In this document: piece by piece, positions 1 to 44,830 of the stretch
How positions within the stretch are numbered: position 1 is the stretch's first letter
How the letters are laid out: every line of letters begins with the position of its first letter
Assembly (NCBI GenBank): GCA_018058245.1
Contig: JAGPCC010000007.1
Span: 1-44,830 of the forward strand
From: Verrucomicrobiales bacterium
GTDB taxonomy: Bacteria; Verrucomicrobiota; Verrucomicrobiia; Verrucomicrobiales; DEV007
Length of the DNA: 44,830 nt
Direction of reading: 5' to 3'
Notes under the pieces: model-generated
What the model was told of the DNA's origin: nothing
What the model saw: only the letters and a program-made list of their open reading frames with translations
The model's database searches: none
Position numbers and translations under genes: made by a program

Positions 1-1708
1 CACCCTCGGCGAGCAGGGTAAGGCTGTTTCCTGAAGTGTAGACCACCGGTGACAAAACGGATATCGTGCCGGCCTCCGTTGTCCCAGGGTCAAAGGTCGA
101 GACAACTACGTGGTTGTTGACGACTAGGTTCTGGAGTGTCCCATTGTTGATATTGGAGGCAGAGCTGCCGCTGCTGCTAATTGTAAGATTTTTCGGGTCG
201 AGAAGAAGAGTTCCGTGCTGCCCATTCTCCGCTAAAGTCGAGACCATACCGTTTACGAGAAGCCCCCCCCGACTCGAGACCTCCACCAATCCGCCCTTCG
301 CACTTCCCGTCCCTCGAGAAAAAATCTCTCCCTGGAACTCCGTTTTCTGGTCCGACCAGAGGACGACCGTTCCACCGCCCCCTGATTCCTCAGCGTCAGC
401 GAGGATGGTAGCACCATCCTGCATCGCCACAGTGGTGGCGTGCTGAAAATTCGGATCTCCGCCTTGGAAAGCTCCCCCGATCCGAACCGATCCACCGCCT
501 GAACTGCCGCTCACATCGACGAGACTGTCTGCTTTCAGCGTGATCTCCGGTGCCTCTATATCTACCGAACCTCCGACTCCACTGCCGTTGCCCGCCGAGA
601 TCGTCGCCCCGATTTCCGCAGCGACATCCGCTCGGACCTTCACGGTACCACCAACCAGAGACGCATCAGTATGGAGCACGCCGTCCACCCGAGCATACGC
701 GGCTTCGATCAATATTTGGGCTGCCTCACCCGTCGACGGCATGAATGCCCGAATCGTCCCGGAATTTGCGACCGTCCCGCCGATCCCCTTGAGATGGACC
801 CGTCCCCCGGACCGAATTGCCCCCGTAGCCCGGATCGTCCCTTTGTTGTTGATCGCGAGAGCATACATATTGCCATGTGCTTTCAGCTCTACCGCAGCAC
901 CCTCAATCGTTCCGTCATTGAGAACTCCCGTTCCACTCACTCCGGAACCCTTGGTTCGAACAAATAAACGCTCCCCTCCAGGACCAGTGTCTGCCGCGAG
1001 CAATACTTCTTCGCCCGCCGCGAGACCGACTGTGCCACCAGATGCCGAAATCGCTCCCGCATTGGTCACGGTGCGACCGATCAAAAATACGTCGCCCCCG
1101 ACCGCGCTGATTCGTCCCATGTTCGTGACACCCTCACCAACCCCTTCAAACACCATATCCCCGCCCGCGAGAAACTCTCCATTACTGACATCGAGTGTGG
1201 AAAGGACCAGACCGTGGACATCGATGGCACCTCCAGCACCCACGAGGATCCCGCTTGGGTTGATTACGAAGACATTCCCGTTCGCCTGCAACGCCCCGAA
1301 AATCTCCGTTGGGTTTCCACCGGAGACACGATTGAGAACCGAAGCCCCCGTCCCCGGCTGTTGGAAACGGGTCAATTCACCCGCATCAATTGAGAAGCGC
1401 TCCCAATTGATAATTGCCGTGTTGCTGCTCTGGCGGATATCCAATATCCCTCCTGTTCCTGCCCCGATCTGAATATCTCCGTGAACAACACTACCACCTT
1501 CGGGATTCGCCCTGAGAGGTCCATTCCACCAACTCAGAGACGGAAGCAAGACACCCACTATCAATGCTCTAAAATGGCCGGAAGAAAGGAGGCACTTTTC
1601 TTCCTGTTTCCCCACTTTCATGTCCTCCCGAAAGCCGCCTCGGCGGGTGAGAGACAAAGAATTTGTTGACCATCCGCCCGTGACGGGACTTGTATTTTGA
1701 ATTTTCAT
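1..1708 (-). CDS. Filamentous-haemagglutinin-type (TPS) exoprotein, N-terminal part, runs off left edge
   Basis: The gene reads from 1708 down to the window edge without a stop (569 complete codons). After a hydrophobic signal-like stretch around residues 45-65, it shows the hallmarks of the haemagglutination-activity (TPS) domain: ANPEGGSVVHG, then INWERFSIDAGE, SVLNRVSGGNPTEIFGAL, ANGNVFVINPSGILVGAGG, and later LLLDPKNLTIS. Known family members are secreted by a dedicated Omp85-type TpsB pore and act as adhesins or contact-dependent factors; no TpsB partner is visible here. The C-terminus is missing, so the functional class cannot be named. The start is uncertain: ATG at 1708 has only a weak GGA upstream, whereas ATG at 1621 sits 2 nt after GGGAGG. 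Both give a plausible long signal peptide. The family call is firm; the start and role are not. Confidence 0.85.
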   Translation of the reverse strand, partial: MKIQNTSPVTGGWSTNSLSLTRRGGFREDMKVGKQEEKCLLSSGHFRALIVGVLLPSLSWWNGPLRANPEGGSVVHGDIQIGAGTGGILDIRQSSNTAIINWERFSIDAGELTRFQQPGTGASVLNRVSGGNPTEIFGALQANGNVFVINPSGILVGAGGAIDVHGLVLSTLDVSNGEFLAGGDMVFEGVGEGVTNMGRISAVGGDVFLIGRTVTNAGAISASGGTVGLAAGEEVLLAADTGPGGERLFVRTKGSGVSGTGVLNDGTIEGAAVELKAHGNMYALAINNKGTIRATGAIRSGGRVHLKGIGGTVANSGTIRAFMPSTGEAAQILIEAAYARVDGVLHTDASLVGGTVKVRADVAAEIGATISAGNGSGVGGSVDIEAPEITLKADSLVDVSGSSGGGSVRIGGAFQGGDPNFQHATTVAMQDGATILADAEESGGGGTVVLWSDQKTEFQGEIFSRGTGSAKGGLVEVSSRGGLLVNGMVSTLAENGQHGTLLLDPKNLTISSSGSSASNINNGTLQNLVVNNHVVVSTFDPGTTEAGTISVLSPVVYTSGNSLTLLAEG

Positions 1709-1953
1709 TATGTCCGTTTTTCGCTGTAGCGAAACCCTCCGCTGAGAAACCAACAGAGCACGAAGCAGGCCATTACGAAAAAATTCGGCACTTGTCAGGC
1801 GATCCCCCACCTCTTTCCGTCGGACCGGGCGAAAGGAGAATCAGCTAATTCGCTTACCCTCATGGAGAAGAAGACGAAAGCCCTCTCGAGGCGATGAACT
1901 GAATATTTTCGACAATACCCGCAAGATTCCCTCCCACCGGAATGCAACAGTGG
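1709..1953. other. Intergenic leader of the haemagglutinin gene
   Basis: No convincing gene is seen between the haemagglutinin start and the ilvBN terminator. A perfect 6-bp hairpin (TTTCGC, loop TGTA, GCGAAA) lies at 1719-1734, about 11 nt upstream of the 1708 start, so it could mask that start site or mark the promoter region. A 79-codon open frame on the minus strand (1795-2034) reads through the terminator and lacks protein-like composition. Confidence 0.35.
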
Positions 1954-1995
1954 AAAACAAAAGATCTCCAGTCGGCCGGAGCCAAAAGGAGATCT
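1954..1995 (-). terminator. Rho-independent terminator after ilvN
   Basis: On the minus strand the 8-bp arms AGATCTCC and GGAGATCT (1988-1995 and 1962-1969) close a loop that contains a smaller GGC/GCC stem. A T-rich run, TTTGTTTTCC, follows directly. It starts about 50 nt after the ilvN stop, the right place and orientation to end the ilvBN transcript. Confidence 0.6.
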
Positions 1996-2045
1996 AAAGA
2001 GGATCCGCAAGCGTCTCAAAGCCGCCCGGAGCAAAATGGGGAGAA

Positions 2046-2591
2046 TCAGGTGATTTGCTCCCCACGGGCCATCACCACCTTCCCGGTGCGCACCGTTTCG
2101 ATGATTTCGTAATTGTTGAGAAGCCGGATCGAGGCGTCCACTTTGTCACTCGCTCCTTCGATACGAATGATCATGGAGTTCTCGCCAAAATCGACCGTCT
2201 TGCCACCGAAATGCTCCACGATCTGGAGAATCTCTGTACGGCGCTCGGCATTTTCAGACTTGATCTTGATCATCGCCATTTCGCGAACCACTGAGTTCTC
2301 CGGGGTGTGTTGAAAACAATGGATCACATCGATCAATTTATCACACTGAAGGATGATCTGGGTTAACCCGGTAGGATCGCCACTAATTCCAAGCGTGAGC
2401 CGGGAGAAATGGGGATCGCGCCCTTGGGAGACGACCAGAGAATCGATGTTGTAAGCACGCCGCGCAAAGATCTGACAAATGCGCATGAGTACTCCCGGTT
2501 GATTGCTCACGAGCATACTCAAGGTATGATTTCCTTGCGTTTCCGGAAGCGGTTTTGGTTTTTTGTCTGTCGTTGTGATAGTACGGGCCAT
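2046..2591 (-). CDS. ilvN: Acetolactate synthase small (regulatory) subunit
   Basis: This 181-residue protein has the usual IlvN/IlvH layout. An N-terminal ACT domain (about residues 22-97) carries HTLSMLVSNQPGVLMRICQ, RRAYNIDSLVV and the SRLTLGISGD strand. The C-terminal regulatory domain contains VVREMAMIKI and HFGGKTVDFGENSMIIRIEG. The subunit binds branched-chain amino acids and confers feedback inhibition on, and full activity to, the large subunit in valine, leucine and isoleucine synthesis. It lies 155 nt downstream of ilvB on the same strand, so the two are probably one transcription unit, and a terminator follows. The length is normal for the family. Whether the product is better named IlvN or IlvH cannot be decided here. 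Confidence 0.95.
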   Translation of the reverse strand: MARTITTTDKKPKPLPETQGNHTLSMLVSNQPGVLMRICQIFARRAYNIDSLVVSQGRDPHFSRLTLGISGDPTGLTQIILQCDKLIDVIHCFQHTPENSVVREMAMIKIKSENAERRTEILQIVEHFGGKTVDFGENSMIIRIEGASDKVDASIRLLNNYEIIETVRTGKVVMARGEQIT

Positions 2592-2746
2592 GAGAAAAGT
2601 GCTGTTTAGTGATGTAGCGGTTTTGGCGAAGAAGTGAAGAAATTACACAGGGTTGAATCGGTGACTGGATAGGGTTGGATCGTTTCAGCTGGGATCTCGC
2701 GGAGAGCAACAAGGCTCCACGCGAAACCACTAACTGGTTCCAAACA

Positions 2747-4483
2747 TCAGGTAGATCCGACTGGTTTCGCCATTTTGTATTTCGGTGGTTCGGTGAGCAT
2801 ATCTTCGAGCGCTGCTCCTGCGGGGATCATGGGGAACACATTGTCCGTCTTGATGCACTCGGCGTTGATCAGGATAGGACCATCGTTGTATTCGAGAGCC
2901 TCCTGAAGTTTCTTCCGGACATCGGCGGGACGCTTGATGTTGATTCCTTTGCATCCGTAAGCTTCTGCCACCTTCACAAAATCGGGGTTGCCGATCAGGT
3001 CCACACCGCTTTCCCGATTATCGAAAAAGAGCTCCTGCCACTGACGCACCATGCCGAGGTAGTGGTTGTTGAGCACCAGAATCTTGATCGGCAGCTTGTG
3101 AATCACGGCGGTCGCGAGTTCACAAAGCGTCATTTGGAATCCACCGTCTCCCGAAACGGAGATCACCGTCTCATCGGGACAGGCGAATTTTGCACCGATC
3201 GCAGCAGGAAATCCGAATCCCATCGTGCCGGCACCGCCCGAGCTGATCCATTTGAAGGAAGCGTCGTTCGTATAGAACTGTGCCGCCCACATCTGGTGCT
3301 GCCCCACATCTGTGGCCACGATGGCATTGCCACCCGTCAGCTCATGGATCTCGTCGAGAACCTGCTGCATGCGCAATCCACCCTGCTTTTTATAAGCGAG
3401 AGGGAATTTCTTTTTGTAGCCGTTGAGATGCTCACGCCACTCGGGACGCTTCGCTTTTTCCACCAAAGGCAGCAATTGCCGGATCGCAGTTTTTGCATCC
3501 CCGAGCACCTCGACATCTGCCACGATCATTTTGCCCATCTCGGAGATATCGAGATCGATGTGAATGATCTTTGCCTGGGCAGCGAACTTATCCGCTTGTC
3601 CGATGATGCGGTCATCAAAACGCGATCCGATATTCAGAAGGAGATCACACTCGCAAATCGCTTTGTTCGCATAGGCCGTGCCATGCATCCCCAGCATCCC
3701 GAGGGAGAGCGGATGCGATTCCGGGAAGACCCCTTTTCCAAGAAGAGTGGAGGTCACCGGGCAATCGAGCTTTTGCACCAGTTCCATCAGTTCGTTTTCC
3801 GCCCCTGAGATCATCGCTCCATGCCCAGCCAAAATGACGGGTTTTTTCGCAAGATTGATGAGTCGGGCCGCCTCTTCGATCGATGTGGGATCGATATCAA
3901 ATCCCTTTTCCGGTTTGTATCCTGGAAGATTGATTTCGCACTCCAACTCCCCGGTAAAAGGCCCCTGGGAAATGTTCTTCGGGATATCAATCAAAACGGG
4001 ACCGGGCCGCCCTGTCGTCGCAATATGATAGGCCTCACGAGCCACCCGAGGGAGATCGTTGGTCTCGCGAACGAGATAGTTGTGTTTCACCACGGGAATC
4101 GTGATCCCGAAAATATCGGCTTCCTGAAAGGCGTCTTTGCCGAGCATCCAACTCACGGTCTGGCCGGTCACGATGATCATGGGCACAGAGTCCATCTGCG
4201 CGGTCATGATTCCCGTAATGGTATTCCCCGCCCCGGGGCCGGAGGTCACGAGAACCACAGCTGGTTTCCCGGTCGCACGAGCATACCCGTCCGCCATGTG
4301 GGTCGCTCCCTGTTCGTGACGAGAAAGTACAAATTTGATTTTCGACTTTACCGTTTCCAGCGCATCGAAAATCGGAAGAGCAGCCCCGCCGGAATAACCG
4401 AAGACGTACTCTATCCCGAGGCTGTCGAGTGTCATTATCAGTGCCTGGGCACCGTCGAGTTCCTGCTTTGTTTTTGCTGCCAT
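2747..4483 (-). CDS. ilvB: Acetolactate synthase large (catalytic) subunit
   Basis: This 578-residue thiamine-diphosphate enzyme condenses two pyruvates, or pyruvate plus 2-oxobutyrate, in the first common step of branched-chain amino acid synthesis. The N-terminal Pyr domain shows [15 protein letters not shown] and the catalytic Glu in [19 protein letters not shown]. The central FAD-binding-type domain spans roughly residues 190-340. The C-terminal domain has the ThDP/Mg motif beginning [12 protein letters not shown] and ending [14 protein letters not shown]. The length and the adjacent ilvN support the biosynthetic enzyme rather than an ilvN-independent catabolic acetolactate synthase. It begins with ATG at 4483 without an obvious Shine-Dalgarno sequence. 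The 311-bp upstream gap carries repeats described separately. Confidence 0.96.
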
Positions 4484-4794
4484 ATCGTAAGGGAGTAACT
4501 TGTTCGCTTGAAAATCGCTCTTTTTGAGAGTTCTTCAATCACTAAATTGAAGATTTCGATAAAAAACATGAAACTTCAAACATGAAACCAAGCTGAAACA
4601 ATCAATTTCAGCAAAAACCAGTCATCTTTGGCGAGGAATCACACAAAAGAACGGAAAACAACGCCAAGGAACACCAAACTAGATTAATTTGAGAAGCGAC
4701 AACAAATTCTGGTGGTCCTGCGGAAATTTTGGCAAACTGGACTGCCTTGCGCTGACTCCTCACCCCTGCTTCCCCGTTGTATCCCTGAAATACC
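4484..4794. promoter_or_regulatory. Divergent intergenic region upstream of ilvBN with repeats and hairpins
   Basis: This AT-rich gap separates ilvB (minus) from the secreted-protein gene (plus), so promoters for both should lie here. Three structures are visible: a 7-bp hairpin CTTCAAT/ATTGAAG (4533-4552), two direct copies of AAACATGAAAC (4564-4574 and 4578-4588, 14 bp apart), and a 7-bp hairpin GCTGAAA/TTTCAGC (4592-4612). None has a terminator-like T tract. No leader peptide rich in Val, Leu or Ile was found, so attenuation by the classical route is not supported. Confidence 0.4.
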
Positions 4795-5940
4795 ATGAAC
4801 CTTCGAATCCTGATTCTTCTCACCGTTGTTCTGATCGTGACTTCAGGCAGCACCGCAAGGTCGGCGGACTCGAAGATCAATCAATCGGCGCAAGATCTTG
4901 CCAAGTTTCTCGCTCCAGCAGCACCGGCAAGGAAAGTGGACAAGGCGGACCTCGAAAAACTACGAACGCGCATGATTGCGCTCGTCGAGCAATTGGAACG
5001 TTCCACCCAGAGCAACGGCCCCGGTCCCGAGAGCCTGATCACAAAAGCCTACGAGTTCCGCGACGAAGTTGCCGGGGTGGAGCGGCTCCTCACGAGGAGC
5101 GCCGTTCTGAATGCCTGGCGGGAGGCCAATAGCCGCGGCCTCTTTGACGAAGCCGGGAAGTACACCGGCAAAATCACGAAAGGCCGTGGCACTGGGCAAG
5201 ACTGCGTCTTTGAACTCATCATTCCCGCAGAATCCTACCTGCCTGCCTCGAATCAGATCGCGAACCTGCGCATCGTCCCGGTCGAGCAGAAACGCTCGAC
5301 GGAAGACCCACTTACGCACCGGGATGCCTCGTTCCAAAGAGAACTTGCTTCCATGATCGAAGAGAAATCCCGAAGCGCCGCCCTTGCGAAGTTTGAAAAC
5401 CCGGAATCCACCAACGCCCTCGGAATGACTGCTAAAGAGGAAGCCGCCGCATGGGATCTGGCTGTGAAGGAGGCTGGAGAGGCCGCCGCGCAAAGGCCGA
5501 AGATTCGGCTTTCGAGCGGGATCAATGGAAGCCCATCGCACATGACAAAACAACGGTGGAAAAACGAGACCGAAGTGACCAATATCTCCCAGCACCCGAC
5601 GGAGGTTACGGTGGAGATCTACCTGATCGGGAGCACGGAGAAGAAGAAGGACTATTATCTCATGGCGAAGTCGACGGAGACCGTTCGTCTCCGCATGAAT
5701 GAAAGGAAAAAACTGACCCTCTATACAAAAGCCGAAAGTTCTTACAAAAAGCTCGCGGACGATCGCGACGAATTGACGAAAGAAGAACGAAAGCAGAGCT
5801 CTGTCCACTATCGTGGTTTTGTCGTGCTCGCAAAACACAAGAACGAAGTGGTGTCCCACATCGGCTCCGATCAGCGACTGGAGGAGTTCGGGAATCCGAA
5901 AGCAGAAAAGTCTCCGCTCACGGCTCTCCCCGCTTTTTGA
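4795..5940 (+). CDS. Secreted protein of unknown function
   Basis: This 381-residue protein opens with a clear Sec signal peptide (hydrophobic core LILLTVVLIVTSG, likely cut after STARSA or nearby). The rest is hydrophilic. Residues about 25-110 are charged and helical; a middle region contains RGLFDEAGKYTGKITKGRGTG, followed by a long Ala/Lys/Glu-rich helical linker. The C-terminal third (from about residue 250) looks beta-rich, with EVTNISQHPTEVTVEIYLIGS and YRGFVVLAKHKNEVVSHIGSD, and resembles an extracellular beta-sandwich. I do not recognise a named family. The ATG at 4795 directly precedes the signal peptide. Its stop codon abuts the stop of the convergent msrB. Confidence 0.75.
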   Translation: MNLRILILLTVVLIVTSGSTARSADSKINQSAQDLAKFLAPAAPARKVDKADLEKLRTRMIALVEQLERSTQSNGPGPESLITKAYEFRDEVAGVERLLTRSAVLNAWREANSRGLFDEAGKYTGKITKGRGTGQDCVFELIIPAESYLPASNQIANLRIVPVEQKRSTEDPLTHRDASFQRELASMIEEKSRSAALAKFENPESTNALGMTAKEEAAAWDLAVKEAGEAAAQRPKIRLSSGINGSPSHMTKQRWKNETEVTNISQHPTEVTVEIYLIGSTEKKKDYYLMAKSTETVRLRMNERKKLTLYTKAESSYKKLADDRDELTKEERKQSSVHYRGFVVLAKHKNEVVSHIGSDQRLEEFGNPKAEKSPLTALPAF

Positions 5941-6534
5941 TCAATCCTTGGATTTTTTCGGCTCAGGCGACTTTTCCTCTTTGTCAGCCGCTGGTACGAA
6001 CTTTAAAACCGTGCCGTTGATGCAATACCGTTTGTCTGTGGGTGTATCGAATTTCTCGCCCTCGAAGACATGACCGAGGTGGCCGTTGCAAATCTTGCAT
6101 ACGACTTCGGTACGGGCGTAACCGAGGAGGTGGTCCGTGTTGTATTTCACATTCTTTGCTTTTGACGGATCGTAAAACGACGGCCATCCGCAGTGAGAAT
6201 CAAATTTTTCCGTGGAAGTGAAGAGCTCGGCCCCACAACCAGCACAGTAGTAGGTGCCCCCGCCCTGGTGCTTAAATTCTTCATAGGCTTTTCCGTTGGC
6301 CCGCTCTGTCCCGGCTTCCCGGAGGATACGGTATTGCTCGGGGGTGAGCGTCTTCCGCCACTCTTCGTCCGACTTCTCAACCGGACCCGTGGGTGCCTCG
6401 GGGGCTGTTGTAAGAACGGGGATCACCGATTCCCCGGTCGCGGACGTTTCACTTTTCTCATCTGCCATGACGTAGACTATGGCAGCGACTGATAAAACAG
6501 CAAGAAGACCGGAGAGGAGGGGCGAACGTTTCAT
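5941..6534 (-). CDS. msrB: Exported peptide-methionine (R)-S-oxide reductase
   Basis: MsrB reduces methionine-R-sulfoxide in oxidised proteins. Residues 1-23 form an uncleaved or cleavable hydrophobic N-terminal segment (LLSGLLAVLSVAAIVYVM), followed by a Ser/Thr/Pro-rich linker, so the catalytic domain (about 57-182) probably acts outside the cytoplasmic membrane. The zinc site is intact (C97-x-x-C100 and C146-x-x-C149). So is HCGWPSF, and the catalytic cysteine is C171 in RYCINGTVLKFVP. The usual resolving-cysteine position is not obvious, so recycling may differ. A Lys/Glu-rich tail follows the domain. It is transcribed convergently with the secreted protein next door, with no bases between the two stop codons. 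Confidence 0.93.
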   Translation of the reverse strand: MKRSPLLSGLLAVLSVAAIVYVMADEKSETSATGESVIPVLTTAPEAPTGPVEKSDEEWRKTLTPEQYRILREAGTERANGKAYEEFKHQGGGTYYCAGCGAELFTSTEKFDSHCGWPSFYDPSKAKNVKYNTDHLLGYARTEVVCKICNGHLGHVFEGEKFDTPTDKRYCINGTVLKFVPAADKEEKSPEPKKSKD

Positions 6535-6610
6535 GTTCCTACAATAAGGGGAATTTCCTTCTAGGTCAAAGGCCGGTCGTCAGGAGCCTGTCGGACATGG
6601 ATCGTTCTAC

Positions 6611-6647
6611 GAAAAAGGAAAAACCCGGCCCCTTGCGGGACCGGGTT
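6611..6647 (-). terminator. Rho-independent terminator after the LysM gene
   Basis: Read on the minus strand, AACCCGG and CCGGGTT pair, with an inner CCC/GGG extension and a short CAAG-type loop. The run TTTTTCCTTTTT follows immediately. It lies about 70 nt past the stop of the LysM gene. The GC-rich stem and T tract make it the clearest one-directional terminator in the window. Confidence 0.85.
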
Positions 6648-6718
6648 CTTGACCACTCAACAATGTCTCTCAACAATCTCGGGAATCGTAGCGGAGACAA
6701 ATCTTTTTATCGGTGCAC

Positions 6719-7729
6719 TCAGCGTTTCACAACATCGCCCTCTTTGTGATAGGCGTTGTATTTTGCAGTGGGGACGATGATCTCGTCGCCAGGATGAATC
6801 ACCGTGCTGGATCCGAGGCGGTTGACCCGCTGCAGTTCGGACATGGTTGTGAAAAAGTCACGGGCGAGAGCATAGAGATTATCTCCATTCGCCACGGTAT
6901 AATACCCGTAGGTCTCATCGTTCTTCAGGAGATCGTTGTCATACGAAAACGCGGCGCTCTGCGCGGAATCCTTCTTCTGGGGGGGCGCTGAGGTGGTATT
7001 GTCAGCAGTTTGCACACTCGGAATTTTCAGGTTCTGGCCCAAGCTAATGGTATCAGAACGCAGTCCATTGGCCGATTTCAGACTCTCCACCGAGGTCTTG
7101 TATTTCTTGGCCAGCGAAGTGAGAGTATCTCCTTTCGCAACCTTGTGTACCGTCGTGGCTACGGGAGCTTTTGGCGCAGCAGGGGCAACCGGTTTCTTGG
7201 TTTTCCCAATGACGATGGCTTCCTTTTTCACTGGAGCGGGAATTTCTGCTTCCGCCGCGATCCCGGAACTCCCTTTCGGAGCCGGGTCCGTGGCCGGAGC
7301 TGGTACCGGAGCTGGTGAAGTAGCAGCCACTGGGATGAGGAGTGTCTCCCCGATGTAGATAGGATGCCCTTCACTAAGTCGGTTCGCCTCAAGAAGATTT
7401 TTGCGTTCCACTTTAAATTTTTCAGCAATCTTTCCGACCGTATCACCGTCCTGGATCACATAGGTTTGCGTGGAAACCGGTGCCGGCACGTTGTCAGGGA
7501 GTTTGGGTGCCGAGATTTGGCTGCCTTTGGTAGCCTCGATCGTGGCAGCTTTCGTGTAGTCGTATGAGCTTCCACCACCCTTCACAGCCTGCTCGATCGA
7601 GATCAGTTTCGTTTCAATCGACGAGATTCTAGAGTTCAGTGAATTCAACGTCGGCTCGGCCGCACTCAGAGTCTGAATGAGAAGAGCGGAGGACGCAAGA
7701 GATGTCAGAGTGGTCGCAATTCGGTGCAT
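6719..7729 (-). CDS. Secreted protein with three LysM domains
   Basis: This 336-residue protein has a signal peptide (residues 1-24, ending SAA), then a short coiled-coil-like segment (LNSLNSRISSIETKLISIE). Three LysM domains follow at about 89-134, 193-237 and 275-321, marked by VIQDGDTVGKIAEKF, VAKGDTLTSLAKKY and VANGDNLYALARDF. Pro/Ala-rich linkers separate them. LysM domains bind the N-acetylglucosamine of peptidoglycan, so the protein probably sits on the cell wall in the periplasm. There is no catalytic domain, so a structural or scaffolding role is more likely than hydrolysis. It is a monocistronic unit with its own terminator downstream and an AT-rich 322-bp region upstream. Confidence 0.9.
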   Translation of the reverse strand: MHRIATTLTSLASSALLIQTLSAAEPTLNSLNSRISSIETKLISIEQAVKGGGSSYDYTKAATIEATKGSQISAPKLPDNVPAPVSTQTYVIQDGDTVGKIAEKFKVERKNLLEANRLSEGHPIYIGETLLIPVAATSPAPVPAPATDPAPKGSSGIAAEAEIPAPVKKEAIVIGKTKKPVAPAAPKAPVATTVHKVAKGDTLTSLAKKYKTSVESLKSANGLRSDTISLGQNLKIPSVQTADNTTSAPPQKKDSAQSAAFSYDNDLLKNDETYGYYTVANGDNLYALARDFFTTMSELQRVNRLGSSTVIHPGDEIIVPTAKYNAYHKEGDVVKR

Positions 7730-8051
7730 GAAGAGAGTTTATTACAAATTTATATTCCGCACAAGATTAAAATTAACATTTCCTAAAGAATTTTAAAAAA
7801 CTTCCTATCGATCGTGTGGTTTTTATGGACCAATCCTATAATTAGCCAAAAACAACTCACTGATTTCCTGAAAATGATAAAGGTCAGATTTTTTGGAACC
7901 TAATCCTATTTGGTTCGGTTTTGCAGTCCATACAATCTCCCGGCGAGAGCTCCCGTGAGGAAATGAAGGGCCTACCGCCTCAGAGCTCCCCGGAAAAGGG
8001 CAGCGGAACTGCGGGCTTGCTCCCCTCTCGAAATGTCGCTATACCACAGCG
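7730..8051. promoter_or_regulatory. Divergent intergenic region; AT-rich part then a structured GC-rich leader
   Basis: The first 190 bp is strongly AT-rich and should hold the promoter of the LysM gene. The last 110 bp before the nuclease gene is GC-rich and foldable. GAGCT (7947-7951) pairs with AGCTC (7984-7988) and TGAGG (7956-7960) with CCTCA (7978-7982), making a two-part stem. Further small hairpins follow at 7988-8000 and 8000-8012. I could not match it to a riboswitch, SRP RNA or other RNA family from its conserved bases. It may be an untranslated leader of the gene at 8052. Confidence 0.35.
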
Positions 8052-9443
8052 ATGAAAATTACATTTTGTGGAGCTGCTGAGACAACAACCGGGTCACAAC
8101 ATCTTATTGAAGTGAACGGAACTCGTATCCTCCTCGATTGCGGCCTCTATCAGGGACGTCGCGACACGGCAAGGGACAGGAACCGGAAATTCTTTTTTGA
8201 ACCCTCGGCCATCGACGTGGTAGTGCTCTCGCACGCCCACATCGATCATAGCGGTAATCTCCCCAGTCTTACGAGCGGCGGATTCACCGGAAACATCTAC
8301 TCCACCTTTGCAACCCGGGATCTCTGCCAGATTATGTTGATCGACTCGGCGCGAATTCAGGGTCAGGATACCAAATGGCTCAACAAACGAAGGGCAAAGG
8401 AAGGTCTTCCGGATCTGGAGCCACTCTATACGCCGATCGAAGCCGAGGAATGCATGCGGCAGTTTGTCACGATCGGCTACGAACGCTCTATCCGCATCTC
8501 TGACGGAGTGACCCTGACCTTCATCGATGCGGGCCACATTCTCGGCGCAGCCCAAGTCATTCTCGATGTGGTGGAAAACGGCAAGAAGAAGCGCCTTCTC
8601 TTTTCCGGGGACGTGGGTCGGGGGAACAACGAACTGCTGCGGGATCCGGTCGCAGCGACAGATGTGGACTATCTCATCATGGAGAGCACCTATGGGAATC
8701 GGGAACATGAACTCCCTGCACAGGCCAATGATCTCCTTGCCGAGATCCTCGTGCAGGCTCTCGCAAAGAAGGGAAAGGTAATCATTCCGGCTTTTGCTGT
8801 CGAGAGGACGCAGCAGCTGATTTATGTGCTGAACAAACTCTTCGAATCCAAATCCATCCCCGATGTCCCGATTTTTGTCGATAGTCCCCTCGCGGTCAGC
8901 GCGACCGAGATTTTCCGGATTCATCCGGAGTGTTTTAATGAAAATGTCTATGATTTCTTGTTCGAAAAACACGACCCCTTCGGATTTGAAAATCTCACCT
9001 TGGTCCGGAAAGTGAACGAATCCAAGGCGTTGAACGATCTTCATGGCCCCGCGATCATCATCTCGGCCTCCGGAATGTGTGAGGCGGGCCGGGTTTTACA
9101 CCATCTTCGCAACACGATCGAAGATCCGAAAAACACGGTTCTTTTTGTCGGTTACTGTGCCGCGAACACACTCGGGGCAAAAATTCGTGACGGGGAACCT
9201 GAAGTCCCGATCCTCGGGGATCGGTTCAGGGTCCGAGCGGCGGTCAAAATCCTCGACTCCTTCAGTGGCCACGCCGACCGCAGTGAACTTCTCGCCTACT
9301 TTGACGCGATGGGCGGAAGCAAAGAGCGCGTATTTCTCGTCCATGGAGAACCCGAGCAGTCGCACTCACTTCAAAAGGCACTCAGCGAACGCCACCGTGG
9401 TCGAGTCGAAGTGGCGGTGTGGCGCTCCACCGTCGAGTTGTAG
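8052..9443 (+). CDS. Beta-CASP metallo-beta-lactamase family RNA nuclease
   Basis: This 463-residue protein carries the full zinc-dependent beta-CASP signature. HAHIDHSG lies at residues 61-68, the third-motif His in FIDAGHILGAA and the Asp in LFSGDVGRG. Next comes STYGNREH, then the beta-CASP part with IIPAFAVERTQQLI and SASGMCEAGRVLHHL. The C-terminal motifs are FSGHADRSEL and VFLVHGEPEQS. Known relatives (CPSF-73-like bacterial enzymes such as TTHA0252) are cytoplasmic endo- or exoribonucleases. There is no KH domain, so it is not the archaeal CPSF1-type form. It is probably monocistronic, preceded by the structured leader noted above. The substrate RNA is unknown. Confidence 0.92.
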   Translation: MKITFCGAAETTTGSQHLIEVNGTRILLDCGLYQGRRDTARDRNRKFFFEPSAIDVVVLSHAHIDHSGNLPSLTSGGFTGNIYSTFATRDLCQIMLIDSARIQGQDTKWLNKRRAKEGLPDLEPLYTPIEAEECMRQFVTIGYERSIRISDGVTLTFIDAGHILGAAQVILDVVENGKKKRLLFSGDVGRGNNELLRDPVAATDVDYLIMESTYGNREHELPAQANDLLAEILVQALAKKGKVIIPAFAVERTQQLIYVLNKLFESKSIPDVPIFVDSPLAVSATEIFRIHPECFNENVYDFLFEKHDPFGFENLTLVRKVNESKALNDLHGPAIIISASGMCEAGRVLHHLRNTIEDPKNTVLFVGYCAANTLGAKIRDGEPEVPILGDRFRVRAAVKILDSFSGHADRSELLAYFDAMGGSKERVFLVHGEPEQSHSLQKALSERHRGRVEVAVWRSTVEL

Positions 9444-9765
9444 GCAATCTCGGAGTCTGTCGGACGTATCCCGCCCGGCTGCAAAAAACGAGGATTCTCC
9501 CCAAATCCCCCCTCTTTTTCGTCATTTGTGTTCCCGGCACAAGCGAAGCAAAATGGGACCATGAAAGTGACTTCGCACGATACTCCCCCCTCCGCAACTC
9601 CTCCACGAATGCCCCTCTCCAAAGTGGACCGGAGGAACGGGAAACTGATCAACCCTAGCAAATTCCGGTCGTTCTGAACAGGTTTCCGCATGGAAAACCC
9701 TTCCGCTTTCAATTTGCAGATAGAGGAGAGTCAGCTATGTAGACACTCACCTTTAGTGCCAGTTT
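9444..9765 (+). other. Intergenic region between the nuclease and ABC-F genes
   Basis: The region holds no recognised RNA or domain. A C-rich, T-rich stretch follows the nuclease stop, without a clean terminator hairpin. A 38-codon frame (9561-9677) is listed separately. The last 90 bp is more AT-rich and probably contains the promoter for the ABC-F gene. Confidence 0.3.
9561..9677 (+). CDS. Possible 38-residue small protein
   Basis: ATG at 9561 opens a 38-codon frame that ends with TGA at 9675-9677. The product is basic and Pro/Ser-rich in the first half, then reads LSKVDRRNGKLINPSKFRSF. A GGGA lies about 5 nt upstream of the start. There are no hydrophobic segments or cysteines. I recognise no family. 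Chance cannot be excluded at this length, so it is listed only because the second half looks protein-like. Confidence 0.22.
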   Translation: MKVTSHDTPPSATPPRMPLSKVDRRNGKLINPSKFRSF

Positions 9766-11373
9766 ATGCTTACGATCCGCAATCTCAAAAAATCCTACGG
9801 AGGAACGACTCTTTTCGAAGAGGCAAACCTGCAGATCAACTACGGCGAACGAATCGCCCTCGTCGGGCCGAATGGGGCCGGAAAATCGACGATTTTCCGG
9901 ATTATCCTCGGCGAAGAGGAGGCGGACACCGGCAGCGTGGACCGCGACGAATGGACCCTCATCGGCTTTTTGCCTCAAGAAAGCGAAGACGTCGGTGACT
10001 TTAGCGTTCTCGAAATCGCAACGGGACGAGCTGGGACACTTCAAGAGCTTGAGACTCTTCTCAAATCTCACGAAGACGCCGGAACGGTGGATTCACAGGC
10101 CTATTATGAAGCGCAGAGCAAGTTCGACGCACTGAATGACCCGACGGTCGATGCAAAAGCGAAAAAAATGCTGCGCGGGCTCGGGTATCCGGCAGAGAAC
10201 TTCGACCGACCTGCCCGGGAAATGAGCGGAGGCTGGATCATGCGAGCACACCTCGCCCGCCTCCTCGTGATCGAACCGAGCCTGCTCATGCTCGATGAAC
10301 CGACGAACCACCTCGACCTCATGTCGCTACTTTGGTTTCAGGATTATTTAAAAAACTACTCCGGAGCGATTCTCATGATCTCGCACGACAGGCAGTTCAT
10401 GGATGAAATCGTGCAATCTGTTCACGACATCGCAGACCGACATCTGCACCACTACAAAGGCAACTACACGGAGTTCGAGCAACAGCGTCTCGAGGCCTAC
10501 GAACGCCAGAACAACGCGTACAAAAACCAGCAAAAGCAAATCGGCGAACTCCAGGCTTTTGCGAACAAATTCCGCTCCGTGTCTTCGAAAGCCTCACAGG
10601 CGCAATCGAAACTGAAAGAAATCGAGAGAATCGAAAAGATCGAAAAACCCCAGGCTCCGAAAAAGCCGTTCCGCTTCCAGATCCCCGAACCACCGCGGGG
10701 CGGGCAGAAAGCGGTGACCCTCGACGCGATTCATTTCGCCTACGGCGTACACAAAGTCTACGAAGGCATCGATCTCGCGATCGAACGAGGCGAACGCACC
10801 GTCCTAGTGGGTCCCAACGGCTCTGGAAAATCGACGCTCCTGAAACTGCTCGGCGGCGAACTGATCCCCCAAGCCGGAAAAGTCACGCAAGGTCACAACG
10901 CCAAGATCGGATATTTCTCACAACATCGCTCCGCCACTCTCAATCCCAACAACTCTGTTCTGACCGAAGTCCTCGAGGCTGCTCCCACGTTGCGCGAAGA
11001 CGAAGCTCGCGGGATTCTTGGCTCCTTCATGTTCCGGAAAGAGGAAGTCTATAAAATGACCAAAGTCCTCAGCGGAGGCGAAAAGAGTCGTCTCAATTTG
11101 ATCAAATTTCTCGTCGATCCGCCGAACATCCTGCTCATGGATGAGCCCACCACTCACCTCGATATTCTCACGGTAGAGTCCCTCATCCTCGCGCTGGAAA
11201 ATTACGCCGGAACTCTCGTCTTCATCTCCCACGACGTGCACTTTATCAAAAAACTCGCCACCGACGTCATCCACGTCGCCAACGGGAGTGCAAAGCGCTT
11301 CAACGGCGGCTGGGATTACTTTATCGAGAAGTCCGGGGCTGGAAACGAACGAGCTGCGCTGACGGCGGAGTGA
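9766..11373 (+). CDS. ABC-F family ATPase (ribosome-associated)
   Basis: This 535-residue protein is two ABC domains in one chain without membrane segments, as in the ABC-F family that binds the ribosomal E site. The first domain has Walker A GPNGAGKS (34-41), signature EMSGGW and Walker B MLDEPTNHLDL. The second has GPNGSGKS, LSGGEKSR and LMDEPTTHLDI. Between them lies the charged helical linker (ENNAYKNQQKQIGELQ and following) characteristic of the family. The length fits the YbiT/YkpA group better than Uup, which carries a longer C-terminal coiled coil. Family members act in translation quality control or antibiotic protection; which applies here cannot be read from the sequence. Confidence 0.93.
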   Translation: MLTIRNLKKSYGGTTLFEEANLQINYGERIALVGPNGAGKSTIFRIILGEEEADTGSVDRDEWTLIGFLPQESEDVGDFSVLEIATGRAGTLQELETLLKSHEDAGTVDSQAYYEAQSKFDALNDPTVDAKAKKMLRGLGYPAENFDRPAREMSGGWIMRAHLARLLVIEPSLLMLDEPTNHLDLMSLLWFQDYLKNYSGAILMISHDRQFMDEIVQSVHDIADRHLHHYKGNYTEFEQQRLEAYERQNNAYKNQQKQIGELQAFANKFRSVSSKASQAQSKLKEIERIEKIEKPQAPKKPFRFQIPEPPRGGQKAVTLDAIHFAYGVHKVYEGIDLAIERGERTVLVGPNGSGKSTLLKLLGGELIPQAGKVTQGHNAKIGYFSQHRSATLNPNNSVLTEVLEAAPTLREDEARGILGSFMFRKEEVYKMTKVLSGGEKSRLNLIKFLVDPPNILLMDEPTTHLDILTVESLILALENYAGTLVFISHDVHFIKKLATDVIHVANGSAKRFNGGWDYFIEKSGAGNERAALTAE

Positions 11374-11484
11374 GGAAAGCGTTAGCGCTAGATGACGGTT
11401 GCGGCGAAACCGGAACAACGCGTCCCGTGAGCCGGAGTCACCATGGGCTGATCACTTCACCGTACTAACCGGATAAAACGAAGG

Positions 11485-12876
11485 CTAAATAATCAACTCC
11501 GGAATGGCATTCCCGCCGAACTGAGAAAGCTGTTTGTAACGACCTGCGTGAAAGTAGGTGAGCTTGTTGTCTTCCAGTCCGAGTTGATTCAGCATCGTCA
11601 CATGCAGATCGCGAATCGGATGGACACATTCCACCGCTTTGCCGCCCACTTCATCGGTAGCACCGACGATTCCGGGTTTGATACCTCCGCCGGCCAACAA
11701 CATCGTCATACCTTCAGCATTGTGACCTCGACCGAGAGAATAGACCCCTCCCCGCTTGTTGTTGTCCGGGGTGCGCCCGAACTCTCCTGTCCAGATCACG
11801 AGTGTTTCGTCGAGCATACCGCGATGTTTTAGATCTTTGATCAGAGCAGCCATTCCCTGATCGACGCTGCGAATGCGGGAGGAGTGACCTCGCTCGAGAT
11901 AGTCGTGACTATCCCACCCACCGGAGAAAATCTGCACAAACCGAACGCCTTTTTCCACCAACCGACGCGCCATGAGACACTGGCGACCGAAGGTCTCGGT
12001 TTCCTTTTTCCCGAGACCATACATGTCCTTGATATACTGTGGTTCGGCTTCAATATCGACCACGCCCGGCACCTCTGTCTGCATGCGGAACGCGAGCTCG
12101 TAATTCTCCATGCGGGCGGCCAGATCGGCATGCTGCGGATTGGTATCCGCGTGCTTTTGATTGAGAAACTGGAGTTCGTCGAGCGCACGGCGCTGGTGCT
12201 CGCGAGACTTGTAGGTCTGCGAACGGAGATCCAGAATCGGCGACCCTTGCGGCCGCAACGTCGTGCCCTGGTAGTGCGCCGGCAGGAACCCGTTGCTCCA
12301 GTTGCGCGATCCGCCCTGAGGTAGGGCCAGCTCGGTCATGACGACGTAACCGGGCAGATTTTGGTTCGCCGAACCGAGTCCGTAGGTCGCCCACGCGCCG
12401 ATGGCGGGATCACTGCCAAGACGGCTGCCGGTGTTCATGTGAAAGAGCGCTTCTGGATGATTCAAGGACTCGGCCTGGCAACCGCGATAGTTGCACAGCT
12501 CATCGGCCACTTCGGGATCGGCCAAATACTGCCACTGATCACTCATATCGAGCCCGTTCTGACCCACTTTGCGCGAACTAAAAGGACTACCAACGTAAAA
12601 TTTGAAACCCGTTTCGAGACCGGCAGTGAGTTTGGATTCCTTTTTGTGGAGTTCCGTGAGTTTCGGTTTCGGATCAAAGGTATCCATCTGACTGGGCCCG
12701 CCTTCCATGAACAACATGATGACTGCCTTGGCTTTGGATGGATGCATCGGCGGCTTCACTGAGAGCGGCGAGGGAGCATCAGAGGCAAGCAGGTCAGAGA
12801 AAGCGAGCGAACCGAGAGAAGTGCCTAGACCGTAGAGAAAATCGCGGCGGGTGGCGGAGGGAGAGAAGGGGTTCAT
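11485..12876 (-). CDS. DUF1501 family Tat-exported protein
   Basis: This 463-residue protein begins with a Tat-like signal (TRRDFLYGLGTSLGSLAFSDLLA). DUF1501 hallmarks follow: AVIMLFMEGGPSQMDTFDPKP near residue 50, then later ALPQGG, GVRFVQIFSGGWDSHD, LVIWTGEFGRTP and HPIRDLHVTMLNQLGLE. The fold is related to alkaline-phosphatase/sulfatase-like hydrolases, and in Planctomycetes and Verrucomicrobia the gene is usually coupled to a DUF1549/DUF1553 cytochrome gene, as here. The biochemical role is not established; an exported enzyme acting on organic substrates is assumed. The partner gene is upstream on the same strand, but the gap between them is abnormally long because it holds a four-helix-bundle remnant. 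Confidence 0.92.
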   Translation of the reverse strand: MNPFSPSATRRDFLYGLGTSLGSLAFSDLLASDAPSPLSVKPPMHPSKAKAVIMLFMEGGPSQMDTFDPKPKLTELHKKESKLTAGLETGFKFYVGSPFSSRKVGQNGLDMSDQWQYLADPEVADELCNYRGCQAESLNHPEALFHMNTGSRLGSDPAIGAWATYGLGSANQNLPGYVVMTELALPQGGSRNWSNGFLPAHYQGTTLRPQGSPILDLRSQTYKSREHQRRALDELQFLNQKHADTNPQHADLAARMENYELAFRMQTEVPGVVDIEAEPQYIKDMYGLGKKETETFGRQCLMARRLVEKGVRFVQIFSGGWDSHDYLERGHSSRIRSVDQGMAALIKDLKHRGMLDETLVIWTGEFGRTPDNNKRGGVYSLGRGHNAEGMTMLLAGGGIKPGIVGATDEVGGKAVECVHPIRDLHVTMLNQLGLEDNKLTYFHAGRYKQLSQFGGNAIPELII

Positions 12877-12901
12877 TGGGGGGTAGGTGTGTTTGAATTT
12901 T

Positions 12902-13187
12902 GAATGGCGAACAAGGAATTTCGAATTTCGAAGGGTGTGGATGAGCGCCTAAGGAGGTTAAGGGAAGGGTTTAGAATCTCGAATTTCGAAGGGTTGATTA
13001 GAGACTTTTTTGGGCGGTTTGGATGCTTTTGACGAAGATGGAAATCAGCTCATTGCATTCTGGTAGAACTGAGACCGATTGTTCGGCGGGGATCATGGAT
13101 CGTTTCTTGATGATCTTTAACCACACCATCGACTCCCTGAGCTCCTTCAAGCTCACTTCAAAAATCGAAATTCCTTGTTCGCCATTC
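12902..13187. repeat. Element bounded by a perfect 23-bp inverted repeat, with internal direct repeats
   Basis: The 23 bases at 12902-12924 (starting GAATGGCGAACAAGG) recur exactly on the other strand at 13165-13187. A 16-bp direct repeat, TCGAATTTCGAAGGGT, occurs at 12921-12936 and again at 12979-12994, 58 bp apart. The right arm supplies the first codons of the four-helix-bundle remnant. Inverted ends around a small gene fragment suggest a decayed mobile or dispersed element. No transposase is present and no target-site duplication could be identified. Confidence 0.55.
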
Positions 13188-13192
13188 GCCAT
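12998..13192 (-). pseudogene. Remnant of a four-helix-bundle (23S rRNA IVP-like) protein gene
   Basis: This 64-residue frame reads SLKELRESMVWLKIIKKR, then LPECNELISIFVKSIQTA. That matches the C-terminal half of the four-helix-bundle family (the S23/intervening-sequence protein type, also related in fold to the Avd proteins of diversity-generating retroelements). In full members of about 120 residues, the segment KEA-x-ES-x-YWL is preceded by two further helices, which are missing here. The first dozen residues (MANGEQGISIFEV) are translated from the repeat arm instead. It starts 11 nt after the stop of the DUF1549/DUF1553 gene, with GGAGGA just before the ATG, so it may still be translated. 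Possibly a short functional variant, but truncation is more likely. Confidence 0.55.
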
Positions 13193-13203
13193 TCCTCCGT
13201 CCC

Positions 13204-16062
13204 TCAGTAAACATATACAAACTCATTCGAGTTAAACAGCAGAAGACACAGATCCGCCAACGCCCGCGTTTCTACCGAAATATCAGCCGGTTTCATGTCG
13301 GCTTGGTAGTTCTCAAAGGCGGGAAGGATTTCCTCATACTCGAACGTTTCCCCGGAGAACTCCTCCACAAGCGAACGGGTGATCTTCTCCGGGTAGCTCA
13401 CCACCTGCGGCTTCGCGCTGGCGTGATAGGCTGTCATCTCTTTTACGTAATTCTCCAGTCGCTCGATTTCCACAGCATCTGGGTTGCGTCCGAAGGCTAG
13501 GTGAAAGGCCCGCTGGATTTTTCCCTTCGCCTCCTTCCTTCCTTCCTTCTCCAACCGCGTTGCGAAAGCGATGGACCTGTCGGTCATCGTATCACTGTTG
13601 AGCAGCGTGAACGCCTGAGGCGAGACCGCCGCGCTTTCGCGCCCCTCGCAAGAATCATTCGGATTAGGTTGGTTAAACAATTCCAAAAATGGGTCGGCAA
13701 GCCCCCGCACCCGATAGGCATAGATAGTCCGGCGATTGCGTTGATCGGGTGTCGGATCCGGCTGGTAGGCCGGGGCGAGTGAAAATTGGATCATGCGAGG
13801 TTGCAGGGCCACCTCCATGTTGATTTCCGGATTAGCCGGCAGCCCACCGGAAATGGAATTGAGTTCGCCGGTGACGGTCAATAACGAATCACGCAGCTCT
13901 TCAGCAGTAAGTCGCCGAGCGGGAAAATAGGAAAGCAGATGATTGTTCGGGTCCTCGCTCGCGACAGCGCTGTACTCCGGATGCTGACCGGAACGACGAT
14001 AGGCCTCCGAGGTCATGATCAGGCGATGCAACCGTTTCATGGTCCAGCCATTTTCGACAAAATCTGCCGCCAACCAATCGAGTAATTCCGGATGAGTCGG
14101 CTTCTGCCCCTTCACGCCGAAGTTGTTCGGATTTCCAGCAATCGGATGGACAAAATGCTGTTGCCAAATGCGATTAACAATGGATCTCGCCGTCAGCGGA
14201 TTTCGCCCATCGGCGATCCATTGGGCCAGCCCGAGACGACGCCCTGCGACGGTCTCGGGAAGCGCGTAGGGATCTTTCTTGTTTGCGGTGGGTGACGGAA
14301 CTCCCAGCATGCTCAGAACCCCAGGGGTGACGGATTCCCCAGGCGCTTCGAGAGAACCACCCGTGAGGATGTTGCTCTCTATCGCTTGTTTGAGAACAAT
14401 CTGACTCGGAATACGCAGCTTCCGGGCATTGCCCGAGCCCTTTCGACTGCCATTGTAGACACTCTGCATCATCGGCTCGTAGCGCTCCAGGCGACGGGTC
14501 CAGATCCATTCATCCTGCTCGCGAACTTTGAGCTGGCCCTGCTCCGTGATGTCGAGGCCGACATGACGCGGCGGTTTCTTGTCATCGTCGAGATCCTTGC
14601 GATCCTCTTCGTTCAGATAAGGCAGATTGTGCTCGGTAAACCACGCTTTGGCGGCACTCTCCCGCTTCTTCACAAGAGCGTTCTTCTCGGCGACGGCAAA
14701 CGCCAGCATTCGCTCGACATGAGCCTTGCCTTCCGCAAAGTTGACTTGATTTTCCTCTTCGAGAAATGGCACCGGGCGCTCTGCCATCTGGGTACCAGCA
14801 AAAGTGGCATACATGCGATAATAATCACGCGTCGGGAGTGGATCGAACTTGTGGTCATGACACTTGAAGCACCTCATCGTCGTAGAGAGAAAGGTCTGCC
14901 CCACCGAGTTCACGACATCGTCGAGATAGAGTTGCCGCGCCTCCTCATCCTTCACCATCGCATTGTCCCAGGCACCCATACGGAGAAATCCCGTTGCGAG
15001 GAGCCATTCCGCTTCCTGCTCATTGTAGTTGCCGGCCAATCGGGCCGCTTGGACACCTGCCTCTCCCCCACCCTGCCGTTTTGTGACCGACGCATCTGCG
15101 AGTTCGTCGCCTGCCAGTTGTTCGATGACAAAGCGGTCATACGGTTTATCATCGTTGAAGGCCCGAATCACATAGTCCCGGTATCGCCAGGCGTTGGAAC
15201 GCTCGTAATCGTTTGACATTCCACCTGTATCCGCATAACGCGCAACATCGAGCCAGTGCTGCCCCCAACGCTCCCCATAGCGAGGGCTCGCAAGCAATCG
15301 ATCAAGGAGTGTCGACCAAGCAGATTCTTTATTCGACGCCCAATCTTTCTGAAACGTGGCGACTTCATCCGGAGTGGGAGGCAATCCGATGAGATCATAG
15401 GTCGCGCGACGAATGAGGGTGCGAGTGTCGGCCTCCGGCGCCGGAGTCATCGTCGCGTCAGCAAGTTTCGTATTCAGAAAGGCATCGATGGGATTCGGGC
15501 TGGTCGATTTCGGCACGCTCGGTTTTCTTACTGGGAGAAACGCCCAAATGTCCTCCGGTTGATAGCGCCGATAGGTCCAGTCATCGCCAAGACCGCCGCT
15601 GGTCTCCACGATGATCCCCTCTGCCGTCACTTTCCGTTTTGCTTCAGACTGACGAATCGCGAGTTGTTTTTCCTCGCTCGGCCACGGTGCCCCGGCATTG
15701 ATCCACTCCTCCACCATCCCGATCTGTTCACTGCTCAGTCTGTCGTTTTCCTTTGGCGGCATTTCAAAATCGGGATCGGACCACTTGATGGATTCGATCA
15801 GAAAACTCTTCTTTGTATCACCGGGCACCAGCACGTCGACACCAAAGGTCTCGCCACCCGCCAGCAACGACTCTCGCGTGAGCATATTGAACTTTCCCTT
15901 CACCTTTTCAGCGTCATCGCCATGGCAACCATTGCACTTTTCCGATAGCAAAGGCTGCACATAGAGCGTGAACAGGCGATCCCCCTCCGGGGAATCTTCA
16001 GCAAGGCACACACCAGAAAACACGGTGGTGAGGAGAAAGAAGAGTCGTAAGGTCAGTTTCAT
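13204..16062 (-). CDS. Cytochrome-anchored DUF1549/DUF1553 secreted protein
   Basis: This 952-residue protein starts at ATG 16062 with a signal peptide (MKLTLRLFFLLTTVFSGVCLA); the frame extends upstream to a GTG, but that part is not protein-like. The order is: a planctomycete-type cytochrome C domain with CNGCH (residues 43-47); DUF1549 with LIRRATYDLIGLPPTPDEV, YGERWGQHWLDVARYADTGG and the second haem-like motif FKCHDHKFDP; then DUF1553 with GLAQWIADGRNPLTARSIVNRIWQ, FGVKGQKPTHPELLDWLA and LTAEELRDSLL. The family is exported and presumably redox-active; its substrates are unknown. It is normally cotranscribed with DUF1501, which is the next intact gene downstream. Confidence 0.94.
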   Translation of the reverse strand: MKLTLRLFFLLTTVFSGVCLAEDSPEGDRLFTLYVQPLLSEKCNGCHGDDAEKVKGKFNMLTRESLLAGGETFGVDVLVPGDTKKSFLIESIKWSDPDFEMPPKENDRLSSEQIGMVEEWINAGAPWPSEEKQLAIRQSEAKRKVTAEGIIVETSGGLGDDWTYRRYQPEDIWAFLPVRKPSVPKSTSPNPIDAFLNTKLADATMTPAPEADTRTLIRRATYDLIGLPPTPDEVATFQKDWASNKESAWSTLLDRLLASPRYGERWGQHWLDVARYADTGGMSNDYERSNAWRYRDYVIRAFNDDKPYDRFVIEQLAGDELADASVTKRQGGGEAGVQAARLAGNYNEQEAEWLLATGFLRMGAWDNAMVKDEEARQLYLDDVVNSVGQTFLSTTMRCFKCHDHKFDPLPTRDYYRMYATFAGTQMAERPVPFLEEENQVNFAEGKAHVERMLAFAVAEKNALVKKRESAAKAWFTEHNLPYLNEEDRKDLDDDKKPPRHVGLDITEQGQLKVREQDEWIWTRRLERYEPMMQSVYNGSRKGSGNARKLRIPSQIVLKQAIESNILTGGSLEAPGESVTPGVLSMLGVPSPTANKKDPYALPETVAGRRLGLAQWIADGRNPLTARSIVNRIWQQHFVHPIAGNPNNFGVKGQKPTHPELLDWLAADFVENGWTMKRLHRLIMTSEAYRRSGQHPEYSAVASEDPNNHLLSYFPARRLTAEELRDSLLTVTGELNSISGGLPANPEINMEVALQPRMIQFSLAPAYQPDPTPDQRNRRTIYAYRVRGLADPFLELFNQPNPNDSCEGRESAAVSPQAFTLLNSDTMTDRSIAFATRLEKEGRKEAKGKIQRAFHLAFGRNPDAVEIERLENYVKEMTAYHASAKPQVVSYPEKITRSLVEEFSGETFEYEEILPAFENYQADMKPADISVETRALADLCLLLFNSNEFVYVY

Positions 16063-16745
16063 CGTTCGAAAAACAGAGTTCACCAGGCAAATGGCGATTC
16101 CTGGAAAAAGGTTAACAGGAAATGAAATTTTTTTTGGTGGGCGGGAGAGGAATGGGGAGAAACCGAAAAGCGAGACCACCCCAAAAGGCTGAAAAAGAAG
16201 TGAAGATCGCAGTCGAAAACGATCGCAGGCAGTGACCTTTCCCGTTTACCCGACTGCCCGGATGTTCTTTCGACTCCGCTCGGCCCTTTGGACTGTCCGA
16301 AGGGCGAGTTATGTCGTTCCGCTCCAATCATCCGCGTGGGCGACTACAGCCCCAAGCGGTGCCTCACGAGTCAGCGGCACCATAGCCGCCGCGGTGGTGG
16401 CTTGCTGCTGGTGCGAGAGTTGCGTTTGAGTGCAAAACGTTCTTCAGCCTCGACTTTCTCCAACCTCTCCCGAAAGGCAGCATGCAACGCTAAGAATGCG
16501 AAGGCCCGCTTACCGATCGCAACAGGATCAGTTATGGCCAGCTTACTAGGGTGCGCTTTTGGTTGGATGAGACTGCCCCCCAATCGACCAAAACTTATAT
16601 TTTCCGTAGATATTTCTCGTAGTTAGCATAAGTGAAATCTTTCGATTTTTTTCTGTGTACGGGCGCTGAAAAGTTACCCGGAAGTCCACAAAAGACTGCA
16701 TCGAGCTATTGCGACGGGGTCCGGGCTGCGCTACGGATGAGGTCG
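16063..16745. other. Long intergenic region before the PEP-CTERM protein gene
   Basis: This is the longest gap in the window. Several short open frames exist on both strands, but none has protein-like composition. At 16358-16381, GGTGCC and GGCACC form a 6-bp stem around a 12-nt loop, followed by a GC-rich near-palindrome (GCCGCCGCGG) at about 16386. This block (roughly 16330-16420) reads like a dispersed intergenic repeat. The last 60 bp before 16632 is AT-rich (TATATTTTCC, TAGATATTTC) and is a plausible promoter zone for the giant gene. Confidence 0.35.
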
Positions 16746-19700
16746 ATGAAACCCTCTTGCTTCTCCGGCCTGACCCTCTTCCGGGCCGTTTTCCTCTTAT
16801 TTGCCCTTACCGTTCTTGCCGTCCTCTCCGTCGCGCCGGGCCTGCGGGCCTTGGATCGTATCAAGGTGAACAACACGATCAATCTGAATTCCAGCTTGAG
16901 TTGGACCGGCGCCGTTCCGGACCGCTCCAACATGGCGGTGTGGACCAATGTGGTCACAGGGGCCAACAACTCGCTGCTCGGGGGGAATATGACGTGGCTG
17001 GGCATACGAATCGCGGATCCCGGAGGGCTTGTCACCATCGGTCCCGGCGGCACACTCACGCTCGGACCCGGCGCTGCGGGTACCAGCATCGATCTGAGCG
17101 CCGCGACCCAGGATCTCACGATCCAGTCAGGGCTGACGCTCAAGCCCGCCGTCGGCCAACTCTGGAACATCGCAGCCGGTCGTACCCTCACTCTCGAAAA
17201 CGGTCTTTTCACGCGAGGGACAGGTTCCACACTCAATATCCAGGGGGCCGGCAGTGTTGTCACGACAAACATCCTTAACGACCCGATCTCCGGACTCATC
17301 GGCACCTGGGCAACGATCGGCACGGGAACAACGACCCGTTTTGCCATGGTCGGCGGCAGTAATACGATCGTCGCCTACACCGGAGGAACGGCGGCAGGAA
17401 CGGCGGCAGCGGTCACAGATACGACTGGATTGATCAATTACGACGTAGCCGCGATCGGGGCGATCGGCGCGGGAGCGTCTTTCCACACGCTCCGCTATAC
17501 GGGGGCCACGGGAACGATCTCAGGGAATTTCACCGGAAACGGTATTCTTAACTCCGGCACAGGCGCTCTCACTTTCAGCGGCAATATTGCCATTGGTAAC
17601 AGCCGCGAGCTGGTCCTCACCAATGGCGACAGCTCGAGCGCGCGTGATCTCCTCTTCAGTGGCATTATCAGTGACTCGTCTAGCGGGGTCGCTGGCCTGA
17701 CAAAGGCTGGCCTCGGAGCGATCACCCTATCGGGAGCGAACACTTACAATGGGGTGACCCAGATCTCTCGGGGGAAAATCATCCTCACGAGTAGCGGCAC
17801 GCTCGGCTCCAGTGCGGGCGGTACACGCATCGGGCTCAGTGGCCGCCTCACTCTCGCCGGAGGGGTGACCTCATCGGAATCTCTCTTTCTCGACGATGCC
17901 ACCAACGCCTTCGGCGGTGGTGCCCTCGTCGAGAACCTCGGAACCAATACCCTCACGGGTGCGATTCGCCTGAGCGACAGCGTGCGCTGGCAGAGCGGGG
18001 GCACCCAGATCAATGTGAGCGGCGGCATCTCGACGACCAACGGAAATGGCGGGTCCTCTTTTGTCGTGCAGGCAGCAACGATCATGAACATCACCGGGAA
18101 GCCGATCTCTATAGGCGGGGGTTCACTCTACATGGACAATGCAGGTAGAACCATTATCCTTGGCGTGGCGGGCAGTACCTATGGCAGCAACTCTCTGTTT
18201 GCAGGGACGCTGCAGGCAGGCGTGGAGAATGCTTTTTCAACGACGGCCACCGTAAATTTCAGCGTTGGATATAGCGCCTTTGCCTCCATTCTAAATTTGA
18301 ATGGTTTCAACCAGGGTGTCGGTGGAATCAACACGTCGATCTATTCTGTACACAGTGCCTATGACCGTGTCATCACCAGTTCTGCGCCAGCCACTCTCAC
18401 AGCCGGTCTCAACAACGGCTCAACCACGTTTGACGGAAGGTTCAGCGATGCGGTTTCGTTGATCAAAGTCGGCACCGGCACGCTCAACCTGACGGGTGCC
18501 AGCACGACCTCGGGGAATTTCACCGTAAATGCCGGAACTTTGAATCTGAATTTCGGGCGTGCTTCTGCTTCCCAAAGCGGAGCTGGATCGGTCAGTGACT
18601 TCCTTCCCTCCGCTGCTCCGCTCACCCTCGGGGGCGGCACCTTTCAGCTGACGGGTCGGAACAACGGGACCGCCACTACTCTCACCGGGGCAAGTTGGGC
18701 CGCCGCGCAACCAATCATCACGGTCTCCTCCACTGCAGGGCTGGCACCGGGACAGCTCGTTTCCCACGCCAACTTACCGGGCGGAGCCTATGTCGTGAGT
18801 GTTTTAAGTAGCACGCAGTTTATCATTAACTTGCTCCCGACCGTCGCGGGATCGAGCGCAACCATCTCAGCGACGGCAAACAGCGTTACGACGTCGCAGA
18901 CCTTTGCAGGTCTCATCCTCAACCCTGGGGCGTCGTCCGTGACCGTCACGATTCCCTCGAATGGCTCGGATGGCACCGTCCTGAATCTCGGTGCGATCAC
19001 GAGAGACTCGGGAGCGACTGTGAACTTCACCCTGCCTTCGGGAACACAGAATGCCACCAACGGCATCACTACGGAGACCCTCAATGGGAACGGTGGGATC
19101 CTCGGCGGTTGGGCGAGGGTGGGCAACCACTGGGCGATCAACAGCACCAATACGACCGGTGGCAACATCGCCGCGCTGGCGACCTACACCGACGTGAATC
19201 GTCTCGGGGGCACCCTCCTCTCCGCCGCCACGGCCAATGTCCGCCTCGTCGATGGTGGAGCGAGCGGAAGTGTCACGCCGACCTCGTCCGGAACCACCGA
19301 TATCAACACTCTACTCCAAAGTGCGACCGGCGGCACCGCGACCTACGATCCGGGCAGCACCGACGTCCTGCGTCTCGGATCCTCGGGCGGTATCCTCGTC
19401 GCGAGCAACGCGGGGGCTCTCACGATCGGAGCCGCCGTCAATGACGGCTTCCTCACCGCCGGTGGCGCCACTAACACCGTCGGCAACCTTTACCTCACGA
19501 ACAACCACACGAGCAACCTCCTGACGGTCAACTCCACCGTCGCTGACAATGGAACCGGCCTCGTCGGTGTCACCACTTCCGGCCCCGGCATCCTCGTCCT
19601 CACGGGGACAAACACCTACACTGGCCGCACTACTGTCGGAGGAGGTACCCTGCGGATTTCGAGCGAGCAAAACCTCGGCGGCAACCCTCTGAGTTTCTCC

Positions 19701-22700
19701 GCTGAGCAACTTACCCTCGCGGGAGGCACTCTCAACGCCACCGCCTCTTTTGCCATAGATGACGCCAATCGCGGCATCACCCTCGCCGCAGCGGGCGGGG
19801 TTCTCTCGGTCAATAGTGGTTTCACCCTGACGATCGCAAATGTCATCACAGGTTCCGGCAATCTCACCCTGTCCGGAGCGGGCACCGTCGCGCTCCAGGC
19901 CGCGAACACTCATACCGGCACGACTTTTGCCAACGCCGGCACCCTCGCACTCGGCCATGTCGATGCCCTGCAAAACAGCACTCTCACCACTGCCACTGCT
20001 TCGAATGTCACCTTCACCCTAGCGGGAGCAAACACCTATCGTCTCGGTGGCCTCGCCGGCAACGACACCGTCGCACTCGGAGGAAACTCGCTGCGACTCG
20101 GAAGCAATGACGAGACCACGATCTTCAGTGGTAGCCTCACGGGCACCGGCGGTTTCATAAAAGAAGGCAATGGCACCCTCAACCTCATCACTGCGAACAC
20201 CCACAGCGGCGACACTCGTATCGAGGGAGGCATGATCGTCCTCGCCCACGCCAATGCTTTGCAAAACAGTACCCTCGATACCGGTGACGCGGGGATCCAG
20301 AGCGCCAACTTCACTCTCGCCGAGGGGACCACTTACCAAATCGGCGGGCTCAAGGGAAGCGCCGATCTCGACCTCGCGCTCTCCCACCTCAGCGTCGGCG
20401 GGAACAATCAGACCACTACTTTTTCCGGCGTTCTACAAGGTGCCTTCAACAACAATCTCACCAAAGTAGGGACTGGCACCCTCACCCTCGCAGGCAACAA
20501 CACCTACCTCGGTACTACAACCGTGAGCGCCGGTAGCCTCATCCTTCTAGGCACCAATCTCTCTCGTATGATTGTGGAGAACGGAGCAAATCTCGGCGGC
20601 GAAGGCAGCACGCGGGACAGTCTGATTTTCCAAGGCAGCACCCACATCCTCGAGATCAACGCCACGACAGCGTCCGCGCTCGGCTCGACCGACGGAGGAG
20701 GCCTCGATGTGAGCGCTCTCAATGTCGGCGGTTTTACGATCAACGTCACCGGATCACCGGTCGGTGCCTCTCCCGTGAAAGTCCTCACCTACGGCAAGGC
20801 AGGATTCATCGGGGACGTAAACCGCTTCATCCTCGGCACCCACACCGCAAGCGTCCGCGGTGCAGGCGGATTCACCAACAACGGCCTCGACGCCATCGTC
20901 ATTGATCTCGGGTATGTAACAAATACCTGGGTCGGTGGCGACGGCACTAATCCGACATTCTGGGACGTGGCGACCACTTCGAACTGGAACAACGCCAAGG
21001 ACGCCGTCTTCCAAAACGGCGACGATGTCCTCTTTGCCGACGGTGCTTTAAATCTCACTCCTGTCTTGCAAGCAAACATTACTGCTGGCAGCATCACCTT
21101 CAGCAACACCACCGGGACGGACTACACCCTGAGCTCGGCGGCGAGTCAGTCGTTGACGATTCTCGGCAATTTGCTCTTCAACGGATCAGGCAACGTCACG
21201 ATCGAGAGTATCCTTGGCGGATCCGCTACCCTCACCCAGTCAGGCACGGGCACGACCACTTTGACGGCGGCGAATACCTTCACCGGCCGGACCACGATCA
21301 CTTCGGGAACTCTTCGTCTCAGCGACGAAGCCAGTCTCGGCACGGCACCCGCGACGTTCACGGCTGAGCATCTTTTCCTCGACGGGGTGAACGCCATTTT
21401 TGATGCCATTGCAAGTTTTCTCATCGATGATGGCAACCGCGGCATCACTCTTGGGGCTGGCGGCGGCAGCTTCCGGGTCAATCCGTCCGTTACTCTCACC
21501 CTCGCCAATCCTGTCGCTGGCACCGGTGCTCTGCGCAAACTCGGCACCGGGACCCTCATCCTCACCGGCCCCAATACTTACACCGGACTCACCTCGGTGA
21601 ACGAGGGCATCCTCGAGCTGAACCGTTCCGGCGGCAATGCCATCGTTGGTGACGGAATCGCCGGGAGCAACGACATCCAAGTCAATACGGGCGCTACCCT
21701 GCGACTCGGGGCGGCTGATCAGATCCCGGATGACGGAACCGTCTTTCTCAATGGAGGCACCTGGAACCTCAATGGTCAGAGCGAGACGATCCGAAACCTT
21801 AATGCAATCGTCGCCACCACTGCCCCTGCGCTCACCCTCGGCACCGGTGCAGTCCTCACCCTCAACCGGATCGACTGGGACAACACCGGGGCCAATGTCA
21901 CCAGCAACATCACCGGCGGGACAGTCCGTTTTGTCGCAAACGGTGCCACCCAACCGATCTTCGAAACCAACTACGTCGGTACGGTCAACGTGGCCTCGAC
22001 CGTGCAGATCGACGCTACCTCTCTGACGCTCCGCGCCGCCACCTACGGAACCACAATATCCGGCCAAATCACCGGTCCCGGAAAACTCATCTACGACCCA
22101 AGCGGTGGAGCAGGAGGCATCGTCTTGACCAACGGGACGAACAACTACACGGGAGGCACCCAATGGACCTCGAACAGCGGTGTCAATGGTGCCTGGAACC
22201 TCTTCACCGTCAACGCGAGCGGAGCCCTCGGCAGTGGTGAGGTGACGATCCAAGGCGGCAACCAAAACACTTGGATTTCGACCTTTTCGGGAGCGCCGAG
22301 CGCCTTCATTTTTGCGGGCGTTACCTCCCAGACGAATGATTTTCGACTCACCGGAGCCGCAACGATTTCCGCCGGCGGTGCCGATGACAGTACCGCGACG
22401 GGTGACCGGGTCACCCTCTCCGGAGGAATGGATCTCGACGCTTATGAGCTCTTCCTCCGAGGCCGGGGCACCGGCACGATCAGCGGGGAAATCAGCGGCA
22501 GTGGCGGTCTCAGCAAGATCGATCACCCCGGCACCTGGATACTCAGCGGAACCAACGTCTACACTGGTGATACCACCGTCAGCGCCGGGACTCTCGTCGT
22601 GAATGGCGATCAGTCCGCCGCCACCGGGGCCGTGACCGTCGCCACCGGAGCTACCCTCGGCGGCAATGGCATCATCGGAGGCGACACCAACGTCAACGGA

Positions 22701-23126
22701 ACCCTCAGCACCGGTCCCCTCGCCACGACCGGTTCCGTAGGCACTCTCGACTTCAACGGTAACAATCTCACCTTCGGCGACGGCAGTGCCTGGCTCGTTG
22801 ATCTTGTCCAGGGAGTGACGGAGAGCTCCGACGCGATCGCCACCGATGTTCTCACGATCGGGCCCAACGCGACGCTCAATTTCCAGCTGAGCGGAACGTT
22901 CAACGGGGATGAACGCTACACCCTTGCCACCTACTCCAGCCTGAATGGCACCTTTTCCAATTACGGAACCTCGGGAGTCTACACGATCGGTGGGAACGAC
23001 TTCGTCCTGAACTATGGCACCAACACGCTCACTCTTTCCGCCATCCCGGAACCCGGAACTCTCGGACTTTTGGGTCTGACACTGGGGGGCTATTTCCTCC
23101 GCCGGTTCCGCAAGCGCCGAGTCTGA
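16746..23126 (+). CDS. Giant autotransporter-type beta-strand repeat protein with PEP-CTERM sorting signal
   Basis: The protein has about 2126 residues from ATG 16746, where GAGG lies 3 nt upstream and the signal peptide follows (FRAVFLLFALTVLAVLSVAP). ATGs at 16737 and 16632 are also in frame. The body is Gly/Thr/Asn/Ser-rich and built of many copies of the autotransporter-associated beta-strand repeat, such as KVGTGTLTLAGNNTYLGTTT, TGPNTYTGLTSVNEG and LSGTNVYTGDTTVSAGTLVV, which should form a long beta-helix. The last residues are the tripartite PEP-CTERM signal: IPEPGTLGLLGLTLGG, a hydrophobic stretch, then the basic RRFRKRRV. Exosortase would cleave it during export, giving a surface or released matrix protein. 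There is no C-terminal autotransporter barrel. The ligand is unknown. Confidence 0.93.
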   Translation: MKPSCFSGLTLFRAVFLLFALTVLAVLSVAPGLRALDRIKVNNTINLNSSLSWTGAVPDRSNMAVWTNVVTGANNSLLGGNMTWLGIRIADPGGLVTIGPGGTLTLGPGAAGTSIDLSAATQDLTIQSGLTLKPAVGQLWNIAAGRTLTLENGLFTRGTGSTLNIQGAGSVVTTNILNDPISGLIGTWATIGTGTTTRFAMVGGSNTIVAYTGGTAAGTAAAVTDTTGLINYDVAAIGAIGAGASFHTLRYTGATGTISGNFTGNGILNSGTGALTFSGNIAIGNSRELVLTNGDSSSARDLLFSGIISDSSSGVAGLTKAGLGAITLSGANTYNGVTQISRGKIILTSSGTLGSSAGGTRIGLSGRLTLAGGVTSSESLFLDDATNAFGGGALVENLGTNTLTGAIRLSDSVRWQSGGTQINVSGGISTTNGNGGSSFVVQAATIMNITGKPISIGGGSLYMDNAGRTIILGVAGSTYGSNSLFAGTLQAGVENAFSTTATVNFSVGYSAFASILNLNGFNQGVGGINTSIYSVHSAYDRVITSSAPATLTAGLNNGSTTFDGRFSDAVSLIKVGTGTLNLTGASTTSGNFTVNAGTLNLNFGRASASQSGAGSVSDFLPSAAPLTLGGGTFQLTGRNNGTATTLTGASWAAAQPIITVSSTAGLAPGQLVSHANLPGGAYVVSVLSSTQFIINLLPTVAGSSATISATANSVTTSQTFAGLILNPGASSVTVTIPSNGSDGTVLNLGAITRDSGATVNFTLPSGTQNATNGITTETLNGNGGILGGWARVGNHWAINSTNTTGGNIAALATYTDVNRLGGTLLSAATANVRLVDGGASGSVTPTSSGTTDINTLLQSATGGTATYDPGSTDVLRLGSSGGILVASNAGALTIGAAVNDGFLTAGGATNTVGNLYLTNNHTSNLLTVNSTVADNGTGLVGVTTSGPGILVLTGTNTYTGRTTVGGGTLRISSEQNLGGNPLSFSAEQLTLAGGTLNATASFAIDDANRGITLAAAGGVLSVNSGFTLTIANVITGSGNLTLSGAGTVALQAANTHTGTTFANAGTLALGHVDALQNSTLTTATASNVTFTLAGANTYRLGGLAGNDTVALGGNSLRLGSNDETTIFSGSLTGTGGFIKEGNGTLNLITANTHSGDTRIEGGMIVLAHANALQNSTLDTGDAGIQSANFTLAEGTTYQIGGLKGSADLDLALSHLSVGGNNQTTTFSGVLQGAFNNNLTKVGTGTLTLAGNNTYLGTTTVSAGSLILLGTNLSRMIVENGANLGGEGSTRDSLIFQGSTHILEINATTASALGSTDGGGLDVSALNVGGFTINVTGSPVGASPVKVLTYGKAGFIGDVNRFILGTHTASVRGAGGFTNNGLDAIVIDLGYVTNTWVGGDGTNPTFWDVATTSNWNNAKDAVFQNGDDVLFADGALNLTPVLQANITAGSITFSNTTGTDYTLSSAASQSLTILGNLLFNGSGNVTIESILGGSATLTQSGTGTTTLTAANTFTGRTTITSGTLRLSDEASLGTAPATFTAEHLFLDGVNAIFDAIASFLIDDGNRGITLGAGGGSFRVNPSVTLTLANPVAGTGALRKLGTGTLILTGPNTYTGLTSVNEGILELNRSGGNAIVGDGIAGSNDIQVNTGATLRLGAADQIPDDGTVFLNGGTWNLNGQSETIRNLNAIVATTAPALTLGTGAVLTLNRIDWDNTGANVTSNITGGTVRFVANGATQPIFETNYVGTVNVASTVQIDATSLTLRAATYGTTISGQITGPGKLIYDPSGGAGGIVLTNGTNNYTGGTQWTSNSGVNGAWNLFTVNASGALGSGEVTIQGGNQNTWISTFSGAPSAFIFAGVTSQTNDFRLTGAATISAGGADDSTATGDRVTLSGGMDLDAYELFLRGRGTGTISGEISGSGGLSKIDHPGTWILSGTNVYTGDTTVSAGTLVVNGDQSAATGAVTVATGATLGGNGIIGGDTNVNGTLSTGPLATTGSVGTLDFNGNNLTFGDGSAWLVDLVQGVTESSDAIATDVLTIGPNATLNFQLSGTFNGDERYTLATYSSLNGTFSNYGTSGVYTIGGNDFVLNYGTNTLTLSAIPEPGTLGLLGLTLGGYFLRRFRKRRV
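19622..21520 (+). repeat. Long diverged internal duplications in the PEP-CTERM protein gene
   Basis: Two repeat families are longer than the basic 30-odd-residue motif. One of about 80 residues starts near 19622 and recurs near 21284; both copies share the order GRTT, GTLR, LG, F-A-EQ/EH-L, ID-D-NRGITL and TLT-AN. A second of about 95 residues starts near 19905 and recurs near 20205; both share HANALQNS or HVDALQNS, then a TY-x-GGL, then TT-FSG. They indicate past segmental duplication in the gene. Confidence 0.6.
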
Positions 23127-23145
23127 TTCAAGGGGTTGCCGTACC

Positions 23146-23470
23146 GATCGTTTTCGCTTCATTGAATTCCCCCGTCATCGCGCGACCTCGTCATTTTTCA
23201 AAAATTCGCGGAGAGCTGCCTCCCAATCCATCCCATTGGCCCTATCTCCCCTCCAGACCTACTATTCCGAGACAGGAGAAGTCTTTCTCTGCGGACAGGA
23301 CCTCGACCGCTACGAGAAACTCGTCCCAGGCAAAAACCGCATCGTCAAGATGCGAGCGTCGCTTCGAGAAAGTCGAAGGAGTCGTCGATTCTGAAAAAAA
23401 TCTGCTGGCCTCCCCGAATCTGCTGGAGATCGCATCCGCTTTACTGGCGGTGGACTTTGAGGGGGGCTGA
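23146..23470 (+). pseudogene. Frameshifted gene remnant of unknown family
   Basis: No intact gene occupies the 23127-23527 gap, but two frames join into one protein-like sequence. The first reads LQTYYSETGEVFLCGQDLDR and YEKLVPGKNRIVKMRAS up to about 23363. One base further the next frame continues FEKVEGVVDSEKNLLASPNL and LEIASALLAVDFEGG, ending at the stop 23468-23470. No start codon fits the first part, so the 5' end is lost or also shifted. I do not recognise the family. A sequencing error could produce the shift, but the missing start favours real decay. Confidence 0.35.
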
Positions 23471-23527
23471 CGGTTCTATTTGTTCCTTCCCTTCAAAATG
23501 TCCACGCTTCGGGCTGCTTTTGTCAGT

Positions 23528-25078
23528 TTACCTCTCCACTGGCCGGATTTCCTGCAGTTTTTTGCTCAATCTGGCGACGACCTCGGGATGTTCGGCGTAA
23601 ACGTTTTTTGTCTCTGACGGGTCCTCCACCAGTTGATAGAGCTGTCCGATGGTGCCGCCCTCCTTTTTGGGATCGATATTTTTCGGTTGGCTGAATCCGC
23701 CGGATCCGCGGTGATCGGGAATGAGCTTCCACGGTCCCTGACGGATCGCAAAGACACCGGAGATGGAGTGATGCACCGAGTATTCGCGCACCGGATTCTC
23801 GGGTTTTTCGGCGAGCAGGGCGGGGAGGATGTTGACACTATCGGGTCCTGCGCCTTTCGGCAGGTCCGTTCCGAGAATCGCAGAGGAGGTCGCGATGAGG
23901 TCGGTGAGCTCGACGGTTTCATTGCTCACCGTTCCTGCCGGGGTTTTCCCGGGCCACCGCACGAGAAAGGGGACACGATGTCCGCCTTCCCAGATGTCGG
24001 CCTTGGTGCCGCGCAACATACCGTTCCCCTGATGCCCGAACTCCTGAATATGAGCGGCGCGTCCGGTCACTTTGTAGTGCTTTAGGTCATCCGTCTCTTT
24101 TGCTTCCCACCAATGGTAGAGCCCGCCGTTGTCCGATGTAAACAACACGAGAGTATCACCGGTGAGGCCGGTTCGGTCGAGCGTTTCGAGGATCGCACCG
24201 AGGAAGGCATCCGTCTCGATCACAAAGTCTCCATAACTTCCCGCCTGACTTTTCCCAAAGTATTCCTGATTCGTCACCACCGGGAGATGTGGGGAACTGA
24301 GAGGGGCGTAGAGGAAGAAGGGGCGCTTTTCCTTCGCGGCAGCCTGTGCCTCGATAAATGCAATGGCCTCTCCGGCGAAGCGAGGCATCACCGCAAAGTT
24401 GGTGAAATCCGGCGAGCGCATCCCCTCATCGGTCGCAGTGAAATTGGCGTCGCGCATGCGTTCTTGATGCAGCACGGGCAGATGCACGACATGATCGTTC
24501 TCCAGAAAACAGAAAGGCGGCATATTCAGAGAGGCGGAAATGCCGAAGTACCGATCAAATCCGAGAGCAAGAGGACCTCCTGAAAATCCCTTGGTGTAGT
24601 CGATCTCAAATCCCGGGCGAACTCCTTTTTCGGCCCGGTCACTAGACTCCGGAGTGCCGTCCTTCTTGGTCCACTGCAAACCGAGATGCCATTTCCCGAT
24701 GCAGGCGGTGGTGTATCCCTGCGATTGCAAATAGGAAGCGACGGTGACTCGACCGGGTTCGATCAGGGGCGGGCTGAATCCATCGAGAACTCCCGATGTC
24801 ATCCTCGTTCGCCACGCGTAGCGACCGGTCAGGAGACCATATCGGGTCGGTGTGCAAACGGAGGACGGGGTATGGGCATCGGTGAAGCGCATTCCCTCCG
24901 CCGCGAGTCGATCGACATGGGGCGTCACGATCTTCGACATCGGATTATTGCAGGAAACATCCCCGAACCCGAGGTCATCCGCGAGCACAACCACAATGTT
25001 CGGTTTGTCCGCAGCCTTCACCGGAGTGAGCAGTCCCAGTAAAAAGAACGATCCGACCCAATAGGCATTTGTTTTCAT
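23528..25078 (-). CDS. Secreted formylglycine-dependent sulfatase (first of three)
   Basis: This 516-residue arylsulfatase-type enzyme has a signal peptide (residues 1-23). The metal-binding start of the fold is KPNIVVVLADDLGFGD, and the formylglycine site is VCTPTRYGLLTGRY with C75 as the residue to be oxidised. Further family motifs are GKWHLG, LVLFTSDNGG and the C-terminal ADIWEGGHRVPFLVRWPG. It hydrolyses sulfate esters, most likely on extracellular glycans. Its ATG overlaps the stop of the preceding sulfatase (ATGA), so translation is probably coupled. Activity requires an anaerobic- or oxygen-type formylglycine-generating enzyme that is not in this window. The precise sulfatase subfamily was not determined. 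Confidence 0.94.
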   Translation of the reverse strand: MKTNAYWVGSFFLLGLLTPVKAADKPNIVVVLADDLGFGDVSCNNPMSKIVTPHVDRLAAEGMRFTDAHTPSSVCTPTRYGLLTGRYAWRTRMTSGVLDGFSPPLIEPGRVTVASYLQSQGYTTACIGKWHLGLQWTKKDGTPESSDRAEKGVRPGFEIDYTKGFSGGPLALGFDRYFGISASLNMPPFCFLENDHVVHLPVLHQERMRDANFTATDEGMRSPDFTNFAVMPRFAGEAIAFIEAQAAAKEKRPFFLYAPLSSPHLPVVTNQEYFGKSQAGSYGDFVIETDAFLGAILETLDRTGLTGDTLVLFTSDNGGLYHWWEAKETDDLKHYKVTGRAAHIQEFGHQGNGMLRGTKADIWEGGHRVPFLVRWPGKTPAGTVSNETVELTDLIATSSAILGTDLPKGAGPDSVNILPALLAEKPENPVREYSVHHSISGVFAIRQGPWKLIPDHRGSGGFSQPKNIDPKKEGGTIGQLYQLVEDPSETKNVYAEHPEVVARLSKKLQEIRPVER

Positions 25079-26739
25079 TTGGTCTTGGCTTTTGGGTTCG
25101 ATTTCTTAGGGGCTTCCTTTCCTTTCCCCTTTGGACTTGGCTTCTGAACAGGCGGCAAGGGCCCCGCCATGGGAGGAGTTTCGAAAAATTTCCCGTCTTC
25201 GATGAGCCGGGGATCACCGGTGCTCTGGAGTTCCTCCATCAACTGTGCTTCCAGGTCCGCCCGCACTTTGACGTATTCGGGTTCCTCGGCCACGTTCTTG
25301 GTTTCGTCCGGATCCTTTTTCAAATCATAGAGTTCATACTTCGGGCGTTTGCCGTAGACCCATTCAAAATGCTCGTGCCATTCGGGGGTATCACGGACTC
25401 CGACGAGCCAAGCCTTGGTTGGTCCGGCATCTTCATCCGGAAGAGTCACCCGCGTCTCATTCTCCAATTCCTCCACCGAGGGAGATCCGCTGCTGTCGAG
25501 GAGATAGGGATCGCCGAGCGGATACCGATCGGGACGGAAATTGATGATATAGACAAAGTCGGCCGTGCGAATCGCCCGCTGCGGATACGGAGTGTAGTCC
25601 GAGCGCGCTGATTCGACATGGCGCTCCCGTCCGGTGAAGACGCGGGTGCGCGTCTTATCAACAAGTCCGGATTTGTCCGATTGCAGGACGGGCCAGAGGG
25701 TGCGGCCTGTCATTTCCACCGGAACGGGCAGCCCTGCTGCCTCGAGAAAGGTCGGGGCCAGATCGGTGAGACTGACCATGTCATCGACGATGCGACCACC
25801 CTTTACCCCTGGCCCGGTGATCGAGAGTGCCACCCCGGTCCCGAACTCGTAGAGATTGCATTTTCCGTGGGGGAATCCGGGGGCGCCATGATCTCCGCTG
25901 ATGACAATGAGAGTATTCTCTTTTTCCCCGGACTTTTCCAACTCGTCGAGAATCGCTCCGATTCCGGCATCCCAGGCAGCGACTTCACCGAGGTAGTCGG
26001 CGAAGTCCTCACGAACTTCGGGAACATCCGGAAGAAAGGGCGGAAGTTTTCCGTGCAGGGAATCTGGATCTATTCCCCAGAGCGCCTCGCCACTTCCCTT
26101 GATCCACTTGCGATGGGTGTTCGTCGGTCCAAACCAGAAGGAGAAAGGTTCGCCCTTTTCTCTCGCCGCCAGGAAGGAGCGGAAATTGGAACGGGTCTCG
26201 TCCAGTAATTCATTTTTGGCACTCTGTAGCTCTATGCCTTCGTCGATGCGAGCCGTCACATACTGGGAAAATTGATTGAATCTCCCGCCAGCGGATGAGT
26301 AGGATTCTTCCCGTGTGTAGGGCGAATTCGAAGGTGTCCCTGGACCCCAGACTTTGTGCGCGTAGCCGATGTGATATCCGTTCTCCCGCAACGCCACGGG
26401 AAACGAGGGAATCGTCGCGTCGTAGACGGCTCCCTGTAGTATCGAGCCGGTATTTGTTCGCCAGAAATGTTGTCCCGTCAGAATGGCGCTGCGGCACGGA
26501 GTGCAGGACGGAGCGCTGACATGAGCATTGGTGAAGAGCACACCCTCCTTTGCGATACGATCAAAGTTCGGTGTTCGGGTAACGTCATTGATGCCTCCCG
26601 CTCCCTCCCCTTGCGCGTAAATGGATGCGTACCGCCCCCAATCATCGGCGAAGAGAAATAAGATGTTCGGTTTTTTCTCTGATCCTTTCAAAAAGGAAAA
26701 AAGGAAGAGACAGGCAAGTGTTAGAGAGAGGCGATACAT
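25075..26739 (-). CDS. Secreted formylglycine-dependent sulfatase (second of three)
   Basis: This 554-residue sulfatase starts at ATG 26739 just before its signal peptide (YRLSLTLACLFLFSFLKGS); an in-frame TTG at 26769 is less likely. It has KPNILFLFADDWG, the formylglycine motif SCTPCRSAILTGQH (C79) and VISGDHGAPGFPHGKCNLYE. The second half is more like heparan/N-sulfoglucosamine or choline-sulfatase-type enzymes than the first gene, but this is only an impression. The C-terminal 30 residues are a Lys/Pro-rich tail (PSPKGKGKEAPKKSNPKAK) of unknown use. It overlaps the next sulfatase by 4 nt, forming a two-gene operon. Confidence 0.94.
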   Translation of the reverse strand: MYRLSLTLACLFLFSFLKGSEKKPNILFLFADDWGRYASIYAQGEGAGGINDVTRTPNFDRIAKEGVLFTNAHVSAPSCTPCRSAILTGQHFWRTNTGSILQGAVYDATIPSFPVALRENGYHIGYAHKVWGPGTPSNSPYTREESYSSAGGRFNQFSQYVTARIDEGIELQSAKNELLDETRSNFRSFLAAREKGEPFSFWFGPTNTHRKWIKGSGEALWGIDPDSLHGKLPPFLPDVPEVREDFADYLGEVAAWDAGIGAILDELEKSGEKENTLIVISGDHGAPGFPHGKCNLYEFGTGVALSITGPGVKGGRIVDDMVSLTDLAPTFLEAAGLPVPVEMTGRTLWPVLQSDKSGLVDKTRTRVFTGRERHVESARSDYTPYPQRAIRTADFVYIINFRPDRYPLGDPYLLDSSGSPSVEELENETRVTLPDEDAGPTKAWLVGVRDTPEWHEHFEWVYGKRPKYELYDLKKDPDETKNVAEEPEYVKVRADLEAQLMEELQSTGDPRLIEDGKFFETPPMAGPLPPVQKPSPKGKGKEAPKKSNPKAKTK

Positions 26740-26846
26740 AGGGTCTGGGAGCCGAGGGTCACGGATCAATTTCTATTTCTATTTCTTTGGAGGAGACGGC
26801 GGTTTAGTGAATCAAGCCAAAGTGCATCGAATCCCATCTCCAGACA

Positions 26847-28307
26847 CTATTTCCAAACACCCGGTGCCTCGGTCCATTCGGTCAAGACTTGGCGATGGTT
26901 CACCGGCCACCACTCCTGGATGCGAGCCGCGAGACGGGCGACAACCTCGGGATTCGTCGCCGCGAGATTGGTGTCTTCGTGAGGATCGCTCAGGAGGTCG
27001 TAGAGCTGCGGGCGCTTCTCGGTGCGAGGATGCGAACTCGCGTACCGCCCCAGTTTCCCGTCATAGGTCAAGAGCAGTTTCCACTTCCCCTCGATGATCC
27101 AGCGGTAGAGAAGCGTCGCTTCCGGATTGTCGATCTCAGCGACATCATGGGAGAATGATTCACCAAAGACTTCCTTCCGGGGAGTGGCCTTTCCGGACTC
27201 CAGCTCCGGCAGAATGTTCAGACCCGGTAGATTCCCAGGGGCCTCGACACCGGCAGCGGCGAGCACCGTCGGAAGCAGGTCGATGCTGGAGCAAAGTTCC
27301 TCTTTCCGGACACCCGCCTGAATCGTTCCCGGCCAGGAAATGAGGATAGGCTGACGAGTTCCCCCCTCATTCGCCGACTGCTTGGAGCGAGCGTCATACC
27401 CTGGTCCGTTCGGATTTTGAATCCAGCCATTGTCCCCCAGATAAATGACGATGGTATTGGCGAGGAGGTTTTTCTCTTCGAGTTTGTCGAGCAATTGGCC
27501 GCAGACCTCGTCATACCACTCGACCATCGCAAAGTAGCGGGCGACGTGATCCGACTCGACTCCCTTTGCTTTGTATTTCTCAAACAGCCGCTGTGGGGGA
27601 GTGTGAGGGGTGTGGGGCATGAACGCTGCATTCCATAGGAAAAATGGCTTCTTCTCCGCTACTGCCTGATCAATAAAAGCAAAGACCGGCTCCATGCCCT
27701 CGCGTCCGATTTGCAACCCGTCGTCCCCGTGCCGACCGCCCGGTTCCGGGAACCCTCGCGTCATGCCATGGGTGAACCCCCCTCGTTGGAAACTGCCTTC
27801 CCACCACTTCCCGGACTGATGGCTGAGGTATCCGGCCCCGCTAAGAAGATCGGCAATGGTGGGCTGCACATCCATCTTCGCGATCAATTTTTCCCGGAGA
27901 GCCGCATATTCCGGAGTTTCCCCTTTGGGTTTCCCTTTGGGTTTCCCTTCGGGTTTTCCTTCGGGTTTTCCTTTCTCTTTTTTGCCGATCTCCTTTTCCA
28001 TCGCCGGATCGTTGCCGGTCACTCCGTGCTGATGAGCATAGAGACCGTTTGCCAGAGTCGCTAGGGCAGGACGACAAAGGGCGGTCGGGACGTATCCCCT
28101 CGGAAATACGGCACTGCGGGCCGCGAGACGGTCGAGGTTCGGCGTTTCGATCAGCTTGTGCCCCATAAAACCGTAGTCTGTCCAAGCCTGATCGTCAGAG
28201 ATGATATAGACGATGTTCGGTTTCAGGGTTTCTGCTCGGGAAACGAGCGGACAAAGAAAGGAAGATGCGGCAACAGCGAGAAGGAGCAGGGGCAGTCGTT
28301 TCATCAT
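26847..28307 (-). CDS. Secreted sulfatase with variant CRPAL active-site motif (third of three)
   Basis: The 486-residue protein begins at ATG 28307 before a signal peptide (MKRLPLLLLAVAASSFLCPLVSRA); upstream in-frame codons are not protein-like. It has KPNIVYIISDDQAW and, at the formylglycine position, ALCRPALATLANGLYAHQHG (C78). The usual Arg two residues after Pro is a Leu here, as in a known planctomycete-type subgroup with CRPSL. Other motifs are IVIYLGDNGWI and GGTRQPILISWPG. Residues about 112-135 are a Lys/Gly/Pro-rich insertion encoded by a 12-bp tandem repeat. It lies 107 bp upstream of the two-gene sulfatase operon and may share its transcript. Confidence 0.92.
   Translation of the reverse strand: MMKRLPLLLLAVAASSFLCPLVSRAETLKPNIVYIISDDQAWTDYGFMGHKLIETPNLDRLAARSAVFPRGYVPTALCRPALATLANGLYAHQHGVTGNDPAMEKEIGKKEKGKPEGKPEGKPKGKPKGETPEYAALREKLIAKMDVQPTIADLLSGAGYLSHQSGKWWEGSFQRGGFTHGMTRGFPEPGGRHGDDGLQIGREGMEPVFAFIDQAVAEKKPFFLWNAAFMPHTPHTPPQRLFEKYKAKGVESDHVARYFAMVEWYDEVCGQLLDKLEEKNLLANTIVIYLGDNGWIQNPNGPGYDARSKQSANEGGTRQPILISWPGTIQAGVRKEELCSSIDLLPTVLAAAGVEAPGNLPGLNILPELESGKATPRKEVFGESFSHDVAEIDNPEATLLYRWIIEGKWKLLLTYDGKLGRYASSHPRTEKRPQLYDLLSDPHEDTNLAATNPEVVARLAARIQEWWPVNHRQVLTEWTEAPGVWK
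27921..27968. repeat. 12-bp tandem repeat (4 units) inside the third sulfatase gene
   Basis: Four consecutive 12-bp units of the type CCCTTTGGGTTT (plus strand; first two identical, last two with one or two changes) encode repeated GKPK/GKPE tetrapeptides. The unit length keeps the frame, so copy-number change would only lengthen or shorten a surface loop. Confidence 0.8.
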
Positions 28308-28486
28308 GGATGTGATCACTCGACAGGATTTGGAGACGGAAGTCAAGACCTCCAACAGGCCATGCAGGGATACGATACGCAGGCAGGTTCCCGGGGTTTG
28401 ACGCCATCGCGCCCCGTCGCGGCTTTGACAATCCACTCGAAAACCTGACATAAAAGGTGGAATCGCTTCTCCTCACCTTTACTATC
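28308..28486. promoter_or_regulatory. Divergent promoter region between sulfatase and Gfo/Idh/MocA genes
   Basis: The 179-bp region separates the minus-strand sulfatase genes from the plus-strand oxidoreductase, so it should contain both promoters. No strong palindrome or consensus -35/-10 pair was found. Confidence 0.35.
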
Positions 28487-29827
28487 ATGCAAAACTCACG
28501 CCGCCACTTCCTCAAGACCACCGCCGGAACCGCTCTCGCAGCCCCCTGGATCGGATGGAAATCCACCGCCTCGGGAGCTCCGCCTAGCGGGGAGTTGCGA
28601 TTCGCCAACTTCGGAGCGGGCGGGCGAGCGTGGGGAGACCTCACCAGCATGATGGAAGTGCCGAATGTATCCCTCGTCGCGGTTGCGGAGGTCGACACCG
28701 AGCGCACTTCGAAGCTATTGGAAACCTATCCCGGCACAAAAGTCTTTCAGGACTGGCGGGAGCTGCTCGACAAAGTCGGACACGAGATCGACGCCGTTGT
28801 AATCGGCACCCCCGATCACATGCACGCGCCTATCGCCATGAGTGCGATGCAGCTCGGCAAACACGTCTATTGCGAAAAACCACTCACGCGAACTCTCCAC
28901 GAAGCGAGAGCGCTCCGGAGTTTTGCCGCCGAGAACAAGCTGATGTCCCAGATGGGCATCCAGGTCGCCTCGAGTTCCGGAAACCTCACCGCAGTGAAAC
29001 TCCTGCGCGACGGCATCATCGGAAAAGTAAAAGCCGTTCACTCGATGAATCCGAAATCCTGGGGTTCCCTCTCTCCCCTTCCCGACAGCAACGAAGCCCC
29101 CCCCGCGACCCTCGACTGGGACAAATGGATCGGCGTAGGCAAATCCCGAAAATTCATTCCCCGCGAGTTCCATCCCAGCAACTGGCGGAAGCGAATCGGC
29201 TTTGGCACTGGGACTCTTGGCGATATGGGCTGTCACATTTATCACCCCTGGTTCATGGGGCTGAATCAACCAGAAACACTGGAAGTCACCTCCCACGGCC
29301 CCGCGCCAGTCGATGGAGACAGTTGGCCCCTCAATTCGAAAATTCACCATCGGATGAAAGGGAATGACCAGACCGAGGGGGATTTTGATTTCACCTGGTA
29401 TGACGGGACGCAGCTCCCCCCCGCAGAACTCGCCGCGCTCGTAGGCGGCGTTGAAAATGTGCCGCCAAGCGGATCACTCGTCGTCGGCACTACCGGCGTA
29501 CTCACGATCCCCCATGGTGGCAGCGGGATGCCTTCGCTCTATCGAAATGGTGCCCTCTCCGAGGAGATCCTCGAAGCAGTCGCAGCGGACCATCACCATC
29601 GCAATTTTGCGGCGGCGATCCGTGGAGAGATCAGCGGGAAACCCCTCACCAATTTTGACTATTCCGGGCCCATGACCGAAACCGTCCTGCTGGGGACAGT
29701 GGCGATCCGTCTGCCGGGTGAAACCTTGCGATGGAACGAAAAAGAGGGAACTTTTTCCAACTCCGAAGCCGCAAATCAGATGATTCATGATCCCTATCGA
29801 AAAGGCTGGGAAGTAACCGGAATCTGA
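28487..29827 (+). CDS. Tat-exported Gfo/Idh/MocA family oxidoreductase
   Basis: The 446-residue protein starts at ATG 28487, which directly precedes a Tat signal (MQNSRRHFLKTTAGTALAAPW); an upstream in-frame GTG gives an unlikely leader. The Rossmann domain shows RFANFGAGGRAW, then IGTPDHMHAPIAMSAM and the catalytic-Lys motif VYCEKPLTRTL. The second domain has GTGTLGDMGCHIYHPWFMGL. This Tat-bearing subgroup is abundant in Planctomycetes and Verrucomicrobia; its members oxidise or rearrange sugars, with the cofactor folded in before export. It is divergent from the sulfatases and upstream of a Tat-exported lactonase-like enzyme, which suggests a shared role in glycan breakdown. Confidence 0.93.
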   Translation: MQNSRRHFLKTTAGTALAAPWIGWKSTASGAPPSGELRFANFGAGGRAWGDLTSMMEVPNVSLVAVAEVDTERTSKLLETYPGTKVFQDWRELLDKVGHEIDAVVIGTPDHMHAPIAMSAMQLGKHVYCEKPLTRTLHEARALRSFAAENKLMSQMGIQVASSSGNLTAVKLLRDGIIGKVKAVHSMNPKSWGSLSPLPDSNEAPPATLDWDKWIGVGKSRKFIPREFHPSNWRKRIGFGTGTLGDMGCHIYHPWFMGLNQPETLEVTSHGPAPVDGDSWPLNSKIHHRMKGNDQTEGDFDFTWYDGTQLPPAELAALVGGVENVPPSGSLVVGTTGVLTIPHGGSGMPSLYRNGALSEEILEAVAADHHHRNFAAAIRGEISGKPLTNFDYSGPMTETVLLGTVAIRLPGETLRWNEKEGTFSNSEAANQMIHDPYRKGWEVTGI

Positions 29828-29830
29828 GTA

Positions 29831-29843
29831 ACCCCTTCTCGGG
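29831..29843. other. Short GC hairpin after the oxidoreductase stop
   Basis: CCCC and GGGG enclose a TTCTC loop just past the stop codon, without a T tract. It may be a weak transcription end or part of the untranslated region. Confidence 0.25.
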
Positions 29844-29864
29844 GAAGTTATCGCCATAGGATTC

Positions 29865-29882
29865 AATCAAAATATTTTGATT
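29865..29882. promoter_or_regulatory. Perfect 18-bp AT-rich palindrome (candidate operator)
   Basis: AATCAAAATATTTTGATT is an uninterrupted palindrome. It lies about 90 bp before the start of the lactonase-like gene and 6 bp from a strong hairpin. Symmetry without a loop suits binding of a dimeric repressor better than an RNA hairpin. No regulator gene is present nearby. Confidence 0.45.
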
Positions 29883-29887
29883 CCGCT

Positions 29888-29915
29888 TCATGGGCACAGT
29901 CATCTGTGCCCATGA
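29888..29915. promoter_or_regulatory. Perfect 12-bp stem-loop (TCAT loop)
   Basis: TCATGGGCACAG and CTGTGCCCATGA pair fully around a TCAT tetraloop. No T tract follows on either strand, so a simple intrinsic terminator is not supported. It may be an operator, a stable 5' end of the lactonase mRNA, or a transcript barrier after the upstream gene. Confidence 0.5.
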
Positions 29916-29969
29916 GGGAAAGCGATCCGTCCCCCACAATATTCTGTGGAACAAACCCCTCTCTGCACT

Positions 29970-30905
29970 ATGAACACTCGAAGAAGTTTTCTCCGCAATG
30001 CCTCCGGACTCGGGACGGCACTTGCCTTTCCCTCCCTTGCCACGGCTGCTGAACGAACGGGACGTCGCATCGACTGCCACACGCATTTTTATGATCCGAC
30101 TCGTCCGCAGGGAGTTCCATGGCCACCGGAAAAGTCCCCCTTGTATCGCCGCGTTCTCCCTGATGACTGGGCGGCGGTGGCGACGCCTCACGGTGTCACA
30201 CAGACGGTGGTCGTGGAGGCGAGTGCCTGGGCAGAGGACAATCAGTTTCTCCTCGATCTCGCGGCGAAGGACCGCCGCATTCTCGGCATCATCGGCAATC
30301 TCGATCCTACCGACGCGGCATTCGCTGCGAATCTAAAACGGTTTTCTGCCAATCCGATCTATCGGGGAATCCGGCTGCAATCAGCAAAGGCTGCGGCACC
30401 AGAAAATGAAATAGCCTATCGCGGTGCCTATGTGGCCCTCACCGAGGCCGGGCTGGTCCTCGACCTCAATGGAGGTCCCGCGACTGCGGGAGTAGCGGCA
30501 AAAATCGCAGTAGAATACCCCGACCTCACTGTCGTGATCAATCATTGCGGCGGTGCCGGCGATGCGGGAAATCCGAGAACGGAGGAATGGCTTTCGGGAA
30601 TGGCAGCTGCCGGGAAGTGCTCCCAAGTTTTTTGCAAAGTCTCTGCTCTCGTCGAGGGCGTGAAGGGGGACGCTCCCTCGGACATGAGCTACTATCTGCC
30701 CATCCTCGACCCGATCTGGGAGGCATTTGGTCCGGATCGCCTTGTCTACGGAAGTAACTGGCCCGTCTCGGATCGCGGTGCACCATACAAAACAGTCATT
30801 TCTCTCGTCAGTGACTATTTCCAAGGGAAAGGCGAGGAAGCCGCAGAGAACTACTTCTGGAAGAACTCCAAAACCGCCTACGGCTGGTCGGAACGCAGCG
30901 CGTAA
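29970..30905 (+). CDS. Tat-exported COG3618-type amidohydrolase / sugar lactonase-like protein
   Basis: This 311-residue protein starts at ATG 29970 with a Tat-like signal (MNTRRSFLRNASGLGTALAF). The mature part is a TIM-barrel metal hydrolase. IDCHTHFYDPTRPQGVPWPP supplies the HxH metal ligands, and it is followed by VVVEASAWAEDN, RGIRLQ, VINHCGGAG and the C-terminal LVYGSNWPVSD. These match the L-fuconolactonase / 2-pyrone-4,6-dicarboxylate lactonase group. At the last motif the usual GSDWP reads GSNWP, so the general-base Asp may be replaced. It probably opens a sugar lactone produced by the preceding oxidoreductase, but this is inference from neighbourhood and family. Confidence 0.85.
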   Translation: MNTRRSFLRNASGLGTALAFPSLATAAERTGRRIDCHTHFYDPTRPQGVPWPPEKSPLYRRVLPDDWAAVATPHGVTQTVVVEASAWAEDNQFLLDLAAKDRRILGIIGNLDPTDAAFAANLKRFSANPIYRGIRLQSAKAAAPENEIAYRGAYVALTEAGLVLDLNGGPATAGVAAKIAVEYPDLTVVINHCGGAGDAGNPRTEEWLSGMAAAGKCSQVFCKVSALVEGVKGDAPSDMSYYLPILDPIWEAFGPDRLVYGSNWPVSDRGAPYKTVISLVSDYFQGKGEEAAENYFWKNSKTAYGWSERSA

Positions 30906-30911
30906 AAAAGA

Positions 30912-31940
30912 TCAAAACCGTCCTTCGATGAGACTCGTAGTGGAAAGGGCATTCCAATCGTCCAGAGCAGGATTGGGGGCTTCTTCGCCCTGCGCCTGAG
31001 AGACGGTAGTCTCGACAATTCCCTGCACTTCTTCTTCGATGCCTGTCAGGGTGGCGTCGGTCGCAAATCCCTCGGCGAGGATGCGGGCGCGAGCCAAAGT
31101 GATGCAGTCGCCGCCGTGTTTGCCGGCCCGAGCTTCGTCGGGTACGTAGCTCGCATCGTCATGTTCCCCGTGCCCCGAAAGACGCAGAAGTTTCCCGACG
31201 ACAAGCTGTGGCCCCCCGCCCTCCCGTGCTCTTGTAATGGCAAGGCGGAAGGTGTCGAGACATTCCATAAGGTCTGTCCCGTCGATGGAGTATCCGGTCA
31301 CGCCGTAGCCAATCGCCCGGTCGACGAGATCGGCACAGGCATACTGGCTGGATGTGGGGGTGGAATACGCAAATTGATTGTCGGCAATCGCGAGAACGAG
31401 GGGCAGTTTTTCCACCGCGGCCTGGTTCAATCCTTCGTGAAACGCACCAGTAGAGGTGGCACCGTCCCCATAGGAGGCACCACCGACGGTTCCCTTCCGT
31501 CCCTGAAAACGATGCGCGATGAGCATTCCGTTGATCACGGAAAGGGAAGATCCGAGGTGGCTGATCATCGCAGGTTGTCCATTCAGAGGATTCCCCCGGT
31601 GAATGTTTCCGTCTCGTCCTCGCATCGGACCGTTTACGGAACCAAGGTAGGTCCGCGCAGCATCAATGAGAGGTTCGCCAAAGGCATGACGACCGGCCTG
31701 ATCCCGGATCAGCGGCGCGTAGACATCACCGAGCGAGCGGTCGAGCTGCCCACCCAGAGCGTAACTAAAGGCTTCCTGACCTCGCCCCACGTAAACGCCG
31801 CCTACGATTTTGCCACCCCGATAGAGCGCGGAGATCTTATCCTCGAACACGCGGGAGACCAGCATCCCGCGGTAGGCATTCACGAACTCAGGCGCGGTGA
31901 TGGGCGCTGAAACGGCTGACTGGAACTCTCTTGCGGACAT
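30912..31940 (-). CDS. Thiamine-dependent 2-oxoacid/acetoin dehydrogenase E1 alpha subunit
   Basis: The 342-residue protein starts at ATG 31940, with GAGGAAA just upstream; the open frame extends further but the extra part reads antisense to proC. It has MLVSRVFEDKISALYRGG, VGRGQEAF, and the ThDP motif GDGATSTGAFHEGLNQAAV ending in NQFAYSTP. The group includes pyruvate, branched-chain oxoacid and acetoin dehydrogenase E1 alpha, which need a beta subunit. No E1 beta, E2 or E3 gene is beside it, so the partner must be elsewhere. It ends 4 nt from the convergent lactonase-like gene and is divergent from proC. Confidence 0.88.
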   Translation of the reverse strand: MSAREFQSAVSAPITAPEFVNAYRGMLVSRVFEDKISALYRGGKIVGGVYVGRGQEAFSYALGGQLDRSLGDVYAPLIRDQAGRHAFGEPLIDAARTYLGSVNGPMRGRDGNIHRGNPLNGQPAMISHLGSSLSVINGMLIAHRFQGRKGTVGGASYGDGATSTGAFHEGLNQAAVEKLPLVLAIADNQFAYSTPTSSQYACADLVDRAIGYGVTGYSIDGTDLMECLDTFRLAITRAREGGGPQLVVGKLLRLSGHGEHDDASYVPDEARAGKHGGDCITLARARILAEGFATDATLTGIEEEVQGIVETTVSQAQGEEAPNPALDDWNALSTTSLIEGRF

Positions 31941-32034
31941 TTTCCTCGGATTCTCCACCGTAGCCCCGCCCTGACAACCCTCGCAACGAAATTTTACCCA
32001 TAGCCCGACGGAAATTTGCGCGTAGAATGACGCC

Positions 32035-32832
32035 ATGAAACTCGGAGTGATCGGTTGCGGAAAAATGGGAAGGGCCCTCGTCGGCGGAATCGTGGGCGCA
32101 GGCCTCTGTCGTCCGGCGGATGTGACGGTCTTTGATACCCATCTTCCCTCTGCCCAAGCCATGGCAAATGACCTGGGTCTCACGGTGGCTGCGGGAAATG
32201 AAGGTGTCGTGACCAATTCCGAAGTGATCTTGCTCTGCACAAAACCGCAAGGATTCGGCACGATGCTGACGGAGCTAGGAGATTCCACCGACAAGCTGCT
32301 CATTTCGATCGCCGCCGGCATTCGGATCGAGGCAATCGAATCGGGTTCCGGGGGACGGCATCGTGTCATCCGGGTGATGCCAAATACCCCTGCTCTGATC
32401 GGGAAAGGGGCTTCTGCCTACGCACTGGGAACGGCGGCCACCACCGCTGACGCCACCATCGCGGAATCGCTTCTCGGTGCGGTCGGTTACGTCTGCCGTG
32501 TCGATGAGGACCAGTTGGATGCGGTTACTGCGGTCAGTGGGAGTGGCCCGGCCTACTTTTTTCTGATGCTCGAAGCGCTCATCTCCGCCGGAGTCAACGA
32601 AGGCCTATCCCCCGCGATCGCCCGAGATCTTGCAGTCCACACCGCCGCCGGTGCAGCCGAGTTGGTTCTCGCAACGGGAGAGACGCCCGCGATCCTCCGC
32701 GAAAATGTAACCAGTCCGAATGGTACAACCTTTGCTGCACTAGAGTCCTTCCGAAAAGATCATTTCGAAACGATCGTCTCACGAGGGGTGGCCGCAGCAG
32801 CCGATCGTTCCAGGGAACTCGGCAAAAGCTGA
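32035..32832 (+). CDS. proC: Pyrroline-5-carboxylate reductase
   Basis: This 265-residue enzyme performs the last step of proline synthesis, reducing 1-pyrroline-5-carboxylate with NAD(P)H in the cytoplasm. It has the N-terminal dinucleotide fold KLGVIGCGKMGRALVGGI, then ILLCTKPQ, VIRVMPNTPALIGKGASAYA, the dimerisation/substrate motif VSGSGPAYFFLMLEALISAG and the C-terminal NVTSPNGTTFAAL. The length is normal for the family. The start is ATG 32035, and the promoter should lie in the 94 bp shared with the divergent E1 alpha gene. Confidence 0.96.
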   Translation: MKLGVIGCGKMGRALVGGIVGAGLCRPADVTVFDTHLPSAQAMANDLGLTVAAGNEGVVTNSEVILLCTKPQGFGTMLTELGDSTDKLLISIAAGIRIEAIESGSGGRHRVIRVMPNTPALIGKGASAYALGTAATTADATIAESLLGAVGYVCRVDEDQLDAVTAVSGSGPAYFFLMLEALISAGVNEGLSPAIARDLAVHTAAGAAELVLATGETPAILRENVTSPNGTTFAALESFRKDHFETIVSRGVAAAADRSRELGKS

Positions 32833-32899
32833 GAGGGAAATCAGTTTCTTTTCCGGAATCGCCCTCCTCCGAAAACAACACTCTTTACGTTCACAAAAA

Positions 32900-34327
32900 A
32901 TGACGGATATTCAAAACTTCTACAAAGAGCGCGGACAAGGGCATGTTTTTGCTCACTTTGAGACCCTCAGCGAGGCGGAGCAAGAGAAGCTCCTCCAGCA
33001 AGCGGCTGCGATCGATCTCGATGAAATCGATCATCTCGTAAAGTCGCTCATTCAAAATCCGGACGGGGCAAACAGCAACCTGGCCGACGAACTGAGTCCG
33101 GCAGACTACATCCCCATGCCGGGAAACGCGGAGACGGCGGATCCCGCGCTCTGGGAAGAAGCAACCAAACGCGGCGAAGCGGCTCTCCGCACCGGTCGCG
33201 TGGCGGCTTTCACGGTGGCAGGAGGCCAGGGAACTCGTCTCGGGTTTGACGGGCCAAAAGGTTCCTACGGAGTCACCCCGGTTCTGAAGAATTCTCTCTT
33301 TCAAGTCTTTGCCGAGAAAATCCTCGCCTCAAGTCGCCTCTACGGACGCCCGATCTCCTGGTTCATCCTGACATCGGACTTGAATCATAGCGAAACAGTC
33401 GCCTTTTTTGAAACGCACGAATATTTTGGGCTTCCCCAGGATCGGGTGCATTTTTTCATTCAGGGACTCATGCCGGCGGTGGATGCCGAGGGGAAACTCC
33501 TCATGGCAGACCGGGGGGAAATCGCCCTCAGCCCCGATGGCCACGGTGGCGCGCTCCGGGCGCTCGTCCGCTCTGGATCGATTCGTCAGATGGAAGCAGC
33601 CGGAATCGACACAATCAGTTACTTTCAGGTCGATAACCCGCTCGTGCGCTGCATCGATCCCACTTTTATCGGCTTTCATCTCCTTCATCAATCCGACCTC
33701 TCCAGCAAGATGGTCCCGAAGGCCTATGCCGGAGAAAAAGTCGGTGTCTTCTGCCAGCGCAAGGGGCAAGCCCTCGTCGTTGAATATAGTGATCTCCCTA
33801 CGATCCTTGTCGAGGAACGGGATGAAAATGGCGAACTCCGCTTCCGGGCTGGCAGCATCGCCATTCACATCTTCAATCGGGACTTTATCTCCCGGCTGGG
33901 CGGTGGCGAAAAGGCCACGCAACTTCCCTTTCACCTCGCGCACAAGAAGGTTCCCTTTGTTGATGCATCCGGCACGACACACCAACCGGAGAGTCCCAAC
34001 GGGTACAAATTCGAGATGTTTGTCTTTGATGCTCTTCCCTTTGCAAAGAATCCTATCATCATCGAAACCGCTCGAGAGGATGACTTCTCGCCGGTAAAAA
34101 ATGCCGAAGGAGTCGATTCTCCGGCGACCTGCCGTGACGATCAGTTGCGTCAATTTGCCCGTTGGGTCAAAGCCGCAGGGATCGAGATCGAGACAGACGA
34201 GACCGGGCTTTCCCCTTTTGCGTTCGAGATTTCTCCTCTTTTTGCAGACAACGCGGCGCGATTCCGGCGAACCTGGGAAGCACTTCCTCACAAACCGGAA
34301 TTGACCGGAGGCTACGTTCTGGTGTAA
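32900..34327 (+). CDS. UDPGP-family UDP-sugar (likely UDP-N-acetylglucosamine) pyrophosphorylase
   Basis: This 475-residue protein belongs to the UTP-sugar-1-phosphate uridylyltransferase family of eukaryotic type (UAP1/QRI1-like), not the bacterial GalU or GlmU type. Motifs are TVAGGQGTRLGFDGPKGSYG (residues 105-124), LSPDGHGGALRALV, ISYFQVDNPLV and GYKFEMFVFDALPFA. It makes a UDP-sugar from UTP and sugar-1-phosphate in the cytoplasm; the closest motif match is the UDP-GlcNAc enzyme. Such forms are common in the PVC group. It follows proC by 67 bp and precedes ridA by 28 bp, and the three may be cotranscribed. Confidence 0.9.
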   Translation: MTDIQNFYKERGQGHVFAHFETLSEAEQEKLLQQAAAIDLDEIDHLVKSLIQNPDGANSNLADELSPADYIPMPGNAETADPALWEEATKRGEAALRTGRVAAFTVAGGQGTRLGFDGPKGSYGVTPVLKNSLFQVFAEKILASSRLYGRPISWFILTSDLNHSETVAFFETHEYFGLPQDRVHFFIQGLMPAVDAEGKLLMADRGEIALSPDGHGGALRALVRSGSIRQMEAAGIDTISYFQVDNPLVRCIDPTFIGFHLLHQSDLSSKMVPKAYAGEKVGVFCQRKGQALVVEYSDLPTILVEERDENGELRFRAGSIAIHIFNRDFISRLGGGEKATQLPFHLAHKKVPFVDASGTTHQPESPNGYKFEMFVFDALPFAKNPIIIETAREDDFSPVKNAEGVDSPATCRDDQLRQFARWVKAAGIEIETDETGLSPFAFEISPLFADNAARFRRTWEALPHKPELTGGYVLV

Positions 34328-34355
34328 CTCAGTCGCTCCAAGAAATTTCTCTACC

Positions 34356-34820
34356 ATGAGCGCTGAAGCCAAACTAAACGAACTCGGAATCACCCTCCCC
34401 CCCGCCCCGCAACCCGGAGGGATTTACAAAGCGCTCGTGCGCGTAGGCAATCTCGCCTATTTGTCGGGGCACGGTCCCTGCCTCGACGGGGTCACCTACC
34501 GCACCGGACGTGTCGGTCTCGATCTGACTCTGGAGGAGGGTCAGCAGGCCGCGCGTGAGGTTGGGCTCAGTCTCCTTGCCACGATGAAACGGGAACTCGG
34601 CTCTCTCGATCGAGTGAATCGTCTCATCAAAACACTCGCGTTGGTGAACTGCACGGACGACTTCACGCAGCAACCTCTTGTCGTAAATGGATTCTCCAAT
34701 CTCTTTGCCGAAGTCTTCGGACCGGATCACGGCGTCGGAGCTCGCAGTGCCCTCGCGTCGAACACATTGCCCGGGAATATCCCCGTAGAGATCGAAATCA
34801 TCCTCGAACTGAAAGACTGA
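34356..34820 (+). CDS. RidA/YjgF-like enamine/imine deaminase family protein
   Basis: The 154-residue protein is a RidA-superfamily member of the slightly longer YjgF/chorismate-mutase-like subgroup. It has a conserved N-terminal LNELGITLPPAPQPGGIYKA, LAYLSGHGP, GLDLTLEEGQQAAREVGLSL and the C-terminal RSALASNTLPGNIPVEIEIILEL; the Arg preceding the last motif (GARSA) matches the catalytic position. RidA proteins clear reactive enamines and imines released by PLP-dependent dehydratases. It ends 5 nt before a PLP-dependent enzyme gene, a pairing that fits this job. Confidence 0.9.
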   Translation: MSAEAKLNELGITLPPAPQPGGIYKALVRVGNLAYLSGHGPCLDGVTYRTGRVGLDLTLEEGQQAAREVGLSLLATMKRELGSLDRVNRLIKTLALVNCTDDFTQQPLVVNGFSNLFAEVFGPDHGVGARSALASNTLPGNIPVEIEIILELKD

Positions 34821-34825
34821 TTCTG

Positions 34826-35938
34826 ATGACCTCTTTTCAAAATCTTGATCAAGTGCCCTCGCCCGCTCTCGTCTTTGATGCCGATGTGATCGATCGAAAT
34901 CTGCAACTCATGCTGCAGATCGTCCAGGGTGACCCCTCACGGTTGCGCCCACACATCAAGACCCACAAGTGTGGTGAAATCCTGACTCTGCAGAGTGCTC
35001 TCGGCGTAAATCAGGTAAAATGCGCAACGATCGCCGAGGCAGAACTTGCTGCTCTGGCTGGTGTCGGGGACATCCTCCTCTCCTACCCTCTCGTCGGTCC
35101 CAATGTGAACCGCTTTTTCCAACTGATCGAGACCTATCCAGATTCTTCGTTCTCCACGCTCGTCGACAATGAAACGGCATTGCAACCCTTCCTCCGGGAT
35201 AGTGGTGCCCCAGCCCGACTCTTTGTCGATCTCGATTGCGGAATGCATCGCACCGGGATCTCCCCGGGAGCAGAGGCGATGAAACTCGTTCAAGCAATCG
35301 TAGACCACGCTTCGGTAGAGTTTGCCGGAGTACATGCCTACGACGGCCACATTCACGAAGCACCTCTCGCGGAACGAAAGGTCCTTTTTGCGAAAGCGAT
35401 CGAGATCATTGAATCTTTCGTTGCGGACGTGGAAAAAACGATCGCCCCGGTTCCACTCATTGTTTCGGGTGGCTCCCCGACCTTCGGACTCCATGCGGAA
35501 CACGCTGCAAAGTCTGGTCGGCCCTGGCAGTGCTCTCCCGGCACGACCGTGCTGTGGGATTCGGGATACGGTGGCAGATACGATGACCTTCCCTTTGAAC
35601 GTGGGGCCTTCTTGATCACCCGAGTGGTCAGCCATCCCGGAGAAGGGCGGATCTGTGTCGATCTCGGCCACAAATCAGTCGCCGCCGAGAACGTGCTCGC
35701 CACACGCGTGCGATTCCCGGCTCTCCCCGAGGTGACTTTTATTGGCCAGAGTGAGGAGCACCTCGTCCTCGAGGTCGCCGATCAGGCTTCCCTTCCCCCA
35801 GGGACACTGCTGATTGGTATTCCCATCCACGTTTGTCCGACGGTCGCCCTGCATCAGGAAGCAATCATCGTTCGCAACGGGGCCGCTACTGGCGAAGCAT
35901 GGCCTATCGGAGCAAGAAATCGACGAATCACGATTTGA
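34826..35938 (+). CDS. D-threonine aldolase / D-serine dehydratase-like PLP enzyme
   Basis: This 370-residue fold-type III PLP enzyme has an alanine-racemase-like barrel. RPHIKTHKC contains the PLP lysine (K45), and FVDLDCGMHRTGI and VSGGSPTFGLH follow. The C-terminal domain has the HxC metal site (IHVCPTVALHQE) described for D-threonine aldolase and eukaryotic D-serine dehydratase. It should cleave or deaminate D-beta-hydroxy amino acids such as D-threonine or D-serine; the exact substrate cannot be read. It is tightly linked behind the RidA-like gene, and a strong terminator follows. Confidence 0.88.
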   Translation: MTSFQNLDQVPSPALVFDADVIDRNLQLMLQIVQGDPSRLRPHIKTHKCGEILTLQSALGVNQVKCATIAEAELAALAGVGDILLSYPLVGPNVNRFFQLIETYPDSSFSTLVDNETALQPFLRDSGAPARLFVDLDCGMHRTGISPGAEAMKLVQAIVDHASVEFAGVHAYDGHIHEAPLAERKVLFAKAIEIIESFVADVEKTIAPVPLIVSGGSPTFGLHAEHAAKSGRPWQCSPGTTVLWDSGYGGRYDDLPFERGAFLITRVVSHPGEGRICVDLGHKSVAAENVLATRVRFPALPEVTFIGQSEEHLVLEVADQASLPPGTLLIGIPIHVCPTVALHQEAIIVRNGAATGEAWPIGARNRRITI

Positions 35939-35965
35939 AACGGCGTTCTCTGCAGTCTTGATCCA

Positions 35966-35999
35966 CAAAAAAGCGGAGGATCACTCCTCCGCTTTTTAA
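35966..35999. terminator. Bidirectional rho-independent terminator
   Basis: AAAAAGCGGAGGA (35968-35980) and TCCTCCGCTTTTT (35985-35997) pair perfectly over 13 bp around a TCAC loop. The A tract on one side and T tract on the other let it work for both the plus-strand D-amino acid enzyme and the convergent minus-strand oxidoreductase. Confidence 0.92.
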
Positions 36000-36037
36000 A
36001 AAACTGCTGAACACAGTTGCCTGACAAAGCAGGTTGA

Positions 36038-37114
36038 TCAGATCGCGACGGGTTTACCACTGGCGGCGGACTCGTAGACCGCATCAATGATTTGCATGAG
36101 AAGCAATCCCTGCTCAGCGTTATTGAGCGGTGCGGCGACACCCTCAATTGCTTCGACGAAGTTGGCTGCCGAGTTGATTCGCCCCATGTCCTCACACGCT
36201 TCCACTTCGATCGTGAGATCGACGCGCTTGCCGTCCTGCATTGTATAAATTTCGCAGGTGTCGATCGCGGTTTCATCGAGCCCGTCCGTTCCAAACAGTC
36301 GTTCCACTTTTCCGCCGGCTTTGACACCTTGGAAAACCACAGAAACTTCTTCCCGCTTGACCATTTCTGCCCAGGACATCTGAAAGTTCAGAACCTGACC
36401 AGTCTCGAAAGTCACAAAACCATGGGCAGCGGACTCCACGTCTGTCACGCCACCCTCGCGGTCGGGAATCCCCCAAGGACCTTTGAAGTCTTTGTTGGTG
36501 ATATGATCATCAAAAATCTGACCGGTCACATAGGTCGGTTTGGGATTTCCCATGAAATACATCGCCAGATCGAGCATGTGCAGCAGATCGATTACGGGGC
36601 CGCCGCCGGAAAGGGCCTTGGTCGTGAACCATCCGCCGAATCCCGGGATCCCCGTTCTCCGAATCCACTTTGCCTGCGCCGAGTTGATCCGCCCAACCTG
36701 GTCAGACGCGATCGCCTTCATCATCGCAACCGACTCGGGTCGAGCACGATTGTTGAAATTGAACATCAGCATCTTCCCCGCCTTGTCACGGGCGACGATC
36801 ATTTCCTCAACTTCAGCCGCATTCATCGCGGGCGGCTTTTCGCAAAAAACATGCTTCCCGGCTTCCAGCGCCTGAATCGCAAGCGGTCCGTGGAATTTGT
36901 TTGGAACGATGATCGAGACTGCGTCAATGTCACTGGCAAGCAGCTCGGCGACGTCTCCATAGACGGTCCCGATCTGATTTGCCGCAGCTGACTGCTTTGC
37001 CGCTTCCAGATTGAGATCCGCCATCGCGACCACTTCCGCGCCCGCTTTTCTGAATCCATCTATGTGGTAGCGAGCCATCCCGCCCGCGCCGATCACGCCG
37101 ATTTTTGTTGCCAT
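36038..37114 (-). CDS. Gfo/Idh/MocA family oxidoreductase (cytoplasmic)
   Basis: The 358-residue protein starts at ATG 37114 with TKIGVIGAGGMARYHIDGFR, the NAD(P)-binding turn; the open frame extends upstream but that part is Arg/Pro-rich and unlike the family. VSIIVPNKFHGPLAIQALEAG, the EKP motif VFCEKPPAMNAAEVEEM and GGGPVIDLLHMLDLAMYFMG follow. There is no signal peptide, unlike the copy at 28487, so it acts in the cytoplasm on a sugar, inositol or amino-sugar substrate that cannot be named. It lies downstream of the OmpH-like gene with a 46-bp gap, possibly by chance. Confidence 0.92.
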   Translation of the reverse strand: MATKIGVIGAGGMARYHIDGFRKAGAEVVAMADLNLEAAKQSAAANQIGTVYGDVAELLASDIDAVSIIVPNKFHGPLAIQALEAGKHVFCEKPPAMNAAEVEEMIVARDKAGKMLMFNFNNRARPESVAMMKAIASDQVGRINSAQAKWIRRTGIPGFGGWFTTKALSGGGPVIDLLHMLDLAMYFMGNPKPTYVTGQIFDDHITNKDFKGPWGIPDREGGVTDVESAAHGFVTFETGQVLNFQMSWAEMVKREEVSVVFQGVKAGGKVERLFGTDGLDETAIDTCEIYTMQDGKRVDLTIEVEACEDMGRINSAANFVEAIEGVAAPLNNAEQGLLLMQIIDAVYESAASGKPVAI

Positions 37115-37160
37115 GGTCTCTTGCAATCCGAGTTCTGGAAGTCTTCGAATTCGGTGATTA

Positions 37161-37832
37161 TTATTTTGCCTTGGCCTTTTCTTTGCCCTCGCCTTTGTCT
37201 TTGGCCGACTCGTTCGCCTTGCCGGCCTCAGGAGTTGCGGCACCTCCGGCACCGGGAGTCGCCGCCGGAGCGATTTCACTGGAAGTCACAACCGGAGCGA
37301 GTTCACTAGCCTTCACTTGCATTCCTGCCTCCAGCGCGAGTTTCACAGTAGCTTGGGTCACGTCCACAGCGGCGGCATAGGTAAAGACCGGCGGAGTCAC
37401 TTTCATCAAGACCACTTCCAATCCCTGTGCCTGCGCGGCCTGGAGCGCAATCGGCTCGAGGCGAATCCGGAACTCATTGATCATCCGCACACGCTCCTGC
37501 GCGAGAGTCTGCTGGGCTTGCCCTTTGATCCGAGCGAACTCTTCGTTCAGCTGCTGATTCGTGGCCATGATCTGGCGCTTTTGTTCTTCCGTCGGCGTTT
37601 CCCCGGCCGCTTTTTCGACACCGGCCATCTGATTCTGCATCGTAGTCTGGGTGCGCTGCAGGTCCGCGTTGAGATTGGTCTGCATATTCAAAAGATCGAC
37701 CCGAACTTTCTCTTCCACACCAAGCTGGCGGGCGACTTCATCGATGTCGAGAATCGCCACTCCGCCCTTTTGGGCCATGGCAGGAAGAGTGAAGGTGAGA
37801 ACAGTAAGACCGGTTAGGAGGAGTTTTTTCAT
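37161..37832 (-). CDS. OmpH/Skp-like periplasmic coiled-coil protein
   Basis: This 223-residue protein has a signal peptide (residues 1-20, ending AMA). The short strand GGVAILDIDEVARQLG follows, then a long Gln/Glu/Ala-rich helical pair (about residues 45-120) and a returning strand LEVVLMKVTPPVFTYAAAVDVTQ. This is the layout of Skp/OmpH chaperones that carry outer-membrane proteins through the periplasm. The C-terminal 45 residues are a Pro/Ala/Thr then Lys/Glu-rich tail not found in Skp. It may serve the outer-membrane or surface proteins found in this window. The family call is moderate because the sequence is diverged. Confidence 0.72.
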   Translation of the reverse strand: MKKLLLTGLTVLTFTLPAMAQKGGVAILDIDEVARQLGVEEKVRVDLLNMQTNLNADLQRTQTTMQNQMAGVEKAAGETPTEEQKRQIMATNQQLNEEFARIKGQAQQTLAQERVRMINEFRIRLEPIALQAAQAQGLEVVLMKVTPPVFTYAAAVDVTQATVKLALEAGMQVKASELAPVVTSSEIAPAATPGAGGAATPEAGKANESAKDKGEGKEKAKAK

Positions 37833-37994
37833 AATGACAAGATTCGTTTTTCGAAAGGGTTGTTAGAGGACTTCCCGAAGGAATACCCAGAGGGAGGCAG
37901 AGCCTAGAACAGATTCCACCCGAAAGTCCAGATCTTTTAAGCGACTCAAGAGGAATTCGCCGGACAGGTCCCCTGTCGGGAATCACAGCGTCAC

Positions 37995-39230
37995 TCACTT
38001 CCCCACACAATAGAGAGTAGATCCGGACCGCAAGAGGATACTGTCGCCCAGAGGAACCGGCACAGCCCGGAAGACCTCCTTTTCGGCAACTGCTCCCAGC
38101 GAATTCACGGCGACAACGTCGAGAGTTTTTCCCGGTTTTACGACCACGACATTTCCGCCAGCGACGGTCTGAAAGTAGAGTAACCCGTTCGCAACGAGCG
38201 GTGCCGCCGCGATTTCCATGGATTCGCCGAGGCGTTCCGAAAAGAATATCTCCCCGGTCTCTCCGTCGTAAGCCGTTGCGATTCCACTCATACTGCTGAC
38301 CACGAGGATCCCATCCACGACCGCCGGCGAAGGGAGGTCGCGCCCGCCCTTTCTCGGAGCATTCCAGAGACGATGGGTCGCAGTGACATTTCCGGATCCG
38401 CCGGGTTTGATGCAATACGTATTCCCTGGTTTTCCATTCACCGCGTAGAGTTTCCCGTTCGCAAACTCCGGGACCGGTTCTCCGCGCCCGGTAAATGCTT
38501 CGCAAAACCACAATTCCTCTCCGTTGTCCGGATTGTAGGCTCTGACGCCGAATTCCCCATTCAGGATCAGTTCTTTTCTTCCTTCGTATTCGATCAGAGT
38601 CGGGGTACTCCAGCCCCCTTTCGGTTTGGTTTCCCGCTGGGTTTCCCAGACGATTTTTCCCGTCTTCAGATCTGCGGCGATGAGGCGGGAAGGCCCCTCG
38701 GAATCACAGTTCTGGATGACTTTCCCGTCATATAAGATCGGAGAAGCGGCAATCCCCCAGGTTCCCGGAAAATCACCTAGAGGGAGAGCCCACTTTTCTT
38801 TGCCATCGAGGTCAAAAGCATGGAGTCCCGCAGGTCCAAAAAAGGCAACGACCGTGCCATCGCCCACCGCGCAGGTGGGAGTCGCATGGCTGTTCATCGC
38901 ATGGATCTCTTCCGGATTGGCGCAGGGAATCGTCTTTTCCCAGATCATCGCCCCATCCGAGGTGGAGAGGCACTGCACGTAGCGTTCTTTCCCGTCGTCA
39001 GAGGCACCGGTCAGAAAGAGCTTCTCCCCCTGAATCACCGGCGAGGATTGCCCTGTTCCTTTTAATGTCACGTTCCATCGGATCGAAGAGTCACTCCATT
39101 TCACCGGCAACTCCGGGGACTCGATGTGGCCACGTCCGGTCGGCCCACGAAACTGATTCCAGCTTTCCTCTGCGGTGAGAGTGGCCGTGAGGAAAAGTGC
39201 GCTGAGAGAAAAAAGAGAGCAGGACGTCAT
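37995..39230 (-). CDS. Exported PQQ-type beta-propeller repeat protein
   Basis: The 411-residue protein has a signal peptide (LFSLSALFLTATLTAEE) and opens with SWNQFRGPTGRGHIESPELP, the usual start of PVC-group outer-membrane-assembly-B/PQQ-like propellers. Several propeller blades follow, such as VQCLSTSDGAMIWEKTIP, AFDLDGKEKWALPLG, AADLKTGKIVWETQRETK, RAYNPDNGEELWFCEA and ATAYDGETGEIFFSERL. Whether PQQ is bound is unclear; many such proteins are non-catalytic scaffolds. Its start overlaps the stop of the exported methyltransferase gene by 4 nt, so the two are translationally coupled. Confidence 0.9.
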   Translation of the reverse strand: MTSCSLFSLSALFLTATLTAEESWNQFRGPTGRGHIESPELPVKWSDSSIRWNVTLKGTGQSSPVIQGEKLFLTGASDDGKERYVQCLSTSDGAMIWEKTIPCANPEEIHAMNSHATPTCAVGDGTVVAFFGPAGLHAFDLDGKEKWALPLGDFPGTWGIAASPILYDGKVIQNCDSEGPSRLIAADLKTGKIVWETQRETKPKGGWSTPTLIEYEGRKELILNGEFGVRAYNPDNGEELWFCEAFTGRGEPVPEFANGKLYAVNGKPGNTYCIKPGGSGNVTATHRLWNAPRKGGRDLPSPAVVDGILVVSSMSGIATAYDGETGEIFFSERLGESMEIAAAPLVANGLLYFQTVAGGNVVVVKPGKTLDVVAVNSLGAVAEKEVFRAVPVPLGDSILLRSGSTLYCVGK

Positions 39231-39970
39231 TGGGCCTGGGGGCTGGTGGTTTTGGATTTTTGGTAGACGAGGAAATGTTGGATGGGGAGGAACTCACGGG
39301 CCTCGACGAGGGTGAGACCCACAGCGGCCATTTCATCACTGACCTGTTTCACGGTCATTTTGTGAAGAGGCTTGATCGGGACATTGGGATCTTCCCCTCG
39401 GTACTCCAGAAATACAACCCGTCCCTCTGGAGAGAGTCCCTTCACGATCGATTCCATCATTTCGCGGGGATGGGAGAATTCATGATAAGCATCAACGAGG
39501 ATGACGAGATCCACGGTGCCTTCCGGCAATCGGGTGTCTTCGATCGTTCCGAGCAGGGTTTCGACGTTGGAGATGTTCTTAAGTTTCTTGCGACCTTCGA
39601 TGAAATCGAGCATCTCCTGCTGGATATCAACGGAAAGCACTTTCCCGGACGGCACTAGGGGAGCGAGCAGAAACGAGAAATACCCCGACCCGGCACCGAT
39701 GTCCGCAACCACGTCCGTTGGCTTAAGCTCTAGGTTTTCAATCACGAGGGACGGTTTTTCCTCACCCTCGCGATCTCGGCGCTCTAGCCAGGTGATCGCA
39801 TGGGAGCTGACGGTCTGGGAGATCTCTCGCCCCATATAAACCTTCCCGATCCCGTCGCGCGAGGGAACTTTCTGTGTGTAGTGGGCCTCCTCGCAAGCCC
39901 CGGAGGATACGAGAAACACCAAAGCGGCACAGGAACAGGATCGAATTAGGTAAAAGAGGGAAGACCGCAT
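39227..39970 (-). CDS. Class I SAM-dependent methyltransferase with signal peptide
   Basis: This 247-residue protein has an N-terminal signal (residues about 1-25, SCAALVFLVSSGACEE; the Cys after the core could be a lipobox). A typical class I methyltransferase domain follows: motif I VVADIGAGSGYFSFLLAP (88-105), motif II VLSVDIQQEMLDFI, LLGTIEDTRLPEGTVDLVILVDAYHEF and a final HKMTVKQVSDEM region. The fold is complete, so it should bind S-adenosylmethionine. Its apparent export is odd, because SAM is cytoplasmic. It is the first gene of a coupled pair with the beta-propeller gene. Confidence 0.85.
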   Translation of the reverse strand: MRSSLFYLIRSCSCAALVFLVSSGACEEAHYTQKVPSRDGIGKVYMGREISQTVSSHAITWLERRDREGEEKPSLVIENLELKPTDVVADIGAGSGYFSFLLAPLVPSGKVLSVDIQQEMLDFIEGRKKLKNISNVETLLGTIEDTRLPEGTVDLVILVDAYHEFSHPREMMESIVKGLSPEGRVVFLEYRGEDPNVPIKPLHKMTVKQVSDEMAAVGLTLVEAREFLPIQHFLVYQKSKTTSPQAQ

Positions 39971-40113
39971 TCCGATATGTGTAGCGTTCCGAACTGCCTC
40001 TGAAAAGCCCGAATGTGGCGGAATTGCGCAAGTCCTGCCTCTTGGTGGTTCATTAGACGACCGGAAATTGTGGATTGCCGGAATGTTCCATGAGGTTTAC
40101 TCTCGCCCCCATC

Positions 40114-41460
40114 ATGGGTGACGACGAGAATACAAAAAAGCATGCGATCTATGGCAGCGCCGGGATGGCCGCTGCGGGAATGATCCGAACGAGCCGCAAA
40201 AAAGCGAAATCGGAGAATATTCCGAAAGCGGAACCCATTACCGAATTGCCCGAGACAGAGGCGGAGGTCGCGGAACTTCCTGCCATCGGAACATCGGAAG
40301 TCTTTTCGACGGAGCCAGCAGCAATCGAGGAAGCGGAGGAACTCCCGGTGATCAAAGTATTGCGAGCAGCGGCGATCGGGCACACCGGTAGAGGCAACTT
40401 CGGTCATGGCCTCGATTTGATCTTTCGCCGTCTCGACGGAGTGCGACTCGATGCCATCGTCGACGGAAATGAAGAAGCGCTCGAGGAATCACAAACCCGA
40501 TCCGGAGCAGCGCGAGCATATTCCGACTACCGGGAGATGCTCGAACAGGAGTCTCCGGACATCGTCAGCGTAGCCCCCCGCTGGACCGATCAGCACTACG
40601 ACATGGTTAAAGCAGCCCTCGAGGCCGGAGCCCATGTCTGTTGCGAACGTCCACTCTGCCGCACCCTGAAAGAGGCCGATGAGCTTCTCGTTCTCGCAGC
40701 GGAAAATAATCTCAAGATTTCCGTGATGCACCAGATGCCCTGCGATCCTCACGTCACGATGTTTCACGAACAACGCGAGGAACTGATCGGTGATCTGATC
40801 GAAATGAAAGTCTTTGGCATGATGGATCATCGCGCCGGGGGGGAGGACCTCCTCGTCCTCGGAACGCACCTATTTGATCTCGTGCGATGGTTCGGAGGAG
40901 AGCCGGAGTATTGCACCGCTCAGATCACAAAAGAAGGGATCGCGGTCATCGCCGAGGATTCCCACCAGTCAGAAAAGGAAGATCTCGGTCCCCTTCTCGG
41001 CGATATCATTCATGCAGAGTTTTCCATGGACTCGGGCGTTCACGTTTCCTACGTGAGCGATCAGCGTCTCCACGCGCTGCACGGGCCGTGGGGGATTGAA
41101 TTGATCGGATCAAAAGGAAAAGCGAGACTTTTTGCGGGGATGCCCCCCACCCTTTCCTTACTCGTCGAGAGTGATCCGGCCTCCCCGACCCGCTCGGAGC
41201 AGTGGATTCGCTGGCCGGAAAAGGAGGAACCCTACCACGAACCGGTCGACAAACTTAGCGGGACCGATGCCGCCAATCGTCTCGTGGTGCAGGACTGGCT
41301 CGCCGCCATCGAAGAGAACCGCGAATCGAAGTGCTCCGGAGAACGCTCGATGAAATCTCTCGAAATGATCCACGGTGTCTGGCAGGCCGGAGCGACGATG
41401 AAACGAGCCTATTTTCCCCTCGCGAATCGCCTCCACCCTCTCATTGAGGACGTGAACTGA
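40114..41460 (+). CDS. Gfo/Idh/MocA-like protein with acidic N-terminal extension and variant ERP motif
   Basis: The protein is 448 residues from ATG 40114; ATG 40090 and an upstream TTG are also in frame. Residues 1-85 form an Ala- then Glu/Pro-rich extension (ITELPETEAEVAELPAIG) before the Rossmann domain VLRAAAIGHTGRGNFGHGLD. The usual CEKP motif reads VCCERPLCRTL, replacing the conserved Lys with Arg. VLGTHLFDLVRWFGGEPEYC and HGPWGIELIGSKGKARLF support the family. The Lys is normally catalytic, so the enzyme may be inactive or work differently. No signal peptide is seen. It is divergent from the methyltransferase gene and precedes an MFS gene by 66 bp. Confidence 0.85.
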   Translation: MGDDENTKKHAIYGSAGMAAAGMIRTSRKKAKSENIPKAEPITELPETEAEVAELPAIGTSEVFSTEPAAIEEAEELPVIKVLRAAAIGHTGRGNFGHGLDLIFRRLDGVRLDAIVDGNEEALEESQTRSGAARAYSDYREMLEQESPDIVSVAPRWTDQHYDMVKAALEAGAHVCCERPLCRTLKEADELLVLAAENNLKISVMHQMPCDPHVTMFHEQREELIGDLIEMKVFGMMDHRAGGEDLLVLGTHLFDLVRWFGGEPEYCTAQITKEGIAVIAEDSHQSEKEDLGPLLGDIIHAEFSMDSGVHVSYVSDQRLHALHGPWGIELIGSKGKARLFAGMPPTLSLLVESDPASPTRSEQWIRWPEKEEPYHEPVDKLSGTDAANRLVVQDWLAAIEENRESKCSGERSMKSLEMIHGVWQAGATMKRAYFPLANRLHPLIEDVN

Positions 41461-41526
41461 GATTCGAAGCGGGGATTGACACAGGAGCCGGACTTCGAAC
41501 TAACTTCCTCGTAGCGAGCCTCCTCT

Positions 41527-42786
41527 ATGACCCAACGCAAACCGGCGCTCGTTTTCATCTTTATCACGCTCTTCCTCGATGTCCTCGGGATCGGGCTGGT
41601 CGTGCCGATCACCCCAAAGCTGGTCGAGCAACTCTCCGGGGGTGGCATTGATGATGCCTCCTACATCTTCGGATGGATCGTCGGGCTCTATGCCCTGATG
41701 CAGTTCCTCTTCGCCCCCATCATCGGGAGTCTCTCGGATCGCTTTGGTCGACGCCCGGTGATCCTGCTCTCCCTTTTTGGTTCGGGTCTCGATTATTTTC
41801 TCCTCGCTTGGGCACCGACCTTGCCCTGGTTTTTCGTGGGAAGAATGATCTCTGGAATCAGCGGAGCCAATTTCTCTGCGGCGGCGGCCTACATCGCCGA
41901 CGTGAGTCCGCCAGAGAAACGAGCCGCCAATTTTGGGATCATCGGGGCCGCCTTCGGTCTCGGGTTTATCTTCGGCCCAGCCCTCGGCGGCTGGCTCGGC
42001 CACTATGGTCTCCGAGTCCCCTTTTACGCGGCCGGCATCCTGACATTGATCAACTGGATCTACGGCTTCTTTATACTGCCGGAATCTCTCAAGCCGGAAA
42101 ACAAACGACCCTTTAGCCTGAGTCGATCCAATCCGATCTCTGCCCTTCTGGATCTAAGAAAACATCGGCTCGTGCTGGGACTCTCCTTCAGCTATTTTAT
42201 CAGCAGCATCGCCCATCAAGTGTATCCCAGCATTTGGGTTCTCTACACCGCCTACCGCTACGACTGGGGAACAAAACAGACAGGACTCTCGCTCGCCCTT
42301 GTCGGACTCATGGCCGCGATCGTTCAGGGTGGCCTCACTCGCACCATCATTCCGAAGATCGGAGAGCGCCGCGCCGCGATCAGCGGCCTGTTCATCATGG
42401 CGGTGGCACTCAGTCTTTATGGCCTCGCCCCCCAAGGCTGGATGGTCTACGTGATCATTGTCTTCGGTTCGATTTCGGGCATTGCCGTGCCCGCGATCCA
42501 GGGAATGATCTCCCGTAGTGTCGGAGATGACGAGCAAGGCGGCATCCAGGGGTCTCTCACCAGCTTGCAAAGCGTCGCCGGCGCAATCGGCCCCATTATC
42601 GCAACCTCCATTTTTGGGTTTTTCATCAGCGAAAGAGCCCCTGCACTCATTCCTGGGGCACCCTTCTTTTTTAGCTCGGCTCTTGCGGTTCTTGCGGCCT
42701 GTCTCGCGATGCTCTCCTTCCATCGCAACCCGGTTCTGGCAAGCGGAGACTCAGAGCCCGTCGAAATGTTCGACCCAGCACCCTAA
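41527..42786 (+). CDS. MFS transporter of the DHA1 (TetA-like) drug/proton antiporter type
   Basis: This 419-residue protein has twelve predicted membrane segments. The first is VFIFITLFLDVLGIGLVVPI. Motif A, IGSLSDRFGRRPVILLSLFG, lies between segments 2 and 3, and GRMISGISGANFSAAAAYIADV and AAFGLGFIFGPALGGWLG follow. This pattern is that of class TetA and related efflux pumps, but substrate cannot be read and tetracycline resistance should not be assumed. It is in the inner membrane. It lies directly after the ERP-variant oxidoreductase and might be cotranscribed with it. Confidence 0.9.
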   Translation: MTQRKPALVFIFITLFLDVLGIGLVVPITPKLVEQLSGGGIDDASYIFGWIVGLYALMQFLFAPIIGSLSDRFGRRPVILLSLFGSGLDYFLLAWAPTLPWFFVGRMISGISGANFSAAAAYIADVSPPEKRAANFGIIGAAFGLGFIFGPALGGWLGHYGLRVPFYAAGILTLINWIYGFFILPESLKPENKRPFSLSRSNPISALLDLRKHRLVLGLSFSYFISSIAHQVYPSIWVLYTAYRYDWGTKQTGLSLALVGLMAAIVQGGLTRTIIPKIGERRAAISGLFIMAVALSLYGLAPQGWMVYVIIVFGSISGIAVPAIQGMISRSVGDDEQGGIQGSLTSLQSVAGAIGPIIATSIFGFFISERAPALIPGAPFFFSSALAVLAACLAMLSFHRNPVLASGDSEPVEMFDPAP

Positions 42787-42815
42787 ATCACTCCTTTCGA
42801 GTGGATTTGACGGCA

Positions 42816-42878
42816 AAATACCCTCCCTCGCAGAACTATTTCGGCATACTCGTTAGTCAAGGTACACGAAGGGTATTT
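42816..42878. terminator. Weak inverted repeat after the MFS gene
   Basis: AAATACCCT (42816-42824) and AGGGTATTT (42870-42878) are exact complements 45 bp apart, followed by CTTTC. They could be the base of a terminator or mRNA 3' structure. Confidence 0.3.
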
Positions 42879-42913
42879 CTTTCAAAAACCTACATCTTGT
42901 GGCTGTTTTCAAA

Positions 42914-42970
42914 TTGACACCACAACATCTAGTTGTAACTCTCACATGTGAGTCGCACTTGTAACGACTC
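42914..42970 (+). promoter_or_regulatory. nrdR promoter with candidate NrdR-type box and two further palindromes
   Basis: TTGACA (42914-42919) is a full -35 consensus, with TAACTC at 42936-42941 as a weak -10. The spacer holds ACAAC-ATCTA-GTTGT (42922-42936), an imperfect match to the palindromic NrdR box, so autoregulation is plausible. The perfect palindrome CTCACATGTGAG (42941-42952) and the stem GAGTCG/CGACTC (42950-42955 with 42965-42970) overlap the start of transcription. The nrdR start codon is at 42991. Confidence 0.5.
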
Positions 42971-42990
42971 ACCCTCCCTATTCCCCGCCC

Positions 42991-43488
42991 ATGCGCTGCG
43001 TAAAATGCAATAGCCTTGAAGACAAGGTGATTGATTCCCGAATTTCGAAGGATGGCTTCTCGATCCGTCGTCGCCGGGAGTGCCTTGCCTGCGCGCATCG
43101 CTTCACGACCTACGAACAAGTCGAGCGGCGCGACGTCCTCGTCGTGAAGCGGGATGGGACACGGGAACCGTTCAAACGCGAGAAACTCCTCGGAGGTCTC
43201 ATCAAGGCCTGCGAAAAACGCCGTGTCACCATCGACGAACTGGAAAGCGCAGTCGAAGAGATCGTAAATGAACTCACCGCAGACAATCTGCGCGAAATTC
43301 CCAGCCGCATCATCGGGCCCAAAGTCATGGCGCACCTCCAGAAAATCGACCCGGTCGCTTTTGTGCGGTATGCCTCGGTCTACCGTCAGTTCCAGGATGT
43401 CGGCGAATTCAGCGAAGTGATCGAGTCCCTCGAGAGCGCTCCGATGGACAAACTCCTCCAACCCGACCTTTTTGAATCACGTTCGTGA
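42991..43488 (+). CDS. nrdR: Transcriptional repressor NrdR of ribonucleotide reductase genes
   Basis: The 165-residue protein opens with the zinc ribbon (C3, C6, C31, C34; MRCVKC and CLAC), then the conserved RRRRECLACAHRFTTYE. An ATP-cone (residues 49-137) follows with VVKRDGTREPFKREKLLGGL. It senses ATP/dATP and represses ribonucleotide reductase genes via NrdR boxes. No nrd genes lie in this window, so its targets are elsewhere. The next gene looks like a diverged ATP-cone protein, which is not standard. The C-terminal FEDVGEF-like segment (FQDVGEFSEVIE) is present. Confidence 0.97.
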   Translation: MRCVKCNSLEDKVIDSRISKDGFSIRRRRECLACAHRFTTYEQVERRDVLVVKRDGTREPFKREKLLGGLIKACEKRRVTIDELESAVEEIVNELTADNLREIPSRIIGPKVMAHLQKIDPVAFVRYASVYRQFQDVGEFSEVIESLESAPMDKLLQPDLFESRS

Positions 43489-43552
43489 CTCCTTTTTTTC
43501 CCGAAACACATCCACACACAGTCAGTCCAACCCGCCCCCGTCCCACGTAACC

Positions 43553-44116
43553 ATGATCTCCCTACCGCACGCCCTGCCCTTCATTCGTATCGGATCCTCC
43601 AGCCTCGCGCTCTGCGAATCCGATTGGCTCACTGCGACCCTGACAAAGGCGGCGCGAGACACCGACGTGCCCGCATGGATGGCCCAAGACATTTCCCGAG
43701 GGGTGGAGAGTTATCTGATCAAGCATTTCAAAGGCACCGTGATCGATTCCGAAGATCTCTTTGCTCGGATTGAAAAGACTCTCACCTCGCTCGGACTCGA
43801 CCACGTCGCCGAGCGGATTGACAAAACCCCTCCCCCGGTGCGCATCTCCCTGAGCGAACTCGCCCGTCGCGCCGGGACGGGATACGAACTGGCATTTTTC
43901 CACCTTCTCGAAGAGCAGCTGAAATCCGCTGCAATGGGCGGAGCCAAAGTGGTCGAATGCCACGGACTTCGCAACGGAGTGCGCCGCCTTGTCTCGACCA
44001 AAAAATGGACCGGCCGCTGTGATGTTCTCATGACCGAGATCACCGACTTCGTCGAGCGCGTGCGCGAGCACGTAGCAGCAGTCCGACCCGACCTAACCCT
44101 CATCGTCGCTTCCTGA
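43553..44116 (+). CDS. Unknown protein resembling a diverged ATP-cone, next to nrdR
   Basis: The 187-residue protein starts most likely at ATG 43553; the frame extends upstream but that part is Ser/Pro-rich. Residues about 9-88 follow the spacing of an ATP-cone: FIRIGSSSLALCESDWLTAT, then WMAQDISRGVESYL and SEDLFARIEKTLTSLGLDHVAERI, the equivalents of VKRDG...REKL...IKA, the V..I...L helix and the final helix with LG..A. The nucleotide-binding KRDG is replaced by RIGSSS. The C-terminal half (ISLSELARRAGTGYELAFFHLL) has no known match. No signal or membrane segment is present. The ATP-cone reading is inference from pattern and neighbourhood. Confidence 0.75.
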   Translation: MISLPHALPFIRIGSSSLALCESDWLTATLTKAARDTDVPAWMAQDISRGVESYLIKHFKGTVIDSEDLFARIEKTLTSLGLDHVAERIDKTPPPVRISLSELARRAGTGYELAFFHLLEEQLKSAAMGGAKVVECHGLRNGVRRLVSTKKWTGRCDVLMTEITDFVERVREHVAAVRPDLTLIVAS

Positions 44117-44150
44117 CGGGAGCGTGACTAAACCCTCTTTCGTCAGTGAC

Positions 44151-44495
44151 ATGACCCTGTTTGAAAAAATTATCGCCCGCGAGATCCCTGCGGAGTTTGT
44201 CTACGAAGATGATCTTGCGGTCGCGTTCCATGACATTTCGCCCCAGGCTCCGGTGCATCTCCTCATCATTCCCCGCAAGCCAATCCCCCGTGTGGGTGAG
44301 GCGCACGAGGAGGATGCGGCTTTGCTCGGTCATCTCCTGATCGTCGCCGGGAGAATCGCAACCGATCTCGGGATCAACCAGGTGGACGAAGGCTTTCGTC
44401 TCATTATCAACCATGGTCGCCTCGGCGGAGAAGCAGTTCCCCATCTCCACGTGCATCTGCTCTCGGGTCGTCCTCTCACGTGGCCTCCGGGCTAG
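44151..44495 (+). CDS. HIT family (histidine triad) nucleotide-binding protein
   Basis: The 114-residue protein starts at ATG 44151 (LFEKIIAREIPAEFVYED), the normal HIT/HINT beginning; a GTG 27 nt upstream is less likely. It contains VAFHDISPQAPVHLLIIPRKPI and the triad VPHLHVHLLSGR (H-x-H-x-H). HINT-type enzymes hydrolyse purine nucleoside phosphoramidates and related adenylated substrates in the cytoplasm. The length is typical. It lies 34 nt after the ATP-cone-like gene on the same strand, so nrdR, that gene and hit may be one transcription unit. Confidence 0.93.
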   Translation: MTLFEKIIAREIPAEFVYEDDLAVAFHDISPQAPVHLLIIPRKPIPRVGEAHEEDAALLGHLLIVAGRIATDLGINQVDEGFRLIINHGRLGGEAVPHLHVHLLSGRPLTWPPG

Positions 44496-44741
44496 ACCGA
44501 ATTCCAGTTCCCGCCAATTTCGGGGAAATTCGGAGATGGCTTTATACGCATTTCCCGGGTCGAAGAGGTAGAGCGAACCGTCCCGGTGAGCCGATTGCAC
44601 GAACGGACCACACTCACCGATCGCGGCTCGGCAGGGACGCCTCGCCCTACCCTGAAGAATTGCCTGAGAATCAGATTCGCATGAACAGAGGCAAGAATAT
44701 GCCGGGGACTGCGAGGCGGAACTTTGTCGAAATTACGGAAC
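44496..44741. other. Intergenic region with GC-rich candidate dispersed repeat
   Basis: Between the HIT gene and the partial gene at the right edge no supported gene is seen; frames on both strands overlap and are not protein-like. The GC-rich block at about 44621-44652 (CGGCTCGGCAGGGACGCC, then TCGCCCTACC) looks like a recurrent intergenic element seen in some verrucomicrobial genomes, from memory only. Confidence 0.25.
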
Positions 44742-44830
44742 TCACCCGTCTTTGACAATATTCAGAAGACGTTCCCCGACTCCTCGGACGTTTTCTCTCG
44801 CGTAGTTATAGTTTTCATTTCCAGCAGATT
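44742..44830 (-). CDS. C-terminal end of a gene entering from the right edge
   Basis: On the minus strand an open frame comes in from the right edge and ends with TGA at 44742-44744. Its last residues read AGNENYNYARENVRGVGERL then LNIVKDG, which is protein-like. The family cannot be named from 28 residues. Confidence 0.4.
   Translation of the reverse strand, partial: SAGNENYNYARENVRGVGERLLNIVKDG

Follow-up and report, generated by a model that had tools for sequence, protein, structure and literature searches.

The feature at positions 12895 to 13194 of the window (the whole 44,830-nucleotide stretch of Verrucomicrobiales DNA analysed here) is quite probably a decayed miniature mobile element, in which mirrored arrays of heptamers surround a four-helix-bundle (4HB; TIGR02436/PF05635) gene, the arrays are likely to be the ends that the element's own protein recognises, and the catalyst would be supplied from elsewhere. 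The element measures 300 bp from outer arm to outer arm, as defined by the pairing of the arms, and is read on the minus strand. It lies between two operon genes on the same strand, both identified by profile matches: a PSCyt1-DUF1549-DUF1553 gene upstream (13204 to 16179) and a DUF1501 gene downstream (11485 to 12876).

Within the element, a 64-amino-acid ORF (12998 to 13192, minus strand) begins 11 nucleotides past the stop codon of the DUF1549/DUF1553 gene and upstream of the DUF1501 gene. It matches TIGR02436 at 30 bits (cut-off 24) and PF05635 at 20.4 bits, under the cut-off of 33.8. The TIGR02436 match covers profile positions 55 to 108 of 109 and the ORF therefore represents the C-terminal half of the gene. 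The window copy is a remnant without the N-terminal half. This is the position and content given in a preliminary description of the locus, prepared from the nucleotide sequence alone, which the coordinates and the profile match bear out.

Each arm comprises six heptamers. The upstream arm (13153 to 13194), read on the minus strand from 13194 to 13153, consists of GAATGGC, GAATGGC, GAACAAG, GAATTTC, GATTTTT and GAAGTGA, each starting with GA. The downstream arm (12895 to 12936), inverted with respect to the first and read on the plus strand, consists of GAATTTT, GAATGGC, GAACAAG, GAATTTC, GAATTTC and GAAGGGT, each starting with GAA. An extra copy of three heptamers (GAATCTC, GAATTTC and GAAGGGT) is found inside the element at 12974 to 12994 on the plus strand. 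The preliminary description had listed a perfect 23-bp inverted repeat and a separate direct repeat. Both are present, and the heptamer arrays explain both. The inverted repeat (12902 to 12924 and 13165 to 13187) is the stretch where three successive heptamers of the two arms agree, and forms the core of 39-nucleotide arms that are 87% complementary; the direct repeat (12916 to 12936 and 12974 to 12994; 95% identical, spacing 58) is the internal half-copy. The start codon of the ORF lies inside the upstream arm, so that its first codons are indeed taken from a repeat arm, as had been proposed.

Among 128 elements with clear arms (see below) the median length is 475 nucleotides, which leaves little room for anything besides the 4HB gene. 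By this measure the window element has lost about a third of its length. No family other than PF05635/TIGR02436 was matched inside it, and no recognisable transposase is found there. The copy, having lost the N-terminal half of its gene, is likely to be immobile unless helped. An exact 15-mer of the arm repeat, with at most one mismatch allowed, occurs at only two places in the genome, both in the window element. The preliminary description had counted on many copies of the exact repeat as support. The sequence is unique to this copy, yet the interpretation as an element stands: each element carries its own heptamer, and an exact-repeat search would therefore refute it wrongly. Elsewhere in the window, on the plus strand (16632 to 23126), is a gene for a 2164-amino-acid protein that, as read from its translation, has repeated T/G/N-rich stretches and a PEP-CTERM-like C-terminus.

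Comparison with other members of the genus indicates that the site can be empty. The window DUF1501 gene was searched in 33 genomes and the best 15 of 40 places (at least 76% identity) were read; 14 of these (all except L294) contain the DUF1549-DUF1501 junction. It is empty in nine of the 14, with a gap of 21 to 47 nucleotides, including the closest (G026, DUF1501 94% identical, gap 43 nucleotides). The preliminary description had named an empty site in a close strain as support; in these relatives the site is empty. A 4HB element occupies two of the 14 junctions: that of the window (327 nucleotides) and that of G023 (487 nucleotides), where the gene is full-length. Three further junctions (L289, L292 and L295, in G006, G007 and G031) carry instead a gene of a different family, GxxExxY. 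One of the short gaps (47 nucleotides, L291 in G012) contains GAATATC and GAATTTT, a pair of heptamers resembling those of the window copy and perhaps the trace of a lost element.

A second site, between pheS and pheT, is similarly variable in the genus. A 4HB element is present in nine genomes (two of them, G021 and G001, counted from other loci), while in seven the gap is 90 nucleotides or less (21 to 30 in five of these). The remaining junctions hold gene-less arrays or other inserts; eight of the 30 PheS loci (L103, L112, L122 and L125 to L129) were unreadable at the junction. In several species gene-less GGTAAAA arrays, of the type found between cysD and cysN, lie by a GC palindrome before pheT (L104 to L107 and L110), and in L101 the word TAGCTGTT is kept after pheS. 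These arrays and the L101 word are probably gene-less derivatives or relics. A different insert is found at the same junction in L113 (G006) and L117 (G004), with gaps of 649 and 746 nucleotides and inverted ends tatggagtgcggtggctcgacaccgctttt.

The mirrored layout is widespread in the gene family. The window genome contains seven PF05635 matches, six of them above the cut-off, and TIGR02436 genes occur in 43 of 56 genomes of the order, with up to nine per genome. From about 160 such places we took 90 as loci (30, and 60 more). The arm test was run on 96 loci, that of the window among them: the upstream flank of each gene was compared with the downstream flank in reverse complement, and a score of at least 28 was taken as an arm. 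We left out L015 (the same locus as L003), L009 (broken frame, under the Pfam cut-off) and flanks under 60 to 90 nucleotides; L133 (the same locus as L012) was left out of the comparisons of arm with protein but kept in the arm counts and in the median length. Mirrored arms were found at 72 of the 93 4HB loci with usable flanks in the order, compared with none of 176 control windows shifted by 900 nucleotides. The window copy scores 38. True flank pairs have a median score of 36 and pairs assembled from different loci a median of 18.

For the set from other bacteria, 80 of 573 relatives were taken and 79 were scored (L202, with a short flank, was left out). Here mirrored arms were present at 56 of 79 4HB loci and in two of 146 shifted control windows. 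When the 99th percentile of mismatched flanks is used as the limit, mirrored similarity exceeds it at 43 of 91 loci in the order and 46 of 79 elsewhere, and direct, unmirrored similarity at only seven of 91 and seven of 79. By record titles and our own assignment, these loci include Chloroflexota, Bacteroidota, Bacillota, Pseudomonadota, Acidobacteriota, Patescibacteria, Omnitrophota, Gemmatimonadota, Elusimicrobiota, Desulfobacterota, SAR324 and Poribacteria, which, with Verrucomicrobiota and Cyanobacteriota, makes 14 phyla in all. On cyanobacterial plasmids 10 of 11 4HB loci have mirrored arms, and of 31 viral loci 17 were scored and 13 of these reach 28 or more. Clear mirrored arms are lacking at 21 of 93 loci in the order and 23 of 79 elsewhere. 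In one locus (L249) both arrays point the same way, unlike the mirrored layout. A locus has the same inverted-arm and period scores whichever strand is read. In L030 compared with L031 the gene seemed to be inverted between the arms, but this was an artefact of loci not oriented to match strand; among loci oriented to the gene strand it disappears and there is no flipped pair.

The repeat unit has a preferred length. Period 7 and its double stand out, with a mean best match of 18.3 of 28 near the gene compared with 10.9 farther off; period 8 is slightly raised near the gene and other periods little. The best period over 131 loci with arms is 7 in 104, 8 in 20 and another value in seven. Period-7 arms have a median length of 33 nucleotides (4.7 units) and period-8 arms 34.5 nucleotides (4.3 units). 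Period 8 clusters weakly by protein (8 pairs compared with 3.06 expected; 52 of 2,000 shuffles as high).

The heptamer itself differs from element to element (for example, TAGCTTT, GGATCTT, GTAAAAG, AGTTTCA or CAGGAGT). Read inward, however, period-7 units share one constant position at which a purine precedes G (90%), and their information content is 2.69 bits compared with 1.98 +/- 0.10 when columns are permuted (maximum 2.16 in 50 permutations), the 104 elements behind this figure being not all independent. The window unit, of the GAATTTC type, retains the G but not the AG order. Similarity of unit follows similarity of protein, although weakly. In a test with unit profiles, restricted to different sites, rho is 0.10 (3 of 1,000 permutations as high; 1 of 1,000 when only pairs between phyla are considered), and a version using alignment scores is weak as well (rho 0.09). 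The overall effect is slight and becomes strong only where the proteins are similar: the median unit similarity is 0.67 in 33 pairs with similar proteins compared with 0.36 to 0.40 for dissimilar ones.

Filled and empty sites were also compared in cyanobacterial plasmids. One lineage, with CAGGAGT units, occurs at three unrelated plasmid places: in Trichormus/Scytonema near TrbI/VirB10 genes, in Nostoc and in Aulosira. In the Trichormus variabilis plasmid NC_007412.1 the 4HB gene occupies 60378 to 60743. The copies are 77.8 to 82.5% identical in DNA over 416 to 427 bp, which corresponds approximately to the element alone. Site 1 is empty in plasmids that are 97.5 to 97.9% identical around it, while sites 2 and 3, together with a cas10-cmr3 and an integrase-operon site, have empty counterparts at approximately 90 to 93% identity. 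Overall, empty counterparts were found for plasmid sites 1 to 3, 5 and 6 and for a site neighbouring L256. In addition, the Nostoc plasmid pNPM1 carries a 4HB gene interrupted by a gene-less insert of approximately 180 bp. Its interior is unrelated to the full element, but its arms match the arms of that element at 38 of 40 and 37 of 38 positions. Matches to the insert occur at 101 places, spread over 43 plasmid records, some of the places being only the arms of full elements; at least 80% of the insert is present in 28 plasmid records. One copy splits rarA, which is intact in two plasmids approximately 95% identical. Since gene-less inserts share the ends of the full element, the arms seem to be sufficient for movement, with something acting in trans. 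The suggestion in the preliminary description that the gene family moves as a compact unit bounded by repeats is supported by the empty relatives, the copies at unrelated sites and the gene-less derivative. The evidence for movement is this comparison of filled and empty sites between plasmids and genomes; no movement event was observed.

The junctions are less uniform. At site 1 the target word TA, up to GTAAT, is possibly doubled. The word TTCTA at site 2 was considered as a target duplication and dropped, since the same end, GAATTCTAG, is found at the unrelated site 3; because the two sites end alike, this word could belong to the element itself. Neither of the two gene-less inserts for which an empty site is known has a target duplication, so that duplication is inconsistent across sites. 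Of four gene-less copies, three have ATAA directly after the right end and one has ATCA; in both copies with a known empty site ATAA belongs to the target. ATAA was not seen in this position at full elements. At plasmid sites 4 (L256), 5 and 6 the flanks leave the exact junction unfixed.

The 4HB gene points the same way as its operon. In 56 loci at 12 shared sites, the gene upstream is always in sense with it and the gene downstream is so in 49, the rest being probably antisense shadow ORFs. In annotated plasmid loci with two neighbours, both are in sense in 11 of 11 cases, several of which are the same site. As read from the protein ends, many sites separate genes for subunits of the same complex (for example, pheS-pheT, cysD-cysN, gyrB-gyrA, nuoI-nuoJ, sucC-sucD, livG-livF and exbB-exbD). 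This setting is likely to result from a need for host transcription together with the loss of harmful insertions. On cyanobacterial plasmids, 4HB elements are also present within type III-B (cas10-cmr3) and type I-D (cas6-cas4) operons (L247, L249 and L250), and the cas10-cmr3 site is filled in PCC 7003 and has an empty counterpart in PCC 7002. A total of 18 4HB genes in cas operons has been reported (PMC3936711). These genes may be insertions of the heptamer-array element.

The heptamer arrays are likely to be the ends of the element, and the 4HB protein probably recognises them, binding being a prediction. In the mechanism that we propose, the gene would probably be transcribed from the host operon, the protein would bind its own array, perhaps with one heptamer per subunit, and strand transfer would be carried out in trans by a candidate enzyme, perhaps a Y1 (HUH) transposase. 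We know of no catalytic fold in the 4HB family. Period-7 arms contain 4.7 units and a solved 4HB relative is an assembly of five four-helix bundles, according to its title in a reference list; together these suggest one unit per subunit, although period 8 fits less well.

A host Y1 transposase (of the IS200/IS605 or REP-associated type) might also move the arms by itself, with the 4HB protein as a passenger or helper. We regard this as possible but doubtful. Y1 elements insert beside a fixed tetranucleotide, and both the absence of duplication at the two gene-less copies and the target-derived ATAA after the right end would agree with such an enzyme. Presence of Y1_Tnp and of 4HB genes is associated over the 56 genomes (41/2/7/6; Fisher p 0.001; rho 0.55 for counts), although this may reflect species that are poor in every mobile element: of the six genomes with neither, five (G009, G011, G014, G017 and G020) also have no GxxExxY gene, the sixth (G035) being outside that search. 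Moreover, two genomes with 4HB genes have no Y1 match and one of these (G036) is 99% complete. Recognition by Y1 elements relies on hairpins and their fixed guide sequences, which leaves the element-specific heptamers unexplained. Movement by reverse transcription, as for Avd with the reverse transcriptase of diversity-generating retroelements, appears to us improbable. PF05635 resembles Avd, according to the part of PMC10053308 consulted, the counts of 4HB and RVT_1 matches correlate (rho 0.31, p 0.02) and the invariable sense orientation of the upstream neighbour is what RNA-based insertion would permit. That orientation is, however, equally explained by a need for host transcription; presence of the two is not clearly associated (Fisher p 0.12), and an RVT_1 match is absent in six of 18 genomes with at least five 4HB genes, including G039, a single contig, and G053, which is 99% complete.

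Two other explanations dispense with mobility. The arms could form an RNA stem, cut from the operon transcript by RNase III, with pairing kept for an RNA function. The intervening sequence (IVS) of the Coxiella 23S rRNA is a precedent, carrying the same gene and, in the available text, a 28-bp terminal stem cleaved by RNase III in vitro (PMC4990558). In 72 arm pairs, however, the mismatches show no excess of G.U in the sense RNA (51 of G.U type compared with 99 of A.C type), and gene-less copies at many sites argue for a function as ends, so that we think this explanation unlikely. It is very improbable that the gene is an ordinary, vertically kept operon gene beside slippage-prone repeats. 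A vertical history would suit sites S0 (cysD-cysN) and S4 (nuoI-nuoJ), where the 4HB gene forms one clade over several species with one change on the tree. Other sites hold several lineages: at least three (S1) and at least four (S3) changes are needed on the starred branches, bearing in mind that three changes at one site may equal one gain and two losses. The window junction is empty in most relatives and gene-less copies exist; for the plasmid lineage, with its unrelated sites and empty counterparts, vertical descent is refuted. On the same tree, the 4HB genes at the pheS-pheT site form two clades with two arm types (TAGC type and GGATCTT type), AGTTTCA-type arms belong to one clade found at both S1 and S3, and GTTCTT-type arms to one clade at S3 and S8.

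As a mobile element with array ends, the 4HB element shares features with several known systems. It resembles the 23S rRNA IVS of Leptospira and Coxiella in its protein family (S23/IVP), similar size and terminal inverted repeats. The window remnant has a TIGR02436 match above the cut-off and terminal inverted repeats, and it has intact relatives. The setting differs: the elements described here lie between protein genes in many phyla, whereas the IVS interrupts the 23S rRNA, from which RNase III removes it. Six conserved 23S motifs were looked for, and no locus examined contained a pair of them, or a single motif of more than 14 bases. The Coxiella IVS, as far as the text consulted goes, is 428 nucleotides long, has the same gene and terminal inverted repeats, and carries before the gene tandem heptamers GACAGAT that vary in number between strains (PMC4990558). 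Mobility had already been guessed by earlier authors cited there; in the same part of that text the heptamers are not named as ends, and neither empty-site nor gene-less-derivative evidence is given.

Heptamers have also been described independently of the gene. Two Xanthomonas genomes are reported to contain heptamer arrays, 186 in one and 183 in the other, with close convergent pairs numbering 70 and 75, mostly intergenic, and the Xanthomonas and Nostoc heptamers GGGAATC and GGGGA(C/T)T are reported as possible quadruplex sequences; that text contains no mention of S23 or four helix (PMC4692102). A search of 149 genomes from the family of Pseudoxanthomonas found 4HB genes in 64. Thirty of 32 loci were scored (L371 and L375, which are short, were left out) and, by our own reading, 17 of the 30 have arms of GGGANNN units (such as GGGATTC, GGGAATC or GGGACTC), GGGAATC itself being found in four. 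The other loci carry different heptamers. Both the Coxiella IVS and the Xanthomonas heptamer repeats would fit as members of the same element family.

Among mobile elements, the cyanobacterial derivative is like a MITE in being a gene-less, multicopy form with the ends of a larger coding element, but the ends are tandem arrays that differ by element and the coding partner has no known transposase; the window copy is a gene remnant and not a MITE. Gene-less copies adjoin a short target without duplication, perhaps in the manner of IS200/IS605 and REP/RAYT (Y1) elements; unlike in these, there is no Y1 gene inside and the ends are arrays instead of fixed hairpins. The absence of any recognisable transposase also separates the element from insertion sequences with DDE, Y1, serine or tyrosine transposases. 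To our knowledge, element-specific tandem-array ends without a recognisable transposase are unlike any known insertion sequence. The protein shares a related four-helix-bundle fold with Avd of diversity-generating retroelements (PMC10053308, in part), but RVT_1 is not found on the window contig (C56), the only match in the genome being on C32. A literature search, in which preprints and most subscription journals were out of reach, gave no paper linking a 4HB gene with array ends. We consider the array ends, their variability and their spread to be new, and the 23S IVS to be a special case known earlier.

A second family has the same layout with a different unit. GxxExxY (TIGR04256) genes occur in 19 of 32 genomes of the genus and are flanked by mirrored arrays of 10-nucleotide units (period-10 match 14.8 near the gene compared with 10.8 far from it). 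Of loci L376 to L405, 27 of 30 were scored (the short loci L388, L390 and L405 were left out); mirrored flanks exceed the 95th percentile of mismatched flanks in 22 of the 27 and direct flanks in five. The shared layout with another unit length suggests a wider class. Such a class would consist of miniature transposons with array ends, found throughout bacteria, in which the protein family sets the unit length (7, less often 8, for 4HB and 10 for GxxExxY), a ring-shaped protein takes one unit per subunit, end and protein drift together, and the IVS, the 4HB genes of cas operons and the heptamers of Xanthomonas and Nostoc are members or debris. We hold the case for and against this broad proposal to be about evenly balanced. 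If it is true, one element would explain the genes annotated as 'four helix bundle protein' or 'S23 ribosomal protein' that are scattered between operon genes, as well as the 23S IVS, the excess of heptamers in some genomes and the 4HB genes among cas genes. Plasmid sites known to be filled or empty would offer a direct test of the old question of whether IVS elements move, and how.

The association of arrays with the gene can also be followed along a chromosome. In 400 kb of G039, which contains five 4HB ORFs, a cut-off of 21 of 28 gives three period-7 arrays, all less than 400 nucleotides from a 4HB ORF (one only just, at 386 nucleotides). The stricter cut-off of 22 of 28 gives two, one of them within 400 nucleotides, and of three period-8 arrays one is near a 4HB ORF. 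In the same genome, four 4HB ORFs lie inside 12 kb of one chromosome (G039:C1:2570898-2582340).
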